Shown piece after piece: positions 1 to 64,000 of a stretch of DNA of 64,000 nt. Each line of letters starts with the position of its first letter. Position 1 is the first letter of the stretch. The notes below the pieces were generated by a model. It saw only the letters and a list, made by a program, of their open reading frames with translations, did no database searches and was not told the DNA's origin. The DNA comes from Aurantiochytrium sp. KH105 (lineage: Eukaryota > Sar > Bigyra > Thraustochytrida > Thraustochytriidae): NCBI GenBank assembly GCA_003116975.1, contig BGKB01000017.1, positions 186,001-250,000 of the forward strand, in the 5' to 3' direction. Both the position numbers and the translations under genes were made by a program.

Positions 1-1726
1 GATCTGCGTGCGTGACGGCCGCACGCTCCGGAATGCGGCTTCGCAACGACGAATGTTGGACCACCGCGGCTAACAACGAGGTCGTGCACGTTGTGAGCCG
101 TGATCGTAGCTCGCTGAGCGGCAAAAAGTACGAAATGAGAGCTGATGCTGCAACGAATAGCGCCGGAGCGAGCTCGAGCGCGCCAATAATATAGGGTCTG
201 TGTAAACTAACGACCCATGAGAGACGCGAGGAGGTGCGCATGGGCTGGCGCGCAATGCTCGCATCATGAGGAAAGCGATACGGAGGAATGAAATTTCCTG
301 ATAGCGGCGGCCAACGTCGTTCTTCGGAAATCGTAAAGCGGCTCGTATACGTAGGATGTCCGGCGCGCATGTCTGCTTCGGAAAGCGCAAGCGAGGAAAG
401 GTTCTGTGCGAACCCAGAAAAGGTCTCGAGCATGCAGAGAATGGCTGTGGGCTCACGTGTGACGGACTGGCCCGCAATTTCAAGTTGCACAGACATGTCC
501 TGGTCTTGGAACGGATAATTGGCGACCTTTGGGCTAAAGGTCCACGACGAACGTACACGAAAGTGATCAAAGACTTCCACGGCATCGTGTGCAAAGACAA
601 GCTCAGGCACTGTCTTTGCAGCAGCGTTGATAAAGTTAAATGTGGACTCGAGCGATTTTGCGGCTTCCCCACGAATAAATTGGAAACGCTCGCCATGAGC
701 TACGTCCTTGCAGGTCCGATTACTGTGCATTGCCTCGCGCCTTGCGGTCGCGACATCCTCAAAGTCGAGATGGTACTTTAGCAAAAAAATCTGCAGGTCT
801 GCATTGAATACACCCTTGCGCAAGTCAACGCCACCCACATCCAGAACAAAGATGCCAACACCATAGACAGCGATACGGTCAATTTGCACAAGGGTGTCGG
901 CACCAAGGTTGTCTGGCTTGGGTTCGGTGACAAAGGTCCAGTCACTAAGGTCTAAGCCTGCAAGGCCCTTTTTCACATTGTCTGACAAGACGACGCGATA
1001 CGTGTGCTCGTAGGCGAGGCTGGAGATGTTGAGCTGCACGTGTACCTTGATGTCGGGCATGCTGCTGTCGGCTTTTCCGCTCGTGTCGTCCTGATCAGCG
1101 CTGCTATCCTTGTTGCTCAGTTTCCCATTGTCATCGTCGTCGAGCGAGAGCCAGAGGTTCTGGAGATGAAAGTCATGCTCCGCGACAACTCGCGTCTGTG
1201 CCCTGTCACCTGCCCCAACGAGTCGTAGCCAAAACCCGTCGTCCGAGTGTTCGACCTCAGAATCTTTGTTGTCTGAGTCGTCACCGCTGCTCCCTGCAGC
1301 AGATGCTTTTTGGGCCTGGTCGACAAGGTGCTCAAAGAGGGCCGGCAAGCCTTCACCCGTTGTCGTCTTTGTCTCTAGACTAACGTTGCGAAAAGTGAAG
1401 ACGATCTCGCTGAGTTCGCTTCGCACGTTGGACTCGCCGGGACGTGGGGAGACCTTGACGAGGCGGAAATGCTCTGCGTGCCGGTCGACGCCCGCAATCC
1501 TCGCGAGCGCCTTGCTCTGCTCGAGCTTGACATCGTCAACTGGATCTTGTGGTGAGATGGCGCCACCTGCTGCCGAACCGTCGCCTGTCTCGCCACCAGG
1601 GCGCGCGCCCGCGGCCGCCTCGCCGAGACCTCCGAGGAGACCATAGGCCTCCGCATGCCTCGCGTGCTCAAGGGTCTGGGTGGCGAGCGCGAGCAGCACG
1701 AGCACCGCGCTTCGGCCAACCCGCAT
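1..1726 (-). CDS. Pentameric ligand-gated ion channel-like protein (partial, C-terminus beyond the window)
   Basis: One uninterrupted reading frame runs from the ATG at 1726 off the left edge (about 575 codons seen). Residues 1-28 form a signal peptide (MRVGRSAVLVLLALATQ then A/H-rich). A ~240-residue acidic N-terminal extension follows. From about residue 272 the frame reads as the beta-sandwich ligand-binding domain of pLGICs: a VGIFVLDVGGVDLRKGVF strand resembling the start of bacterial channel domains, and near residue 404 the NYPFQDQDMSVQLEI segment, equivalent to the family's FPFD-Q-L motif. The two Cys-loop cysteines are not evident, as in prokaryotic members. Near residue 510 comes TM1 (PYIIGALELAPALFVAASAL...FLP) and then a TM2-like pore helix (LTTCTTSLLAAVV) with the downstream RIP...T turn. 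TM3 and TM4 are outside the window. Family assignment is by motif reading; the ligand is unknown. Start chosen because it gives the signal peptide. Confidence 0.72.
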   Translation of the reverse strand, partial: MRVGRSAVLVLLALATQTLEHARHAEAYGLLGGLGEAAAGARPGGETGDGSAAGGAISPQDPVDDVKLEQSKALARIAGVDRHAEHFRLVKVSPRPGESNVRSELSEIVFTFRNVSLETKTTTGEGLPALFEHLVDQAQKASAAGSSGDDSDNKDSEVEHSDDGFWLRLVGAGDRAQTRVVAEHDFHLQNLWLSLDDDDNGKLSNKDSSADQDDTSGKADSSMPDIKVHVQLNISSLAYEHTYRVVLSDNVKKGLAGLDLSDWTFVTEPKPDNLGADTLVQIDRIAVYGVGIFVLDVGGVDLRKGVFNADLQIFLLKYHLDFEDVATARREAMHSNRTCKDVAHGERFQFIRGEAAKSLESTFNFINAAAKTVPELVFAHDAVEVFDHFRVRSSWTFSPKVANYPFQDQDMSVQLEIAGQSVTREPTAILCMLETFSGFAQNLSSLALSEADMRAGHPTYTSRFTISEERRWPPLSGNFIPPYRFPHDASIARQPMRTSSRLSWVVSLHRPYIIGALELAPALFVAASALISYFLPLSELRSRLTTCTTSLLAAVVQHSSLRSRIPERAAVTHAD

Positions 1727-1946
1727 TTTCTCTTGAAGGCGATTACCTTTTTTGTCATACAGCCGTTGCTTTAAGCCTTGCGCCGGCACTGCCGAGCACA
1801 AGCAATTTTGCCTCAAAGCCTTTTCTGGGAAGAACTTAGATGATGTTGTAGAATACGCACCACTCGAGCAGTTGTTGTGGTCACAAAAGAGAAATTCGAT
1901 GAAAGCCACTTGGGTAGATAAAGCATACATGATTTGATAATTCTCT

Positions 1947-4896
1947 TCAAAGAAAGTTGTTATTGCGCTGTGTGCGAACGTTTTCACAGGAAGAGCCTCG
2001 CGGTGCGGACGCATCGGGTTTTGAAGCGCGGCTGAAGGCAGATCGCGAGCTATGCAAACTATCCGTTCCGCTGGAATGATCTGCAACAAGTGATGATTTT
2101 TCAATGGGATTTCGCATGGTCTCGAGTTGCGACGAAGGTGGTGACTTGAGCCGAGCCACAGTGGGACGCGAATCGAAATTAACAGCAAGGCTGCTCACGA
2201 ACGAAAGATTTCCGGGGGATCGGCTGAGATTCTTCTTGCCCCAGCCTTCTGAGATTTTGTTGCGGATCTCTTCAACCGTGTCGCCCTCCAGGTCCACAGA
2301 GAGTGGTGTGGTGGCTGATCCCACGGAGCCAGCCAGCGAGCCCGGAGAGATGTAGCCCGAGGCAGACCTGTCGCATGAGCGAAACATTTTCACGTTCGGA
2401 GCGCGCGCGCCATCGGGGACCTCCACTGCAAAACCTTCCCCTTCTTCGAAATCCATGGTGCCTGGAACACAGGCATCATCCATGTCATCGAGGATACAGT
2501 TGCCGCTGTCGCAGCGGTCGCGAGGGTGCGGAAGCGAGCCAAGCGGTCCGTTTGCTGGTTCAACAAGAAACTCATTTTCAAGCATGGAATCAAATTCCTG
2601 CGACGCCATGCTGCCATTACTGCTGACGCGTGGGCGTAGAGACGACCCTGCCTCTGAACCCTGGCGCGAGGTAGTCCCTTGCGGCTGAGACGCAAAAACA
2701 CGTTCACGAAGGAGCTGCGCTTTGCGCTCGTGCAATCTGCGTTCGTACTCAAATACTTCTTCGAGCGTGAGTCCGTCCAGATCCGCCAAAGTGTTCTGCT
2801 GACGATCTTGTTCGCTCGTAGCGCCCCAAACTTGCGTCTGAGCCAGACTTGGCGCAAGAGACTGATCTTGGGGAACCTGTTGCTCTTGCTGCAAAAGCTG
2901 ACGTTGTTGCATTTGGTGATTGTGCTGGTGTTCCATGAGCTGCATTTGAAGTGTGTGTTGCTGGCTGAGACGGATTTGTTGCCTTCGCGCCGAGGCCTGC
3001 TGAAGTTGAGTCTGCGAATTGGCGGACCAGTTAACATTGCTGGGCAGCTGTTGCTGCTGTTGCTGCTTTTGCTGTCGTCGCGGCGCCTGAGCACGCAGTG
3101 GAGAATCGAGGGAATTCGAACGCAAGCGGGAATGCACGCCACCCTGGCCCGGCCCATTTCTACCTCGCGATTCCTGCAGGTCGGATGGTGTTGTTGATGT
3201 CGTCGTCGTTGCTGAGCTCGCAGCTGGTTGCCGTTTGAACTCGGCCGTGGTGGTGCCATGCGTTTGCTGGGCGCCATCTGGCTGAGTTTTGCTTTCGCTG
3301 CTTTCCGTATGCTGCAAACGAACGCCACGTTGAACTTGGGGATATTGTTGATAATGTGCTTGCTGTCGGTGATCAAAAGTTGGCGAGGTCATGTGGCGCG
3401 CAAATGAGCCTGTGCAAGATTTCGGTCGCGTGGACGTTGTAAGCCCACCGCTGCCCGTGTGGGTGCCTCCAAACCCGCCTCCCGTTTCGGACGCCGAAGA
3501 GCTTGGCGGCCGACGACGGCCATTCTCGTCGAGGGGACCTGAAGCGTACATTTTGAGCTCGTTGTCGCTGCCAAACCCAGGGTCGTCCGCGGGTGCCCCC
3601 GAGTCGAATACGTCTCCTGTTGCCTCCCTCCCGCGCGTGAGAAACTCAATGTCGCGGCTCGTCGGGTCTTGCCGTTGGTGACTCGACTTGTTGGGCCCCA
3701 TCATAAGCACGGGCGACGTAGGCCCTCGCGAGGCCATTTTGTTCGCGCTCTGCTGCGTGCCCTGATTCGAATTTGCCGCTGCGGTCGAAGACGCCGTGAC
3801 GAAGGCTTTGTGGCTTGGCGAAAGCCTCGCACGCGCGTTGTGAGAGACCATGACAGGGCTACGACTTGAGGAACGTCTGCCCCCCGAGGCGCCAGCGGAC
3901 GCCGACAGCGAGCGCCCGGAGCTGCCGACGCCTGCAAAGGCCGAGTTTGCGGCCGAAGTCAAAGCCGACGATGAGGACGACGATGACGAGATCGAAGACG
4001 AAGCAGACGATGACGAGGTGAACGCTGAAGAAGCAGCAGCAGCAATGGCTGCATTGTCGTCGGTGCCGACTTGCTGTGCTAGGCCAAGATGCACGAGGCC
4101 GTTGCTCCCTTGCGGCGTGACGGTCTGACTTCGCTTAGGCTTAACCTTATTGAATGCGGATTTCGCTGCCGCACCCGTGCTAGCCGAGGTCGTCGCAGAA
4201 TGATGATGCGGGCTCTTGTTGCGCGTTTGCAGAGGCCACGCAGCCACCGGGGACGCCCGCGGCGAATTCCGCGTGTACAGCGGCGATGCCGAGCGCCCAT
4301 GCGCCGGGGACGTCCGTGGCATGGGAGACGTGCGTGGCGAATTTCGCGGCGACTTGCGGCCGTGCACGGGCGAGGGATTCCCACTCCTTCGCCCCTGCAA
4401 GCCGGCGCCCGGAACAGCGAGCGGCGCGGCGTTCACGACAACACCCGTGTTGGCAGCGGACGCGTTGCTGTTGCCGCCTGGAACCGCGAGATCGGCGCCG
4501 CCCGACGCACCCGCTGCGTTTGCCGCACTGGCCGTCATTGTCAGTCCTGCCGAAGACGCGCTCGCAGCTCCGCTCGCAGCCAAGCCTCCCGCGCCGCTGC
4601 CCTGCGCCGTCGGTCCGGCCAGCGCGCTCGCGGAATCGTCGTCGAGCGCATGGTGCAAATGGTGGATCGCGCGCACAGGGATGCTCCTCCCGGTCGCGCG
4701 CGCCGCGCCAGGGTTCCCTCCCCAGGCCTGCGCCACCGCGCTTTCCGCGCCCTGCGTCGCGCCGCCGCCGCCGGGAGGCGCGCCGCCCGGGGGCGCGCCG
4801 CCGTTCGCGCTCGCGCCGATGTTGCCATTGCCGCCATGGCCATTGCCATTCCCGTTGCCGCCGATCCCGCCGATCCCGCCGATCCCCCCGCCGATC

Positions 4897-4928
<32 letters not shown>

Positions 4929-4946
4929 CTCGCCGCCGTCCTCCAT
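1947..4946 (-). CDS. Large low-complexity protein (poly-Gly, SP-rich, Gln-rich), function unknown
   Basis: The frame encodes 999 residues from the ATG at 4946. It opens with MEDGGEGG and a poly-Gly/Gly-Asn run, then Ala/Ser-rich sequence. Around residues 185-250 lies a block of repeated Ser-Pro motifs with basic residues (SPRNSPRTSP type), a typical proline-directed kinase substrate composition. A Gln-rich stretch with poly-Gln lies near residue 630. Near residues 720-745 the segment GLTLEEVFEYERRLHERKA is predicted helical/coiled coil and is the best candidate for a conserved element. No catalytic domain is recognised. The frame stays open upstream to about 5906, but that extension looks like untranslated leader (pyrimidine-rich, mixed hydrophobic translation), so the MEDGG start is preferred; an ATG at about 5344 is an alternative. 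Confidence 0.6.
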
Positions 4947-5933
4947 CGCGCCACGCCGCGCCGCGCGTCGGTTGCTCGCTCGAGGTGGCGGATTTGCTTT
5001 GCTCTGCTTTGCTTCAAGTTCAAGGCGCCTTTTCAAACGCGGCTCCGTTTTGCGTTGTCCACACCGCGGCGGGCCGGCCGGCCGGCGCGTCCCAGCTGCC
5101 TGCCTGCCGGCCTGGGCGAGCGAGGGCGGGATGCGCGACGCGAGGCAGCGACGCGGCGCGGGACGCGCGCGAGCGGGAAGGGAAGGGCTCGAGGGGCCGG
5201 CTTTGGCCGGGCGCTTCTCGCCGCCGAAGCTTGGAGGGTGCGCCGCCGCGGTCGAAGGAGGAGGGAGGAGGATTTGCGAGCACGGGGATGTCGAGGTCTT
5301 GGAGAGGGGGCTGGGGGAGAGGGGGGAATTGGGCGATGCGACCATGGAGGGAGGCCACGACCTTGTGCAGAAATTCGAGGCGGATAGGTAGGCGAGTGAG
5401 AAAGTAAAGGATCTGAATTTCGTGAGGCGCAAAAGAAACTTGCGCCCCCAGCCTCTCCCTCCCCAAAAATAAAAATCGCAGCAATATATATATGTGAGGG
5501 TCTCGAACACCGGATGCGCACGTCTCTTGCACTCAATGCACGCACTCTGATCAATAAGCACGCACTCTATTCTTTCATACCATAGACACGGTGTCGGAAA
5601 CCTTGTGGACGGCGCAAACGTAGGCTCGCGCACATTATTTGACCATGGTTTGCCTGACTTTGGACAAAGTGACCGATGGAGCGACAGTGGTGTCATGAGA
5701 AAGACGTGCAGCCCAAGCAAGTCCATCGTACGGTAAGTGAAGTCCAACTTAAAAGTCCAAGCTGTCGGTGCCGGCGGCATCCACTCCAGGCAGCCTGAAG
5801 CCCATTTACAGCTACAGGAGCGGTGGCCATAGATGCCGAGCAATCCCCTCTTGCCTTTCTCTCTTATCATGACAACAAGGCACCCCACCCCACCCACCAC
5901 AAGCAAATCTCAAGTCACTAGCCACCGCGGAGG
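4947..5933. other. Divergent intergenic/leader region
   Basis: About 1 kb between the start of the low-complexity protein (minus) and the start of the CIA30 gene (plus). It is very GC-rich near 5040-5260 and turns AT-richer at 5400-5700, with a short TA run near 5485. It probably holds the 5' leader of the minus gene and a shared bidirectional promoter. No gene or RNA is recognised. Confidence 0.5.
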
Positions 5934-6614
5934 ATGAAGCTCGCGTGGCAGCGCGCGCAAGCGGCGCGGGTGTCGGGGCTGACACGCGCGCAGGAACTGA
6001 CGCTCTTCGACTTTCGCGCGCCCGAGGACCGCGCCGAGGTTGACGACGGGTCGACCTGGCGCGTGTGGACAGATGAGGTCATGGGCGGCAAGTCGACGTG
6101 TTCGTGGACGAGCTCCGAGGAGGACGGCGGCAAGGCGATCTTTGCGGGAACCTTGTCCAAATTCGTGCCCAAGGGCACCTCGCGCAGCGGATTCGCAGCC
6201 GTGCAAATGGTGACCCCAAATCCTCTCAAGGATGTCACCGAGTTTGACGCGCTCAAGCTTCGTGTCAAGCTTGATCACAACAAGTACGAGATCAACATCA
6301 AGCCAGAGAGTTTCATTCCGGATGATCTCTATCAAGGCTTTCTCATGAATGAGAGCTCGCCTGCAAAGGATGGCTGGGTGGATGCCATCCTACCGTTTCG
6401 AGATTTTCTCCTCTTGGGCCGCGGCCTCGTCAAGCAGGATCAACGCGCCTTTGATTATAACATTATGGAGGCGCTAGGATTCGCCACCAACGACTACGAA
6501 GGCGACTTTAAAATTGAGATACAGAGTGCCAAGGTTATCTGCCTTGAAGGCGAACATGGCGACGACGCGCGCGCACAGAAGCTCAAACCTGCACAAACGA
6601 CTACCTCGTTCTAA
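5934..6614 (+). CDS. CIA30-domain protein (complex I intermediate-associated protein 30 / NDUFAF1 family)
   Basis: A 226-residue single-exon protein. The CIA30 domain fills residues 22-205: LFDF near the start, the hallmark W-x-V-x-T-D-x-V-MGGKS motif at about residues 41-53, a FAGTLS strand, and the KLRVKLD...YEINI and WVDAILPFRDF strands of the galactose-binding-like beta-sandwich. CIA30 proteins (NDUFAF1 in animals) help assemble mitochondrial complex I; related proteins also occur in plastids. The N-terminus (MKLAWQRAQAARVSG) is basic and could act as an organelle targeting sequence, though it is short. The gene is head-to-head with the low-complexity gene. Family call is strong; the exact NDUFAF1 orthology is inferred. 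Confidence 0.88.
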   Translation: MKLAWQRAQAARVSGLTRAQELTLFDFRAPEDRAEVDDGSTWRVWTDEVMGGKSTCSWTSSEEDGGKAIFAGTLSKFVPKGTSRSGFAAVQMVTPNPLKDVTEFDALKLRVKLDHNKYEINIKPESFIPDDLYQGFLMNESSPAKDGWVDAILPFRDFLLLGRGLVKQDQRAFDYNIMEALGFATNDYEGDFKIEIQSAKVICLEGEHGDDARAQKLKPAQTTTSF

Positions 6615-6696
6615 GAAAAAAAAATGAAAAAAGAAAAGGAGAAAAGAGGAAAAAGAAGCGACGATTGACCCATGGCCTTCATGGGAGCAATGTTGG

Positions 6697-7518
6697 TCAG
6701 GTGAGCCCCGTGACGGAGACGAGCTCTTCAAGCGCTAGTGGCCTGAAAAGCTTATTTTTATGCTTGCCGAGCTTTGTAAAATCCATTTCGCCGTGGTTTT
6801 CCCAAGGCGCGGGAGGCTGCAAGAGATGGTGCGCGGGCGGCGCAAGCTCATTCGTTTTGACCCGTTTCTTACGCCACGGGTCCTCCGTACTGCTTCGACG
6901 TCTCCTATGCAGCGATGCTGCCGAGGATAATGGCGCTCCCAGAATAGACGATGCCGGCGCGGGCGCTGAGGTCCACGACGAGGAGGAGCCAAGAGATGAC
7001 ATCGACGAGGATCGCGAGAGACTGTCTCCATGATATTTCGTTGGTAATGAGGTTTTTGATTTTGATTTTGGTATGGCTTTCAAGTGTCGTTGCTGTGAGC
7101 TTTGTTGCGCCCAGGATACGAAGGCGGTCTCGGGTACGTTCCAGCTGGAACTCAGCGTCTGCGCGTCGGCGTGCATTTTGTTTTCGTATGAAGCGTGCCC
7201 TCCCCAGGCAAAGTCGAGGTCGTCGCCCGAGAACCGGACGCGCTGCCATAGCTTGATCGCTTCAAAGACTTCTTCGGATGCTCGACGTAGCGCCATAGCG
7301 TACCTGAAGCGCTCGTCCTCGCGCGCAGCACACGTCTTGCATCCAGCGAGGACCCTCTCTCGCTTTTTAATGAGCTCGATCGCGCGCCTCTCTGCCATAC
7401 TCACTGGATCGTGCGGAGCAAAGATATCTCCCTGCTCTTCGCGTTCACAGTCTTCCACATCGCGCGGTCTATCTCGCCGAAGCCGTCGACGCTTCTGCGC
7501 TGCGTGCTTGTGCTTCAT
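6697..7518 (-). CDS. Small basic Arg/Lys/Ser-rich protein, function unknown
   Basis: Reads 273 residues from the ATG at 7518. The N-terminus is strongly basic (MKHKHAAQKRRRLRRDR), suggesting a nuclear or nucleolar signal. The middle (SMAERRAIELIKKRERVLAGCKTCAAREDERF) is predicted helical with one CxxC, and then a Ser-rich linker with a second basic cluster (RRRRSSTEDPWRKKRVK) precedes a hydrophobic C-terminal tail. No family is recognised. The frame continues coding-like upstream of the ATG to an acceptor-like TTTATAG ending at 7582, so an unseen 5' exon is possible. It is convergent with the CIA30 gene; the 3' ends are 82 bp apart. Confidence 0.55.
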   Translation of the reverse strand: MKHKHAAQKRRRLRRDRPRDVEDCEREEQGDIFAPHDPVSMAERRAIELIKKRERVLAGCKTCAAREDERFRYAMALRRASEEVFEAIKLWQRVRFSGDDLDFAWGGHASYENKMHADAQTLSSSWNVPETAFVSWAQQSSQQRHLKAIPKSKSKTSLPTKYHGDSLSRSSSMSSLGSSSSWTSAPAPASSILGAPLSSAASLHRRRRSSTEDPWRKKRVKTNELAPPAHHLLQPPAPWENHGEMDFTKLGKHKNKLFRPLALEELVSVTGLT

Positions 7519-8746
7519 CCGTTGCGCCGCCACGACCTGGCGTCGTTCCCCTTGCCGCTTTGGCGCGAGCTTCTCGCCCTGCTATAAAGACCAAGCAGAG
7601 GCCCGCTGAAGCGCCCCTGTTCGCTTTTGCAAGCACCTTCAAGCCGACTGACTGATGCAGCTTTCGCTGTTCATTTAGCGCGCGGACCCAGAGAACTCCT
7701 TAAACGCCTTTCCAAGCAGCTCTAAAATTATTTTGCCTTTACTATCCTTTACTTGTGCATTCATATACTCTCTGGCATGCATGCGGTCACATCAGTATTT
7801 CTAAAATAATACTTGACTGATCGGCCGCGTGCGTGTAGGGAAGAGGAGTAGTTCAAAGCGTTCCAAGCTCCTATCAAGGTACTCATCAAAAAAAATTTGT
7901 TCGAGTTAAGGCTGCGCTCAGCTTGAACTGAGCCTAGGTTCTTGCCTCCATCCCGATCACGGTCGCTTCAGCTGGAGTGGAGGTATATCTGGGCAAAGAA
8001 GAATCAGAAGTTTGAACTTGATTCGTGAGTCCAGCGACAAAGTTCCGTAACGGATCTATAGACTTGGGCGCAACGGAGCGCCGAAACTTTATCTTCCCAT
8101 GTTGACATCGAAGGGAGCGAAAGAAGGCGCAAGGTTTCAGACACGCCCATGGAAGATTGCGTAAAGAAAATTCATCACATCAAATCATAGCATCCAACTG
8201 GCTCACTTCACGTGCATGGCAACTCACGCGTCGTGCACCTAGGATACAATCGTTTGTAAGACAGAATTGCAGGTTTGAATTTGACTTTACAGCTTGCGAG
8301 ACCTTGATGGTTCCGAAGGCGATATATTTTGCTTGCTTTTAAGTAGAAGAATGACCCTGTGAGGGCAACAGAAACGAAGGCAAGATACGTAATGTGAAAG
8401 CATGACTCGCATTCACATCTGGAATCTTTATCATTTTATGGAAGAGAGAAAAGGTCACATCACCCGATGGATTGAAGGAGACTTCAGCTCACTCGAACAT
8501 ACGAGCCTGAATGTACCGCGTTAGCGTCATCCCTGTTTCACCTTCTCCCATAGTTATCGCAGCAGCAAGACGCTCCTCACTATACAAATCCGCCTGTTGA
8601 AGAATTCATTGCGAAACTGCTTTTGCTGGCAGAGACACCTGTGTTATTTGGTCGGCGTCTGCTTCGTGGTGTACCTCTTGGAAATTACCTGCTAAACCTC
8701 CTTTTAATTCTCGCTTTTACCTCTTTTCCATTCATGTCGTTTTCGT
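7519..8746. other. Intergenic, no gene seen
   Basis: About 1.2 kb of comparatively AT-rich sequence between two minus-strand genes. It would hold the 3' region of the vWA gene and the promoter of the basic-protein gene. Only short frames (about 60 codons) occur, with no recognisable domain. No tRNA or repeat noticed. Confidence 0.5.
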
Positions 8747-10432
8747 TTAAGGATGATAATAGTGGCACAACGGGTCCCCATAGCATGGATCATTAATTGG
8801 ATCCGGGTCAGAATAATAGTGGGTATAATAATAGTACGTTGGCCCTGTGGTTGGCGATGTCGGCGCTGGGGTCGGCACCGGGGTCGGCGCTGATGTCGGC
8901 GCTGGGGTCGGCGCTGATGTCGGCACTGGGGTCGGCACTGGGGTCGGCACTGGGGTCGGCGCTGGGGTCGGCACCGGGGTCGGCGCTGGTGTCGAAAAGG
9001 CAGTTGGCGTGGGCGAGGTATCAACCAGTGTGGTTCCACATTGATCGTCAATCATCTGCCTTACGACGGCGTCCAGACTCGCATACTTTTCGGCCTGGTA
9101 CATCACGACCTCAGGACTCAGATCCGAAAATAAAGCGCCGCCACCCTGCTCACTACCAAGACGAACCGAAATCAGACTTGCTCTGCGTGAGATCTTGCGA
9201 GCGAGTTCACGCGAGCACATCTGGGCAGCTTCTTTCGGATACTTGGACTTATCGTCAAAGAAGTCACATTTGCCAGGCAGACGACCTAGCTTCCAGTCTA
9301 AATGCGGTACGTTGTCGCCAACATGCACCACAAGCATTGGACGAGCGCTCTGCAATAGCGCGGTCTCAATATTCTGCGTCTCTTTGATCAAGTTCAGAGC
9401 AGTTAGCAGGCCGCGAGGTGTGTTCGTATCTTCATGCTGCTCGGGCGTGCGAGATATACCTTGCACGGCAGCTTGGAAGTCCGAGAGCGAGCTAAAGTGG
9501 GAGACCCCACCGACATCGACAAGCGGAAAGACCACGTTGATGTCCGTCGAGTACTCGACAAGACCAAAGCGCGCGTCACCGATCCAGCGCGATGCATAGT
9601 CAACGATCATGCTGTAGGCCGCGTCAAGCTCTGCGTCCTCGATGGTTGGCGAGGCACCGACGACAAACAGGACATTCACCGAGTCCTGACAGCCTTTGGG
9701 CGTGATAGCAGCCGCAGCGTCGCACGCCAGCGCAATGACATCAGAGGAAATCGTCGTCTCGTCTGTAAGGTCCGACGGCATGTTCATGTAGGCGTCGAGC
9801 GGCGCGGACGGGATGAACGGGTTGTTGCCAATTGGAATGTAGATGAATTGTATGCCTTTGTTCTGGACGAGATCAGTAACTTGCGAAGAAAAACACTCTG
9901 CTAGCGCTTGATCGGAGAGATCGCCCGCGCTGCCAATGTTGGAGCACAGCTTGCCCACGCGCTCCTTGGAGTACGTCCTTAGCTTGGCGTGGCCGTTCGA
10001 GATGAGAATGGCGATCTCGGTGGCCCCGCGAGGTCGTTTACTGAGCATTTTCCCGGCGACAGTGGTGGCAAAAGGCAGATTAGAATTGGAGGAGCGGATG
10101 CTCATGGACCTGACGTGGTTTGCAAACATATTGTTGTTCCTGATCTTCCAGAGGCGGGCTCTTGTGAAGTCTCTGGTACCGAAGCTGAAAGCGGTAACAC
10201 GGTCCTGGGATGGATTGGGCCCGATGTCAAACTGCTCGCCAATGGCGAGAGCGATTTTCTTGGCAAGGGCAAAGTCTTCTTGACTAGACGAAGCATCGAG
10301 CATCATGACGACATCGTAGGGGGCACAGGTGGGATCGAGACCGACGGGGCTCGCTACGGAGGCGCCATTCGCAAGTGCAACGAGGGACGATGCCACTACA
10401 ATGTAGTGTAGCATGGTTGTTGAAGAAAACAT
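8747..10432 (-). CDS. Secreted protein with two von Willebrand factor A domains and a Thr-Pro stalk
   Basis: 561 residues from the ATG at 10432 (a second ATG at 10414 gives the same signal peptide). A signal peptide ends near the ANGAS segment (residue ~24). The first vWA domain (about residues 37-240) begins [11 protein letters not shown], a DxSxS MIDAS-type motif. The second (about 248-465) begins [14 protein letters not shown], where the first Asp of the MIDAS is replaced by Gly, so metal binding is doubtful there. From about residue 480 there is a repeated TPxPTPAP stalk of some 45 residues, then a Tyr-rich tail (YYYYTHYY). No transmembrane segment follows, so the protein is probably secreted or wall-associated and mediates adhesion or protein binding. 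Double vWA with a PT linker is common in protist surface proteins; the ligand is unknown. Confidence 0.82.
8853..8999 (-). repeat. 12-bp coding repeat (Thr-Pro stalk)
   Basis: Tandem near-identical 12-bp units (on the plus strand GGGGTCGGCACT and GGGGTCGGCGCT variants) encode the alternating [12 protein letters not shown] stalk of the vWA protein. Such an array is prone to length change between strains. Confidence 0.85.
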
Positions 10433-11846
10433 GGTCTTGATACGTATTTACTCTTCTGCACAGATCGTGAGAGTTCGAGATTTGCTGAAGTGCAGCAGGT
10501 AAAGTGTTGACTTCGTGTTGACCTGGTTTGTCCCAGTGCATGGTGATCAACCTTCCCTTTTGGCACGGAACTGCTGACGGTTTCTTTTCTGTGGATGTTG
10601 TTTTGTCCCATTTGATCTGGGATTGGCAATTTGCTGAGAACAGAGAGGCAAATGAAATGATGGACAGTGGCGCGTACTACCGTTGGACCTCATTCCAATG
10701 ATTGCGGAAAGAGTGAAACGCAATATTGGCGGCGGGTACTACCGTTGGACCCCATTCCAATGATTGCGGAAAGAGGGAAACGCAATGTTGGACAGCTGCG
10801 GCGGGTGCTACCGTTGGACCTTTTTTCAATGATTGCGGGGAGCGACTCTTCAGGAAGCCGAGCAGTTAGCTTCTCATAACAAGGTCCTGTGGCGGATGTC
10901 TAAAAGTCCGTTGGATTCTCGAAAAACCCTGACTGGCAGTCCGGGCCGAACCGGGCCGGGTCCGTTTCGAAGAAGGACGGTCCGTTCGTCTGGGCACCTT
11001 TTGGTAGCAAGTTTTCACAGCAAGGTCCTCTGAGGACCAAGTAAGGCCTCCGAAGAAACGGTTACACGAGGCGCGAGAACCCCCTTTTTGTTATTGCGAG
11101 CTCGATAACGTTTTGCAAAAAGAGAGAAGCTCTCGAGTTTCGCTCCTCCACGGTGTTTTTGCGTGCCATCGTCCGTGGCGTGTTAATGAGGCAAACGTAA
11201 CTCTTAGTCGTCAGACGAAAGTAGGCCTAACTGTAAAGCTAGTTTGCCTGACCCTTGCTGGCTGGTGAGGCTCATGCAGTCAACGCACTGCAGTCAACGC
11301 ACATTGTACGTGCCGGCCCCAAATGATAGTAGCCACGGTCACAGCCACGCTCACGGTCGAGGTCACGGTCACGGCGTCTTTCTGTGGCGAGGCCTGGTTC
11401 CCTTCTCTGCTGCACAGCCCGTAAAAAGGCTTTGTCCGGGCTAGCCCTCGCCGGCCGAATGCATGAACAGTGCGGAACACCAGTTTTGATTTGTCGAGCC
11501 CCGAGGCGATCTCCGGGCGCCCTCGCTCGCTCGCCGGGCCCGACTCGGCGTCCAGGGCGCGGCGGCATCGCGCGCGGCTGCCGCCCTCGATCGAGCGCTT
11601 GCGCGTCGCTCGCTCTTCTCTCCGTGCGCGCGAGTCGCGCGTGGGCGACGAGGCTTTGCAAGCCAACGACGGTTCATCGGCGAGGAGCAGCAGCAGCAGC
11701 AGCTGCTGCTGCAGCGGAGCTCGCCGCGCGCGCAGACAAAAGGGGAGACGTGACAGACCGCTGCTGACGTGTTGCTGACGCGAAGTCATTGACATCTGCC
11801 TTGTCGGCGGCGCGGCCGTGCGATCACTCGCGTATTTCGGAACGAG
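10433..11846. other. Divergent intergenic region with tandem repeats
   Basis: About 1.4 kb between the vWA gene (minus) and the UBX gene (plus). It contains a three-copy tandem repeat (10673-10842), two related pieces containing AAGGTCCT at about 10880 and 11023, a short GGTCACGGTCAC-type repeat near 11336-11375 and a CAG/CTG palindromic stretch near 11692-11713. No coding gene is supported. Confidence 0.5.
10673..10842 (+). repeat. Three-copy tandem repeat, 62- and 69-bp spacing
   Basis: The core TACCGTTGGACC followed by TTCCAATGATTGCGG (third copy: TTTCAATGATTGCGG) occurs three times in the same direction, starting at about 10675, 10737 and 10806. The second and third intervals differ by a 7-bp insertion (ACAGCTG-like). 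Lies upstream of both flanking genes; it may be regulatory or simply a minisatellite. Confidence 0.85.
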
Positions 11847-13442
11847 ATGGCGTCCGAAAAGGATGAGATCCTCAACAGATTCCAGGCCATGACCGGGACC
11901 GAAACAGCCTTTGCGCTCTCGTTCCTCGAGGCCAATGATTGGAAACTCCAAGAGGCCGTCGAGGTTTTCCTGGACGGAGGCGGCGCTGGCGGCGGTGCGG
12001 CAGCTTCAGGCGCAGGCGCAGCATCCTCTTCCTCTTCTTTTACGTCTCATGGAGCATCTGGTGGAAACGCCTCTAACATCGACGATGACCTTGTGAATCG
12101 CATCATGCAGCAGCAAGGGGTCGACAAATTGACGGCTCAGGCCATTGCACAAGCAGGGGGAGGCTCTGATGGCGCCACTGGAGACGACGAGGTACGTGCT
12201 CCGATCGCGCGGACCACGGGGCGCCTTTTTGACCAAGGCCACGATCCTAGCTTTCTCTTTGGCTTCGGAGGCCACGGAAACGACGCAACGAGCCGGTCGA
12301 ATCACGTCGCGTTCCGCAACTTTGAGCACGAGGCACGGCAACAGGAAGCACGCGCTCGCGACGAGCGAGCTCAGCGGGCCGCCCAAGGTCTCGGCACTTC
12401 GGCTCCTACCTCGGCGCCAAACACAAATCCTCGAGACATGCCGAGTGCCAACCGCGGAGTGGAGGAGAATGCCAATTACCATTATAGTAACGACGATGAC
12501 GACGATGATGGGGATAGCTACATGCGCGAGGGCGATCGGAATCTCCAGTCCATCTTTGAGCCTCCACGCGACATCATGTTTTCAGGCTCCTTTGAAGAAG
12601 CTCGCGATAAGGCCCGCTCTGAGAAGCGCTGGTTGCTCGTGAACATTCAGCATGACGACGAATTCTTCTCTTACGTCTTGAACCGGGATCTGTGGCAAGC
12701 CGACATGATCAAGGATGTGCTTCGGTCCTCGTTCATTTTCTTTCAGCGCGAACACAAGGATGCTGCGGCGCAGAATTATGTGCGTCTGTATAAGCCAACT
12801 ACGTTTCCTCATGTGGGAATCGTGGACGCACGTACGGGCGAACTTGTTGCAACGCTCGAGCTCAAGTCTCGCGCCACGGAAAAGGACCCTAATGACCTTC
12901 AGGCCCTCTTTCTCGAGAAAGTTAGTACATTTATGGAGAGCCACTCCATGGCACCCGTCAAATCGACGACACCGCCTCCTCCTTCTTCCTCTTCTGCGTC
13001 TACTACTGCTCCCGCGATTGCTCCTGCTGCCGCGCCAACGCCTGCGCCTGCGCCCTCTGTGGCCACGCCAGCAGCAGCTGGCGCTGTTGAGGGCACGGGT
13101 CCTGGAGGCCGAAGCACTGGAGAAGCAACTGGCGCAACTGGCAACGCTCAAGATCAAAGCATCTCCTACGAAGATCTCGAAGATGAGCCTGCGGCAGGGC
13201 AGGAAGGGGCGACTCAGGTTCGCGTGCGCCTTTTTGATGGCAAGATGGTGAATCGCTCGTTTTTGCAAACGCAAAAGATCTCGCAGCTCTTTGCACTCGT
13301 GCACTCGCTTGAGCCCGGCACATCGACGCGGCGCTTCGACATCATTGGCGGTTATCCACCCACATCACTTGTGGATAAGCAAGATGAGACTTTGGCTGAT
13401 AATGGCCTTATGCGAGCAAATTTAAAGGTTAAATGGATGTGA
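11847..13442 (+). CDS. UBA-UAS-UBX protein, Cdc48/p97 ubiquitin adaptor (UBXN7/FAF-like)
   Basis: 531 residues, single exon. Residues 14-46 form a UBA-like domain (TGTETAFALSFLEANDWKLQEAVEVF). A Gly/Ala/Ser linker and an Asp-rich stretch (near residue 215) follow. Residues ~235-370 are a UAS thioredoxin-like domain (IFEPPRDIMFSGSFEEARDKAR, then WLLVNIQ, FPHVGIVDARTGE). After a Pro/Ala-rich linker the C-terminal ~80 residues are a UBX domain (VRVRLFDGKMVNRSF ... TLADNGLMRANLKVKWM). UBX domains dock on the N domain of Cdc48/p97; UBA binds ubiquitin. The order UBA-UAS-UBX matches UBXN7/UBXD7. The usual FPR loop motif reads YPP here. Likely role: recruiting ubiquitylated substrates to Cdc48. Confidence 0.9.
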   Translation: MASEKDEILNRFQAMTGTETAFALSFLEANDWKLQEAVEVFLDGGGAGGGAAASGAGAASSSSSFTSHGASGGNASNIDDDLVNRIMQQQGVDKLTAQAIAQAGGGSDGATGDDEVRAPIARTTGRLFDQGHDPSFLFGFGGHGNDATSRSNHVAFRNFEHEARQQEARARDERAQRAAQGLGTSAPTSAPNTNPRDMPSANRGVEENANYHYSNDDDDDDGDSYMREGDRNLQSIFEPPRDIMFSGSFEEARDKARSEKRWLLVNIQHDDEFFSYVLNRDLWQADMIKDVLRSSFIFFQREHKDAAAQNYVRLYKPTTFPHVGIVDARTGELVATLELKSRATEKDPNDLQALFLEKVSTFMESHSMAPVKSTTPPPPSSSSASTTAPAIAPAAAPTPAPAPSVATPAAAGAVEGTGPGGRSTGEATGATGNAQDQSISYEDLEDEPAAGQEGATQVRVRLFDGKMVNRSFLQTQKISQLFALVHSLEPGTSTRRFDIIGGYPPTSLVDKQDETLADNGLMRANLKVKWM

Positions 13443-13697
13443 AACGTACCATGAGATTGTCGAGACTTTGTTTTGTTTTTGCAGCACCATGATGGTAGGA
13501 CGTGCGACCAAATTATGCAATAATTTTTTGCACGCGTCCAAAAGAGCAATGAGGCAAGTCCAATGATAAAAACATATAAACCGTTCTGACAAGCAAAAGG
13601 TGCAAGGCAAGGAAGCCAACAATCAAGAGAAAGGAGGAAACAAGAAAAGTATTTTCTTCTCAAAAAAAACAACAACATGCTCTTATTTTAATTCCAT

Positions 13698-15268
13698 TCA
13701 GAGCGCTCCGACCAGGCCCTGATTCTTTGCCTCGGCGTCTTGCGGGGCCGTGAGGCCATGTTGCTGGGCGACGGGGTCCTGGCCCCAGTTCACATAGTCT
13801 GGGGACTCGCTGGCGTGGTACTCCTCGGCCAAGCTCGAGACGATCTCGCGCGCGCTGTCGAACTCTTCGAGCGTGTCCGCAAACATGGGCTGCTGGCGGT
13901 AATTCTCGAGAAAGGCGTTGCGCTTGCGGAGACGGTCATAGGAGCGAATGGCTCGGCTAAAGAGTTCCTTCATGCAGGTGTGATTGGCGAGCATCATACC
14001 AGAGACCTTGTTCTGCGTTTCCACATACGGTGACTTGCGCGAAAGCGCGACTTGAATTGAGGCCGGGCCCCAGGGGATAAAGTTTACAAGTTTGCGCTCG
14101 CGAATGCGCTGCAGGGATTTGTGCACCTGGCTGGGGTCGTCGATGTCACCCTGGATAATGTTGAGAATGGAAATGTAGCATCCGCGCCGCGTCGAAGCCG
14201 AAACCATCGAGTTCTTGGCCTGCAGCAAGCGCCGCATCACGTCCAGCACCGTCGTCTTGCGGACGGCACTCGTCTGTGACTGCAGGGTCAGCGGGGTGTA
14301 CCCGCACATGAGAAAGTGGCAGCGCGGGGTGGGAATCAGAGAGGCCACCAACCCAATCAGATCATTGTTCATGTACCCTGGGTATCGCAGCGTCGTTGTG
14401 CTTGCAGCCATGACGGTACTCACCAACGAGTTTAGTTGCGAAACGCTTGGGTTGCTGATCCGGAGACGCTCCGTGGCAATGCGATTGAGCGCCGTGTTGT
14501 CAAGCACCACAACGCAGTCCGCATTGAGCGCTAGACGCTTGAGCGAGAGAAGCGAGTTATAAGGCTGAACGACAACGTCGCTCGTGCCGACACCCACACC
14601 CGATGACTCGCCGTGCGACTGGTTTGGGAATACCGAGTACGTCTGGATGAGCTTTTTGGGAAAGTGATCGTTGAGCTTCTCCAAGAGGTACGATCCCATG
14701 CCGGACCCAGTACCACCAGCGATGGAATGACAAAGCACGAAGCCCTCTAGACTCTCGCTACCATCGGCCTCGCGATCAATCATATCCATGAGTTCCTCAT
14801 GCAACTTTTCGCCCTGCGCGTGGCCTGAGGCCCAGTTGTTACCTGCGCCGCCTCCATCCTTGGACACGAAAATGTTTTCGGAATTGAAGAGGTGCCGATA
14901 CGGCGAGTTCATGATGCCGTTGATGACACGGGGCTCCAAGTCCATGAGAATGGCGCGCGGGATGTAATGTTCGTCATCAGCTTGATAAAAGAAGACGTCT
15001 TTTCGGTCGGTTCCGTTGAGCGCATACGGTTGCAGGACGCCATCGGGCGAGATACCGTGCTCCGCGCTAATCTGTTTCCAGAACTCGCTTGCAACTGCAC
15101 GTCAAAGCATAAACACACCAAATAAAGAGACAGCGAAGGGCGTAATGTTAGTCTCGCTCTTGCTTCATGGGGCGCCCGCACGCTTGCGGCTTCCGAGTCC
15201 TCGTCTGCGCCGCACTTACTCTGGTTGCCGCACTGCCCGACCTGCAGCGTGATGATTTCGCGGGGCAT
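13698..15268 (-). CDS. TUBG: Gamma-tubulin (two exons)
   Basis: Exon 1 (15268-15220) encodes [16 protein letters not shown] plus the first base of the Ile codon; exon 2 (15094-13698) restores the frame as [21 protein letters not shown]. The intron (15219-15095, 125 nt) has a GTAAGT donor and a TGCAG acceptor in phase 1. The joined product is 481 residues, normal for gamma-tubulin (450-475). The tubulin nucleotide signature GGTGSGMGS is intact, as are QPYNS and the gamma-specific [16 protein letters not shown] segment. Gamma-tubulin nucleates microtubules at the MTOC. The C-terminal tail ([12 protein letters not shown]) is slightly longer than usual. The conserved N-terminus makes the exon-1 start secure. 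Confidence 0.96.
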
Positions 15269-15624
15269 GTTTTTCTTCTTGGCTTGCTGCGCCGCTGGCG
15301 CTCGCTACTCCGGACAGCCACGAGCGCGAGCCCGACGAGTGTCGATACGCAGATCTATCCCGCTGTCGTGGCGGTCGCCGTCTGTCGCGGCTGGTGCGCG
15401 GGAGAGGGCGCGCGCGCGCGCGCGTGCGGTCGAAAGAAAGATAGACGGCTGATCTGGGTCTGGTGCGCTCACCATTAACGGCGACGGTTAGACGCCAATC
15501 AGCAAAAGAGAGGAGGGAGGGGCTTTATGGACATTCGCAACGGAGAGAGAACAGGCTCGACAGGGACAAACTGTAAATCCAATCCAAGTGCGAGACGCGC
15601 AAGCGAGCGAGCCTCCGGTTCGGG
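15269..15624. other. Short intergenic spacer
   Basis: 356 bp between the gamma-tubulin start and the stop of the long LRR gene, both on the minus strand. It contains a GCGCGC run (15408-15424) that is probably part of the gamma-tubulin promoter/leader. No gene seen. Confidence 0.5.
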
Positions 15625-18600
15625 TTAGGACAAGTCATGCTTTTTCTGAAAATCGGGGTGACTCGGTGTTGAAATTGATTGTTGATAATCTCTTGGTGAT
15701 GTGATCATGAGCTCGGGAAGAATGTCTTTGGCGTTCTCGTCGGCCTCGGTCATAGCCGCGTGACGGCGGCGACGAATGCCGACAGCGGCAAAATCGGAGA
15801 CGGCCACAAATGCACCAGCCATAGGACCCACAAAAAGCGCCAGCGGCACAGCCGGCAACTCGCTGACGTCGCCGGCGACTCGCTTGTGTTGCTCACCTGG
15901 AGTGTCGCAGACTTGGTCACAACCTGCAGAGATTGCGTCGAGTTCGACTCAAGCGCACGCCGCTCCCCGGCCGAGGACGTCCAGGACGGCGTCGAGCATG
16001 TGTCGACCACAGCCGTCACCGTGATCTCCATGGTCGACGTCGTTTCGGTAAACTCGCCAAAGACCCACTCGTTGGGCGTGAAGATGAAGCTGTCCACGTT
16101 GCGCGTCGACATGCTTTGGCAACCTTGGTGGCCCTTATCATCGACCGCAAAGACGGCACCATTCGCAATTGTGAACGCGTTCGAGTTCTCCGCGTAGAAC
16201 GGTGCGCACGTGTTGTCAGAGCTGCCGGCGGCTTCAAAGCGGCAAAAGTGTCCGTCCTCGTACCACGGTGTTTGCACCAGTTGCATCCAGTCCACCTTGT
16301 CCTCGACCGCAAAGTTGCGCCGGTACAGACCGTTCGCCATCGAGACCTCGACGTTCACCACACGCAGCGTCACGGACCCCGTCGGCGGAATGTTCGAGAA
16401 AGCGATGGTCGCTGTGATGGGGTTGTTGAGGTTCGCGCCATCGATGGTGAGGTCCACGGGATAAGTGCCGGTGACGTCCGTCTGCGCAGCAGGAACCGGG
16501 CAGTCCGATGTAAAGACCTTGTCGTTGACGATGGTTGGATCCTTGAGTGAACCCGTCTCGGCAAAGTCAGCGTACGTGAAGGTGGCCTGAACGTCGAGTG
16601 CGCTCAGATAGTCGAAGCTGCACGATGTTGTTTCTGCGCTGACCTCGCGGGCCATGGGCAGACACTCGGTGCTCGTCAGCTCGACGATGCATTCGTAAGT
16701 GCCATTGATCGCAGTCTCGTCGGTACACGAAAAGTCGCCAGGTTCGAGCAGAACGTCGCCCATGGTGGGGTTGGCAAGAATGGTCTTCTCCGTTGGCTCA
16801 ATGGAAGTGACGAGACGGATGGTGTACTTGGTCTTGCCCATGGCCACAACACGGTCGCTGCACGGCTCGAAAGAGTAGTCGGCAATCTTCATGACGAGCT
16901 GATTGACGTTGGCGTCCGACGTGGGCTCGACGCCATTGTCGAGACGAGCGTAAAAGTCAATCGTGGCCTGGTCGTCAGCGAGGCTGGGCTTGGTATCGAT
17001 GTCGAGGTCGCACTCAGCTGGCAAGGTGAAACTGAGGAACTGCTCGACGTGGTAGACAATCTCACTGCCAGACTCGGAGAGCTTGCTTGGGTCCGTGATA
17101 CATGTGCTCAGGCGCTGCCCGAGCTCGGCCGAGGGGATGCTGGCGCTGTACTTGAAGGTCTCTGACACCGGAAGGGTCTCTGTGCACGCTGCGTCGCTGG
17201 CATCGCCGAGCTTGAGCGTCACCGTCGGAGGATAGGGGCAGCTCTCCGAGGTGAAGGTGTTGCGACGAAGCTCGACATAGGTGTAGTACCTGTCGGTATC
17301 TTCTGTGTCGTCGGCGGTGTAGAACACGTCGACGAGAAAGTATGGCTGGTCGCGCTCATCAATCGTGAAGATGTGCACCGGGTGTGGGTAGACTTGGACG
17401 GAGCCAGAGGCCATGCCGAGGTCTTGGAGAAAGTAGACGAACTCGAGATCATCCACCTGGTATTCGTCAGCATTTTGAAAGGTTTCATTGAGGTTGACGA
17501 TGCAGCCGCCGGAGTCATCAACGGCAGCGGTGAGGGTGATCAGCTTGGGCTCGATGGCCTCGCTGCGCGAGCGGAGCACAGCTATGGATTGCGTGCAGCT
17601 GAGCGCTGCAGGTGATGCGTTTGTGTCAGCATCAATAGGCACGAGGCGCATATGGGTGAGGTCAACATCGGCCAGATCATCGACAACGATCTTGTCCCAA
17701 AGCTCGCCATTTCGGTCCGGGCCCAGTCGATCAGCGTCCGCAAGGGTCTCAAAAACGAAGCTGGAGGTGTTGCGAGAATCAAAGACCTCGGCCTCGCAAC
17801 AATCCGTGCAGTGGCAAAAGGTTAGAGAGATGGTACACTCGGCATAAATCGGGTCATCAGCTTCGATTTCAACTGCAGGATCAAAATCGGGCAGGGCGTC
17901 TGAGCCACAAAGTGAGTTCTCTTTGACATTGAGAGAAGTGAGTGATGGAAGAGACGCAAGAGCAGCCGGGATAGAGATGAGCTTGTTGCCAGAAACATTT
18001 AAGCTGACGAGATTCTCGAGGGTTAAAAGAGTGTCACCGGGTAGGTCGAAGAGCTCACTATCGATGAAGTCAAGGGCTGTAAGCGAGCTAGGCAGTGATG
18101 AAGGGAAGGCCGGCTGGCCAATGCACTCGAGACGCAGCGTGTCAGAGGGGACGTTATCGGGGTCGCAGGCCGTGTCGTCACAGTGGCAGTCGTCAATCTC
18201 TGTCGGCTCGGCCGTAAAATTACACAAGTCGAATTCCCCAGTTCCTTCATATGGCCTGTATGACCCGGTGAGGGAGGCAGGAAGAACTGGCTGCGGCCCG
18301 CAGAGAGGAACGTTATCAATGTCTCTGTGCATCGAAATCGTGTGAGCTTTCTTGCACTGCTATTTTCTCACGAAGGACTTACAGTCTGGTCAGACTTGTC
18401 AGGCTACTGAGCGCTTGAGGAAGCTCCGTAAGATCTGTGTCTGCGATGTTCCTGTTCGATCAATTGTGAGTAAGTTGACCACTGTTTTCAATGAGCGAGT
18501 GTGTTGAACGTACAGTGAAGAGAGCTGTGTGAGTGCGGACAGACTTTCGGGAAGAGATATGAGAGGGTTGACATGCAGGTATCTATAACAAGAATCAAAT

Positions 18601-21600
18601 TGTTAGTTCCGTTCCAGCGGTTTGTTCGCGTTAGAGTGTATGCGATATCTTCCTCGACAATTCATGGTGGAAAAAAGTCACTTTGACGTTTCACGTACAA
18701 TTGATGCAGCTTGGTCAAAGCCCCAATCGAAGAGGGTAATTCCGTGAGCTCGTTGTTGTTGATATCTCTGCAGTAAAGGTTTGGGGGAAAGCGAATGTTA
18801 GTGGCAACTCTTTTAGGTCTCGTCAACCATTCGATGACGTTGTCTGGCTTACAGGTAGGCAAGCTTGGAAAGTCCAGAAATGCTCTCGGGGAGGGACGTG
18901 AGCTGGTTGGACCCGATTTGTCTGTTTGCTCGTGTTCAAGTGTAAGCGTCATCTAAAATTCCAGGAGCACGACCAGCTTCGGTCACTTTCACGTACAATT
19001 GATGCAGCTCGGCCAAAGCCCCAATCGAGGAAGGCAATTCCGTGAGCTCGTTGTTGTTGATATCTCTGCAGTAAAGGTTTTGGGAAAAGCGAATGTTAGC
19101 GGCAACTCTTTTAGGTCTCGTCAACCATTCGATGATGTTGTCTGGCTTACAGGTAGGCAAGCTCGGACAGTCCCGAAATACTGCCGGGGAGGGACGTGAG
19201 CTGGTTGTTCCATGTTCCCCTGTTTGCTCGTGTTCAAGTGTAAGCGTCATCTTCTAGAATTCCAGGAGCTTTGGTCACTTTCACGTACAGAAAAGTCAGC
19301 TTGGTCAAAGCCTCGATCGAGGAAGGCAATTCTGTGAGTTTGTTGTTGTCGATGTTTCTGCAGTAAAGGTTTTGGAGAAAGCGAATATTAGTGGCAACAC
19401 TTTTTGGTCTCGTCAACCACCCGATGAGTTCATCTGACTTACAGGTGAGAAAGCTCGGAAAGCCCTGAAATACTGTCGGGGAGGGACGTGAGCATGTTGG
19501 ATGATGAGAAGCTGTTGTTCGCATGCTTGCGTCGTGAGTGTGCTTGTACGTTTCTTGCAAACAAAAAGCACGATTGGCTTTGGTCACTTTCACGTACAAT
19601 TGTTGGAGCTTGGTCAAAGCCCCGATCGAAGAAGGCAACTCTGTGAGCTTGTTGAGACCGATAAACCTGCATTAAAGGTTTTGGAAAAAGCAAATGTTAG
19701 TTGCAATTCTTGTAGGTCTCGTCGATCATTTGATGACTTCATCTGTCTTACAGGAAGGTGAGTTCGGAAAGACCCGAAATGCTCTCAGGGAGGGACGTGA
19801 GCTGATTGATAAAGGATTTCCTGTTTTGCTCGTGTTCAAGTGTCAGTGTCATCTTTCTAATTTTCTAAGAGCACGGCCAGCTTCGACCATTTTAACGTAC
19901 AGGTAAAGCAGCTTGGTCAAAGCCCCAATCGAGGAAGGCAACTCCGTGAGCTTGTTGTTGTAGATGTTTCTGCAGTAAAGGTTTTGGAAAAAGCGAATGT
20001 TAGTGGCAACTCTTTCAGGTCACGTCAACTATTTAATGACATCATCTGACTCACAGTGCGGTAAGTTCGGAAAGCCCAGAAATACTGTCGGGAAGGGACG
20101 TGAGCTGGTTACCGCTGATTTGTCTGTTTTTGTTCGCGTTTTTATAAAAGAGTAAGTGTCATCTTTCCGATCTTCTAGGAGCACGACCAGCTTCGGTCAG
20201 TTTCACGTACAATCTAGTCAGCTTGGTCAAAGCCTCAATCGAAGAGGGCAATCCCGTGAGCTTGTTATTGGGAATGTATCTGCAGTTAAGGTTTCAGAAA
20301 AAGCGAATGTTAGTGGCAACTCTCATAGGTCCCGTCAACTATCCGATGAGATCGTTTGACTTACAGGTCGGTAAGCTCGGATAGTCCGGAAATACTCTCA
20401 GGGAGGGACGTGAGCGGATTGCCGTATGAGAACCTGTGGTGCGCGTGCTTGCGTTCGTGAGTGTGCTTGTACGTTTCTTGCAGACAAAAAGCACGACCAG
20501 CTTCGGTCACTTTCACGTACAATTCTTGGAGCTTGGTCAGAGCCCCGATCGAGGAAGGCAATTCCGTGAGCTTGTTGTTGTAAATTTTTCTGTAGTGAAG
20601 GTTTTGGAAAAAGCAAATGTGAGCGGCAACTCTTTCAGATCTCGTCAAGCACCCGATGAGATCATCTGACTTACAGAGTGGTAAGCTCGGTAAGCCCCGA
20701 AATGCTCTCGGGAAGGGCCGTGAGCTGATTGGAATGTAGATCTCTGTTGTTCGTGTGCTTGTGTTCGTCAGTGTGCTTGTACGTTTCTTGCAGACAAAGA
20801 GCACGACCAGCTCCGGTCACTTTCACGTACAAGTCAGTCAGCTTGGTCAAAGCCCCAATCGAGGAAGGCAACTCCGTGATCTTGTTGTTGTGGATGTTTC
20901 TGCAGTAAAGGTTTTGGAAAGCGAACGTTAGTGGCAACTCTTTTAGGTCTCGTCAACTATCCGATGAGATCATTTGACGTACAGGTCGGTAAGCTCGGAT
21001 AGTCCGGAAATACTCTCAGGGAGGGACGTGAGCAGATTGAACTCTAAGGACCTGTGGTGCGCGTGCTGTTGTTCGTGAGTGTGCTTGTACGTTTCTAGCA
21101 GGCAAAGAGCACGATAGGTCTCGTCAATCACCCGATGAGATCATCTGACTTACAGAGTGGTAAGCTCGGAAAGCCCAGATATACTCTCAGGGAGGGACGT
21201 GAGCAGATTGTTCTGTGAGGACCTGTGGGCGCGTGCTCTTGTTCGTGAGTGTGCTTGTACGCTTCTTGCAGACAAAGAGCACGACCAGCTTCGGTCAGTT
21301 TCACTTACAAGGTGTGCAGCTTGGTCAGAGCCCCGATCGAGGAAGGCAATTCCGTGAGCTTGTTGTTGTGGATTTCTCTGTAGCGAAGGTTTTGGAAAAA
21401 GCAAATGTTAGCGGCGACTTGCATAGGTCTCGTCAATCACCCAATGTGATCATCTGACTTACAGAGTGGTAAGCTCGGATAGTCCGGAAATACTGTCGGG
21501 GAGGGACGTGAGCAGATTGTATGCTAAAGAGCTGTTGTACGCGTGTTTGCGTTCGTGAGTGTGCTTGTACGTTCTTGCAAGCAACGAGTTCGACCAGCGT

Positions 21601-23031
21601 TGGCCACGTTCACGTACAAGTCAGTCAGCTTGGTCAAAGCCCCAATCGAGGAAGGTAATTTTGTAATCTCGTTGCGGAAGATGTATCTTCAGTCAAGGTT
21701 TTGGAAAAAGCGAATGTTAGTGGCAACTCTTTTAGGTCTCGTCAACTATCCGATGAGATCATTTGACTTACAGGTCGGTAAGCTCGGAAAGTCCGGAAAT
21801 ACTTTCAGGGAGGGATGTGAGCAGATTGCGCACTAAGGACCTGTGGTGCGCGTGCTGTTGTTCGTGAGTTTGGTTTCACTATTCTTGCATTCAAAGATTA
21901 TGGCCAGCTTTGGCTACTTTCACGTACAAGTAAGTCAGCTTGGTCAAAGCCCCAAACGAAGAGGGTAACTCCGTGAGCTTGTTGTTATAGATGTATCTGC
22001 AGTAAAGGTTTTGGAAAAAGCGAATGTTAGTGGCAACTCTCTCAGCTCACGACCACCATTCGATGATCTTATCTGACTTACAGGTCGGTCAGCTCGGATA
22101 GTCCGGAAATACTTTCAGGGAGGGACGTGAGCAGATTGTACTGCGAGGACCTGTGGTGCGCGTGCTGTTGTTCGTGAGTGTGCTTGTACGTTTCTTGCAG
22201 ACAAAGAGCACGACCAGCTTCGATCAGTTTCACGTACAATTTCTGGAGCTTGGTCAGAGCCCCGATCGAGGAAGGCAGTTCCGTGAGCTTGTTGCTGCTG
22301 ATATATCTGCAGAAGAGGTTTTGAAAAAACGAATGTTAGTGGCAACACTTTCAGGTCACATCCACCACCCAATGAGATCATTTGACTTACAGGTCGGTCA
22401 GCTCGGATAGTCCGGAAATACTCTCGGGGAGGGCCGTGAGCTGATTGGACTGTAGATCACTGTTGTTCGTGTGCTTGAGTTCGTCAGCGTGCTTGTATGT
22501 TTCTTGCAGACAAAGAGCACGACCAGCTCCGGTCACTTTCACGTACAAGTCAGTCAGCTTGGTCAAAGCCCCAATCGAGGAAGGCAACTCTGTGAGCTCG
22601 TTGTAGTCGACGTGTCTGCAGTCAAGGTTTTAGAAAAAGCGAATGTTAGTGGCAACACTTTTAGATCTCGCCACAGCGATGATCTTGATGCACGTACAGG
22701 GTCTCAAGATTTGTCAGCTGGTCGACATATTCAGAGATAGCCGTCAGCTGATTATACCTCAGATTGCTACAATTATAGATTGGCTGGTCAGTATATCCTG
22801 CCAGCTCCCTGCAACAAAGAAAACTTACAGGTACGTGAGCGAGGTCAAGGAGGAAAGGGCAGGCACGAAGACGTCAGTGTTGCGGTCTTCGTCTTCGGCA
22901 ATACTGGAGCTGCAGGCAGCACGGATCGACGAGCCGTCACAAGGTGAAGGGGTGCAGATGCAACTTGCGCCATTCGTCAAGGCTGAGGCACAAAGAAGGA
23001 GCAGCAGGAGCAGCAAGTGCCGAAGCATCAT
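15625..23031 (-). CDS. Long LRR single-pass membrane protein, 31 exons, 29 one-LRR exons
   Basis: Exons: 23031-22829, 22766-22698, 22615-22547, 22459-22391, 22306-22238, 22150-22082, 21996-21928, 21840-21772, 21686-21618, 21531-21463, 21377-21309, 21222-21154, 21051-20983, 20899-20831, 20743-20675, 20589-20521, 20433-20365, 20279-20211, 20123-20055, 19969-19901, 19820-19752, 19666-19598, 19511-19443, 19357-19289, 19219-19151, 19065-18997, 18921-18853, 18767-18699, 18582-18514, 18451-18383, 18324-15625. Exon 1 gives a signal peptide (MMLRHLLLLLLLLCASALTNG) and a Cys-rich cap. Exons 2-30 are each 69 nt, phase 2, one 23-residue LRR (NKLTELPSSIGALTKL or NxLTSLPESISGLSEL). Exon 31 starts DIDNVPLCG, adds about three intronless LRRs and ~750 residues of unrecognised Cys-containing ectodomain, then TM (PLALFVGPMAGAFVAV), RRRR and a short tail. 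The TM lies in another frame from the ectodomain: a 38-nt GT-AG mini-intron (15896-15859) or a frameshift is needed; unspliced, the frame would stop at 15750. Product about 1621 residues. Probably a surface recognition protein. Confidence 0.82.
18699..22615 (-). repeat. ~310-bp tandem array of paired LRR exons (A+B) with their introns
   Basis: A-type exon starts lie at 22615, 22306, 21996, 21686, 21377, 20899, 20589, 20279, 19969, 19666, 19357, 19065 and 18767, i.e. spacings 309, 310, 310, 309, 478, 310, 310, 310, 303, 309, 292 and 298. Each unit is A exon (69) + intron (usually 86-87) + B exon (69) + intron (85). A exons encode xxNKLTELPSSIGALTKLxxL and B exons NxLTSLPESISGLSELTxL. A exons nearly always end at GTACGT donors, B exons at GTAAGT-type donors. 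Introns are as alike as exons, so the unit spread by unequal crossing-over or conversion. Confidence 0.92.
21052..21153 (-). other. Chimeric intron left by loss of one A-type LRR exon
   Basis: This 102-nt intron joins two B-type exons directly. Its first ~38 nt match the start of the B-to-A introns (GTAAGTCAGATGATCTC) and the rest matches the tail of the A-to-B introns (TCGTGCTCTTTGCCTGC... CACCACAG). One A exon plus about 73 nt of intron is missing compared with two full units (478 instead of ~620 bp). The reading phase is kept. Confidence 0.85.
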
Positions 23032-23560
23032 CGCGACCACGCCGTTCTTGCTTGAGGAGGGCCAATCTGATCTCTTGTTGGCTTCTGAACCGACAGCGAG
23101 GGCGTGCTTCCGTTGCGGGTCTGCAGTGCCATACCTTCCCGTTCGCCTCTACTATGGTTTTTGCGGCCTGGCCTGCGACTTCGCGTCAACAAAAGCGTGA
23201 AAAACTCTCAATAAACATAGACAGGCAGGTGATCAATCGGTCGCTGGAGGCGTGCACCTTCTCGGAGTCGGAGTTGATCGCGAGCCTGGCGGACCACCCC
23301 CTCCGATCCAGCCTCCCCTCCGCACCGCTCACGTTGCACAGCGCCGAAAGCTGCTCTTCGCGCCGCAGCCGCTGGCAAGTGCACAACAAGTTGGCAGCTG
23401 AGCTGCAGGTGCAGCCCGCACGGCCCGGGAGCACGCGCCGGGCCCTAATCAGCGCGTGCTGCGGCCTCTCGCAGCGGTCGCGCGACAGGAGCTGAGGTGC
23501 AGCGCCGCGGCCATTGCTCTTCACCGCACTGCATCGCGCTGCGCTGCGCTGCATCGCGCT

Positions 23561-23595
23561 GCCCTGCCCTGCCCTGCCCTGCCCTGCCCTGCCCT
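23561..23595 (+). repeat. GCCCT pentanucleotide repeat
   Basis: Seven perfect GCCCT units flanked on both sides by GCGCT/GCATC variants (about 23525-23616). Simple repeat in the spacer between the LRR genes. Confidence 0.95.
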
Positions 23596-23992
23596 GCACC
23601 GCGCTGCGCTGCGCTGACGCGTGAAGCCGTCGCGGTCGTCACCGTCAATACACACCCCCGGTCACACACGAACGGAGGCACGGAGGGTCCCGAGGGTCCC
23701 GAACGAGCAGCCGCGGCGCCATGAACGCTCTGCATGCTGCAAGCAGCAGCAGCAGCACTGCTGCAGCAGCCGCACCGCTGCCGCTGCACCGCCGGACCAG
23801 CCGGGGCGCCTGCCCCTCTCGCCCTCTCCCTGCCACGGCTGCACTCGCCCGCGAGGGCGAGGAGAGACCCCGCCCGCTGTGCTGCACTCAGGCTGCTGTT
23901 GCTGCTGCTGCGCCGCACGCGCGTCTCTTCTGTGGCAGCTGAGCCAGGAGCTTTCGCACAGCGGTGAAAGTAATAGGGCGCGCCACCGTCGC

Positions 23993-24300
23993 GCCGTCAT
24001 GGCACGAGGGTCCAGGACTTCAACACGGACAGCGGCCCGCGGTGCGGTCTCCGAAGATTGAAAGCTTCGCGCGATTCTTGACGCCACGTCCCAGAGTGCG
24101 AATCAGGCGAGCTAGGACAGACCGGCGAATGACAAGGCATGGCCGCACGCCCGCAACAGACGCACGCCCTCACTGTCGGTCCTGATGTGAAGCCAACAGG
24201 AGCTCGAACCGGTCCTCTCCAAGCACGAACGGCGTGATCGCGATGATGCGTCGGCATTCTGCTCCTGCAAGAGTTGTCCCTGACCTGCTTAGCCGAGAGA
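23993..24300 (+). pseudogene. Decayed copy of the LRR-gene leader and start
   Basis: Matches the intact gene at 26180-26440: ATGGCACGAGGGTC, GTCTCCGAAGATTGAAAGCTT, CAACAGACGCACG, GCCAACAGGAGCTC, AAGCACGAACGGCGTG and GCGATGATGCGTCGGCATTCTGCTCCTGC, the last being the relic of the ATGATGCTTCGG start. Similarity fades after ~24300, before the signal peptide is complete. No LRR exons follow, so it is a 5'-truncated relic rather than a gene. Confidence 0.7.
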
Positions 24301-24823
24301 CGTCTGCTGCTGCTGCTGCTGCTACGGCAGCGACGAAGAGACAGAGAGGTCGAAACTTGGCCGATTCGTCTGCGCCTATACCTACATAGTATAGGCTGTC
24401 TTTCCATTTGCAAGAACCAATGATTCACTTTGTAGCGCGCTTGGCAGTGGCTGACTTGCATGCACATCAACCTGCAGCCAGGCAGCTCGCAGCGCGGCAA
24501 GCTAGCCCCTGCTGCTGATGCCCAGGCCATTCGCGTGGCTCACGAGGCCTGCTTGGCCCAAGAGAAGAATCAAGGGTGAATGCTTGGCGCTGCTCCAGAG
24601 GATGTGCTCGTCCTCGCCGCAGCCGTCATGATTTTGACCCTTCGTGGGCAGCAGCCAGCGCAGCGGCCCGTCCTCTCGTCGCGCGGTGAGGCGACAGGAG
24701 GCGGGCGACCTGCAGCAGCGGTGCGACCACCTCGCGGCCTTCGGGTCGTGCTTGGCCCGGCCGGCGCCTGCACTGCTGCGCCCGAGCCAAGAACAGCCAG
24801 GCGCAAGCAAGATCCGCGCGCGC

Positions 24824-24869
24824 GTGCACGAGCCAGCGCGACGCACGTGCACGAGCCAGCGCGACGCAC
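24824..24869 (+). repeat. 23-bp direct repeat, two copies
   Basis: GTGCACGAGCCAGCGCGACG plus CAC occurs twice in tandem (starts 24824 and 24847). It lies inside the second copy of the duplicated LRR-gene flank and has no evident function. Confidence 0.9.
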
Positions 24870-25299
24870 GTGCCGGGCCATTCAGGGCGCCTCTTCTTCC
24901 CCGCTCCCCTCTCCGCCTCCGTCTCCACTGGTTCACTCGCCAGCGAGGGAATCCCTGCAGTGCTGGACAGAAGTAATAGGCCGAGAAGGGAAATGGGGCG
25001 CGCGCAACCAGCTCCAGCAGCAGGTGTCGTTTTGAGCGTATACTACACAACGATAGCGAGGGCAAACTTTTGCGGCTGTATGTCTTGCTGGTCAGTGAAT
25101 TCCTTTGTTGCTTGCCAGCTGCGGCTGCTTGCCAGTCATGCAGAGTAGTTGCCGCGGTGTGCTGAAGAGATAAGAGAGTGTCGCTACGAGTATAGACGCT
25201 AGGTGGACCGCGTGACTGCTTGAAATCGGCGTGTGGAAAAATTTTTGCTGGCCTCGATGATGATTCATTTTTTCAGACGGCATTCCAAGTGGGGTCGCA

Positions 25300-25510
25300 A
25301 CTTGAACGTCACCTCACGTCACGAGGGTCCAAGAAAATACCCTGCTGATCTCCATTGAACAAAAGTTACCCAATGCCAAGTCTCAGGTGAGCTGTCTTAG
25401 GAGCGGCGAATGAGATGAGAAGGTATGGCGCTGCAGACCCGCAGCAGACGCACGCCCTCTCTGTCCATCTCGACGCCACCAGTAGCACGAGTTTAAATTG
25501 GTACAAGCAA
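25300..25510 (+). pseudogene. Second decayed copy of the LRR-gene leader
   Basis: CGTCACGAGGGTCC, then GAGCGGCGAATGAGATGAGAAGGTATGGC, CTGCAGACCCGCAGCAGACG, GCACG and TTGGTACAAGCAAGGACG match, in order, the leader of the intact plus-strand LRR gene, but the start-codon region is absent. Interpreted as a leader-only relic. Confidence 0.6.
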
Positions 25511-26409
25511 GGACGCCTTGAACGCGTCGGATATGTTCTACTCACGTGGTAGAGCGCAGCTTGGGTATAGCCAAAACTTGACACGTGTTGCGCAGGCCAG
25601 TGCGAGCGAGAGGGCGGCCGCCAGCGGCACACTGTCAGGTGGCGGTGGTGCAATGGTGACGGGCGATGGACGGCGAGTAGGGGGGCGCCTCATCGTTCCA
25701 AGCCAAAACGAGAACGCACTTCAACGGGGGATTTGTCGGGTTCTAGTCCCTACCTGCAGTCGATCACGCAACAGAACGGTGGTCGCCTGCACTCCGCCGT
25801 TTGCATTAGCCCCCCGCGCAAATGCGTGGTGGGCTGCACCCCGCGGCACAAAGCTGCTGGGCGGGTTTTTCCGTCCTCAGATTCAAGAACCCTCGCTCGC
25901 ATTCACGACCGTACGGCCTTATTTTTTCTCTCTCTCCCTCTCCTCTCCCGCTTCCTCCCCCGCTCCCTCTTCCTCCTCCTCCCACTACCAGTAATTCTGC
26001 ACTCGCCAGCGAGGGAAAACCTCCTTGCTGCGGGGTTGAATTTGCGCTGTGCTGATCGTCGTTTGCACGCGCGCCTTTCTTTTGGCCATCAAACCAGTAA
26101 TGAAGTGGAAGACGCGGGGACGGGTGCACTCGGCCCGGTCGGCCCAGTGGTAGTCGTAGGGAGGCAGGGCGCGCGCACGAAATCATGGAACGAGGGTCAG
26201 ACGGCCGGCCCGGTCTCCGATGATTAAAAGCTTTGTGCTCAATTCAAAATCAACTCACAGTCACGCCAAGATTCAGGCAAGCGGGGATCGACTGGCGAAC
26301 GGGAAGGTATGGCACTGCAGACTCGCAACAGACGCAAGGCCTCGCTGTCGGTCCGCAAGCCAACAGGAGCTCAGATTGGTCCTCTTCAAGCAAGAACGGC
26401 GTGGTCGCG

Positions 26410-28356
26410 ATGATGCTTCGGCATCTGCTGCTCCTGCTGCTCCTTCTTTGTGCCTCAGCCTTGACGAGTGGCGCAAGTTGCTACTGCTTCCCTTCTTCCC
26501 CTTGTAACGGCTCGACGACTTATGCTTACTGCGGACATCGTGTTGCCGAAGACGAAGACCACAGCACTGACGTTTTCGAGCCTGCCCTTTCCTCCTTGAC
26601 CTCGCTCACGTACCTGTAAGTTTCCTTTGCTGCAGAGAGCTGGCAGGATATACTAACCAATCCGTCTATAAGCGTAGCAATCTCAAGAGCAATGGGCTGA
26701 CGGCTATCGCTGAATCTGTTGGCCAGCTGACAAATCTTCGTGCCCTGTACGTGCATCAAAATCATCGATATGGAGAGTCGCCACTAACATTTGCCTTTCG
26801 AGAATCACCTAATTGCAGAAGCCTCTACGATAACAAGCTTACCGAATTGCCCTCTTCGATTGGGTCTTTGACCAAGCTGACTTCCTTGTACGTGATAGTG
26901 GCCGTAGCTGATGATTCTCCCAGGAGATTAGAAAGATGACACTTACGCTTGAACGCGAGCAAAAACAGATACTTATCCAGCAACCAGCTCACGTCCCTCC
27001 CTGAGAGCATTTCGGGACTTTCCGAACTTACTTACCTGTAAGTTAAATGATGTCATCGAATGGTTGTCGAGACAGAAAACGAGTTGTCACTAATATTCGT
27101 CTTTCGAAAATCACTTCATTGCAGAGGTGTAAGCAGCAACGAGCTCACGGAATTTCCCTCTTCGATTGAAGCTTTGACCAAGCTGACTTCCTTGTACGTG
27201 ATAGTGGCCGTAGCTGATCGTTCTCCCAGGAAATTTGAAAGATGACACTTACGCTTGAACGCGAGCAAAAACAGATACTTATGCAGCAACCCGCTCACGT
27301 CCCTCCCTGAGAGCATCTCGAAACTTTCCGAGCTTATCCGCCTGTAAGTCAGATGATCTCATTGGGTGGTTGACGAGATCGAAAAGAGTTGCCGCTAACA
27401 TTTGCGTATTTATTAAAACCTTCACTACAGAGAAATCTACAACAACAAGCTCACGGAATTACCTTCCTGGATCGGGGCTCTCACCAAGCTCCAAAAATTG
27501 TACGTGAAAGTGACCGAAGCTGGTCGTGCTTTCTGTCTGCATAAAACGTACAAGTACACTCACGAACGCAAGCACGCGCACCACAGGTCCTCACAGTCCA
27601 ACCTGCTTACGTCCCTCCCCGAGAGCATTTCGGGACTTTCCGAACTTCGGGACCTGTAAGTTAAATGATGTCACTGAGATGGCGAGGAAGTAATCGATTA
27701 TACTCGCGCGCCGCTGATAAGGAACTCACACTCCGTTTTATGTTTCAGAGACGTGTGTTACAACCCTCTCACCTCCCTTCCCGAAAGTCTGCCCGCACTC
27801 ACAAAGCTCAGAAATTTGTACGTCCAACACATACACTCGTTTAAATCAGAGATCAATCGTACTCACTGTCCCAATCAATCGAACAGGGACATAGCAGACA
27901 CAGATCTTTCAAAGCTTCCTCAATGGATCACTAAAATGACAAGTCTGACCAGACTGTAAGTTCTTCGCGATAAATTAGCGATGCAAGAAAGCTCACACGA
28001 TTCCGATGCGCAGGGACATTGATAACGTTCCTCTCTGCGGGCCACAGCCAGTTCTTCCTGGCTCCCTCATCGCGCCATACAGACCGTCGTATGAAGGAAC
28101 AGGAGAATTCGACGCGTGTCCAACGCAGTCCCCTACGACCGAGCAGTCCCCTACGACCGAGCCGACAGCGATTAACAATGACGAGTCGTCGGCTACGCCG
28201 CTGGCACTTATCGTGGGTCCTGCCGCTGGTGCGTTTGTGGCTGGTGCGTTTGTGGCCGTCTCCGTAATTGCAGCTGTCGTCCTTCGTCGCCGCCGTCGCG
28301 CGGCCAAGACCGGGGCCGATGAGAACGCCAAAGACACCGTTGTTCCCAGTCTTTGA
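26410..28356 (+). CDS. Short LRR single-pass membrane protein, 11 exons, 9 one-LRR exons
   Basis: Exons: 26410-26615, 26678-26746, 26819-26887, 26969-27037, 27125-27193, 27275-27343, 27431-27499, 27587-27655, 27749-27817, 27887-27955, 28014-28356; all introns phase 2, product 389 residues. Exon 1 encodes a signal peptide (MMLRHLLLLLLLLCASALTSG) and a Cys-rich cap ending DVFEPALSSLTSLTYL, almost identical to the long gene. Nine 69-nt exons each encode one 23-residue LRR in the same A/B alternation. Exon 11 gives the C-cap (DIDNVPLCGPQPVLP), a PTTEQSPTTEP stalk, TM (PLALIVGPAAGAFVAGAFVAV), RRRRR and tail (TGADENAKDTVVPSL). Relative to the long paralogue the ~2.4-kb ectodomain in the last exon is absent. 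ATG chosen because the base upstream aligned codon is GTG in both genes. Likely a surface receptor or adhesion protein without a kinase. Confidence 0.85.
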
Positions 28357-28500
28357 GAACCTTATCCGGAGTTTGGGTCATGCTTTTATTGCATGCATCA
28401 CCGGCATAGATGAGCTCCAAGAGATTATCAACTTTAAAACAATCAGTTTCGTTTCAACACAGTTTCATCCCGATTTTCAGTTCTACGTTGCGTCAAGGTA

Positions 28501-30126
28501 CTACCGGTAGTCAACGCAGCGAGTACAGAAATCGAGGTCGCAGGTGTTGCAATGCGACAGCTCCGAGTTCGGTGGGAATTCCTGATTACATTTGTCGCAT
28601 ATCCAGCCCTGCAAATAGACCTTGTTTCCTCGCGCGGCCAGATCCGCTGCCGTTGTTTTCTCATATTCGTGCGTGATATTCGCAAAACATAGCGCTGTCT
28701 TGGTAGATACCTGCGCGGGGCTGGGGGCTGCGTTTTGTGGAACTACACGGACCTTGGGTGACATGCTAGCTTGAACGATGCGGCAACAGCAGCAGGCAAT
28801 GAAGAACAAGAGTACGGCGCATCCAAAAAATATCCCCATTACCAAAGCTACGAGCGTGCCACTTATCACAGCCTCTGCCTCGCAGACCTCCCACTCGCAC
28901 CGGCAGTAAATCATGCTTTCGTTCATGCATTGCTGGAAGTTTGTGTACACCTCGAGAGCGCCCTCGATCGGCTCACTGTATGCACCTGCGAGCAGAGTAT
29001 AGTTCTCGAGATAATCGTAGTAGCAGCTCATGTCGTCAGAACACGCAGAGTGTTGCTCGTTACAGTGCACCTGAATAATGTACTCGAGGTGTCGCCAGGC
29101 GGGATCGTCCGTGAAGCGCTCGGTGAATTCCAGATACTCGGGAACACAGTAGAGATCATAGTTGGAATCGACGCAGATGCCCGCGTCGCGATCTTCGCTG
29201 CAAAAGTCAACACCGAACGCTGTCGTAACTGCCCCTTGCGACTCGTGCTCGCTGGAATACGGCCCGTTACCCGAAACGTATGGACTCGTGTCTTCAAGGG
29301 AAGCGGCGTTGCCGAGCACACTACCTTCAGGGCACCCACAAACGATGTTTTCCGCGGTACTATTGGCACAGCCAGCTTGCGTTGAATCGAGAGCGCAGGC
29401 AGGACTCTTTCGATAGGACGACGCCCGGTACGAGGAGATATAGGTCCACGAAGTGCCTGAAGAGCCCACAAAATATCCTGTGGATGACTTGGTGTAAGAT
29501 CCTCCAGAGCTAGAGTAGTATGAGGTGGTCGACGTTGATGAAGTCGAAGAAGACGAAGACCACGTCGATCCGGACGACCATGAGGACGTGGACCCCTTAT
29601 TGTGCACAAGCACGCCGTGCACGTAAAACCAGTGAGTTGGAGCCAAGGCGAGGGTATAGACGGGAACGCTTGTCTCGTAAGTGTGGATGCTGGCCACCGT
29701 GACGGAGACAGGATTTCCCGCAGGGTCTTGCAAAAGGTCATCGCGCTCACTTAGTTGCCGCGCTTCGAGCATATACTTGGCTTTAGTTGCCGTTGGTGCA
29801 AAAGACACGACACCGCGATGTGTGTAGCTCCAGTACGGGTGGTCTGGCGTTGACCAGATCGAGCGACCTGTATCGAGGTCGAGACGCATCAATTCCTTTG
29901 CCTCGGAGACAAGGAGCTCCTCTACGGTTGCAACGGTGGTCTGATTGGTGCGTTCATCGAAAGATTGCACTTGGTCTCCTGCCACGACTTTTTCAATCGA
30001 GCGCAGGCTTCCATCTGCCATAAGGACAGGCATGCCTTGCCGAAAACATGCTCTCGCCTCGCCTTGCTGCACGAGAAGAGCAGCAGCAGCGACTACGCAT
30101 GCGACGGCGCTCACACGTGACCTCAT
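28501..30126 (-). CDS. Hint (hedgehog/intein) domain membrane protein with Cys-rich C-terminal tail
   Basis: 541 residues from the ATG at 30126. A signal peptide (MRSRVSAVACVVAAAALLV) ends at about EARA26, directly before Cys27. Residues 27-176 form a Hint domain: ACFRQGMPVLMADGSLRSI start, GDxV turn, TPDHPYWS block with His96, and the C-terminal HWFYVHGVLVHN end (His175, Asn176). These are the catalytic positions of inteins and Hog domains. A Ser/Tyr-rich segment and a Cys-rich ectodomain follow, then TM (GTLVALVMGIFFGCAVLLFF) with CCCC, and a cytosolic tail bearing a zinc-ribbon-like set (WICDKCNQEF ... HCNTCDLDFCTRC). Hint domains self-cleave or splice through the Cys; whether this one does is unknown. 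It is convergent with the short LRR gene (145 bp apart). Confidence 0.85.
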   Translation of the reverse strand: MRSRVSAVACVVAAAALLVQQGEARACFRQGMPVLMADGSLRSIEKVVAGDQVQSFDERTNQTTVATVEELLVSEAKELMRLDLDTGRSIWSTPDHPYWSYTHRGVVSFAPTATKAKYMLEARQLSERDDLLQDPAGNPVSVTVASIHTYETSVPVYTLALAPTHWFYVHGVLVHNKGSTSSWSSGSTWSSSSSTSSTSTTSYYSSSGGSYTKSSTGYFVGSSGTSWTYISSYRASSYRKSPACALDSTQAGCANSTAENIVCGCPEGSVLGNAASLEDTSPYVSGNGPYSSEHESQGAVTTAFGVDFCSEDRDAGICVDSNYDLYCVPEYLEFTERFTDDPAWRHLEYIIQVHCNEQHSACSDDMSCYYDYLENYTLLAGAYSEPIEGALEVYTNFQQCMNESMIYCRCEWEVCEAEAVISGTLVALVMGIFFGCAVLLFFIACCCCRIVQASMSPKVRVVPQNAAPSPAQVSTKTALCFANITHEYEKTTAADLAARGNKVYLQGWICDKCNQEFPPNSELSHCNTCDLDFCTRCVDYR

Positions 30127-31732
30127 TTTTGTGCTCTGGAGCACAGCTGCTCGCCTCACTTGCGTTCAATTTTCTTTCCATGAAACCAAGCGCCGGTGAA
30201 GAGAGCGCTGACCGGTGGTCGGTCGATCACCTAAATGTTAGCGGCGAAGAAGCAGCTATCCGTTTCTAGCGCCTCTCAGGGTGGCACTGGCCGTCACTGC
30301 CCAATGGCACTGCGGCCGCAGCCACTACTCGACACCGACTTGGCGAACGAGCTCCACATCGACAAGAAGCAATGGCGGGTCCACGGTCCGCGGCAAGACC
30401 GTGCATCAGTCGTGTTAGCGGAAGCAACTATCCGTTTCTAGGCCTAGCGCCTTTCTGTGGCACTGGCAGTGGTCACAGCAGCCGCAACACCGACGTGGCG
30501 AACGAGCGCCACATCGACAAGAAGCAATGGCGGGTCCCCGGTCCGTTGCAAGACCGTGCATCAGCGCAGCGCCAGGCTGCACTGCATGGCCGACCGCTGC
30601 CGCAAATGGACTCTCCGCACGTGCGCCAAGCCTGGTCTCCCCCGGCTCGTGACCTGCGCCGCAGCTCGCGCGCCGTGCCTGCCTTCTCCAGGACTCTCTC
30701 TACAGCGCCCATCCGCCCAGAGCCCGTGCGCTTCCTTCCTTGCTTGCGATGACGCTCGTGCGTCCATCCGTCGCCCATCGTCCATCCGCATCCGTGCCGC
30801 CTGGCCTTCAAGTTCCTTCATGGATCCCCCTCCGTCCAGCACCGCCCGCGAGGTCCAGCTGCCGCGGCATTCGCTCCGCCTCCGCCTGGCGCGCCGTGTC
30901 CGCGATCTGTTCACCTTCCCTTCCACGGCGAGCACCAGCTGCAGCTACACCAGCTGCACCAGGTCCGCTCCGGCGTGGTCGCCGTCTCGGTCGACGATGA
31001 TCGTCGAGCAAGCGGGCCCGGCAGGAGGATGGGTGGACGCCATCTCCAGTCGGGCCGAGACCTGTCGAGCCGAGCCGAGCTGGGATGGGGATGAGCTGCG
31101 ATGGAGCGCAGTGAAGTGGAGCGAAGTGACGTGAAGGGCGGAGACCTCGAGGTCAAGTGACCAGCCAGGCGAGCGGAAATGGAAATGGAGTTCAGGTAGT
31201 ACAGTCGCGGGCCCTACTATCCACGCTAGGCTTGGGCGTCATCGCTCGCGCGCCCTTACAGAAGTTTTAGCTACGGCGCCTTCCGCCCCATAAACCCGCG
31301 CGAGAAGCAGCGAGCGCGCGCCGCAGCGGCAGAACCCTATCGCGCCCGAGGCCGCCCGCGAGCGCGCGCAGCCCCGGCCCGGACCCCGCGCCCGCGCCCG
31401 CGCGCCCCTGCGCCCGAGCGCGCGCGTCCCGGACGCTGCGTCGCGCGGCGCGGCGTCATCGGGGCGGCAGGCAGATCGGCCGGCCTCGCAGCGCCGCTAC
31501 GCTTCGCATCGCTGCGCATCGCGCCGCTTCGCAGCGCAGCGCCACGCCACGCAGCGCAGCCCGGCGCCGCGCAGCCCGGCGCGACGCCGCGCAGCAGCCT
31601 AGCGCAGCCAGCGCCGCGCCTCGCGGGCGACAGAACGCGATCGCAGTCGGCCTGGTCTCCGCGAGCTCGGCGTGTGCAGAGATAGCGTAAGGGAGACCTG
31701 AGAGCGCTCGCTCTTGGGCCGCCGTGGGGACC
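30127..31732. other. Intergenic with tandem duplication
   Basis: 1.6 kb between the Hint gene (minus) and the hydrolase gene (plus), i.e. a divergent promoter region. It contains a two-copy ~177-bp repeat (30237-30568) and a GCGCAGC-rich stretch at 31490-31620. No gene with recognisable domains. Confidence 0.5.
30237..30568 (+). repeat. ~177-bp direct tandem repeat, two copies
   Basis: Copy 1 starts GTTAGCGGCGAAGAAGCAGC at 30237 and copy 2 GTTAGCGGAAGCAACTATCC at 30414. Both share CTATCCGTTTCTAG, CTGTGGCACTGGC/GGTGGCACTGGC, GGCGAACGAGC, CCACATCGACAAGAAGCAAT and GCAAGACCGTGCATCAG. The copies differ by small indels. Confidence 0.88.
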
Positions 31733-33058
31733 ATGCTCGGGCTGCTGGAGAGCCCGTTCGCGCTGCAGCCCTCGTCGCCCTCGTCCAGGAGCTCGCGGAG
31801 CCCGCCGCGGAGCCCGCGGAACGCCAAGTCGGGCGTGCAGATGAGGACGCGCGAGCGCAAAAACGCCGACGCCGCCTCGGAGGTGAGCTCGGTCTCCACC
31901 TCGGTCGCCACGCAGGCCGACGAGTGGGAGGCCAAGGCCCTCGACGCGGACGCCTTCGAGGACAGCAACAACGCGGGCCGGCTCCAGAGGCCCGATGTGC
32001 TCGAGGTATCCGAGCCCGAGTTCGAAGAGCTCGCGGAGCAATTCTTCTTGAAGATGCGCGACGGCGTGCGCGTCAAGGTCACGAAGATTCCGGCCTCCAA
32101 TGGAAGAGGCAAGGCGGAAGAGAACTGCGACGAAGAGGAAGAAGTCAAGGAGGACGTTTCATCGCGTGAAAAGAGCCGCAACAAGCTCATGTTTTTCTTC
32201 CTCCCCCTCGGCGCCAGCGGGCTCTTCACCAATCGGCCGCTTGTGGCGCGTTTTGGAGGCGAATATGACATTCTCACCTGGTGCTACCGGGGTCTCTTTG
32301 AGAGTGACGAACCTGCCAGCGCGCGCCGCATGAGCATTCGGGATCATGCCGAGGATGCTCGCGAGGTCCTTTTGGCGTGCGGATACCACTGCGCGGACGT
32401 TGTTCTCGCGCACTCCATGGGCGTCCAGGTCGCGCTCGAATACTCGCTCCTGTATCCAGACTTAGTCAAGACCATGGTGCTCATGAACGGAGCGCATGGT
32501 CACGTTTTTAGCACTGCTTTCCAGCCGTTCATGCGCATTCCCTATGCGAACAATATTAGCGAGTGGCTTGTTCGTACAGTGCTCACGAATCGGCCGCACA
32601 AGATCTTTGGTCTCGTGCTCAGCGGCCTCGAAACCACGTATTACGCTGCACTTATGCGCACAGTCGGCAAGCTCGTCGGGACCAAGACGTGGACCGGTCT
32701 CTCTGGCGAGGACTACTTTGCTCAAATTACCAGGCAGTACCTTGGAGGCGTCTCCATGAACGAGAAGACCTCGCGCAACTACTGCCAATTCTTCCAGGAG
32801 CTCGACGCGCACTCGGTGCAGCACCTCATGCACAAGGTGGAACACCCTGTGCTGTTGCTTTCTGGGCGTTTTGATTACTTTACGCCGCCTTACCATATGT
32901 CTGAAATGGCGCGCGTCATGCCCAACGCCGAGCATCGCAGTGACTGGCTGTCGACGCATTTTACCATCATTGAGAACCCAGACTTTATCCTTCGTCATGC
33001 CAGCGACTTTCTTGCAGCCCAATTTCCCGCCCAAGATTGCGACCACGACCTCAACTAG
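31733..33058 (+). CDS. Alpha/beta hydrolase-fold protein
   Basis: 441 residues from the ATG at 31733. The first ~140 residues are Ser/Arg-rich and acidic, apparently disordered. The alpha/beta-hydrolase domain runs from about residue 155 (LMFFFLPLGASGLFTNRPLV) onwards: YDILTWCYRG, nucleophile elbow LAHSMGVQVALEYS with the Ser in AHSMG (the usual first Gly is Ala), a late LLLSGRFDYFTPP strand supplying the acid Asp, and STHFTIIENPDFI supplying the His. The triad is complete by motif, so an active serine hydrolase (esterase or lipase-like) is likely; substrate unknown. Confidence 0.85.
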   Translation: MLGLLESPFALQPSSPSSRSSRSPPRSPRNAKSGVQMRTRERKNADAASEVSSVSTSVATQADEWEAKALDADAFEDSNNAGRLQRPDVLEVSEPEFEELAEQFFLKMRDGVRVKVTKIPASNGRGKAEENCDEEEEVKEDVSSREKSRNKLMFFFLPLGASGLFTNRPLVARFGGEYDILTWCYRGLFESDEPASARRMSIRDHAEDAREVLLACGYHCADVVLAHSMGVQVALEYSLLYPDLVKTMVLMNGAHGHVFSTAFQPFMRIPYANNISEWLVRTVLTNRPHKIFGLVLSGLETTYYAALMRTVGKLVGTKTWTGLSGEDYFAQITRQYLGGVSMNEKTSRNYCQFFQELDAHSVQHLMHKVEHPVLLLSGRFDYFTPPYHMSEMARVMPNAEHRSDWLSTHFTIIENPDFILRHASDFLAAQFPAQDCDHDLN

Positions 33059-33943
33059 TCATACATGTCAAAGATCCAGATTAGCTCGAGCTGGATGAAT
33101 CACAAGCAGAGTCGTCGTCGTGCCAAACAGGCGTTGGGGCGGTCCATCGTATAAAGTCTTTTTTATTTATAAGCAAACGTATACATTTCCATCGTAGGTA
33201 TTGACCGATGGAGCATGCTCTCTTGCTCTTGCTTGCTTCTCCATGTCTTCCCGAATCGCAACACCTCTACTACAAACACAGCTCGCTCAGTCAAGCCTCA
33301 ACTCATGACCATGAGGTGGCACATTAGCACGATTCACAACACCTGTAGACCCACTACAAGCACAGCTCGGCTAAGCTTGCACTACCCACTCCCACAGCGT
33401 CGCCAATCGACCACTCCCATTCTCTCTCTCCTCGGAGTCTTCGCATCTCCCCCGCTACAATGGCCGGTAGTGGCAGGTCGCATCTGCGTGTCGCATTCGC
33501 TTGCATCTTGGTGGGGGCAGTGGTCGTCAACAATCTCATTCTTGTCTGCCCAAAAGAGTTGTGCACACATGCGCGCGCGTGCGCGCACAGCGGATAGTAG
33601 AGTATCGTCTGTTTGTTGGTGTGCTTTTTATACTAGCCAGGTGGATGTCGCGCCAACAGCCGCCGGCGATGGACAGAGGCAGAACAAAAGCCCAAGCCAC
33701 GGCGCGCGCGCGAGGGCAAGCGAGGCTCGCGCGGGAGCGCGGGAGCGCGGGACGAGGACGCAGCTCGCGGACCCGAAGGCCCCGAGCTGCCACGACCCAG
33801 GCTACAGCGCACGCGGCGGCAGATCGAGGAGCGAGCAGCGAGAGGAGGGGACAGACCGCTCGGAAGTACAAGCAGAGCGGCAGCGTGGCAGGCCAGCCAG
33901 CGAGCTAGCTGGCTAGCTTGCTGCACCGCACAGGGAGGGCGCG
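33059..33943. other. Intergenic, no gene seen
   Basis: 885 bp between two plus-strand genes. An imperfect repeat (ACACCTCTACTACAAACACAGC at ~33260 and ACACCTGTAGACCCACTACAAGCACAGC at ~33340) is present. The open frames through it give Arg/Ser-rich translations without domain signals and are judged non-coding; the 3' half is probably the leader of the serine palmitoyltransferase gene. Confidence 0.5.
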
Positions 33944-35440
33944 ATGAGCAGCAGCAAGTCGCACGTGCCGCAGGATGCGGAGGACCAGAGCCTGTTTACG
34001 GCGTTCACGACGTACATGGGCTTCATCGTGCTCTTCTTCTTTGGCCATCTGCGCGACACCTTTGGCAAGCTCACGGGCCGGTCCCGCTTCCGCGATGAGC
34101 TCTTGGTGAAACATGTTGACGAGGCGCCCCTTCTGGACCCGCAGGGTGGCGCATTCTATGTGCGTCGGCTCAAGCACCGCATGCAGGATTGCTTCTTTCG
34201 TCCCATCAGCTCGCGACCCGGCGCGTGGATCGATGTCATGGAGCAGCGCGTCGACGACAACGGCGTGCGCATGGAGACGACTGGCGAGACCAAACGCTGC
34301 CTGAATCTCGGGTCTTACAATTATCTTGGCTTTGCCGACGACTGGGACTCGACCTGCGGAGAGCAGGTGCACGCTGCATTGAAAATTTATGGCCCGGCCA
34401 GCTGCTCCGCGCAGGGCGACGCTGGCGCCATGAGCGTGCACCGCGAGCTCGAAGAGGTGGTTGCCAACTTTGTCGGCAAGCCCGCCGCCGTTGTATTCAA
34501 TATGGGCTACAACACCAACCAGCTCACTTTGCCAGCTATTGCGCAGGCTGGCTCGCTTCTTATTAGTGACAAACTCAATCACACGTCCATCGTCAATGGC
34601 TGCCGCGCGTCGGGGGCCAAAGTCATGGCGTTCAAGCACAACATGGCCGACGATCTAGAGCGCGTCGTGCGCAAGGCGATCATCGAGGGCAGAGGCAAGC
34701 CTGGTGAGGTCTACCGGCCATGGACCAAGATTATTGTTGTTGTTGAGGGCATCTACAGCATGGAGGGCGAGGTCTGCGACCTCCGCGCCATTGTCGATGT
34801 TGCGAAAAAGTACAAGTGCTACACGTATGTAGACGAGGCGCACTCGATTGGCGCACTCGGCAAGACTGGACGCGGCATTTGCGAGCACGCCGGAGTCAGC
34901 CCCGATGAAATTGACATTCTCATGGGTACCTTCACCAAGAGCTTTGGCGGCATGGGCGGCTACATTGCCGGTTCTCAGGAGCTCATTGACTACCTTCGCG
35001 GTGCTTCTGCCGGGCTCCTGTACTCGGCAAGCCTGTCGCCCGTTGTTGCAGAACAGGTCCTTCGCGCCTTTCAAATCATCCAGGGCGAAGACGGAACCAC
35101 CGTGGGTCGCGATCGTCTCCGTGCCATCAAGGACAATGCCAACTACTTCCGCACCAAGCTCAAGCAGATGGGTTGCTCGGTTCTTGGCGATGATGACTCT
35201 CCGATTGTGCCAATGATGCTCTTCCATTCAACCAAGATTGCCGCTTTCTCACGCGAGGCCCTCGACCGCGACCTTGCCGTCGTCGTTGTCGGCGCGCCTG
35301 CTGTGCCCATCTACGGTGGTCGCGTCCGTTTCTGCATTTCTGCAGCTCACACCAAGGAGGATCTCCGCATGGCGCTCAAAAAGATCAGCGAGATCACCAA
35401 GGTCCTCAACCTTCGCTACACGCGCTCCATCTTTGGTTAG
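33944..35440 (+). CDS. SPTLC2: Serine palmitoyltransferase subunit 2 (LCB2)
   Basis: 498 residues, single exon. After one N-terminal hydrophobic segment (AFTTYMGFIVLFFFGHL) that would anchor it in the ER, the rest is an alpha-oxoamine synthase fold: NLGSYNYLGFADD, YGPASCSAQGDAGAMSVHRELE, SDKLNHTSIVNGCRASGA, VVEGIYSMEGEVCDL, YVDEAHSIGALGKTGRG and GTFTKSFGGMGGYIAG, in which Lys332 is the PLP Schiff-base lysine. The enzyme condenses L-serine with palmitoyl-CoA to 3-ketodihydrosphingosine, the first step of sphingolipid synthesis, as a heterodimer with LCB1. Presence of the TFTKSFG lysine identifies LCB2 rather than the non-catalytic LCB1. Length agrees with the family. Confidence 0.95.
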   Translation: MSSSKSHVPQDAEDQSLFTAFTTYMGFIVLFFFGHLRDTFGKLTGRSRFRDELLVKHVDEAPLLDPQGGAFYVRRLKHRMQDCFFRPISSRPGAWIDVMEQRVDDNGVRMETTGETKRCLNLGSYNYLGFADDWDSTCGEQVHAALKIYGPASCSAQGDAGAMSVHRELEEVVANFVGKPAAVVFNMGYNTNQLTLPAIAQAGSLLISDKLNHTSIVNGCRASGAKVMAFKHNMADDLERVVRKAIIEGRGKPGEVYRPWTKIIVVVEGIYSMEGEVCDLRAIVDVAKKYKCYTYVDEAHSIGALGKTGRGICEHAGVSPDEIDILMGTFTKSFGGMGGYIAGSQELIDYLRGASAGLLYSASLSPVVAEQVLRAFQIIQGEDGTTVGRDRLRAIKDNANYFRTKLKQMGCSVLGDDDSPIVPMMLFHSTKIAAFSREALDRDLAVVVVGAPAVPIYGGRVRFCISAAHTKEDLRMALKKISEITKVLNLRYTRSIFG

Positions 35441-35931
35441 CCGCTAGCCAGGCCAGGCCACTTGGCTGGCAAGCAAGGCCTAATTACGAGCCAGAAGAAA
35501 CGAATTTTTTTTATACAAGTGATGTATACCGCTGAAATGCTCATACCCGTCCTGGTCTTGTTGCAGCTGCAGTCCCGACCGAAGTCTTTGTGTTAGGGGC
35601 AAAGAAACCGTCAGACGACACAGCCCTTGCTTCTCCACTTTTGGCACGCGGTGCTGTAGGCACCATACCCAACAGTGTATAGGCCTCGGCCTACTTTTTT
35701 CCTCCTCTCACTCGCATTACGCCTGTACCGGTTAGCCGATTGAGCCGGTGACGTGCGACGTCTCGCTAGGCAGGCCTGCGCTCTTACTACGCGCAGTTGA
35801 CAGCTCCGCAACCCCATCTCGGGCTCGGGTGAGGGCCCGTTGGCAGCAAGCCAGAGCCCCTCGTAGGCCCGCGCGCCCGACGCGCGCGCAGCGTGTGCGG
35901 AGCCTGCGCGGGCCTCTCGTCGTGCGCAGAA
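35441..35931. other. Intergenic spacer
   Basis: 490 bp between two plus-strand genes; contains the 3' region of LCB2 and a GC-rich leader (35800-35930) of the next gene. No feature recognised. Confidence 0.5.
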
Positions 35932-38127
35932 ATGGCGAGCTCGCACGCCGAGCTCGAGGAGAAGATCCGCAGAGCCATGTCGTTTGAGGAGGACGACGAC
36001 GACGACGACGAGGAGGAGGAGGAGGAGGAGGAAGAAGAAGACTACGAGGACGACTACGAGCCAGAGGAGAACGGTACGGCGGGCAAGGACGCCCAGAACG
36101 TTGCGCACGAATCGAGCATCAATTTCACCGCCCCAACGTCGAGTCTCGCAGCGCAGATGACGGTCTTGGACTCAAACAGCGAGGATGTCCTTTTGGATGA
36201 AGACCAGATGAGATCAAGTCCTGGCAACAGCTCTACCGAAGCACAAGATCTCCTTCTCGAAGCACCGCCGACGGCTGTTTCTTCGCCTTTTAGTGATAAT
36301 TTCGAGGTGTCTGCATCACCCGAGGATGAGCAGCGTTTTGCGCCGCCGACAAGCTCTGTGCGTACCCGCAGGCCGCTGACCATTAGCCCCATGGCTGCGA
36401 GCGTGGAGAGCCCAATGAATGCAAGCATGGGGAGTGCTGCAAGTCCTTCGGGTCTCCACTTACACGCACACTTTTCAGAGCAAGGGGCTGCACAGAGTCC
36501 AGTTTTTTCCCCTACGAGTCCAATCGCACCAAATCGCCTTGCGAGCTCGACGCTAGCAAATATGGGAAGTCCAATGCAGGCTTCTGCGACAAGGCGCTCA
36601 CCCCATGTCGTCAAGGTGCCGTCACCACAGCGAAAGCAGTTTGAAACACTTACGACAAGGGCCACCTCCTCCTCCTCCTCCTCCCTTTCCTCTGTTTCTC
36701 CGTCGTCCCCCCGTTGTGCATCACCATCTGCGTCGACACTATCGCCAGGGCGCCCTTCGTGTAAATCCAAATCTCCCCCAATGTCCCCTCGAGCCGGGTC
36801 TCCGCGACACAGAGCTGCAAGTCGGAGCCCTTCACATCACCAAACGACGCAAGCGAGCAAAACGCAAAGCAGCAAGGACAAGATGGCTCTCGCACTCGGT
36901 CATCCCGCACCCTGGAGCCCACAAAGCCCCTCTTCCATCCTGTCGTCAAGCCCTCGCCACGGCACGGAATCAACCAGTTTGCGATCAGGTCTTGGGTCTC
37001 CAGCGCACGGCGCATTGCAGAGGGCCGTGCGCGAGCTACGTATCGTCAAGGCCGAACGCGATGCCTTACGGGAAGCGCTCAAGGCCGCAAATCCGCAATC
37101 CGTTGTGGACAAAACTAAAGCGCAAATGGATCGGGAGTTTCGCCTCGTGATCAAGGCCATGATGGACGAAAAGGCGCGCGCATTACGCGCCGCCAATGCC
37201 AAGACAGACTTTTTGCGCGAACAGCTTGCCCTCGAGAAAAATCGTGCAGGTATGGCACTTGCCGAGCTCGAAGGCATGAGGACGCAGCGTCGGGCCGACG
37301 TGCCGCGGCGTCACGAAAATTCACAAGCGCGCACCGTTCCCATGCAGGTTCGCTCTGGCGCAGGTGGTCCACGTGTACGATTTCGTCGACCAGACATGCT
37401 CGCGCCCCGCGCCCCAACCGTATCTGGGCGCTTTGTGTTTGCAAGCGATGAAGAAGAGGACGAAGACGGCAAGAGCAGCAACAACGAGGTCATCACATCA
37501 CCCAAAGTATCCCCTCTTCGATCGCGTAAGCCAGCACCGGCGCCATCACGGCAGCCTGTGCTCGCTGATAGTAGACGAAGTCCGCGGCAGAAGCCTCCTC
37601 GCATCAAGTCAAGAGAGGGATCTCGGGTTGATCTGCGCCAGGAGACAAGTGCAGGATCAGCTCATCCTGCAAGCCCCCCTCCTCCTGCTGCTGTTGCTTC
37701 CAACGCACCGAGTCTTGCTCCGCCGTGCGATCGACCGGCCGAGGTCATCTTCCAGTCGCTTTTGCAGGCTCAGCCTGGCACAGGGCAAAATGTGCAAGTG
37801 GGACGCGTCCGTGCCTTTCTCAAGCAGTCTGAACTCCTTCCGCCCAGCATGCAGGCGGCCGATCTCGGAGTTCTGCTCGTCAAACACTCACGTCGAAGCT
37901 CGGTCGTGACGCTTGAGCAATTTCAAGATTTGCTTGCCGACCTTGCCCTTGGACTTATCCGCTGTGGCATTGTCACAGTCGATGAGAACGAGACGACGCA
38001 AGAGACAGTTGGAGAACCGTGGGAGTGGGGCGTCCGCGAGCCGCGGACAAAGGTTTCCAAGGCGTCGGCGCTGCGAGCGCTCGGGCAGGTCTTATTTCCG
38101 CCAGAAACAGACAAGAAGGAGAGCTAG
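35932..38127 (+). CDS. Acidic/Ser-rich coiled-coil protein, function unknown
   Basis: 731 residues from the ATG at 35932 (MASSHAELEEKIRRAMSFEE). An unbroken Asp/Glu tract (about residues 20-45) is followed by Ser/Pro-rich sequence with many SP sites. A long coiled coil spans roughly residues 360-450 (VRELRIVKAERDALREALKAANPQ ... FLREQLALEKNRAGMALAELEGM, seen in pieces). After a basic linker, a compact C-terminal region (AEVIFQSLLQAQPG ... FLKQSELLPPSMQAADLGVLLVKHS ... VTLEQFQDLLADLA) resembles an alpha-helical EF-hand-like or LisH-type fold but without calcium ligands. Could be a cytoskeletal or centriolar protein; no family assigned. An in-frame GTG upstream is ignored. Confidence 0.65.
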   Translation: MASSHAELEEKIRRAMSFEEDDDDDDEEEEEEEEEEDYEDDYEPEENGTAGKDAQNVAHESSINFTAPTSSLAAQMTVLDSNSEDVLLDEDQMRSSPGNSSTEAQDLLLEAPPTAVSSPFSDNFEVSASPEDEQRFAPPTSSVRTRRPLTISPMAASVESPMNASMGSAASPSGLHLHAHFSEQGAAQSPVFSPTSPIAPNRLASSTLANMGSPMQASATRRSPHVVKVPSPQRKQFETLTTRATSSSSSSLSSVSPSSPRCASPSASTLSPGRPSCKSKSPPMSPRAGSPRHRAASRSPSHHQTTQASKTQSSKDKMALALGHPAPWSPQSPSSILSSSPRHGTESTSLRSGLGSPAHGALQRAVRELRIVKAERDALREALKAANPQSVVDKTKAQMDREFRLVIKAMMDEKARALRAANAKTDFLREQLALEKNRAGMALAELEGMRTQRRADVPRRHENSQARTVPMQVRSGAGGPRVRFRRPDMLAPRAPTVSGRFVFASDEEEDEDGKSSNNEVITSPKVSPLRSRKPAPAPSRQPVLADSRRSPRQKPPRIKSREGSRVDLRQETSAGSAHPASPPPPAAVASNAPSLAPPCDRPAEVIFQSLLQAQPGTGQNVQVGRVRAFLKQSELLPPSMQAADLGVLLVKHSRRSSVVTLEQFQDLLADLALGLIRCGIVTVDENETTQETVGEPWEWGVREPRTKVSKASALRALGQVLFPPETDKKES

Positions 38128-38143
38128 ATATAAAATAAAATGA

Positions 38144-39160
38144 CTAAATCTTGGACTTGGACTTGAGGTACTCAATCACGTCCGCCATGGTTTCATCGAG
38201 GTTGCGTAGCTTGACGCCAAGCGAGTCGCGTCGCGTAAAGTCGAACTGCGTCGGTGTCTTCGGGTCCTCCTCGAACATGGGTGGCTTCTTGTACGAGGAG
38301 TCCGCGTGCTTGATGGCATCAAGAATGTCGGACCAGGTAAAGCTCCGGTTGACGCCAAAGTAGCGACCCGTGGCGCTCGTGTTTTCAGCACACGCCACAA
38401 AGATCGACGCAAGGTCGCGCACGTCAATGATACTCATCGAGTCATTCGGGACCTTTTCGTTCATGCTCTCGCCGCGGTAGATCTTGGCAAACATGGGCAA
38501 AGAGTTGCCGTTGACAGGACCCGGATCGAGCTGAGGCCCAAGAATCAGGTTCGGGTTCACAATGCAGAGCCGCGGGCTCTCTTTCGCGCGCGTCTCATCG
38601 ACGACCTCGTCCCGCTTGTTGCGACCGACCTCCTCGAATGCAGTGAGTTCCATCTTAGTCTTGGCCGCGGGCGAATACTTTTCGTTAGCGATCTGTTGTT
38701 CAGGGTCGCTCCAATGATCGATTTCATTCTTTGGGTCCTCGTCCTTGTGGCCTGGCGGGTTGGTGCTGCCGCCAGAGCTGTTGAGCACGACCGCCTCGAC
38801 ACCCTGGCGTCGAGCAGCGCGGATGATTTCCTGGCCTGCCGTAACCATAAAGTCGATCACCTCCTTCTTTTGGTGTTCCACGCCGGCGCACATGAAGACG
38901 GACCCGCATCCCTGCAGTGCCGAGTCAAGTGCATTCGCGAGGTCTTCCTTGGGCTGGCCGAGGTCGAGGTCAACAAATTCCACCTTGTCCCCGCTCGCCT
39001 CGTCGGTTCCTGCCCACGGCAGGTCTTTGAGCCAGGTGGCCTTGCTTGCGTGTCGCGACACGCCTCGTACAGGGTGTCCGCGTTCCAGCAGCTTGGCCAC
39101 GACGTGGCCGCCCACGAACCCGGAGCACCCGAAGACGGCTGCCATCTTGCGGGTCGCCAT
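38144..39160 (-). CDS. Extended short-chain dehydrogenase/reductase (NAD(P)-dependent epimerase/dehydratase family)
   Basis: 338 residues. The N-terminal Rossmann motif is AAVFGCSGFVGGHVVAKLLERGH (GxxGxxG) with VSRHASK after beta-2, suggesting NADP preference. VFMCAGVEHQ and VVLNSSGGSTNPPG follow at the positions of the coenzyme and substrate loops. The usual catalytic YxxxK is not clean: the candidate is KYSPAAKTKME, where the Lys sits five residues after the Tyr. IVNPNLILGPQLDPG and IIDVRDLASIFVACAE match dihydroflavonol-reductase-like enzymes. Probable oxidoreductase acting on a small carbonyl or sterol-like substrate; substrate unknown. Convergent with the coiled-coil gene, 16 bp between stops. 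Confidence 0.85.
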   Translation of the reverse strand: MATRKMAAVFGCSGFVGGHVVAKLLERGHPVRGVSRHASKATWLKDLPWAGTDEASGDKVEFVDLDLGQPKEDLANALDSALQGCGSVFMCAGVEHQKKEVIDFMVTAGQEIIRAARRQGVEAVVLNSSGGSTNPPGHKDEDPKNEIDHWSDPEQQIANEKYSPAAKTKMELTAFEEVGRNKRDEVVDETRAKESPRLCIVNPNLILGPQLDPGPVNGNSLPMFAKIYRGESMNEKVPNDSMSIIDVRDLASIFVACAENTSATGRYFGVNRSFTWSDILDAIKHADSSYKKPPMFEEDPKTPTQFDFTRRDSLGVKLRNLDETMADVIEYLKSKSKI

Positions 39161-39634
39161 CGTTGTCGTCGCTAGGTTCGGGCTCTAACACGTCTCCGTT
39201 GTATGGGTATGTACTACACGCTCGACCCCGTCAGTCCTCGGTGGGCGTCGCACGCAAGAAGACCACGAATTTCCGTTCTGCTCGAGGTCCATCTCTCGCT
39301 CCACGCGAACGACAGAGTTCGACTTCGAGGCGAAGCAGAGCCTCGCGAGGTATCCACGCTCGTTTCGGGATGAGCGTCTCTCGCCCGACGGCCCTTTGAG
39401 CGAACAACAAAGAAAGATGTAGTATGTTGGACGGGGGGGGGGAAGGGGAGACGAAGATTGTTGACGCGAAGTTTCTCTCAAGGGTCCGCGACTCGTGATC
39501 GATTGGGACGTTAGAGTCAGGGGGTCGGGTCATCTCGTCGTCAAAGTTCTGCATCATTTCCGGAGTCGAAAACACAGATTCCACGGGAGGCAAAAAAAAA
39601 ATGGTGGGCTTTTTGGAAAAAAAAAAAATGAAAT
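39161..39634. other. Intergenic, no gene seen
   Basis: About 470 bp upstream of the SDR gene. Contains a G8 run near 39430 and A-runs near 39590-39628. A minus-strand open frame crosses this stretch and the adjacent tRNA and is judged spurious. Confidence 0.5.
39617..39628 (-). terminator. Pol III T-run terminator of tRNA-Phe copy 1
   Basis: Twelve consecutive T on the minus strand, starting 7 nt after the tRNA 3' end. Confidence 0.85.
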
Positions 39635-39658
39635 TGCGGTTTCCGCGGATCGAACGCA

Positions 39659-39691
<33 letters not shown>

Positions 39692-39707
39692 CCTGAGCTA
39701 AAACCGC
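39635..39707 (-). tRNA. tRNA-Phe (GAA), copy 1
   Basis: Reads 5'-GCGGTTTTAGCTCAGGTGGG on the minus strand and ends GGAAACCGCA; 73 nt with a 7-bp acceptor stem GCGGTTT/AAACCGC, D arm GCTC/GAGC, anticodon loop CTGAAGA (anticodon GAA), variable loop AGGTC and T loop TTCGATC. The A and B box promoters lie inside. No intron. CCA is not encoded. Confidence 0.97.
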
Positions 39708-40170
39708 TGTGCTTCCCGTTGTGTCACTCCAGAGGTCAAAGCCCGACATGGACCCCCCAGAGCGAAATACCAGGATTTGCGGCCACGGACAGCCGCTGGC
39801 AGCGCATTCACGGCACCATATCATACTAACTGTAAAAGGAGGGAGACACAGCAGACCCGGCATTTTGTCCGTCTTTGTCGTCTTCGCTCCACAACGAGAC
39901 CAACTCATGAAAAAAACAAAAACAATAATAAACACGAATCACGCTCTGCAGGTTGAAAATCTCTCTTCCAGGACGAGCGAAAACAAAGACCAAGGCGAGG
40001 CGGGGGAAAGGGAAGGAAGGCTTTACATTGTTGAGGCCGGTAGTGAGCGCAACTTGAAAAGTGCCATTTAGGGAAAGAAATTTTTTTTCGCAAGAACAAG
40101 AGCCGAAAACCAACCGTTCTTTCTCTTTTTGTGTAACGAAAAGGAAAAACAAAAAAAAATATCAACCAAA
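39708..40170. other. Spacer between tRNA-Phe copies 1 and 2
   Basis: 463 bp with no coding gene recognised; AT-rich with poly-A tracts at 40079-40090. Confidence 0.5.
40151..40159 (-). terminator. Pol III T-run terminator of tRNA-Phe copy 2
   Basis: Nine T on the minus strand 11 nt after the tRNA end. Confidence 0.8.
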
Positions 40171-40194
40171 TGCGGTTTCCGCGGATCGAACGCA

Positions 40195-40227
<33 letters not shown>

Positions 40228-40243
40228 CCTGAGCTAAAACCGC
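40171..40243 (-). tRNA. tRNA-Phe (GAA), copy 2
   Basis: Identical in all 73 nt to copies 1 and 3, same strand. The flanking sequences differ, so only the tRNA itself (and the T-run just after it) is shared. Confidence 0.97.
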
Positions 40244-40740
40244 CTTGCTACCGTGCTCTTCGCAAGCAACTCCTCTCTGTTACAGACCCAGCAGTTCGTC
40301 AACTCCTCAAAGCGTCTTGCGCACCACTCGATTTGGGTGTGACAAATTCTGAAATGGGTCTTTAGGTCTGCAGCTGGGGCAAGCTTGTGTTGTGTGCGAG
40401 CAAGACATCCAGAGGTGTCTGGCTGTCGGCCTAGGATGCGCGGAAGCATTCTCGCTTTGATTCACTCGATAATCACTACCGTGGAAGACAAGAAGTTGGC
40501 CCAGCCTCCTTCTCATGCATTGACTGTGAGATCACTTTAAACATTCGATTACATGCTTGGGAGAATAGGAGTGTACATATGCTCGGAGCAAGTGCGCTTT
40601 TTCAATTTTACCATTTCTCTGTCTATGGGAGGAGCTGACAGGTTTCCGTCGCGCAGTCTGAACAGCTTCAAGACGAGATGCTCCAAAGATCCGACAAATC
40701 GTCTCACCGCAGTGTCTCGCTTGCAGAATGTCTTGCTCCT
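40244..40740. other. Spacer, no gene seen
   Basis: About 500 bp between tRNA-Phe copy 2 and the decayed coiled-coil gene. Nothing recognised. Confidence 0.5.
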
Positions 40741-42033
40741 CTAGGTGTCGGTTCTCCATTCAGAGGTCGCATTCTTGAGCTCAAAATGTTTCCTGACTTT
40801 CTTTGCTTGCTCGTTTCGCTCAAGATGTTTCCTGGCTTTCTTTTCTTGCTCGTTTCGCTCAAGATGTTTCCTGGCTTTCTTTTCTTGCTCGTTTCGCTCA
40901 AGATGTTTCCTGGCTTTCTTTTCTTGCTCGTTTCGCTCAAGATGTTTCCTGGCTTTCTTTTCTTGCTCGTTTCGCTCAAGATGATTCCTGGCTTTCTTTT
41001 CTTGCTCGTTTCGCTCAAGATGATTCCTGGCTTTCTTTTCTTGCTCGTTTCGCTCAAGATGTTTCCTGGCTTTCTTTTCTTGCTCGTTTCGCTCAAGATG
41101 TTTCCTGGCTTTCTTTTCTTGCTCGTTTCGCTCAAAATGTTTCCTGGCTTTCTTTTCTTGCTCGTTTCGCTCAAAATGTTCCCTGACTTTCTTTTCTTGC
41201 TCGTTTCGCTCAAGATGTTTCCGGGCTTTCTTTTCTTGCTCGTTTCGCTCAAGATGTTTCCGGGCTTTCTTTTCTTGCTCGTTTCGCTCAAGATGTTTCC
41301 GGGCTTTCTTTTCTTGCTCATTTCGCTCAAAATGTTTCCTGGCTTTCTTTGCTTGCTCGTTTTGCTCAAAATGATTCCTGGCGTTCTTTTCTTGCTCGTT
41401 TCGCTCAAGCTGCACCGCGATTCTTCTCCGGGCGAACGCTTTGCTGCTGTTCGCAGGTCTCGCAAGGTTCTCCACGCGGTTTTTTTAAGGGGCTTGCTGC
41501 AACTTCGAAAAGACGCAGGATCGCAAGCAGCTTTGCTAAGCGCCAAGGAGCTTGCTGTGACTTCGGAAAGACGCAGGATCGTAAGCAGCTTTGTCAAGCG
41601 CGAGCTCGAGCTCAGCTTCTTTTTGCTTGACCGCCCAATACGGTTTTTTCCTTTTTCATCTTTTGGGCTCTCTTGCGCTCGGAAGATGGAAGCGAGTCTT
41701 GCTCTGGCTTCCGCTTTGTGGAGCCCGAGCGAAGAACGTCGCTCTTGTTCTTTCACTGCCACGTCACTATGCAGCTCCCACCATTGGAATTTACCATAAG
41801 ATTAGTCCCACGGCTCAATCATTCTTCTTGCTATCGTGTATGACGTCCTGCGGCCGTTCCTCAGTTTCTCGTTCTTCGGAATTGCTCCGAGCCAGATATC
41901 CCATAGATTCTTGCTCGCAAAGAGCCTAGAATTTTTCTGCGTGTCTTTCATGCTGGCGCAAGCAATCTCTGCACTTCTTTGCACGCAAATCATCATCAAT
42001 CTTCTTCTTCAATTCGCCAATACACCCATGCAT
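40741..42033 (-). pseudogene. Probable decayed coiled-coil protein gene
   Basis: Coding-like, strongly charged translation runs along the minus strand in pieces that change frame or hit stops. Piece 1 (42033-41926) starts ATG and reads MHGCIGELKKKIDDDLRAKK up to an in-frame TAG. Piece 2 continues the same frame (ESMGYLARSNSEERETEERP) to a TGA at 41815. Piece 3 begins at about 41762 (VKEQERRSSLGLHKAEARAR). Piece 4 is in another frame (KQKEAELELALDKAAYDPAS) to TAG near 41543. Piece 5 (41475-40741) reads about sixteen copies of a 13-residue unit ERNEQEKKARKHL and ends at a stop at 40741, but has no ATG. A multi-intron gene is the alternative, yet clear GT-AG pairs were not found. No family recognised. 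Confidence 0.45.
40780..41410 (-). repeat. 39-bp minisatellite, about 16 units
   Basis: Units such as CTCAAGATGTTTCCTGGCTT (plus strand) continuing TCTTTTCTTGCTCGTTTCG repeat every 39 bp with few substitutions. Because 39 is a multiple of 3 and the unit has no stop, several frames stay open on both strands. The minus frame giving ERNEQEKKARKHL is the biologically plausible one. Confidence 0.95.
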
Positions 42034-42178
42034 GAAACCATCCCCATCGACGCATCAGACTTGCCTCGAATCCCTCATTCTTCCTCGCGCCTTTCGCGCG
42101 AAATACGCCAAGACGCCACTCCCTGTCCACCAACGACTTGATCGCTTACAGTTAGGGGGAAGGGGAAAAAAAAAAGAG

Positions 42179-42187
42179 AAAAAAAAA
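42179..42187 (-). terminator. Pol III T-run terminator of tRNA-Phe copy 3
   Basis: Nine T on the minus strand, 6 nt beyond the tRNA 3' end. Confidence 0.8.
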
Positions 42188-42193
42188 CAAACA

Positions 42194-42217
42194 TGCGGTT
42201 TCCGCGGATCGAACGCA

Positions 42218-42250
<33 letters not shown>

Positions 42251-42266
42251 CCTGAGCTAAAACCGC
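42194..42266 (-). tRNA. tRNA-Phe (GAA), copy 3
   Basis: Identical to the other two copies, minus strand, 73 nt. It lies 270 bp upstream of the WDR75 start on the opposite strand and overlaps any upstream extension of that frame, which supports the downstream ATG for WDR75. Confidence 0.97.
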
Positions 42267-42535
42267 CCTCCTTCGCGCTGCTCGCGCGCTGCTGGGACCG
42301 GCGGGCGGCGCGGCGCTTATGTAGGCCGCCGGCGCGGCCCAGGGCCCGCGACGACCAGTCGAACTGGCGCGACCCGACCCGCGGGCAGAGCGCGATCGCG
42401 GCGCCGGGCGAGCTGCGCGCGCGGGAGAGTCGGGAGCGGACGGCGGCAGCGCGGCAGACGACAGACCTGGAGACAGACCCGGAGCCAGAGCGCCGGCCCC
42501 GCGGCGGACGCGGACCCCCGCGAGGAAAGCGGGCG

Positions 42536-45163
42536 ATGGTGGCCAAGATGACGCCGGCGGCGCGCAAGACCAAGGCCAAGGCGGCCGCGACGCGCGTGGA
42601 CAAGGGCGTGCTGCGGTTCGTGGCCAATGGCAAGACGCTCGTGCACGCGAGCGGGAAAGACGTCAAGCTCGTGGCCGTGGCGACGGGCGAGATCGTCCGC
42701 ACCCTGCAGGGACACGAGGCACAAGTGGTGAGCGCCTGCGAGAGCCCCTGGGACGTGACGCAGATCGTCTCGCTGGACAAGGCGGGCTGCATCAAGGTCT
42801 GGGACGCCTTGGATGGACGCTGCCTGGAAACAGTGCCCAACAGCGGCGTCACCCATATGGCTGGGGCCTACGCGGTTCTTGGCCCCGCCGCGCTCGAAGG
42901 CAAGAAGTGGGCGTGGAAACTCTGCAAGGTCGAAATCGTGCATGGAAAAGGCAAGAAGAATGCCTCTCTCCATGTTGTTCGCACGATCCACAAGAGCCGA
43001 AGCGGCACTTGTCTGCAACTGAGCCTGGGCGGCACCGCTGGTGGGGCAGGCGCCGAGAACCCGGGACCTTATGTCCTGTGCGTGTCGCGCAATACACTCC
43101 TCGTGCATGACTCTGTGAGCGAAGAAAACTACAAGCTGCCTCACGATTTTCCCCTCACCTGCGCGACAATTCACCCAACGCAGGATATTGTTATTGCTGG
43201 AGACGAAGATGGCCAAATCGCTGTGTTTCGCAAGAGCGGTCCGACCTCTTTTGCATCAACGACGCGAACGATTCTGCATTGGCATGCGCATCCCGTGGGT
43301 GCCGTGAGCTTTTCTAGCGATGGAAACAACTTTATCAGCGGTGGTGAGGAGGCTGTCCTTGTGATTTGGCAACTCGAGACCGGAAGCCGCGTCTTCTGCC
43401 CGCGTCTTGGCGGGCCCATCACCCAGGTAGCTGCCAGCGCGGACGGCGCGCACTACGCAGTCCTCATGGAAACGTCGGCGATCAAAATCTTTGACGCGCG
43501 GACGCGTCGCATTGTGCGCGTGCTGCAGGCGCTCACCGCTGTCCCCCATGTCTCGCGAAAGCCACGCATCGGGCTGGTCATGGACCCGCGTTCTGGCGCC
43601 GTTGTCATGCAGCGCACGCCAGGTCGTCTTCAGTTCTTCGACGTGCAAAAGGAGAAACATTTGACCGCCATTGACGTCTCGGGCCGTAACGCCTTAAATC
43701 GCACCGAGGCTGACCGCCCAGTGATTCCGACGATTGTGGAGCGCGTTGCCTTTGTTCCGGGATCCGGCACGCGCATGGCCACCGTGGAACGCCGCATCGA
43801 GGTCATGACGCTTAAATTCTGGAACCTCACGCGTCAGCAGCAAGCGGGTTCTCGTCCTAGCACTGCGTATGAAGTAACTACCCAAGTGCAGCAACCGCAC
43901 AAGGGCCCGGTGGTGGCCCTGCTCATGCATCCTCGTGGAGACATGGCCGTCACCGCCTCGAAGGATTCAACTTTCAAGGTGTGGACGCGCGTGCAGGGCT
44001 CGGGCGAGTGGGGCTGCCGTTCTGTTGGTTATTACCGTTCGTCGCCTATTCTCTGCGCTGATTTGAGCCAAGATGGATCGCTCCTTGCCCTCGCGTATGA
44101 CGATATTGTCACCCTGTGGAACCCGATGACCAATGCAATGATTGACGTCTTTTCGCACCCGAGCCCAGGTCGCGAGGCAGCAACCGTCACGCATGTGGCA
44201 TTCTTTCGCCAGACTCGACTGGCCGTGGCAACTGCCACGGGCTCGTTGCACATTTGGAACGTTATTGAGGGTCGCGTGGAATGGTCTCTTCAACTTGGCT
44301 CTATCAACGCGTTGCGTGCTCACCAGTCGCAGCTCGTTGTTGTGGCGCAGAACCGCCACGCACTTGTTTTTGATGATGCGCCCGTGCCAATCCGCCACGA
44401 GGTCTTTGAGGTACGCAATGGAAGGCCCGTGGATGTGGCTTACTTTGCCGCCAAGAATGGCTTTGCTGTGCTTACCAACAAGGACCACGTTGAACTTGTG
44501 GCCTGTGACACTGCGCCCGAGACCGAGGCTGCACATGGGCCTGAAGGCATTGTGAGCGCAAGCGAGCTGCAGCGGCGGAGCAACTATGCGCTCGTGCACG
44601 ACGCGACCTCCAAAGCGCAGTCTTCGGACGGACGTATCGCTTCCCTTCCGCGGAATCACGGAGGCGCTGCTAAAAGTGCGCCGGTCCTCGACCTTTTGGA
44701 CGCGTATCCGTCGTCGGTGTTGCCGCCTCTATCCAAGCTCGCTGCTTCGCTTCTTGTGGGCGATGAGGGGACGTCTAAGGGATCTGGCGCTTCTAAAAAG
44801 CGGGCGGCGGCCACGTCGCCTGGGGCGCCTTCGCCCTCTGCCAAGCGGTCCCGGGCCGCCGTCGCAGCTGCCACTACGACGGCCGTATCTCAGGACGCAA
44901 ACTCGGACGCCACGTTGGCCGCGAGCGAAGACGACCACGCAAACCAGACCAAGACGAGGACTCAAGAAAAGGCTCTCGAGGTTTCTTTCACAGAGTTTTT
45001 CCGGAGTGCCTTGTGGAAAGGCCCAGAAGCCTCGGCCCCAGCAGATGACGTGACGATAGCGCCCAAGACGCCCGAAGCGCCCAAGACGAAGTCAAGCAAG
45101 CCCAAGACAGCATCCAAGACCCGAACAACGACTGCAAAGAAGCAGAAAAAGGCCAAGGCGTGA
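42536..45163 (+). CDS. WDR75: WD-repeat SSU processome protein, WDR75/UTP17-like
   Basis: 875 residues from the ATG at 42536 (MVAKMTPAARKTKAKA); upstream in-frame sequence crosses a tRNA gene and is not coding. Two WD40 propellers: the first from about residue 25 (GKTLVHASGKDVKLVAVATGEIV, RTLQGHEAQ, IKVWDALDGR, GDEDGQIAVF, HAHPVGAVSFSSDGNNFISGGEEAVLVIW), the second from about residue 450 (HKGPVVALLMHPRGDMAVTAS, FKVWTRV, ALAYDDIVTLWNP, GSLHIWNVIEGR). The HWHAHPVGAVSF...GGEEAVLVIWQL segment followed by RLGGPI is characteristic of WDR75/Nan1. The C-terminal ~170 residues are low-complexity, Ser/Ala then Lys-rich, as expected for a nucleolar protein. Role: t-UTP/UtpA subcomplex of the U3 snoRNP, 18S rRNA maturation and rDNA transcription. 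Confidence 0.88.
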   Translation: MVAKMTPAARKTKAKAAATRVDKGVLRFVANGKTLVHASGKDVKLVAVATGEIVRTLQGHEAQVVSACESPWDVTQIVSLDKAGCIKVWDALDGRCLETVPNSGVTHMAGAYAVLGPAALEGKKWAWKLCKVEIVHGKGKKNASLHVVRTIHKSRSGTCLQLSLGGTAGGAGAENPGPYVLCVSRNTLLVHDSVSEENYKLPHDFPLTCATIHPTQDIVIAGDEDGQIAVFRKSGPTSFASTTRTILHWHAHPVGAVSFSSDGNNFISGGEEAVLVIWQLETGSRVFCPRLGGPITQVAASADGAHYAVLMETSAIKIFDARTRRIVRVLQALTAVPHVSRKPRIGLVMDPRSGAVVMQRTPGRLQFFDVQKEKHLTAIDVSGRNALNRTEADRPVIPTIVERVAFVPGSGTRMATVERRIEVMTLKFWNLTRQQQAGSRPSTAYEVTTQVQQPHKGPVVALLMHPRGDMAVTASKDSTFKVWTRVQGSGEWGCRSVGYYRSSPILCADLSQDGSLLALAYDDIVTLWNPMTNAMIDVFSHPSPGREAATVTHVAFFRQTRLAVATATGSLHIWNVIEGRVEWSLQLGSINALRAHQSQLVVVAQNRHALVFDDAPVPIRHEVFEVRNGRPVDVAYFAAKNGFAVLTNKDHVELVACDTAPETEAAHGPEGIVSASELQRRSNYALVHDATSKAQSSDGRIASLPRNHGGAAKSAPVLDLLDAYPSSVLPPLSKLAASLLVGDEGTSKGSGASKKRAAATSPGAPSPSAKRSRAAVAAATTTAVSQDANSDATLAASEDDHANQTKTRTQEKALEVSFTEFFRSALWKGPEASAPADDVTIAPKTPEAPKTKSSKPKTASKTRTTTAKKQKKAKA

Positions 45164-45709
45164 TGTCACACTGCGCTGCCTGGAAGCAACCAATTGCAAC
45201 TCATGATTGATCGATCAACCGAAAGTTTACCATAGGATCTGTGTCCCACCATAAAATTTTACAATTAAGAGTAGCTAGGCCTTGGCCTGAGTAGGCTATA
45301 GGCAACGTGCTTCATGGTATGATTTGTCTCGGGAGCTGAGGTGAAGGGGAAAAAGCAAGAAAAGGAACAGCACGCGTGTAAAAGGAACAAATGTTGGTGG
45401 CAGAGTAGAAACTTAATGTGGGAGTCTTTGTAGATTCTTTCTAAGGTACAGAGCCCGCTCCGAGCTGCTCTTTTGCAGGTCGGAGGGCAAGGTTCAAAGA
45501 TGCAGAGTGGGGTTGGGTGGTTTGCGAGGCGTCCATTCGGCTGTGGCGTACGTAAGGCCATGCTGCGAACAAGGATAGGCCTGGGCGCGCTCGAAGACGG
45601 GCTTGAAAAGCTATGCTCGTCTGGCCGCAGCACCAGGCTTGTTGGGCCACATCGCCAGTCCCGCGCTCGCTGGAGCTTGAGCTTGGGCGTTGCTCAGACA
45701 GGCAATAAA
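45164..45709. other. Convergent 3' intergenic region
   Basis: 546 bp between the stops of WDR75 and the zinc-finger gene. No gene or structured RNA recognised. Confidence 0.5.
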
Positions 45710-46366
45710 TTACATGTGTACCTGATCGCGTGGCGCGCGGCAGTTGCGCATGTTGCAGGACCGGCGGTGACCAAAGTTGAGGTTTCCGCACGCAAAGCAG
45801 ACCCAGGCGTCCTTGGGCAACTTACAGTCGAGGAGCTCCTTGGGCTTGAGCTGCCTGCAGCGCCGAATGTTGCACACAAATCTCCACTTGTAGTTTTCAT
45901 TGCCGCACGAGGGGCAGGTCCACTTCTCGCTCGTGTCAAGCTCCTCGAGCGTGGCCTGGCCGCGTGTGCCGCACTCCTTGCCGTGCTTGTGATTCTGGTG
46001 ACCGTGGCGGCCATGGCCATGATGATCATGGGGATGCTGGTGCGCGTGCATGCAAGGCGCGGCTGCGGATGCCTCCTCGTACTCTTCAACCTCGTCGCCC
46101 GAGACCGACCCCGAGGTGTACGAGGCCGTCTCGTAGTACGAGGATGCGGACGATCCCGAGTACGAGTACGCCCCGTTATACGCAGATCCCTCTCTGCTTC
46201 CCTGACTCTGCAGGTCCTGCTCTTCACGGCCGCGGCCGCGGGTCTCGTCCTCGTGCACGGGGGCCAGATCGGGGCACCGCACGGTCCTCGCCCATTCATA
46301 CGAGGGCGGGCCCCAGATATCGGGGCCGAGCATCGTGCCGAGAGGTGTGACAATGCCGCGCGTCAT
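45710..46366 (-). CDS. Protein with two RanBP2-type zinc fingers
   Basis: 218 residues from the ATG at 46366. A Ser/Tyr-rich middle and a His-rich stretch (HAHQHPHDHHGHGRHGHQ) precede two zinc fingers. Finger 1 is WTCPSCGNENYKWRFVCNIRRC and finger 2 WVCFACGNLNFGHRRSCNMRNC, given here in full for the core (W-x-C-x2-C ... C-x2/3-C with the Asn of GNxN). RanBP2-type fingers with N-x-N commonly bind single-stranded RNA (ZRANB2 class) or ubiquitin; the Arg-rich spacing points to RNA. Probably an RNA-binding or splicing-associated protein. Convergent with WDR75. Confidence 0.85.
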   Translation of the reverse strand: MTRGIVTPLGTMLGPDIWGPPSYEWARTVRCPDLAPVHEDETRGRGREEQDLQSQGSREGSAYNGAYSYSGSSASSYYETASYTSGSVSGDEVEEYEEASAAAPCMHAHQHPHDHHGHGRHGHQNHKHGKECGTRGQATLEELDTSEKWTCPSCGNENYKWRFVCNIRRCRQLKPKELLDCKLPKDAWVCFACGNLNFGHRRSCNMRNCRAPRDQVHM

Positions 46367-48449
46367 CTTGCTTGCTTTGTCTTGAGCTTTGGCTTTGGTG
46401 TCGAGCCTCGAGGCGTTGACTTGGGGTCTGTCTTGGTGTTTGCTTTCTCGAGGCGGTCGGTTTGGCGTCTCGGTTTGGCTAAGGTGCGAGCTTTGGTTTC
46501 CCTTTGGCTTCGCTGGGTTTCGTTGCGCTCTGGAGGCTGGCTAGTTTCGGGTTTGCTTTCTTGGTGCCTCGGGCCCCGCGGCGCCTCGACGCGATCACGG
46601 CGCGCTGGCGCACCCACTCAGGTCGGCGTCGTGCGTGCGTGCGTGCGTGCGAGCGAGCGAGCGAGCGTGCGACCGGCCGTCCGACGGGGCTTGCTTCGGC
46701 TTGGCGTGAGCTGAGTTGTTTCTTGTTTGGGTTCTTCGTTTGCTTCCTCCCCCTCCCCAGGCTCTCCTCTTTTCTTTCGCCCTTTACTTTCTTTCTTTCT
46801 TTTATTCTTTTTTCTTTGTGTAGGCCACCGCTTTTCTGTCTCTCGTTTCCACTCTGAGCGTCGGCCGAGAGGGATCCGACGCCTCCCCTCTCTGCAGCCC
46901 CTCCTCCTCCTCCTACTCCTCTGCCTCGTGCTTCGCGCGCCTCGGCCGGTACCTCGCGCCGCGTCTGCGCGATCGCGGCGAGGCCGCCTTCGACTTCGTC
47001 GTCGTCTTGTCTCGGCGCGAAGCGAAGCGACTGCGAGCCGATCTGCTCCGACGCGCGCTGCGGGGCCGTTCTGGGGGTCGCTTGTGACGCGCTTCAACCC
47101 ACAGAGCTCCGCACTGGCTGGTGCTCTCAACATGGCGCGGCCTTGCTGGGTAGACCACTGCCTTGACAGGATTGCTTTGGTTTGCTTTCCTGAAAATGAA
47201 ACTAGTAGTAGTACAAGCCTTGTCTTGTGGTGGCTGTTTGCAAGGATGAAGTTCTTTTGGCGGCGGCGTGGCCTGAAGAGGCACGAATGTAAATCGGCCG
47301 TCTGCGCATCTTCAACTCCTCACGTCGGCGATTCAGAAAAGCGACGACGGCGGCTGACTCGTGCAGCCACGCTCCTGCCCGTGCCCCGTAGATCCCTCCC
47401 GAGATGAGACGCTCACGCCGCCGCGGCCGCTGGCTGTGGCTTGGCACATCTTTAGACCCCGCGCTTCTCGAGATTCTGGATCGCGCTGTGGGATTACCGC
47501 GTGTCTTTCACCTCAAACTCCGCGCATAAGGAGAGTCGCAAGCTTCCCGCTACTCGGCACTGCGGGTGATATGCGGGATCTATGTGGGTATTGTGTGGGA
47601 GACAGGGGACCGGCGCCAAGCAGACGGGGCTTCGGCACGGCCCCCGCGGGACCGCTCGCCGCCCCGCAGCCGCCGCGCCGCCTGCACCGCGCCGCGCAGG
47701 CCCGCCCCGCCCGGGCTCGCACGGGCGCTCCCCGTGCCGCCACGCGACGGCACCCGCAGCCGCGTGCTGGGACCTCTCTGCGGGCAAGCCGGCACCGTGC
47801 TGTGGGTACCGTGGCGCGTGGAGGCGCGCGCCTTGCGCGTGCATCGCCCGTGCAAACGCGTGCGTGGCTGTGGGGCTGCGGGGCCCGCGCCGGGTCGAAA
47901 ACGACGGTTGGCCGCCGTTCGCGGCGGTTGAGAGAAACCGTCCGAGCTTGGACGAAGTTTGCCCTCGCGAGGCACGCGTGCGCCCGCGCGTACACGTGCA
48001 AAGGCGCGGGTGGAGCCGTCTTGGCACGCGCAAGCACGCTTACCGAGGGATCAGTGAGGGGAAGCCGTCGACGAGGCCCCGTGCGGGGACATTGGGAACC
48101 CGGAACATGCCCTTCCTGGCGCATGAAGGGCCGACGCAGAAAAGTATTCATGAATTCCCTCCCTTTGCCGCTCGATCATTGTTCGTTCATCTATCAAGTA
48201 GTTCTTTCTTCGAAGCGCTTTTGATCGCCCAGATATTCGATGATCCTTCCGTCCCTTTGTCTCCTTTCCCTGCTGCCCACGCGCACAATCCCAGTTTCTC
48301 CTTCGTCGTCAACATAGGACAAGGCAAACCCGAAACGCCGCGGCCCGGCGGAGCAAAGCAAAGCAAAGCAAAGCGAAACAAAACGTGAAACAAAAAAAGC
48401 GTCTCAAACTGTGCTCGATGGCTCGGGCCCTCTTGAAGACCCTCGATCA

Positions 48450-48494
<45 letters not shown>

Positions 48495-48646
48495 GCAAAA
48501 GGTAGAAGAAGGCTTGGAATCTATCTATCGAGGCTTGGTAGTAAAAAAGTATACATTTATCAAAACCGTCCCTTCGTTTACGGCAAGCGCTCGACATGCT
48601 AGGCTAGACTAGGCTCGTCGCTCCCGACGCCCACGTGTCCTTCCTG
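46367..48646. other. Long intergenic region, no gene supported
   Basis: 2.3 kb between two minus-strand genes. It contains GTGC/GAGC simple repeats (46625-46665), a pyrimidine-rich tract (46740-46830), a very GC-rich block (47600-47900) and a (CAG)14 run. Several long open frames cross the GC-rich block on both strands, but their Arg/Ala/Pro-rich translations mirror base composition and show no domain. Confidence 0.5.
48452..48493 (+). repeat. (CAG)14 trinucleotide repeat
   Basis: Fourteen perfect CAG units about 155 bp beyond the stop of the CEP164-like gene (CTG on that gene's strand), so possibly in its 3' UTR. Confidence 0.98.
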
Positions 48647-51600
48647 TTATGAAGTCGGGGCCGCAGCTTTGGGCAGAGCCGCGGACGACGACGACTCGCC
48701 CCGATTCGCTTTGAAGCGAAGACTGCGCCGAGCGCAAGCATCGATGAGCTTGTCCACCTCGGACCGTCGCGTTTGCACGCGGACGACGCGCTCGGGCGGC
48801 GCGGCGGCCTGAGGTCGCGCCATGATTCGCTCAGGGGCGATTTGTCTCGCCTCGGATGCAGACTCCTCCTCTGCAGAAAAGAAAGGGTGACGGTCGCACA
48901 GCCGCAGTGGGACAGCGCGACGCAGCGGCGGGGGTTGCCCTTCACGATCTAAGCTCTTGCCTGCGCCCGCCTGAAATGCAGTTTCTACCTCGTCGGCCTG
49001 CGCCGGAGGAGGCGGCTCGTGGAGAGGGTGTAGCAGCCTTTTGCGTGCACAACGTGTTTTCGCGGCCTCTTGTTCTTCCCTTTTGTTTGCCTCTTGCCTC
49101 CTGCGTCCTTCGCACTTGTCGTCGCCGTTGCGACCTCGTGTCGTCTGATCTTGCTGCTCGTCAATCCAGTCTTGCACAAAGTAGCTCACCTTGGGCTTGA
49201 GAGGGGGTCTGCAAAAGATCGTCCCTGCGACATCGTCGTCCTCATCGTCGTCCCCATTGTCATCGTCTTCGTTCTCGGGCATGGCATCGCGGCCGAAATA
49301 GAGACGTGAAGAGCTTGCGCCTCCAAACAAACTCTGGATCGACTCCCCGAAGGCATCATCGTTGGTCACCTCGAACGATTCCGAAAGGAGAACGTCTCGC
49401 GGGGGCACCAAACTGCGCTTCGTCGAGGCCTCCGAGCTGTTTTCGTCAATCATACGCGCTAACGCGTCACTGAACGAGGGCTCGAGCCCCTCGGCGAGCT
49501 CTGACACGAGGCTCGTCGCCTCGCCGCGCTTCGGTGGTGCATTGATGGCCTCCTTGACGCAGTCAAGGTGCGAGAGTGACTTGGATAAGGGTAGAAGGCG
49601 TCCACCCCGCGTGCTGCTTCCCGGATGCGAAGTGCAGGCTTCCCCACCACCAGTGGATTGGGCCGTTTGTGGGGGCGTGCGAACAGGAGAGCCGCGTTCC
49701 ATGTGTGGGTCAAACGTCGACATCTTGGAAGTGTTGAGACACGAGGTAGAGTGTTGTCGGGTCATCTTGGGGGTGAGAGGCGGCACCGAGAGCTGTTTGC
49801 GCATCGTCTTGGGGTTAAAGTAGTACGTTGTCCCGGCGTGATCGATCATTTCAAGAAACTCGACGTGCTGTGGCACAAATTGCCCGTCCCGGGAAGAATC
49901 TCGCGAGCTGCTGCGGCTCACCCTGCCATTCAGACGCGCACTGGCGACAAGGGCTGCAAAGTAGCGGTCCGCTGGGTGCTCCGCAGTGGTGAGTCCACTC
50001 GGTTCGTGGTAAAAAGATCCCTCATCGACTTCCGACCAACCCGGTGGGAGCTCGACGGCCAAGCGCATGTGAGGAATCCACAAGAGGTCGAGATCGTCTG
50101 CTTTCACACCCATCCGGCGTGCCTCTGCAAAAAGCATCTGCGGAGAGCGAAATGCAGAAGTTGTCACAACGTATACTTGACTTGGATGGGTCGGATCTCC
50201 AATCTGCGCCGTGTAAAACTTGAGCGCCTGTTCCATGGGGTCCTCTTTTGCTGCAGCCTCCATTGCAGCAAGTCGCATGGTGTCGTCGCGCATCAGTTGC
50301 CGACGACTCACTTGCATTTGTTCTGACCGAAGACGCCGCTGAGCAATACGATTTTTCTTGGCCCGCGCCTTGCGCACCGTACGTTCCCGAGCAATCAAGT
50401 CTCTGCAAGCCTCGGCATCGGGGTGCAGACGCGAAAAGTCATACGATCGAAGTCTGACTGGGTGACCTAGCTCCACTGCTCGCCGCACCCAGCGTGGGAG
50501 CGCGTCCTGAAGAGATTCGCGCCATAAATCCTGTTCAAGTTTGCCTTTGGTGTTGCAGTAGTGCACTCGTCCTTCCGGATCTCTTGTTCGAATCCAGCCT
50601 TCTGGTAAAGGCGTCAGGAGGCTGAGTGCAATTTCCCTCAGAAAGTCTGTCTTCTCGCCGCAGAGTCTGACACCAACGAATTGAGCAAAGGCGTCGAGGT
50701 CTGGCTTGGGCACACGCTCGTCAACGGCCTGCCAAACATCCTCGAGGCTCGCAGCGAGCGCAATACGCCTTGCCTCGATATCAGGCAGCGCCTTGAGCCT
50801 AATTTCTTCTTGCTCCGGCTCTTGTTCGGGCTCAGGAGCCTGGCCTAGTGGCGTTGCTGTGCGCGGACGCAGGCTAATAAATACAGAGGGGCATGGCCCC
50901 AGAATATCATGCTCCACGGAGCCGTCTCCAAACGCGTAACGGTAGTACATTTGTGAAGGCGCGTGCCAAAACCGAAGCACACCTCGACGCTCGGCGTCAC
51001 CTGGCTCTTCGTCTTCTCGATCGACATCCAATGTCTCAACGCTGTCCTCGTCCTCGTCTTCATCCTCATCCTCCTCATCATCATCATCACTATTATCGCC
51101 GGAGAGTCTGTGCGAAGACTTGTCGTCTTGCGCAAAAATATCGTGCTCCTCACGTGCGGCCTTGATCATTCCCCGGAAAAATGTTACGCCCGGGTGCGTC
51201 GAGGTCACCAGATCGTTCTCGCTGGGATTTGTGGGCGTGTACACGAAGCACTCGTCATTGTCTTCCATTCCAGGCACAAAAAACACCCCGAGAGCTTTTT
51301 GCGCCGGAGTCTCCTCTTTCGTCTCCTCCGCTTCGTCAAAAAGTGAAGGGTCCTGAGTCGTGTGCGCTTGCGCATCATCTCCCTGGTCCCCTACAAAGAC
51401 TTGTGGGGCGTTTTCTGCGCGTTTCCATCGTGGTGGGAGGTCGTGAGCGAGATATCTTCGCACAACCCATGCAAGATGCGGCTCTTCAGAAAGGTCGACG
51501 TCAAAGATGTCTCGAGCGGCGCGCTTAATGTCACGCGGGGCAAGTCGCCAATAGGCAACCGTTCCTGGATCACCGCTGGGATCAATGTCCTCAACAGCAA

Positions 51601-52045
51601 AGTCGCCAATGGTTTCTTTGTAATGTAGCTCGGCCTCAAGAAGCGCGCGTTGATGGACGAGGTTGCGCTGAGCGACGCGTCTCTGTCGCTCATGCACGTC
51701 ATTCTCTAGACCCTGGAGAAGTGCTGCTTCTTTGAGCGCTCGCTCCCGCGCGATTTGATAATAAGCGTCGTAGCACGTTTTGGCGTTGGGGTGTTCTCGG
51801 GTGGTATGCGTTGTAGTGCCTGTCTTCTCGTCCGTGTAGACAAAGTACGCGTGGCACTTGTTCTGACTTGCAAAGGGGCTGCAGCGGACGCTTGGCACTC
51901 CCAAGGCCTCGTCGCGTCGTAGCGCCGTCTCCTGCACATTTGCAAAAACGAGAGCGACGCCGTCTTTGTCAAAGTCTGCGTCCACACCGGCACGCTTGCA
52001 AAGCGCTGTAAGGTCGCAGTCGTCCGGAAAGTAGACGCGCTTCAT
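48647..52045 (-). CDS. Multi-WW protein resembling CEP164 N-terminal modules
   Basis: 1132 residues from the ATG at 52045 (MKRVYFPDDCDLTALCKRAG). Several modules combine an alpha-helical lead with a WW-like sheet, as in the CEP164 N-terminus: residues ~180-240 (EEPHLAWVVRRYLAHDLPPRWKR), ~455-500 (FLREIALSLLTPLPEGWIRT, then GRVHYCNTKGK), ~640-690 (ARRMGVKADDLDLLWIPHMR, then ELPPGWSEVD and HPADRYF) and ~740 (HAGTTYYFNPKT). An acidic DDDDEEDEDEDED tract lies near residue 330. The C-terminal third is Ser/Asp/Arg-rich. Second WW tryptophans are mostly replaced, so proline-ligand binding may be weak. CEP164 recruits proteins at distal appendages of ciliary basal bodies; a centriolar or ciliary role here is inferred. 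No introns. Confidence 0.7.
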   Translation of the reverse strand: MKRVYFPDDCDLTALCKRAGVDADFDKDGVALVFANVQETALRRDEALGVPSVRCSPFASQNKCHAYFVYTDEKTGTTTHTTREHPNAKTCYDAYYQIARERALKEAALLQGLENDVHERQRRVAQRNLVHQRALLEAELHYKETIGDFAVEDIDPSGDPGTVAYWRLAPRDIKRAARDIFDVDLSEEPHLAWVVRRYLAHDLPPRWKRAENAPQVFVGDQGDDAQAHTTQDPSLFDEAEETKEETPAQKALGVFFVPGMEDNDECFVYTPTNPSENDLVTSTHPGVTFFRGMIKAAREEHDIFAQDDKSSHRLSGDNSDDDDEEDEDEDEDEDSVETLDVDREDEEPGDAERRGVLRFWHAPSQMYYRYAFGDGSVEHDILGPCPSVFISLRPRTATPLGQAPEPEQEPEQEEIRLKALPDIEARRIALAASLEDVWQAVDERVPKPDLDAFAQFVGVRLCGEKTDFLREIALSLLTPLPEGWIRTRDPEGRVHYCNTKGKLEQDLWRESLQDALPRWVRRAVELGHPVRLRSYDFSRLHPDAEACRDLIARERTVRKARAKKNRIAQRRLRSEQMQVSRRQLMRDDTMRLAAMEAAAKEDPMEQALKFYTAQIGDPTHPSQVYVVTTSAFRSPQMLFAEARRMGVKADDLDLLWIPHMRLAVELPPGWSEVDEGSFYHEPSGLTTAEHPADRYFAALVASARLNGRVSRSSSRDSSRDGQFVPQHVEFLEMIDHAGTTYYFNPKTMRKQLSVPPLTPKMTRQHSTSCLNTSKMSTFDPHMERGSPVRTPPQTAQSTGGGEACTSHPGSSTRGGRLLPLSKSLSHLDCVKEAINAPPKRGEATSLVSELAEGLEPSFSDALARMIDENSSEASTKRSLVPPRDVLLSESFEVTNDDAFGESIQSLFGGASSSRLYFGRDAMPENEDDDNGDDDEDDDVAGTIFCRPPLKPKVSYFVQDWIDEQQDQTTRGRNGDDKCEGRRRQEANKREEQEAAKTRCARKRLLHPLHEPPPPAQADEVETAFQAGAGKSLDREGQPPPLRRAVPLRLCDRHPFFSAEEESASEARQIAPERIMARPQAAAPPERVVRVQTRRSEVDKLIDACARRSLRFKANRGESSSSAALPKAAAPTS

Positions 52046-52673
52046 TTGCTTGCGACGGCAAGCAGCTGCGCCGCTCAATTGATGTACAGCTCGGCTCGGC
52101 TTGGCTCGGCTTGCTCCATCGGCAGCCGCTGCTCTCAATCTCGCCTTTCTTTCGCAAAGGAATGGGGTAAAGGGCGGGAGGAGGGGATTAAAAACAAGCT
52201 TCAGGTGCTCTGCTTGAAAAAATGTTAGTCCTAAAAAGTAATGCTCAAATCAAACGAGAATGCAGCGAGGGAGAAAAAGAGAGGGGAAAAAAACCAAAGG
52301 GCGATAAAAGAACACATGCCCGTTCGCACTGCCAGCAATCTTGATGCCACCACCCAAGACGGACGCATCATCGGGGGACTGATGTATGTTCATCTCGAAA
52401 CGTTTGATCTCCCGCCAGACGCGACTCGCGGGCATTCGCGCGGTGTTCCATCGGTCAGTCAGTCGGTCATTCGATCGATCGACTGATTGGTCCTGGCACT
52501 CATTCAGGCTGCGCTCTCAAGAAGATAAAACGGATATCTGCGCAACCCTGAATTCCATCGAACCACGGAAATGGGATGGATGCAAGCACTGTCGCGAGGG
52601 ACCGACCGACCGACGGACCAATGGACGGCCTCAAACAGATAGCTAGCGAGCGGGCCAGCTATCAGCTAGCGAG
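52046..52673. other. Intergenic spacer
   Basis: 628 bp between two minus-strand genes. Short CAGTCAGTCGGTC-type and GACCGACCGAC tracts near 52455-52620. No gene recognised. Confidence 0.5.
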
Positions 52674-53777
52674 CTAGCGACGGCGCCAACCCCGCGACTC
52701 GCGAACGGCGCGAGAGCGGTCCTCAAAGGCCCGCGTGAGATTGCGCACGGAGCCCCGCGCAGGCTCCTCACGAGGCGGCGGCGACGAGCGCTTCGAGCCG
52801 AAGAGCCACGCCGCGACGGACTTGCGCAGACTCTTACTGCGCGAACGTCGTGGCGCAGGTTGCGAGGCAGGACGCGAAGGCGGACGCGACGGCGGGGGTC
52901 GCGGCGGCACGCCGTGGTTCGAGGCGTTCACGGGCACTGGGACCGGCCGGTTGGCGCGAGCAGCGAGCTCTTCGCGCCAGTCGCGACGCTGCGAAAAGCT
53001 CGCGCTGGAGCTCGGTCTCTCCCAGGACATCTCGCGCATGACACCGTACGCCGAATTGGGACCTCGCTGCACCGTCCGCGGCGCCGGGTTGCTGGGCATG
53101 GACCCTTGGCGCGCGAACTGGGCACGATTGGACTCGGTCATGGGCGAACGCTCCGAAGTGGCTCGCATGACGCCGTAGCTGCCATTATTGAGCCTCGAGA
53201 CGCCCGCGTTCGGGTTCTGGCCTCCTGAGGCAAACCCAGCGCGGTTCGACTCGCTCACAACTGCTCTGTGCGGCGTGTCCATGACGCCATACGAACCCAT
53301 ATTGAGCTTGGAGACGCTGGCATCGTCACGACGCGAGAGAAATCGTCGCGACCGGGTTGACGCGTTGGTCCGCGAGGAGCTCGTCGCGACACGCTTGAGG
53401 GCCAGGATGCAAGTGACGACCTGGCCCATGTCTTTGGCCTCATAAAGCGCGACCGTGGTGAAGAGGTCCGACTCGGCGACGCCCAGTCGTCGGGCGGCGT
53501 TGATGAAGGCCGAGACGTTCTCCATTTGCTTGAAGGGCTTGTCGCCGCGGTACACGCGTCGCACGCTGTTCGCCTGCACCTTGTTGACCAGGTCGCAGAG
53601 GACGGACCCGTCCTTGAGCGTCTCCGCGAACCCCAACATGAACCTCGTCCCCGTCAGCGAGGTGATCCACTCTCGCGCCTCGGTCTCCAGCGCCGGGTCA
53701 TACTTGGCGTTCGCCTTGGCCGCCAGCTCCGCGTCCAGCCCGTAGTTGTTCACCGCCACCACGTTCGGCCGCGGCAT
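52674..53777 (-). CDS. Calponin/transgelin-family protein (CH domain plus calponin-like repeats)
   Basis: 367 residues from the ATG at 53777 (MPRPNVVAVNNYGLDAELAA). A single type-3 CH domain covers residues ~10-140 (AREWITSLTG, LKDGSVLCDLVNKVQ, FKQMENVSAFINAARRLGV, LFTTVALYEAKDMGQVVTCI). Three calponin-like repeats follow, each with an SxLNxGSYGVM core: about residues 165 (KLNMGSYGVMD), 200 (RLNNGSYGVMR) and 240 (GPNSAYGVMR). The C-terminal ~100 residues are Pro/Arg/Ser-rich and disordered. Calponin-family proteins bundle and stabilise actin through these repeats. The frame is open upstream, but that translation is Arg/Ala-rich leader and is excluded. Confidence 0.88.
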   Translation of the reverse strand: MPRPNVVAVNNYGLDAELAAKANAKYDPALETEAREWITSLTGTRFMLGFAETLKDGSVLCDLVNKVQANSVRRVYRGDKPFKQMENVSAFINAARRLGVAESDLFTTVALYEAKDMGQVVTCILALKRVATSSSRTNASTRSRRFLSRRDDASVSKLNMGSYGVMDTPHRAVVSESNRAGFASGGQNPNAGVSRLNNGSYGVMRATSERSPMTESNRAQFARQGSMPSNPAPRTVQRGPNSAYGVMREMSWERPSSSASFSQRRDWREELAARANRPVPVPVNASNHGVPPRPPPSRPPSRPASQPAPRRSRSKSLRKSVAAWLFGSKRSSPPPREEPARGSVRNLTRAFEDRSRAVRESRGWRRR

Positions 53778-54964
53778 CCTCCTGCGGCCGTCGCTGCCGT
53801 ACAGTATCAGCTCTCCCTCCCTGCAGCGAGCGCCCCAGCTATCCCGCCCGCGCCCGCGCCGGCCTCGCGCGCTGTCGCCCGCCACCTTGCGCACGCTGCA
53901 CGTGCCGCGCGCTGCACGTGCCGCGCCTCCCGCCGTGCGGATACAGGGATGCGCTCCTGCCCGCCTTGCCACCCGCGACTGCGGCGTCCGAGGCCGCGAG
54001 CGAGGCCGAGCGAGGTCTGCCGCGGGCGTCCGTCGTTGGCTGGCGCACGTGCAAAACGTGCCACGCTCTGCGCTGCTGCGGCCGTGACGGCCGTGGCGAC
54101 CAACGAACGAATGGCACTGCGCCACAGCGTCTGTAGTGTGTAGCGAGCGACTCGCCACTTGCTTGCCCACTACTACAACAGTGACTCCGCAGGCCCATAC
54201 GAGGCGCCGTGACGGCTGTGCACACCCCGATTGAGGTCTTCTTCTCCGCCTTGATTTATCTTATGCAAGTTGGTCTGCACTTGTGCGGCGGCCTTGGACG
54301 ACGACGACGACGACGACGACGACGGCGCACCTGGCCCGCGGGGCGAGGAGGCAGCGCTTGGCGTGCGCGTCTTGCGCGCGCGAGCAGTTCGGCGGCGGCG
54401 TTGCAAGAGCAGGCGGCGTCTGTGAGCGCACACCCTAAAAAAGGGCAAGTGGGCTCGGGATGGATGGGGGGTTGCACGGCGTCTGCGAGGCGTCTTGTAT
54501 AAGTGGGCAACAGACAGCAGGCATGGCGGGGATTCTTCAAGGGGCGCAAAATTCGAAGAGCGGCAAAAACACTTCTCGGATGCGAGGATGGACACCAGTC
54601 GTGTGTCCGTGACGAAAGAGCTAAGAAGAAAGGGGAGCAGTCATTACCGCATCTCCAAGTCGGATGCGCTCTTGAGTTCTCGTTTCATTTTGACCACGAT
54701 CCGGGTCCCCGTTCAGCCGGCAGCTTCGTATAGGCCTATAGAGCTCGAAGTCGCTAGCCCATAAATTACATCTGACACTGGCAGTGACTGGTAGTTAGAA
54801 CAAATGATGGCCAAGATTTTATTTACATTTTAGGCCGTTTCAGGCTATGGCGAACCAGCAGATCAACGCAAACCACAATAATAGACAGCTTCGGAGCCCT
54901 CATTCGCTGCAGACCGTCGAGCCGGTGGAGTCTCAAGCGGACAGAGCGGACGAGCACGAGCAGG
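53778..54964. other. Divergent intergenic region
   Basis: 1.2 kb between the calponin gene (minus) and the AlkB gene (plus). GC-rich leader near 53800-54070, a (GAC)n/(CGA)n run of about 9 units at 54297-54324 and AT-rich sequence at 54740-54840. No gene supported. Confidence 0.5.
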
Positions 54965-56155
54965 ATGTCGCTGCACGCAGACGCCGCGCCCTTCGTGCCG
55001 CCGGCAGCCGGCATGGCGCCGCTTACAGAGGCCATGGCGAACCTAACGACCGCGCCCAAGGCGTCGCCGGTCCCGACGACGGCGAGCGGGACGACGGTCG
55101 AGTCCAAGACGCGCGAGGGCAGCGAGAGGAACAACACTCGCCGTAAGGACAGCCCCGTCACCGGCCGCAAGTCTCAAGGCGCTGCCGCAGGAAAGGCTCA
55201 CCGACGAGGCGGCAGCAAAGGTGACAACAACAGCGGCAACCAGGTTGGCGGCGCCAAGAACCGTGAAAACCGCGACAAGAACGGACCCGAGGGCCGGCCT
55301 TCCAGCAGAAATGGACGCGACCGCAACGCATCGGGCCCTAACCCCGTCGACGGAGAAAATACCAATAACAACAACAACAAGAGCAGCAACAAGGGCAGGA
55401 ACAACAACAAGAACAACAACAAACAGAGACTTCGCAAGCCCAAGAACACGACGGACTTTACGCCGCGCTTCGACAAACCCGATCTTCGTGTCAAGGTGCT
55501 CACGAATGGCCGCAAACTGCATAATCTTTCGGTGCACGATGTCGTCTTCGCCCCAGACCTCTTTTGTGCCGAGGAGGACATGTCCATCTTTGAGTCTCTC
55601 AAAGAGGAAATTCACCAGGCTCAGGGCAACGAGGACCTCTTTACGCTCTGGCACGGCGACACGCACGAGATTGCAAACGACAAGTTCCAGCGAGGCGAAT
55701 GGAAGAAAAAGTCACCAGCCTTTAATGCGGTGATTCGCAAGATCGAGGAGGCCTTCGACATGAAGATCAATGCGACTCGCTTCAATCTGTATCGCAAAGG
55801 ATCCACAGACTGGAAACCCTTTCACCACGATCGGGCTGCATTCACACCAGACTGCCCGCAAAACTTTACGGTTGCCGCTAGCTTCGGTCTCGGCCGTGAG
55901 GTGGGCTTTGAGCATGCGCGCAACAAGACCAAGGTCTTCCTCGAGGCTCCGAACGGGTCTGCGTACACATTTTCGAGGGACGTCAACATCGAGTTCAAGC
56001 ACGGCGTCATTCCACTCGAGGGACCCGCACCGGAGGACCGTATCTCCATTATCGCATGGGGTTTGTCGTCAATGAGCGCAAAGGGCAGCCGCGTAACCGA
56101 GAATGACGTACCCTCGGCTGAAGATCTCGGACTCGTTAAAAAGTTCGGGCGTTAA
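54965..56155 (+). CDS. AlkB-like 2-oxoglutarate/Fe(II) dioxygenase with disordered Asn-rich N-terminus
   Basis: 396 residues, single exon. The first ~155 residues are Ala/Ser-, then Asn/Lys/Arg-rich with poly-Asn, disordered and basic, suggesting nucleic-acid contact. The dioxygenase domain (about 175-385) has FAPDLFCAEEDMSIFESLKEE at its start, the NLYRKGSTDWKPFHHD strand with the iron ligands H287-x-D289, the distal ligand His346 in EFKHGVIPL and the 2OG-binding Arg359 in EDRISIIAWG. All four key residues are present, so it should be active. AlkB-family enzymes demethylate nucleic acids or proteins; the substrate cannot be told from sequence. Confidence 0.88.
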   Translation: MSLHADAAPFVPPAAGMAPLTEAMANLTTAPKASPVPTTASGTTVESKTREGSERNNTRRKDSPVTGRKSQGAAAGKAHRRGGSKGDNNSGNQVGGAKNRENRDKNGPEGRPSSRNGRDRNASGPNPVDGENTNNNNNKSSNKGRNNNKNNNKQRLRKPKNTTDFTPRFDKPDLRVKVLTNGRKLHNLSVHDVVFAPDLFCAEEDMSIFESLKEEIHQAQGNEDLFTLWHGDTHEIANDKFQRGEWKKKSPAFNAVIRKIEEAFDMKINATRFNLYRKGSTDWKPFHHDRAAFTPDCPQNFTVAASFGLGREVGFEHARNKTKVFLEAPNGSAYTFSRDVNIEFKHGVIPLEGPAPEDRISIIAWGLSSMSAKGSRVTENDVPSAEDLGLVKKFGR

Positions 56156-56731
56156 AATCACTAAAGGAAAAGAAAGTTCATGTCATGTCCGTGGTGTGAC
56201 GAACCAGAAACCATGAGCGCAAGCTTTTCAGTTCTTTTTGCAAACAGCACTGAAAAAGAAAGAAAGCTTGCCTTGAATTTCATCTCATCAAAACATTCTT
56301 GTTGCAAAATATGATGTACCGCGCTGATTTTCATCGCAGGGTAGCTCAAGGTTGATTAAGACGAAGTCGGTCGAGCTTGTTGCTGAGTCCCGAACGGACG
56401 TTTTCCTTTGCGAAGCATTTCGCTGTCTCGTATTCTCATATTGGCAAGACAATCATTGTGCGACATGTATTCTCATGTTGGCAAGACAATCATTGTGCGA
56501 CATGAAATATCTTTTTCTCCTTTGCCTTGAAAATGGTCATACAAAGGCAGTGTCCATCTTACTTTCATGTTTGAATCGCAACCTTGATAGAACGTTAATC
56601 TTATTTTTGTGATCCTTGTTGTCATGTAGTATACCTTCTTGTCATGTAGTATACCTTGGCTCCGTCCATCTCTCTCCGACAGTCCGGTCCTGTACCGACC
56701 GGTTGGCAAATTCACAATGAGAGCTGATTTC
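56156..56731. other. Convergent intergenic region with two short tandem repeats
   Basis: 576 bp between the stops of the AlkB gene and the ankyrin gene. Contains a 37-bp direct repeat (TATTCTCATATTGGCAAGAC type) at 56430-56503 and a 20-bp repeat (GTCATGTAGTATACCTTCTT) at 56621-56660. Otherwise nothing recognised. Confidence 0.7.
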
Positions 56732-59623
56732 TCACTCGGGGTGACGCAAAATCGCTCGGGCCATCATTTTGAGTATCAGCGTGCCCAATTCGCATGATGC
56801 AAAGGGTTCGCCCGCATAATGCCAGGTGAAAATGACCTTGTGAATAGGCACGACCTCCTCCTTATATCGCGGGCCTTTCTCCGCGCGCTGGTCGTGCAGA
56901 GGATCAAACAAGAGCACCGGCCCGGAGGGCGTTGACATGTCGAGATTACGGGCTGCAAAGGTAATGACGCGCAAAGGCCGTCCAGCGGCGCCCCCCATGG
57001 TGACACGACCAACACCGAATCCTGTGCCGCGTGCGAGCCGATAAATTGCGAGAAAACCAGCACTGACGTGATCAGGTGTTCGCTGCGCGGTTTTGACTGT
57101 TGGAATAAACAAGGGCTGCGGAACTGTGTCGGATGCCTCTTCGCGGGTATTTTCCTCCTGACGCCAGTGACTTCGATAGGACGACGATGATGACAACATG
57201 GTGTTGTGAATATCTCCGGACGTAGACTTGCTTGCGGCGTCGCTACCTCGACGCAACCCCGCTCTCGTTGTGGCTCTGCGTGTGTTGCCTAGGCAACTCA
57301 AAGTACTTGAGCTGCTCGACTTGGAGCTTGACTTCGTAGCCTTTGTAGATTTCTTGAATGGTTGCGCGATAACGCTGCGCGCGTACGTAATTTGCGCACT
57401 CACATCGTGAAGTAGGCTCTCAGCGTCGAGGGAGCTCACCTTGAGGTCTTCTGACATCATTAACGCGATTTCGTCCAGTCGAACAGATCGATGCTCGAGA
57501 ATTTCTTCTGCCATCTCCACGTCATCGCGCAAGAACGCCTCCTGCAGCGTCGCATATCCGTCACGCGCGAGATCAACCCCGGGAAAATCCATGAGCAACT
57601 TGAGCATCAAGAGTCCTTCTTCGTCCTTTGCAGATTTTGCGAGCAAGCTCTGTTTGACATTACCTGAGAACCCCGTTTCGACAAGGAAGCGTACGACCTT
57701 GACCTGGTCTGCATTTACAGCAGAGGCAAGCACCAAGGGCTCGGCGACGCGTCTCTGCGTGCGACTGTCTGCGAGGAGCAGCTTGACGACAGAGACATGG
57801 CCGTTTTGGGCCGCAACTCGCAAGCTAGCATGGCCATCCTTGCTTGGGTTGAGACGCGGCTGCTTCAGGATCTCTCGGACGACCACGTCTTGTCCTTCGG
57901 TGGCTGCCCAGAACAAAGCATAGTCAATCAGGTCGCAATCCACGAAGACGCCGACGTCATCTTTCCGACGACACGTCTTGCCTTCTCGTTCTTGTTCGAG
58001 TTCTGGTTCTGTCTGGGTTCCTGTTGCAACATAAATCTTCTGTCGCGAGCGCTTGACGACGCTAGCTTCGTCGACCCCAGAACGCTTGTCAGAATTGTGT
58101 CGACTCTGTGGGCCGCACCGTCGTGCTGGGGTATCATTTCTTGGTATTGGGCGCTTGTTTTTGTTTGCATCGCCAGGTTGACTTTGCGGCGAAAAAACAT
58201 TACTTCTCGCTACTGGGACGCTTGGTGGCGAAAGCGCGCCTGTTGACGCGTTTGTACGATCCGTCGGATCATCTTCTGCTTCTTCGTCCGACATGTCAAT
58301 CACAATAACGTCCGGGGCCACTTTCTGGACACTCTTGGGAATCGTTTTCTCTGGTACCGGTGCAGGTCCAGGTGCAGGTGCCCTTGCAGTGCCGCTACGC
58401 TTCTCGTTCTTTGAGCCTCGCTTGGCGTGCATGAGTGGTGATGTTGATGCTGACGAAGACGAAGACGAAGACGATGAGGATGACGATGACGAGGACGAAG
58501 ATACGCAAGCAAATTCGCCAGAGTCGATACGGTATTCATGCGTCTCTGGAAAATTGGGAGGCGGTGAAGAGCTCTCCAATGCGTTGCTGCTCCGATCGTG
58601 ATCCGTCACCTTGGATTGCCCGGTTTCATGGCCAATGTTGTCATTGCCGCTCTTGCGCGAGGATATTGCCTCCTCACCATCTTTTTGGTTCGCTTTGGAC
58701 GATGTCGAAGAGGTGGCGGCATTTTCGTCGCGATGCATGGGTGCAGGACTAAGACTCCCTGCATTATGGTCCTGTTCCTCTTTTGCTTTTCCTTGGATTG
58801 GAATGAGCTTTTCTGCAATTGCTTTGTCAACAGCCTCTGCACCTTTGTCATGAGGCCCATTTCTGAGAAAAGAGGCGACACCAGTCGCTCCCAGCTCTGT
58901 GCTTTGTACGGGCTCGCCTGTCATCTCCATATCAGACGCTTCGGGCCCTGAGTTTTGGGACGCGGCGCTTTTGCCTTGCGCATGAGATGCGTCGTCGGGT
59001 TTTGCCATGTTTACAGTGTTTTCATCAACCTCAAAGTGTGCTTGAGATGATGAAGAGACATTGTTCTGGGCCGAATTGGTGTCGTCCTTGCTATCACCTT
59101 CTTCGCTGTCTGACTGGATTCGACGTTTCTTTGACACGGGCGATGACAAGAGTGAGAGGGCCGGGGACTGTGCCAAAGGTCCGGATTTGCTTTGCTCCCG
59201 AGATGCTTGAACAGGTACAGCCGGGGATTGAGAGGCTTCCATTAAAGGCGTAGATGACGATGGGTCCTGGTCTGAAGCTGATGAAGCTGCTGCAGGTCTC
59301 GTTTGCTCTGGAAAGGCTGAAGATTCTGAAGAAGCCCTATGTGGTGACGACGGAGCCGCCGAAGGCGACGCGGATGGATGCTCCAAAGAGATGGAGGAAG
59401 TCGAGGTCGAATCTTCCGTCTGCGACAAGTTTGAACGTGACGTGTTTTTCACAGACAGCGTTTGATCCTTTGTTCCCGATGGCCCTGCTGCTGCAGGGGT
59501 AGTTACACTTGCTGTCGAAGACGTCGCGGAAGTTTCTGGGTTGGGGCTCTTGTTTTCCGTCGCCGCAGCGGATTGGTCCTGCTGAACCGGCAAAGGGCCT
59601 GCATCACTTGCGTTTCTCTTCAT
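56732..59623 (-). CDS. Ankyrin-repeat protein with long disordered N-terminus
   Basis: 963 residues from the ATG at 59623. Residues 1-540 are Ser/Thr/Pro/Asp-rich, with a poly-Ser tract near residue 385 and several basic KKRR clusters, possibly nuclear signals. About residues 555-730 form ankyrin-like repeats: DYALFWAATEGQDVVVREIL, HASLRVAAQNGHVSVVKLLL, LVLASAVNADQVKVVRFLV, and weaker ones after. A Ser-rich linker then leads to a folded C-terminal region (FLAIYRLARGTGFGVGRVTM ... HKVIFTWHYAGEPFASCELG), not recognised. Likely a protein-interaction scaffold. Confidence 0.78.
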   Translation of the reverse strand: MKRNASDAGPLPVQQDQSAAATENKSPNPETSATSSTASVTTPAAAGPSGTKDQTLSVKNTSRSNLSQTEDSTSTSSISLEHPSASPSAAPSSPHRASSESSAFPEQTRPAAASSASDQDPSSSTPLMEASQSPAVPVQASREQSKSGPLAQSPALSLLSSPVSKKRRIQSDSEEGDSKDDTNSAQNNVSSSSQAHFEVDENTVNMAKPDDASHAQGKSAASQNSGPEASDMEMTGEPVQSTELGATGVASFLRNGPHDKGAEAVDKAIAEKLIPIQGKAKEEQDHNAGSLSPAPMHRDENAATSSTSSKANQKDGEEAISSRKSGNDNIGHETGQSKVTDHDRSSNALESSSPPPNFPETHEYRIDSGEFACVSSSSSSSSSSSSSSSSSASTSPLMHAKRGSKNEKRSGTARAPAPGPAPVPEKTIPKSVQKVAPDVIVIDMSDEEAEDDPTDRTNASTGALSPPSVPVARSNVFSPQSQPGDANKNKRPIPRNDTPARRCGPQSRHNSDKRSGVDEASVVKRSRQKIYVATGTQTEPELEQEREGKTCRRKDDVGVFVDCDLIDYALFWAATEGQDVVVREILKQPRLNPSKDGHASLRVAAQNGHVSVVKLLLADSRTQRRVAEPLVLASAVNADQVKVVRFLVETGFSGNVKQSLLAKSAKDEEGLLMLKLLMDFPGVDLARDGYATLQEAFLRDDVEMAEEILEHRSVRLDEIALMMSEDLKVSSLDAESLLHDVSAQITYARSVIAQPFKKSTKATKSSSKSSSSSTLSCLGNTRRATTRAGLRRGSDAASKSTSGDIHNTMLSSSSSYRSHWRQEENTREEASDTVPQPLFIPTVKTAQRTPDHVSAGFLAIYRLARGTGFGVGRVTMGGAAGRPLRVITFAARNLDMSTPSGPVLLFDPLHDQRAEKGPRYKEEVVPIHKVIFTWHYAGEPFASCELGTLILKMMARAILRHPE

Positions 59624-60265
59624 GGTTGCTTCCTTACGCTGCAGACGGTCTGCAGCGTGAATCGCACGGCCGAGCTTGGCACGAGATGCCGGTTGTCCTC
59701 ACAACAGCACCACGACCCACGCCTCTTTTGAAACTCGCTCGCGACGTCAGACCCAAGAGAAAGAATAAGAAGGGACCCAGGAAGCAGAAGAGCGCGAGGC
59801 CGCGGGCAGAGACGGCGCGATCGGAGCGCTGTCCGCCGCGCAGCCGCCTGCGCTGCGCGGCGCGTTTCCGCTGCGTTTGCTGAGCAGGCTTCAATACACT
59901 GGGCCTGCGTAACCGCCATCCGCCGTTGTCGTTTCATAACTTATATACACTAAAATGACAGGGATGAGTGATCCGGAGACATCCTCGATCGCCATGATTT
60001 CGATTTTCATTTTTTTCCCTATCCAGAAAGGTCTCTCTTTGTCTTGTGTCTTGGAGGACTCATTCAACGAAAGAAAAAGGTGGCAATTCTCCAAAAAGAG
60101 GGCAATATTCCTTTTTCTTTCTATTTTTAGTAAGATGATCGTGCAGTCTCTCTCTTTAAAGGAGGCGGATTGCAAAAGCTTGTGCAGCAAACTAGAGTCA
60201 CGCACGGCCTGTGTCGCAAAGAAGTACGAACAACAACAACAATAACATCTATTTTTTTCTACTAA
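59624..60265. other. Intergenic spacer
   Basis: 642 bp between two minus-strand genes: GC-rich leader of the ankyrin gene (59760-59880) and AT-rich sequence (60000-60250) downstream of the ROCO-TIR gene. No gene seen. Confidence 0.5.
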
Positions 60266-63200
60266 TCAGCGGGCGGTCCTGATGCGCTCGATGAGCTCCT
60301 TGTAAAAGGCCTCTGCCAGATACCGGCGACGCTGGAAAGGCATGGACTCTTTTTCATTGAAGAGATGCTTGGCCGATGCCGGAGCAGCGTCAATGTAAGC
60401 GGAGAAATTGGCAAACCCAGGACGATTCGGGTCACTCTCGTGCACGACCAAGATAGGTTTCTCCTCTTGTCGTGCCGTCTCCAGCTCCATGATCACCGTG
60501 CCCTCGAACACCGTCTTGGATAGGAATAGGACATAGCACTTGGACTCTCGGATGCCTTGCTTCATTTCATCTTCTGCGAGGTTGCCCTCGGCCTCCTGGT
60601 CGATCCAGACACGAAGTCCACGGTTCTGAAGCTTGTCCGCTAGGAGATTGCAAGCATCGCCTGCGTCATACTGGCGATGACTCAAAAAGACGTGGTACTT
60701 GAGCCCAGCAGCCAGCGGGATATTCGCCTGTTCCACACTTCCCGTGTCCTTTTCGTCTTCGGTCAATGAACCATCCTCGAAGAACGGATCAAAATCGGCG
60801 ACGGGAATGTTGCCTACACCAACTGACGCGACTTTGGCAGCTTTGGTCTCGCGAGAATGGACCAAGTTATCGTATTCGACGCGCACTGAAGGATCACGGG
60901 GTGACTGCAGATGCAGTTGCCAGGGTAGATCCTTGAAGACGGCGTCACGAGCGCCGCGAAACATACTGATGAGCGTTTTCAGGGTGCTGGCAGGAATCTC
61001 CGTTCCAGGGACCATGATGAGCCGAATCTGATCTCCTTCGTCTTCCAAGGCAAATTCCGATAAACCAAAACGAATGATAGCGTGCCGTCCCGCAAGGCGC
61101 GGGGGATGACGAAGCACACACGAATCGCCGCTGTGCTTGGCGCAAAGCGAGAGAAGACGCGCAAAGACACCGTCGGGAAGAAAGAACTCGGAAAAGTCCA
61201 ATACGCAGGTGAGCCCGCTCTGAACGCTCGCAACGTCTTGTTCGAGTTTGCGGTCCGTCGAGTTCTTGAGCAAACTGCTCACCAAGAAAAGCGTTTCGTC
61301 TTGGCGGCCCCTCGTCAGCGCCTCTTCTGGAAACGCCCAGTTTGACAACAGCATCGTCTCGTCCATGAACTCCCGCAGATAGTCGACTTCTTCGTCATTC
61401 CACAGAAACTTCAACAGACTGAGCGTGGCGATGCCGCGTTTACGCAGCACCGCAAAGTCTTTCTTGAGACCAGCGTTCTGCAGTTCACGATTGTAGTGCA
61501 TCTGCTTGACGTGGATCTTGTCCGCAATCACGCGCGAAAGCTTGTCCAGGAGCCACTGCGGATTCAGAACGACCTTGTCGTGCAAGGTGTCTGTTGCGCG
61601 GAGATGGACGAGCATGCCGAGCTCATGGAAGAAGCTCAAGAGCTCGTCGGTCTGATCACCGGCGTGGTATTTGGTCGCGAGTTCTTGCGCTGTATCGAAA
61701 GGCACATAATCGCGGTCCAGCTTCAGCAGGTCGTCCAAAACCTTGAGCCAGCGCAGCGAGATCTTCCGCGAGACGGTCTCGAGCGACGATGCGCTTGCTT
61801 CGACAGCAGCGCGCAATTTCGAGGCACGGTTTGGCTCGGGGCTCATGTTGTCAATAGGAAAGAAGCTTAAGCTTGCTATCGAGTTTGGCACGATGTTTTC
61901 GTTTTCGTGAACAGACAGATTTTCGACGAGGATCTCCTCCACCTCGTTGGCGTCAACTGCCGTCTGGTCATAGTGCGTGCCCACCAGAATGATGGGTGCA
62001 GTCGGCGCATGCAGCTTGATCGAGTTGAGCCAAAAGGAAAGGTACTCCACGGCTTGGTCTTGCTTGATGAGGAGTTCCTGCATGTCAAAGACGACCATAT
62101 AGACGCCACCCTCTCGCGTGAGGAAAATGTGGTGTAGCGCGTAAAAGACGTCCTGGCCCGCATAGTCCCAGATCGTAAAGATGATCTTCTGGCCCGACTG
62201 CGTCTTGCCGGCCATGTTCCTGATCTCTGCAATGTCGAATCGTCGCGCCACCTCGGCCTCGGGCACCAGTTCCACCTGTACCTCTGCCGCGAAAGGCCGC
62301 GCGGAAGAAATACGTAGGCGTCCAAAGACGACATTTGAAATGCCTTGGAGGACGCGCCTGAGCAGCGATCGCCTCTTCGTGCTTCTGGGTTGCTCCTCTT
62401 GCACGGCCATGCGCAGCGCCGCCACGCGGTACGCCTGGCGTTCAAACCCGCTGTCGAATTCCTCTTCCCGCCACATCTCAGCATCGGTGCGCTTGAGCTC
62501 GACGCCCACCGTCGAGATGTGCTCCGCCACGGGTGGTATGCCCAGCAGCGAGCGCACCACGGACGTCTTGCCGGCGGCGCCCTGGCCGACGACCATGAGC
62601 TTGCAGCGGCCCAGCTCCGCGGGGTCCCCGTTCGCCAGCGCCGCCTTGAGCGCCTCCTCCTCCGCCGCAGTCGTCGCGGGGCCGCCGAGCACGTCCTCAA
62701 TGGGCCGCACGGCCTCCGTGCCGTCCAGCACGCGCGTCGAGGCGCCCGTCTCCGCGTCCCAGATGCGCACGCTGTTGTCGAAAGATCCACTCACGATCTC
62801 CGACCCCAAGAGAGAGACCGACCACACCCTGTTCGAGTGTCCTTGCAAGACGTGCAGCGCGTCTCCGCTGCGCGCGTCCCAGAGTCTGACCGTCTTGTCC
62901 CGGGACCCGCTCACGAGGCGCTCTCCCTCGAGCGCGACAGAGGTCACCCCGGTGGTGTGTCCTTCAAGGACGCGGACGAGCTCGAAGGAAGGCACGGCGT
63001 AGAGCCTCACCTTGCTGTCGTAGGACCCGCTCACCGTGCGCTGCGCGTCGATCGCGACCGCGTAGACCTCGCCTGTCGCCTCTGTGAGGACGTGGCGTGG
63101 GCCGCCGCTGGCACGGTCGAAGATGCGCACGGTCTTGTCTTTCAACCCGGCCACGAGCAGGTTCTCGTGGGCGGCAACGCTCAAGACCCACGCCCCGGCG

Positions 63201-63592
63201 TCGATCTTCAAGGTCTCTCGGCCGCTGATCTTGTCCCAGACGCGGACGGTCTGGTCGCCTGACCCGCCGCCGGAGATGATCTCGTTGCCGTCGAAGATGA
63301 CACTCAAGACATCGCCGGTGTGGCCCTGGAGGGCGTGCAGGACGGAGGCGGTGGCCAGGTCGATCAGGAAGAGGCCGCCGTAGTCAGTCCCCACGGCGGC
63401 GAGGTTGCCCTGCATGGCCACTGTCCTGGCTGCCTTGTTGTTGGGCGTCTTCATCTCCAAGACGAGGGCGCCGTCCTTCTTGCTCCATGCTCGTAAGTAC
63501 GCGTCCTGGCTGGCGGCCAGCACGAGGTCGGCGGACTGCGCGACGCCGTTCACCCAGCCTTGGATGCGGCCGCCGCCATGGATGCGGCCCAT
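60266..63592 (-). CDS. WD40-Roc-COR-TIR protein (ROCO GTPase with TIR domain)
   Basis: 1108 residues from the ATG at 63592 (MGRIHGGGRIQGWVNG). Residues ~8-300 form a WD40 propeller with about seven blades (LQGHTGDVLSVIFDG, SGGGSGDQTVRVWD, LEGHTTGVTSVALEGERLVSG and similar). A Roc GTPase follows: P-loop VVGQGAAGKTSVV (Lys342), G3 WDYAGQDVF, G4 VGTHYD. A COR-like region (RKISLRWLKVLDDLLKLDRD, HELGMLVHL, VVLNPQWLLDKLSRVI) runs to about 870. The C-terminal ~140 residues are a TIR domain: KYHVFLSHRQYDAGDACNLL, GLRVWIDQEAEGNL, AEDEMKQGIRESKCYVLFLS. Glu1009 sits where TIR NADases have their catalytic Glu. ROCO proteins are Ras-like GTPase switches; TIR domains assemble and may cleave NAD+. The architecture suggests a sensor-switch-effector signalling protein. 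No introns. Confidence 0.92.
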   Translation of the reverse strand: MGRIHGGGRIQGWVNGVAQSADLVLAASQDAYLRAWSKKDGALVLEMKTPNNKAARTVAMQGNLAAVGTDYGGLFLIDLATASVLHALQGHTGDVLSVIFDGNEIISGGGSGDQTVRVWDKISGRETLKIDAGAWVLSVAAHENLLVAGLKDKTVRIFDRASGGPRHVLTEATGEVYAVAIDAQRTVSGSYDSKVRLYAVPSFELVRVLEGHTTGVTSVALEGERLVSGSRDKTVRLWDARSGDALHVLQGHSNRVWSVSLLGSEIVSGSFDNSVRIWDAETGASTRVLDGTEAVRPIEDVLGGPATTAAEEEALKAALANGDPAELGRCKLMVVGQGAAGKTSVVRSLLGIPPVAEHISTVGVELKRTDAEMWREEEFDSGFERQAYRVAALRMAVQEEQPRSTKRRSLLRRVLQGISNVVFGRLRISSARPFAAEVQVELVPEAEVARRFDIAEIRNMAGKTQSGQKIIFTIWDYAGQDVFYALHHIFLTREGGVYMVVFDMQELLIKQDQAVEYLSFWLNSIKLHAPTAPIILVGTHYDQTAVDANEVEEILVENLSVHENENIVPNSIASLSFFPIDNMSPEPNRASKLRAAVEASASSLETVSRKISLRWLKVLDDLLKLDRDYVPFDTAQELATKYHAGDQTDELLSFFHELGMLVHLRATDTLHDKVVLNPQWLLDKLSRVIADKIHVKQMHYNRELQNAGLKKDFAVLRKRGIATLSLLKFLWNDEEVDYLREFMDETMLLSNWAFPEEALTRGRQDETLFLVSSLLKNSTDRKLEQDVASVQSGLTCVLDFSEFFLPDGVFARLLSLCAKHSGDSCVLRHPPRLAGRHAIIRFGLSEFALEDEGDQIRLIMVPGTEIPASTLKTLISMFRGARDAVFKDLPWQLHLQSPRDPSVRVEYDNLVHSRETKAAKVASVGVGNIPVADFDPFFEDGSLTEDEKDTGSVEQANIPLAAGLKYHVFLSHRQYDAGDACNLLADKLQNRGLRVWIDQEAEGNLAEDEMKQGIRESKCYVLFLSKTVFEGTVIMELETARQEEKPILVVHESDPNRPGFANFSAYIDAAPASAKHLFNEKESMPFQRRRYLAEAFYKELIERIRTAR

Positions 63593-64000
63593 GGCGGCGG
63601 CGGCGAGTGCGGCGAGGCGAGCGAGGGCGGGCGGGCGGGCAGGCAAGCGACGCGAAGAAGCGAGCAGGTTGGGCGGAGAGGGGGCAAGAAAGCAGAGAGA
63701 GAGAGAGAGACTCGGGCGAGGGGAGGGAAAGAAGGGCGCGAGGGGAGAACCTGGCTGCTAATGCGACGCGGCCTTGGCGCGTTCTCCGCGGGGGGCGCGC
63801 GCGGACGGAGCGTGTCGCGGCGGCGGCCGCGCGGAGAAAGAGGGGACGGGAGGGGGAGGGGAGGGGGGGTTGCTGGTTTGCGCCTTGCGCGCCTGCCTGC
63901 CTACCACGCGGTCGCGCCGCGGGCGCGAGGGCGAGAGCGAAAGGTGTTTGTGCAAAAAAAAATTGCCAGCGCGTGCCATGCACACGGCTGCACACCCGGC
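63593..64000. other. Upstream region of the ROCO-TIR gene
   Basis: 408 bp, GC-rich with a GA dinucleotide run near 63690-63711 and an A9 run at 63955. Presumed leader and promoter; no gene seen at the right edge. Confidence 0.5.

Follow-up and report, generated by a model that had tools for sequence, protein, structure and literature searches.

The locus described here raises the question of why a protist gene should divide its leucine-rich repeats (LRRs) among a long row of exons of one size, and whether such a row could serve the diversification of a recognition protein. In the window, i.e., the entire 64,000-nucleotide stretch of Aurantiochytrium sp. KH105 DNA that was analyzed, 29 successive exons of gene 1 were delimited on the minus strand by GT/AG boundaries in the sequence, spanning positions 22766-18383. 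All of them (29/29) are exactly 69 nt long, AG/GT-flanked, and in phase 2, and each encodes one LRR of 23 residues. The run is bounded by a signal-peptide exon on the 5′ side and a 2.6-kb last exon on the 3′ side, giving a coding region from 23031 or 23028 to 15750 (-); the splice sites of this gene and of gene 2, described below, are predicted ones. A motif-based detector retrieved 29 such exons on the minus strand of the window and 8 on the plus strand, but 0 in 20 mononucleotide shuffles of the window, and the 29 consecutive one-LRR exons claimed in an earlier note on this DNA are thus confirmed. Exon 1 ends at 22829, where a GTAAGT donor is found, and not at 22835. The introns separating the 69-nt exons are 62-116 nt long, that preceding the last exon 58 nt, and intron 1, judged from the coordinates, 62 nt. 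The window also holds uninterrupted ORFs of 988-1320 aa, which fits, at the scale of the window, the description of the genome as intron-poor. When different exons of gene 1 were joined in silico in all 812 ordered pairings, the frame was kept at every seam, with Leu (768) or Phe (44) as the seam residue; at the sequence level, the interchangeability proposed in the same note therefore holds.

Table 1. Positions of the predicted features of the two LRR-exon genes in the window.
Gene	Feature	Position	Strand	Basis
1	Exon 1: signal peptide, Cys-rich N-cap, first half-LRR	22829..23031	-	ATG 23031 or 23028; donor GTAAGT; homologous exon at 27 loci
1	Exon 2: N-cap LRR	22698..22766	-	splice boundaries, phase, translation
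1	Exon 3: type A LRR	22547..22615	-	
1	Exon 4: type B LRR	22391..22459	-	
1	Exon 5: type A LRR	22238..22306	-	
1	Exon 6: type B LRR	22082..22150	-	
1	Exon 7: type A LRR	21928..21996	-	
1	Exon 8: type B LRR	21772..21840	-	
1	Exon 9: type A LRR	21618..21686	-	
1	Exon 10: type B LRR	21463..21531	-	
1	Exon 11: type A LRR	21309..21377	-	
1	Exon 12: type B LRR	21154..21222	-	
1	Intron 12, chimeric, 102 nt	21052..21153	-	two-part likeness to other gene 1 introns
1	Exon 13: type B LRR	20983..21051	-	
1	Exon 14: type A LRR	20831..20899	-	
1	Exon 15: type B LRR	20675..20743	-	
1	Exon 16: type A LRR	20521..20589	-	
1	Exon 17: type B by position; C-cap by scripted sorting owing to Asn-Pro	20365..20433	-	
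1	Exon 18: type A LRR	20211..20279	-	
1	Exon 19: type B LRR	20055..20123	-	
1	Exon 20: type A LRR	19901..19969	-	
1	Exon 21: type B LRR	19752..19820	-	
1	Exon 22: type A LRR	19598..19666	-	
1	Exon 23: type B LRR	19443..19511	-	
1	Exon 24: type A LRR	19289..19357	-	
1	Exon 25: type B LRR	19151..19219	-	
1	Exon 26: type A LRR	18997..19065	-	
1	Exon 27: type B LRR	18853..18921	-	
1	Exon 28: type A LRR	18699..18767	-	
1	Exon 29: C-cap LRR	18514..18582	-	
1	Exon 30: end-cap LRR	18383..18451	-	
1	Last exon: LRR end cap, few further LRRs, large ectodomain (~650 aa), hydrophobic C-terminus	15750..18324	-	copy on C58; Hondaea P0001 and P0002
2	Exon 1: signal peptide	26410..26615	+	exon-1 homology, end-to-end joining
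2	Eight 69-nt phase-2 LRR exons, including introns	26678..27817	+	motif-based detector
2	Ninth 69-nt exon: end cap	27887..27955	+	
2	Last exon: stalk, hydrophobic segment, RRRRR, 18-aa tail	28014..28356	+	

A second LRR-exon gene, gene 2, occupies positions 26410-28356 (+), and both it and its copy on contig C58 are open from the signal peptide through to the tail. Only 18 residues follow the basic run; because the tail beyond the hydrophobic segment is so short, any signaling probably depends on a partner, an arrangement known from plant receptor-like proteins. The last exon of gene 1 also has a copy on C58 (about 94-95.5% identical) and is matched by the Hondaea proteins P0001 and P0002. A tail search found two proteins of Hondaea fermentalgiana, the species of the family's closest proteins. 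A Pfam scan of this exon and of the first 295 residues of gene 1 gave only LRR families at or near the cut-off, VIT_2 (E 0.058) and Paralemmin (E 0.33) being weak hits that fell short of it, and neither a kinase domain nor a ROC-COR GTPase appeared in these parts; the stretch between them consists of LRR exons by translation. In a sequence search of the PDB, the top match was GSO1, followed by SHOC-2. With the last exon as query, the 60 PDB matches listed out of 203 all fell within the LRR end (positions ≤172), and lamprey variable lymphocyte receptor (VLR) chains were among the weak ones. The large ectodomain also occurs in the product of an intronless gene, which carries a membrane segment of its own. 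The hydrophobic segment of gene 1 lies in a frame different from that of the upstream ORF in both copies, and the protein may therefore be secreted or differently spliced.

Two exon types, A and B, alternate along gene 1 in a two-exon unit of ~310 nt, and the alternation is interrupted once, where the B exons 12 and 13 adjoin. The first 40 nt of the intron between them resemble introns that follow B exons (38/40 match to intron 10) and its last 60 nt those that follow A exons (58/60 match to intron 5), a chimera best read as the trace of an A exon lost through recombination. The intron lies near the boundary between two 310-nt arrays. Between C17, the contig of the window, and C58, the flanks around the genes are 83-97% identical, with 96.8% for the 3′ flank of gene 1. 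Despite these similar flanks, the gene 1 arrays differ largely: 26 of the 29 exons find a best C58 match of only 50-59 of 69 nt, in an array of at least 20 exons, a lower bound because it contains an assembly gap. Gene 2 has 9 exons on C17 and 21 on C58, with no N in either stretch. A block of the C58 gene 1 is 86.9% identical to a gene on contig C36 as opposed to 77.3% to its own counterpart; exon by exon, four of seven are nearer C36, one is a tie, and two are nearer gene 1 of C17. Among seven locus pairs compared, four have kept their arrays nearly exon by exon. The chimeric intron, the 9 versus 21 exons, the divergent gene 1 arrays, and the block that is overall nearer another locus lend support to the suggestion in the earlier note that variation arises through recombination.

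Homologs of exon 1 of gene 1 were found at 27 loci in the 76-Mb assembly, some of which are probably allelic. C17 and C58 may represent a segmental duplication instead of alleles; should they be haplotypes, some genes are counted twice among the 27 loci. The analysis covered 304 exons of 69 nt across 23 genes, some of them partial, and the open frames of these exons weigh little because the detector demanded them. Of the 4241 LRR proteins retrieved by a full-length search, 120 were listed, and none of these carries a thraustochytrid name, most being unnamed; a literature search at the level of titles and abstracts, with most subscription journals outside its coverage, gave no account of such a family in thraustochytrids. 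Some of the loci are situated close to contig ends. A link with telomeres was considered and set aside since none of three contig-end regions examined, one of them starting with 3336 N, contained an array of telomere repeats. The hypervariable sites, gene 2, and the genome-wide family all lie beyond the earlier reading, as do the brown-algal and Tetrahymena precedents discussed below.

Alignment of 106 A and 96 B exons showed that residues 2, 4, 5, 22, and 23 are hypervariable, with entropies of 2.6-3.5 bits, while the remaining residues are below 1 bit, save 3, 7, and A-type 10. The LRR consensus leads one to expect these five residues on the concave side of the fold. Across 55 matched exon pairs, 59 of 825 sites in variable codons had changed (7.2%), compared with 139/4189 in introns (3.3%) and 68/2640 in the scaffold (2.6%); the excess over introns has a Fisher p of 1.8e-6 with sites treated as independent. 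The ratio of non-synonymous to synonymous changes was 39:5 among changed variable codons, against 28:38 for comparison. The matched set leaves out the last of 17 exons on C98 and the first 3 of 11 on C59, for which no counterpart was detected. The pair C59/C214 supplies 29 of the 59 variable-site changes, and the pair C17c3/C36 has none (0/135); without C59/C214, the counts become 30/705 (variable), 104/3693 (intron), and 39/2256 (scaffold), and the ratios 22:4 against 16:23. In the window gene, bootstrap 95% ranges of variable-site pN over all-site pS were 1.28-1.92 (A) and 1.26-1.68 (B), pN/pS inside variable codons alone was 1.20 and 1.30, and scaffold pN/pS was 0.14-0.34. The pN/pS values, intron likeness, and adenine counts are based on dependent exon pairs, with the matched pairs as backing. 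Diversifying selection was thus found, by counting methods rather than a site model, at the sites predicted as concave from the consensus. Because C or T often occupies the third position of variable codons, adenine mutagenesis of the DGR-like kind was also considered: among 54 pairs of closely similar exons, not all of them independent, A was involved in 22/41 first-position and 30/37 second-position changes in variable codons, and because the former count argues against an A-only mechanism while the latter bias is left unexplained, such mutagenesis is regarded as unlikely rather than excluded.

These genes probably constitute a germline multigene family, diversified by recombination and selection, that encodes type-I membrane proteins whose LRRs are exposed at the surface and serve in recognition. 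The sequence shows that each LRR occupies its own 69-nt phase-2 exon, with a near-fixed scaffold and five hypervariable residues at which amino-acid change is in excess, that arrays of matching loci vary in number and content, and that one intron arose by recombination. In the proposed mechanism, the hypervariable residues would form the concave surface and contact the ligand, and exons would be exchanged between loci as well. Since the intron interrupts the Leu codon at the center of the variable strand (x22 x23 / L1 x2 L3 x4 x5 N6), a composite binding strand arises at each exon junction, old or new. The protein would be exposed at the cell surface, and its recognized partner, such as microbes, viruses, or other strains, would change fast. 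Rapidly varying putative binding residues and exon numbers that differ between matching stretches are as expected for a recognition system evolving via exon reshuffling. Tandem expansion without a selected role would account for the 310-nt unit, given that unequal crossing-over requires no selection, but the low scaffold pN/pS and the surplus of amino-acid replacements in the variable codons of the matched pairs make this very improbable. A variable surface adhesin, serving attachment to substrates, prey, or kin or varying so as to evade predators or viruses, is a rather unlikely alternative to an immune sensor: the signal peptide, hydrophobic segment, and short tail of gene 2, the lack of a signaling domain in the scanned parts of gene 1, and the ectodomain shared with the intronless gene would suit it, whereas evasion predicts change across the entire exposed surface and the strongest variability is limited to the expected ligand face.

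Other alternatives concern the route to diversity. In lamprey VLRs, a constant LRR scaffold bears variable residues on its concave strand, and the genes are assembled somatically from cassettes. The likeness in scaffold and in the predicted concave location of the hypervariable residues, together with the different arrays of C17 and C58, might suggest that arrays are built afresh in cells, and the earlier note had spoken of a VLR- or Dscam-like strategy; VLRs, however, start from an incomplete germline gene and a cassette bank, whereas gene 1, gene 2, and the C58 gene 2 join end to end as ordinary, complete germline genes (other loci being known as exon chains), the stretches that were read showed no cassette bank, and the four conserved locus pairs of seven speak against it, so that somatic rearrangement is extremely improbable. 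Dscam genes carry arrays of interchangeable exons that undergo mutually exclusive splicing, and interchangeable exon arrays are present here too. If splicing skipped or chose among these exons, one gene could yield many receptor variants per organism. In favor of this, the exons are frame-neutral, 222 of 244 donors read GTACGT or GTAAGT, and splice variants are described for brown-algal LRR exon arrays (PMC11378527). It is nevertheless quite unlikely: no feature was seen that would enforce a choice, the introns being short and their donors uniform, and selection and array turnover are accounted for without alternative splicing. One bold extension, which we regard as unlikely, is a combinatorial repertoire in which, owing to the intron within the variable strand, every splice or recombination junction creates a new composite binding strand, and the exchange of exons in the germline, possibly aided by alternative splicing, provides single cells with anticipatory immunity or a means of allorecognition at their surface.

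The germline recognition family preferred here has counterparts in several lineages. LRRs of 23 residues with LPxSI belong to the SHOC-2 kind, and the plant type has 24 residues; the repeats here are of the former kind. With plant LRR receptor-like proteins and kinases, these proteins share a signal peptide, an LRR ectodomain, a membrane segment, and a short tail, but unlike the kinases, gene 1 has no kinase domain in the parts scanned. Phase-2 LRR exon arrays are already known from brown-algal ROCO genes and from Tetrahymena, and what is new here is the lineage and the type of protein. The LRR exons of ROCO genes shuffle, with one LRR per phase-2 exon of 72 bp (Teng et al. 2024, PMC11378527; Zambounis et al. 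2012 as cited there), and diversifying selection acts at concave sites 14, 16, 18, and 19 (PMC11378527), which by our reading of the consensus are residues 23, 2, 4, and 5 here. One LRR per phase-2 exon, exon shuffling, concave-site selection, and a stramenopile host are thus common to both. In contrast, the exons here are 69 nt (29/29), alternate between A and B, and encode proteins with a signal peptide and a hydrophobic segment instead of ROC-COR GTPases, and the four selected sites, which by the numbering fall within one brown-algal exon, are split here by the intron. These differences indicate an independent origin, and the intron elsewhere in the repeat and the other protein type make the architecture look convergent. 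Uniform tandem phase-2 LRR exons also occur in Tetrahymena, where they are reported to be 90 bp long and form a young, expanding family for which unequal crossing-over was proposed, with mostly purifying selection, more than 1,000 LRR genes in most species, and a link to retrotransposons (PMC6564038); the present family differs in its 69-nt exons, its excess change at variable sites, and its tens of loci. Aurantiochytrium would accordingly represent a further lineage that combines one-LRR-per-exon arrays with rapid change of the same residues on the concave face. As a single-celled host, it would be tractable for studying how protists recognize microbes, viruses, and each other, and would allow us to ask whether exon exchange alone can build recognition repertoires.

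The earlier note had described a run of 29 consecutive 69-nt exons in a receptor-like gene, and such a run, with AG/GT flanks and phase 2 throughout, is seen on the minus strand in gene 1. A motif-based detector of 69-nt exons, applied to both strands of the window, gave 29 matches on the minus strand, 8 on the plus strand and 0 in 20 mononucleotide shuffles. Exon 1 should end at 22829, at a GTAAGT donor that gives back a proper first LRR. The conceptual protein, 1591 aa from the second ATG, starts with a putative signal peptide (judged by eye) and a Cys-rich cap, continues through the 29 exon-coded LRRs, an end cap and a few more LRRs (Pfam LRR_8), and closes with about 650 aa and a hydrophobic C-terminus. 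In the ~650-aa region nothing exceeded a Pfam cut-off, and the region was unmatched among the 60 of 203 PDB matches listed. The seam residue was Leu (768) or Phe (44) in all 812 ordered pairings of different gene 1 exons; at the sequence level, therefore, exons can be skipped or swapped while frame and repeat are preserved, as had been proposed.

The exons alternate between type A (consensus LPSSIGALTKL) and type B (LPESISGLSEL), and duplication therefore proceeds in units of one A and one B exon, about 310 nt long. This order is interrupted at exons 12/13 because intron 12 is composite: its first 40 nt resemble introns after B exons (38/40 to intron 10), and its last 60 nt resemble those after A exons (58/60 to intron 5). 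On the simplest reading, one A exon was deleted through recombination between two introns. Two 310-nt repeat arrays adjoin near intron 12.

In the LRR consensus, one exon supplies residues 22 and 23 and the following exon residues 2, 4 and 5, and together these flank the two strand leucines. The intron interrupts the codon of the first leucine; each presumed binding strand is thus built from two exons, and a new junction would create a new strand. Of the 96 type B repeats, 46 have Ser at residue 3, where the strand normally carries leucine. Brown-algal ROCO genes show selection at sites 14, 16, 18 and 19, which by their numbering all lie inside one exon (PMC11378527). By consensus these sites correspond to residues 23, 2, 4 and 5 here. 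Equivalent sites with a differing intron position suggest that the one-LRR-per-exon design arose by convergence, not common descent.

Among 106 A and 96 B exons, entropy was 2.6–3.5 bits at residues 2, 4, 5, 22 and 23 (hereafter variable), 1.9–2.4 at residue 3, 1.6–1.8 at residue 7, 1.8 at residue 10 of type A and <1 bit elsewhere. Between the repeat copies within gene 1, identity was 72–79% in introns, 45–49% in variable codons and 86–88% in the rest, and pN/pS was 1.20 (A) and 1.30 (B) in variable codons against 0.16 and 0.14 in the scaffold, although these comparisons are non-independent because the same exons enter repeatedly. A cleaner test used 55 matched exon pairs from five locus pairs. 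Changes per nt were 59/825 in variable codons, 139/4189 in introns and 68/2640 in the scaffold, and the nonsynonymous-to-synonymous ratio among altered codons was 39:5 for the variable residues, against 28:38 for the scaffold. The locus pair C59/C214 (these and the labels below are contigs of the assembly) contributed 29 of the 59 variable-site changes and C17c3/C36 contributed 0; without C59/C214 the values were 30/705, 104/3693 and 39/2256 nt, and 22:4 and 16:23. Overall, these codon comparisons support diversifying selection at the variable residues, unequal from locus to locus. Third bases in variable codons of the 69-nt exons are mainly C or T, and second-position changes between close exon pairs involve A in 30 of 37.

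In the 76-Mb assembly of 367 contigs, where the window spans G000:C17:186001-250000, exon 1 gave 28 matches, two of which are pieces of a single one; its homologues thus occupy 27 loci, some of which would be alleles if both haplotypes are present. A looser detector, run without the shuffle control, counted 304 LRR exons of 69 nt across 23 genes in the window and 24 fetched stretches, from 6 per gene (C220, broken by N) to 29 (gene 1); these genes account for 21 of the 27 loci with exon 1, the other two being on C214 and C220, and 5 of the 24 stretches were without an exon chain.

The window's region of C17 is collinear with C58, with identities of 96.8% in the 3′ flank, 95.5% in the last exon, 83% and lower between genes 1 and 2, and 88.8% past gene 2. 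The gene 1 array has 29 exons on C17 and at least 20 on C58, where an insert with one N splits it. Best C58 matches were just 50–59/69 for 26 of the 29 exons; the others scored 66 (N-cap), 63 (one B exon) and 37 (end cap, whose C58 counterpart is missing from the detector's exon list). For 25 gene 1 exons classed as A or B, the nearest relative lay in the same gene in 17 cases (4 of these ties) and in the C58 copy alone in 4. Gene 2, N-free in both stretches, has 9 exons on C17 and 21 on C58, its first three exons and C-cap retaining 60–64/69 matches; this difference within one assembly, together with the composite intron 12, supports the earlier suggestion of variation by recombination. Arrays are kept almost exon by exon in C14/C244, C17c3/C36, C98/C367 and the inverted C17 pair, and C59/C214 retains 8 matched exons at higher divergence. 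One block of about 1 kb in the C58 gene-1 array shares 86.9% identity with a gene on C36 and 77.3% with its own counterpart; of the seven exons in this block, four are closer to C36, two to C17 and one ties. This suggests possible exchange between loci.

The closest proteins to the gene 1 last exon are two records of the thraustochytrid Hondaea fermentalgiana, the first 94% identical across 89% of the query and the second 85% across 82%; a third record, P0123, appears by eye to include translated intron stretches. The hydrophobic segment and basic run of gene 1 are out of frame with the upstream ORF in both the C17 and C58 copies, and their equivalents are in frame in the Hondaea record P0002; the product may be membrane-bound, secreted or differently spliced. 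Because an intronless ORF on C28 has its own signal peptide, a short LRR part, the ectodomain of gene 1 (49% identity, query residues 44–817) and a membrane segment, gene 1 looks like an exon-array receptor fused with a second receptor-type gene. The gene 2 product has 389 residues from the first ATG, and near its C-terminus a hydrophobic segment is followed by RRRRR and a tail of 18 aa; the C58 counterpart of gene 2 is open throughout (650 aa).

Coordinates of features in the window and in fetched stretches of other loci
Feature	Position	Strand	Remarks
Gene 1, coding span	23031 to 15750	-	last exon 18324-15750
Gene 1, hydrophobic segment and basic run	15700-15900	-	
Gene 2	26410-28356	+	nine 69-nt exons; head to head with gene 1
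tRNA-Phe (GAA) genes	39635-42266	-	three, equal Rfam score, within 2.7 kb
Tandem repeat	40779-41409		39-nt unit, 16 copies, 96% match; between two tRNA-Phe genes
Insert in C58 gene-1 array	L013:5491-6260 (G000:C58)		non-LRR, single N; probably an assembly join
Inverted gene pair	L015 (G000:C17:374500-384499)		two near-identical family genes, first exons ~2.2 kb apart; large palindrome
Last-exon paralogue, intronless ORF	L018:6878-9487 (G000:C28)		signal peptide, short LRR part, shared ectodomain, membrane segment

The nearest known kinds are the brown-algal ROCO and the Tetrahymena 90-bp LRR exon arrays; the 69-nt exon length sets gene 1 apart from both, and its domain content also differs from that of the ROCO genes. 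Among the papers listed by full-text literature searches, none described such an exon-array family in thraustochytrids; one paper comments only on LRR protein numbers by Pfam domain (PMC8917795). Alternative splicing of the LRR exons is possible. A surface location, a ligand and signalling are presumed for the family. We consider it fairly probable that these genes form a germline recognition family, in which recombination within similar introns would add, remove and swap exons and selection would diversify the binding residues, while the LRR scaffold would be held constant.
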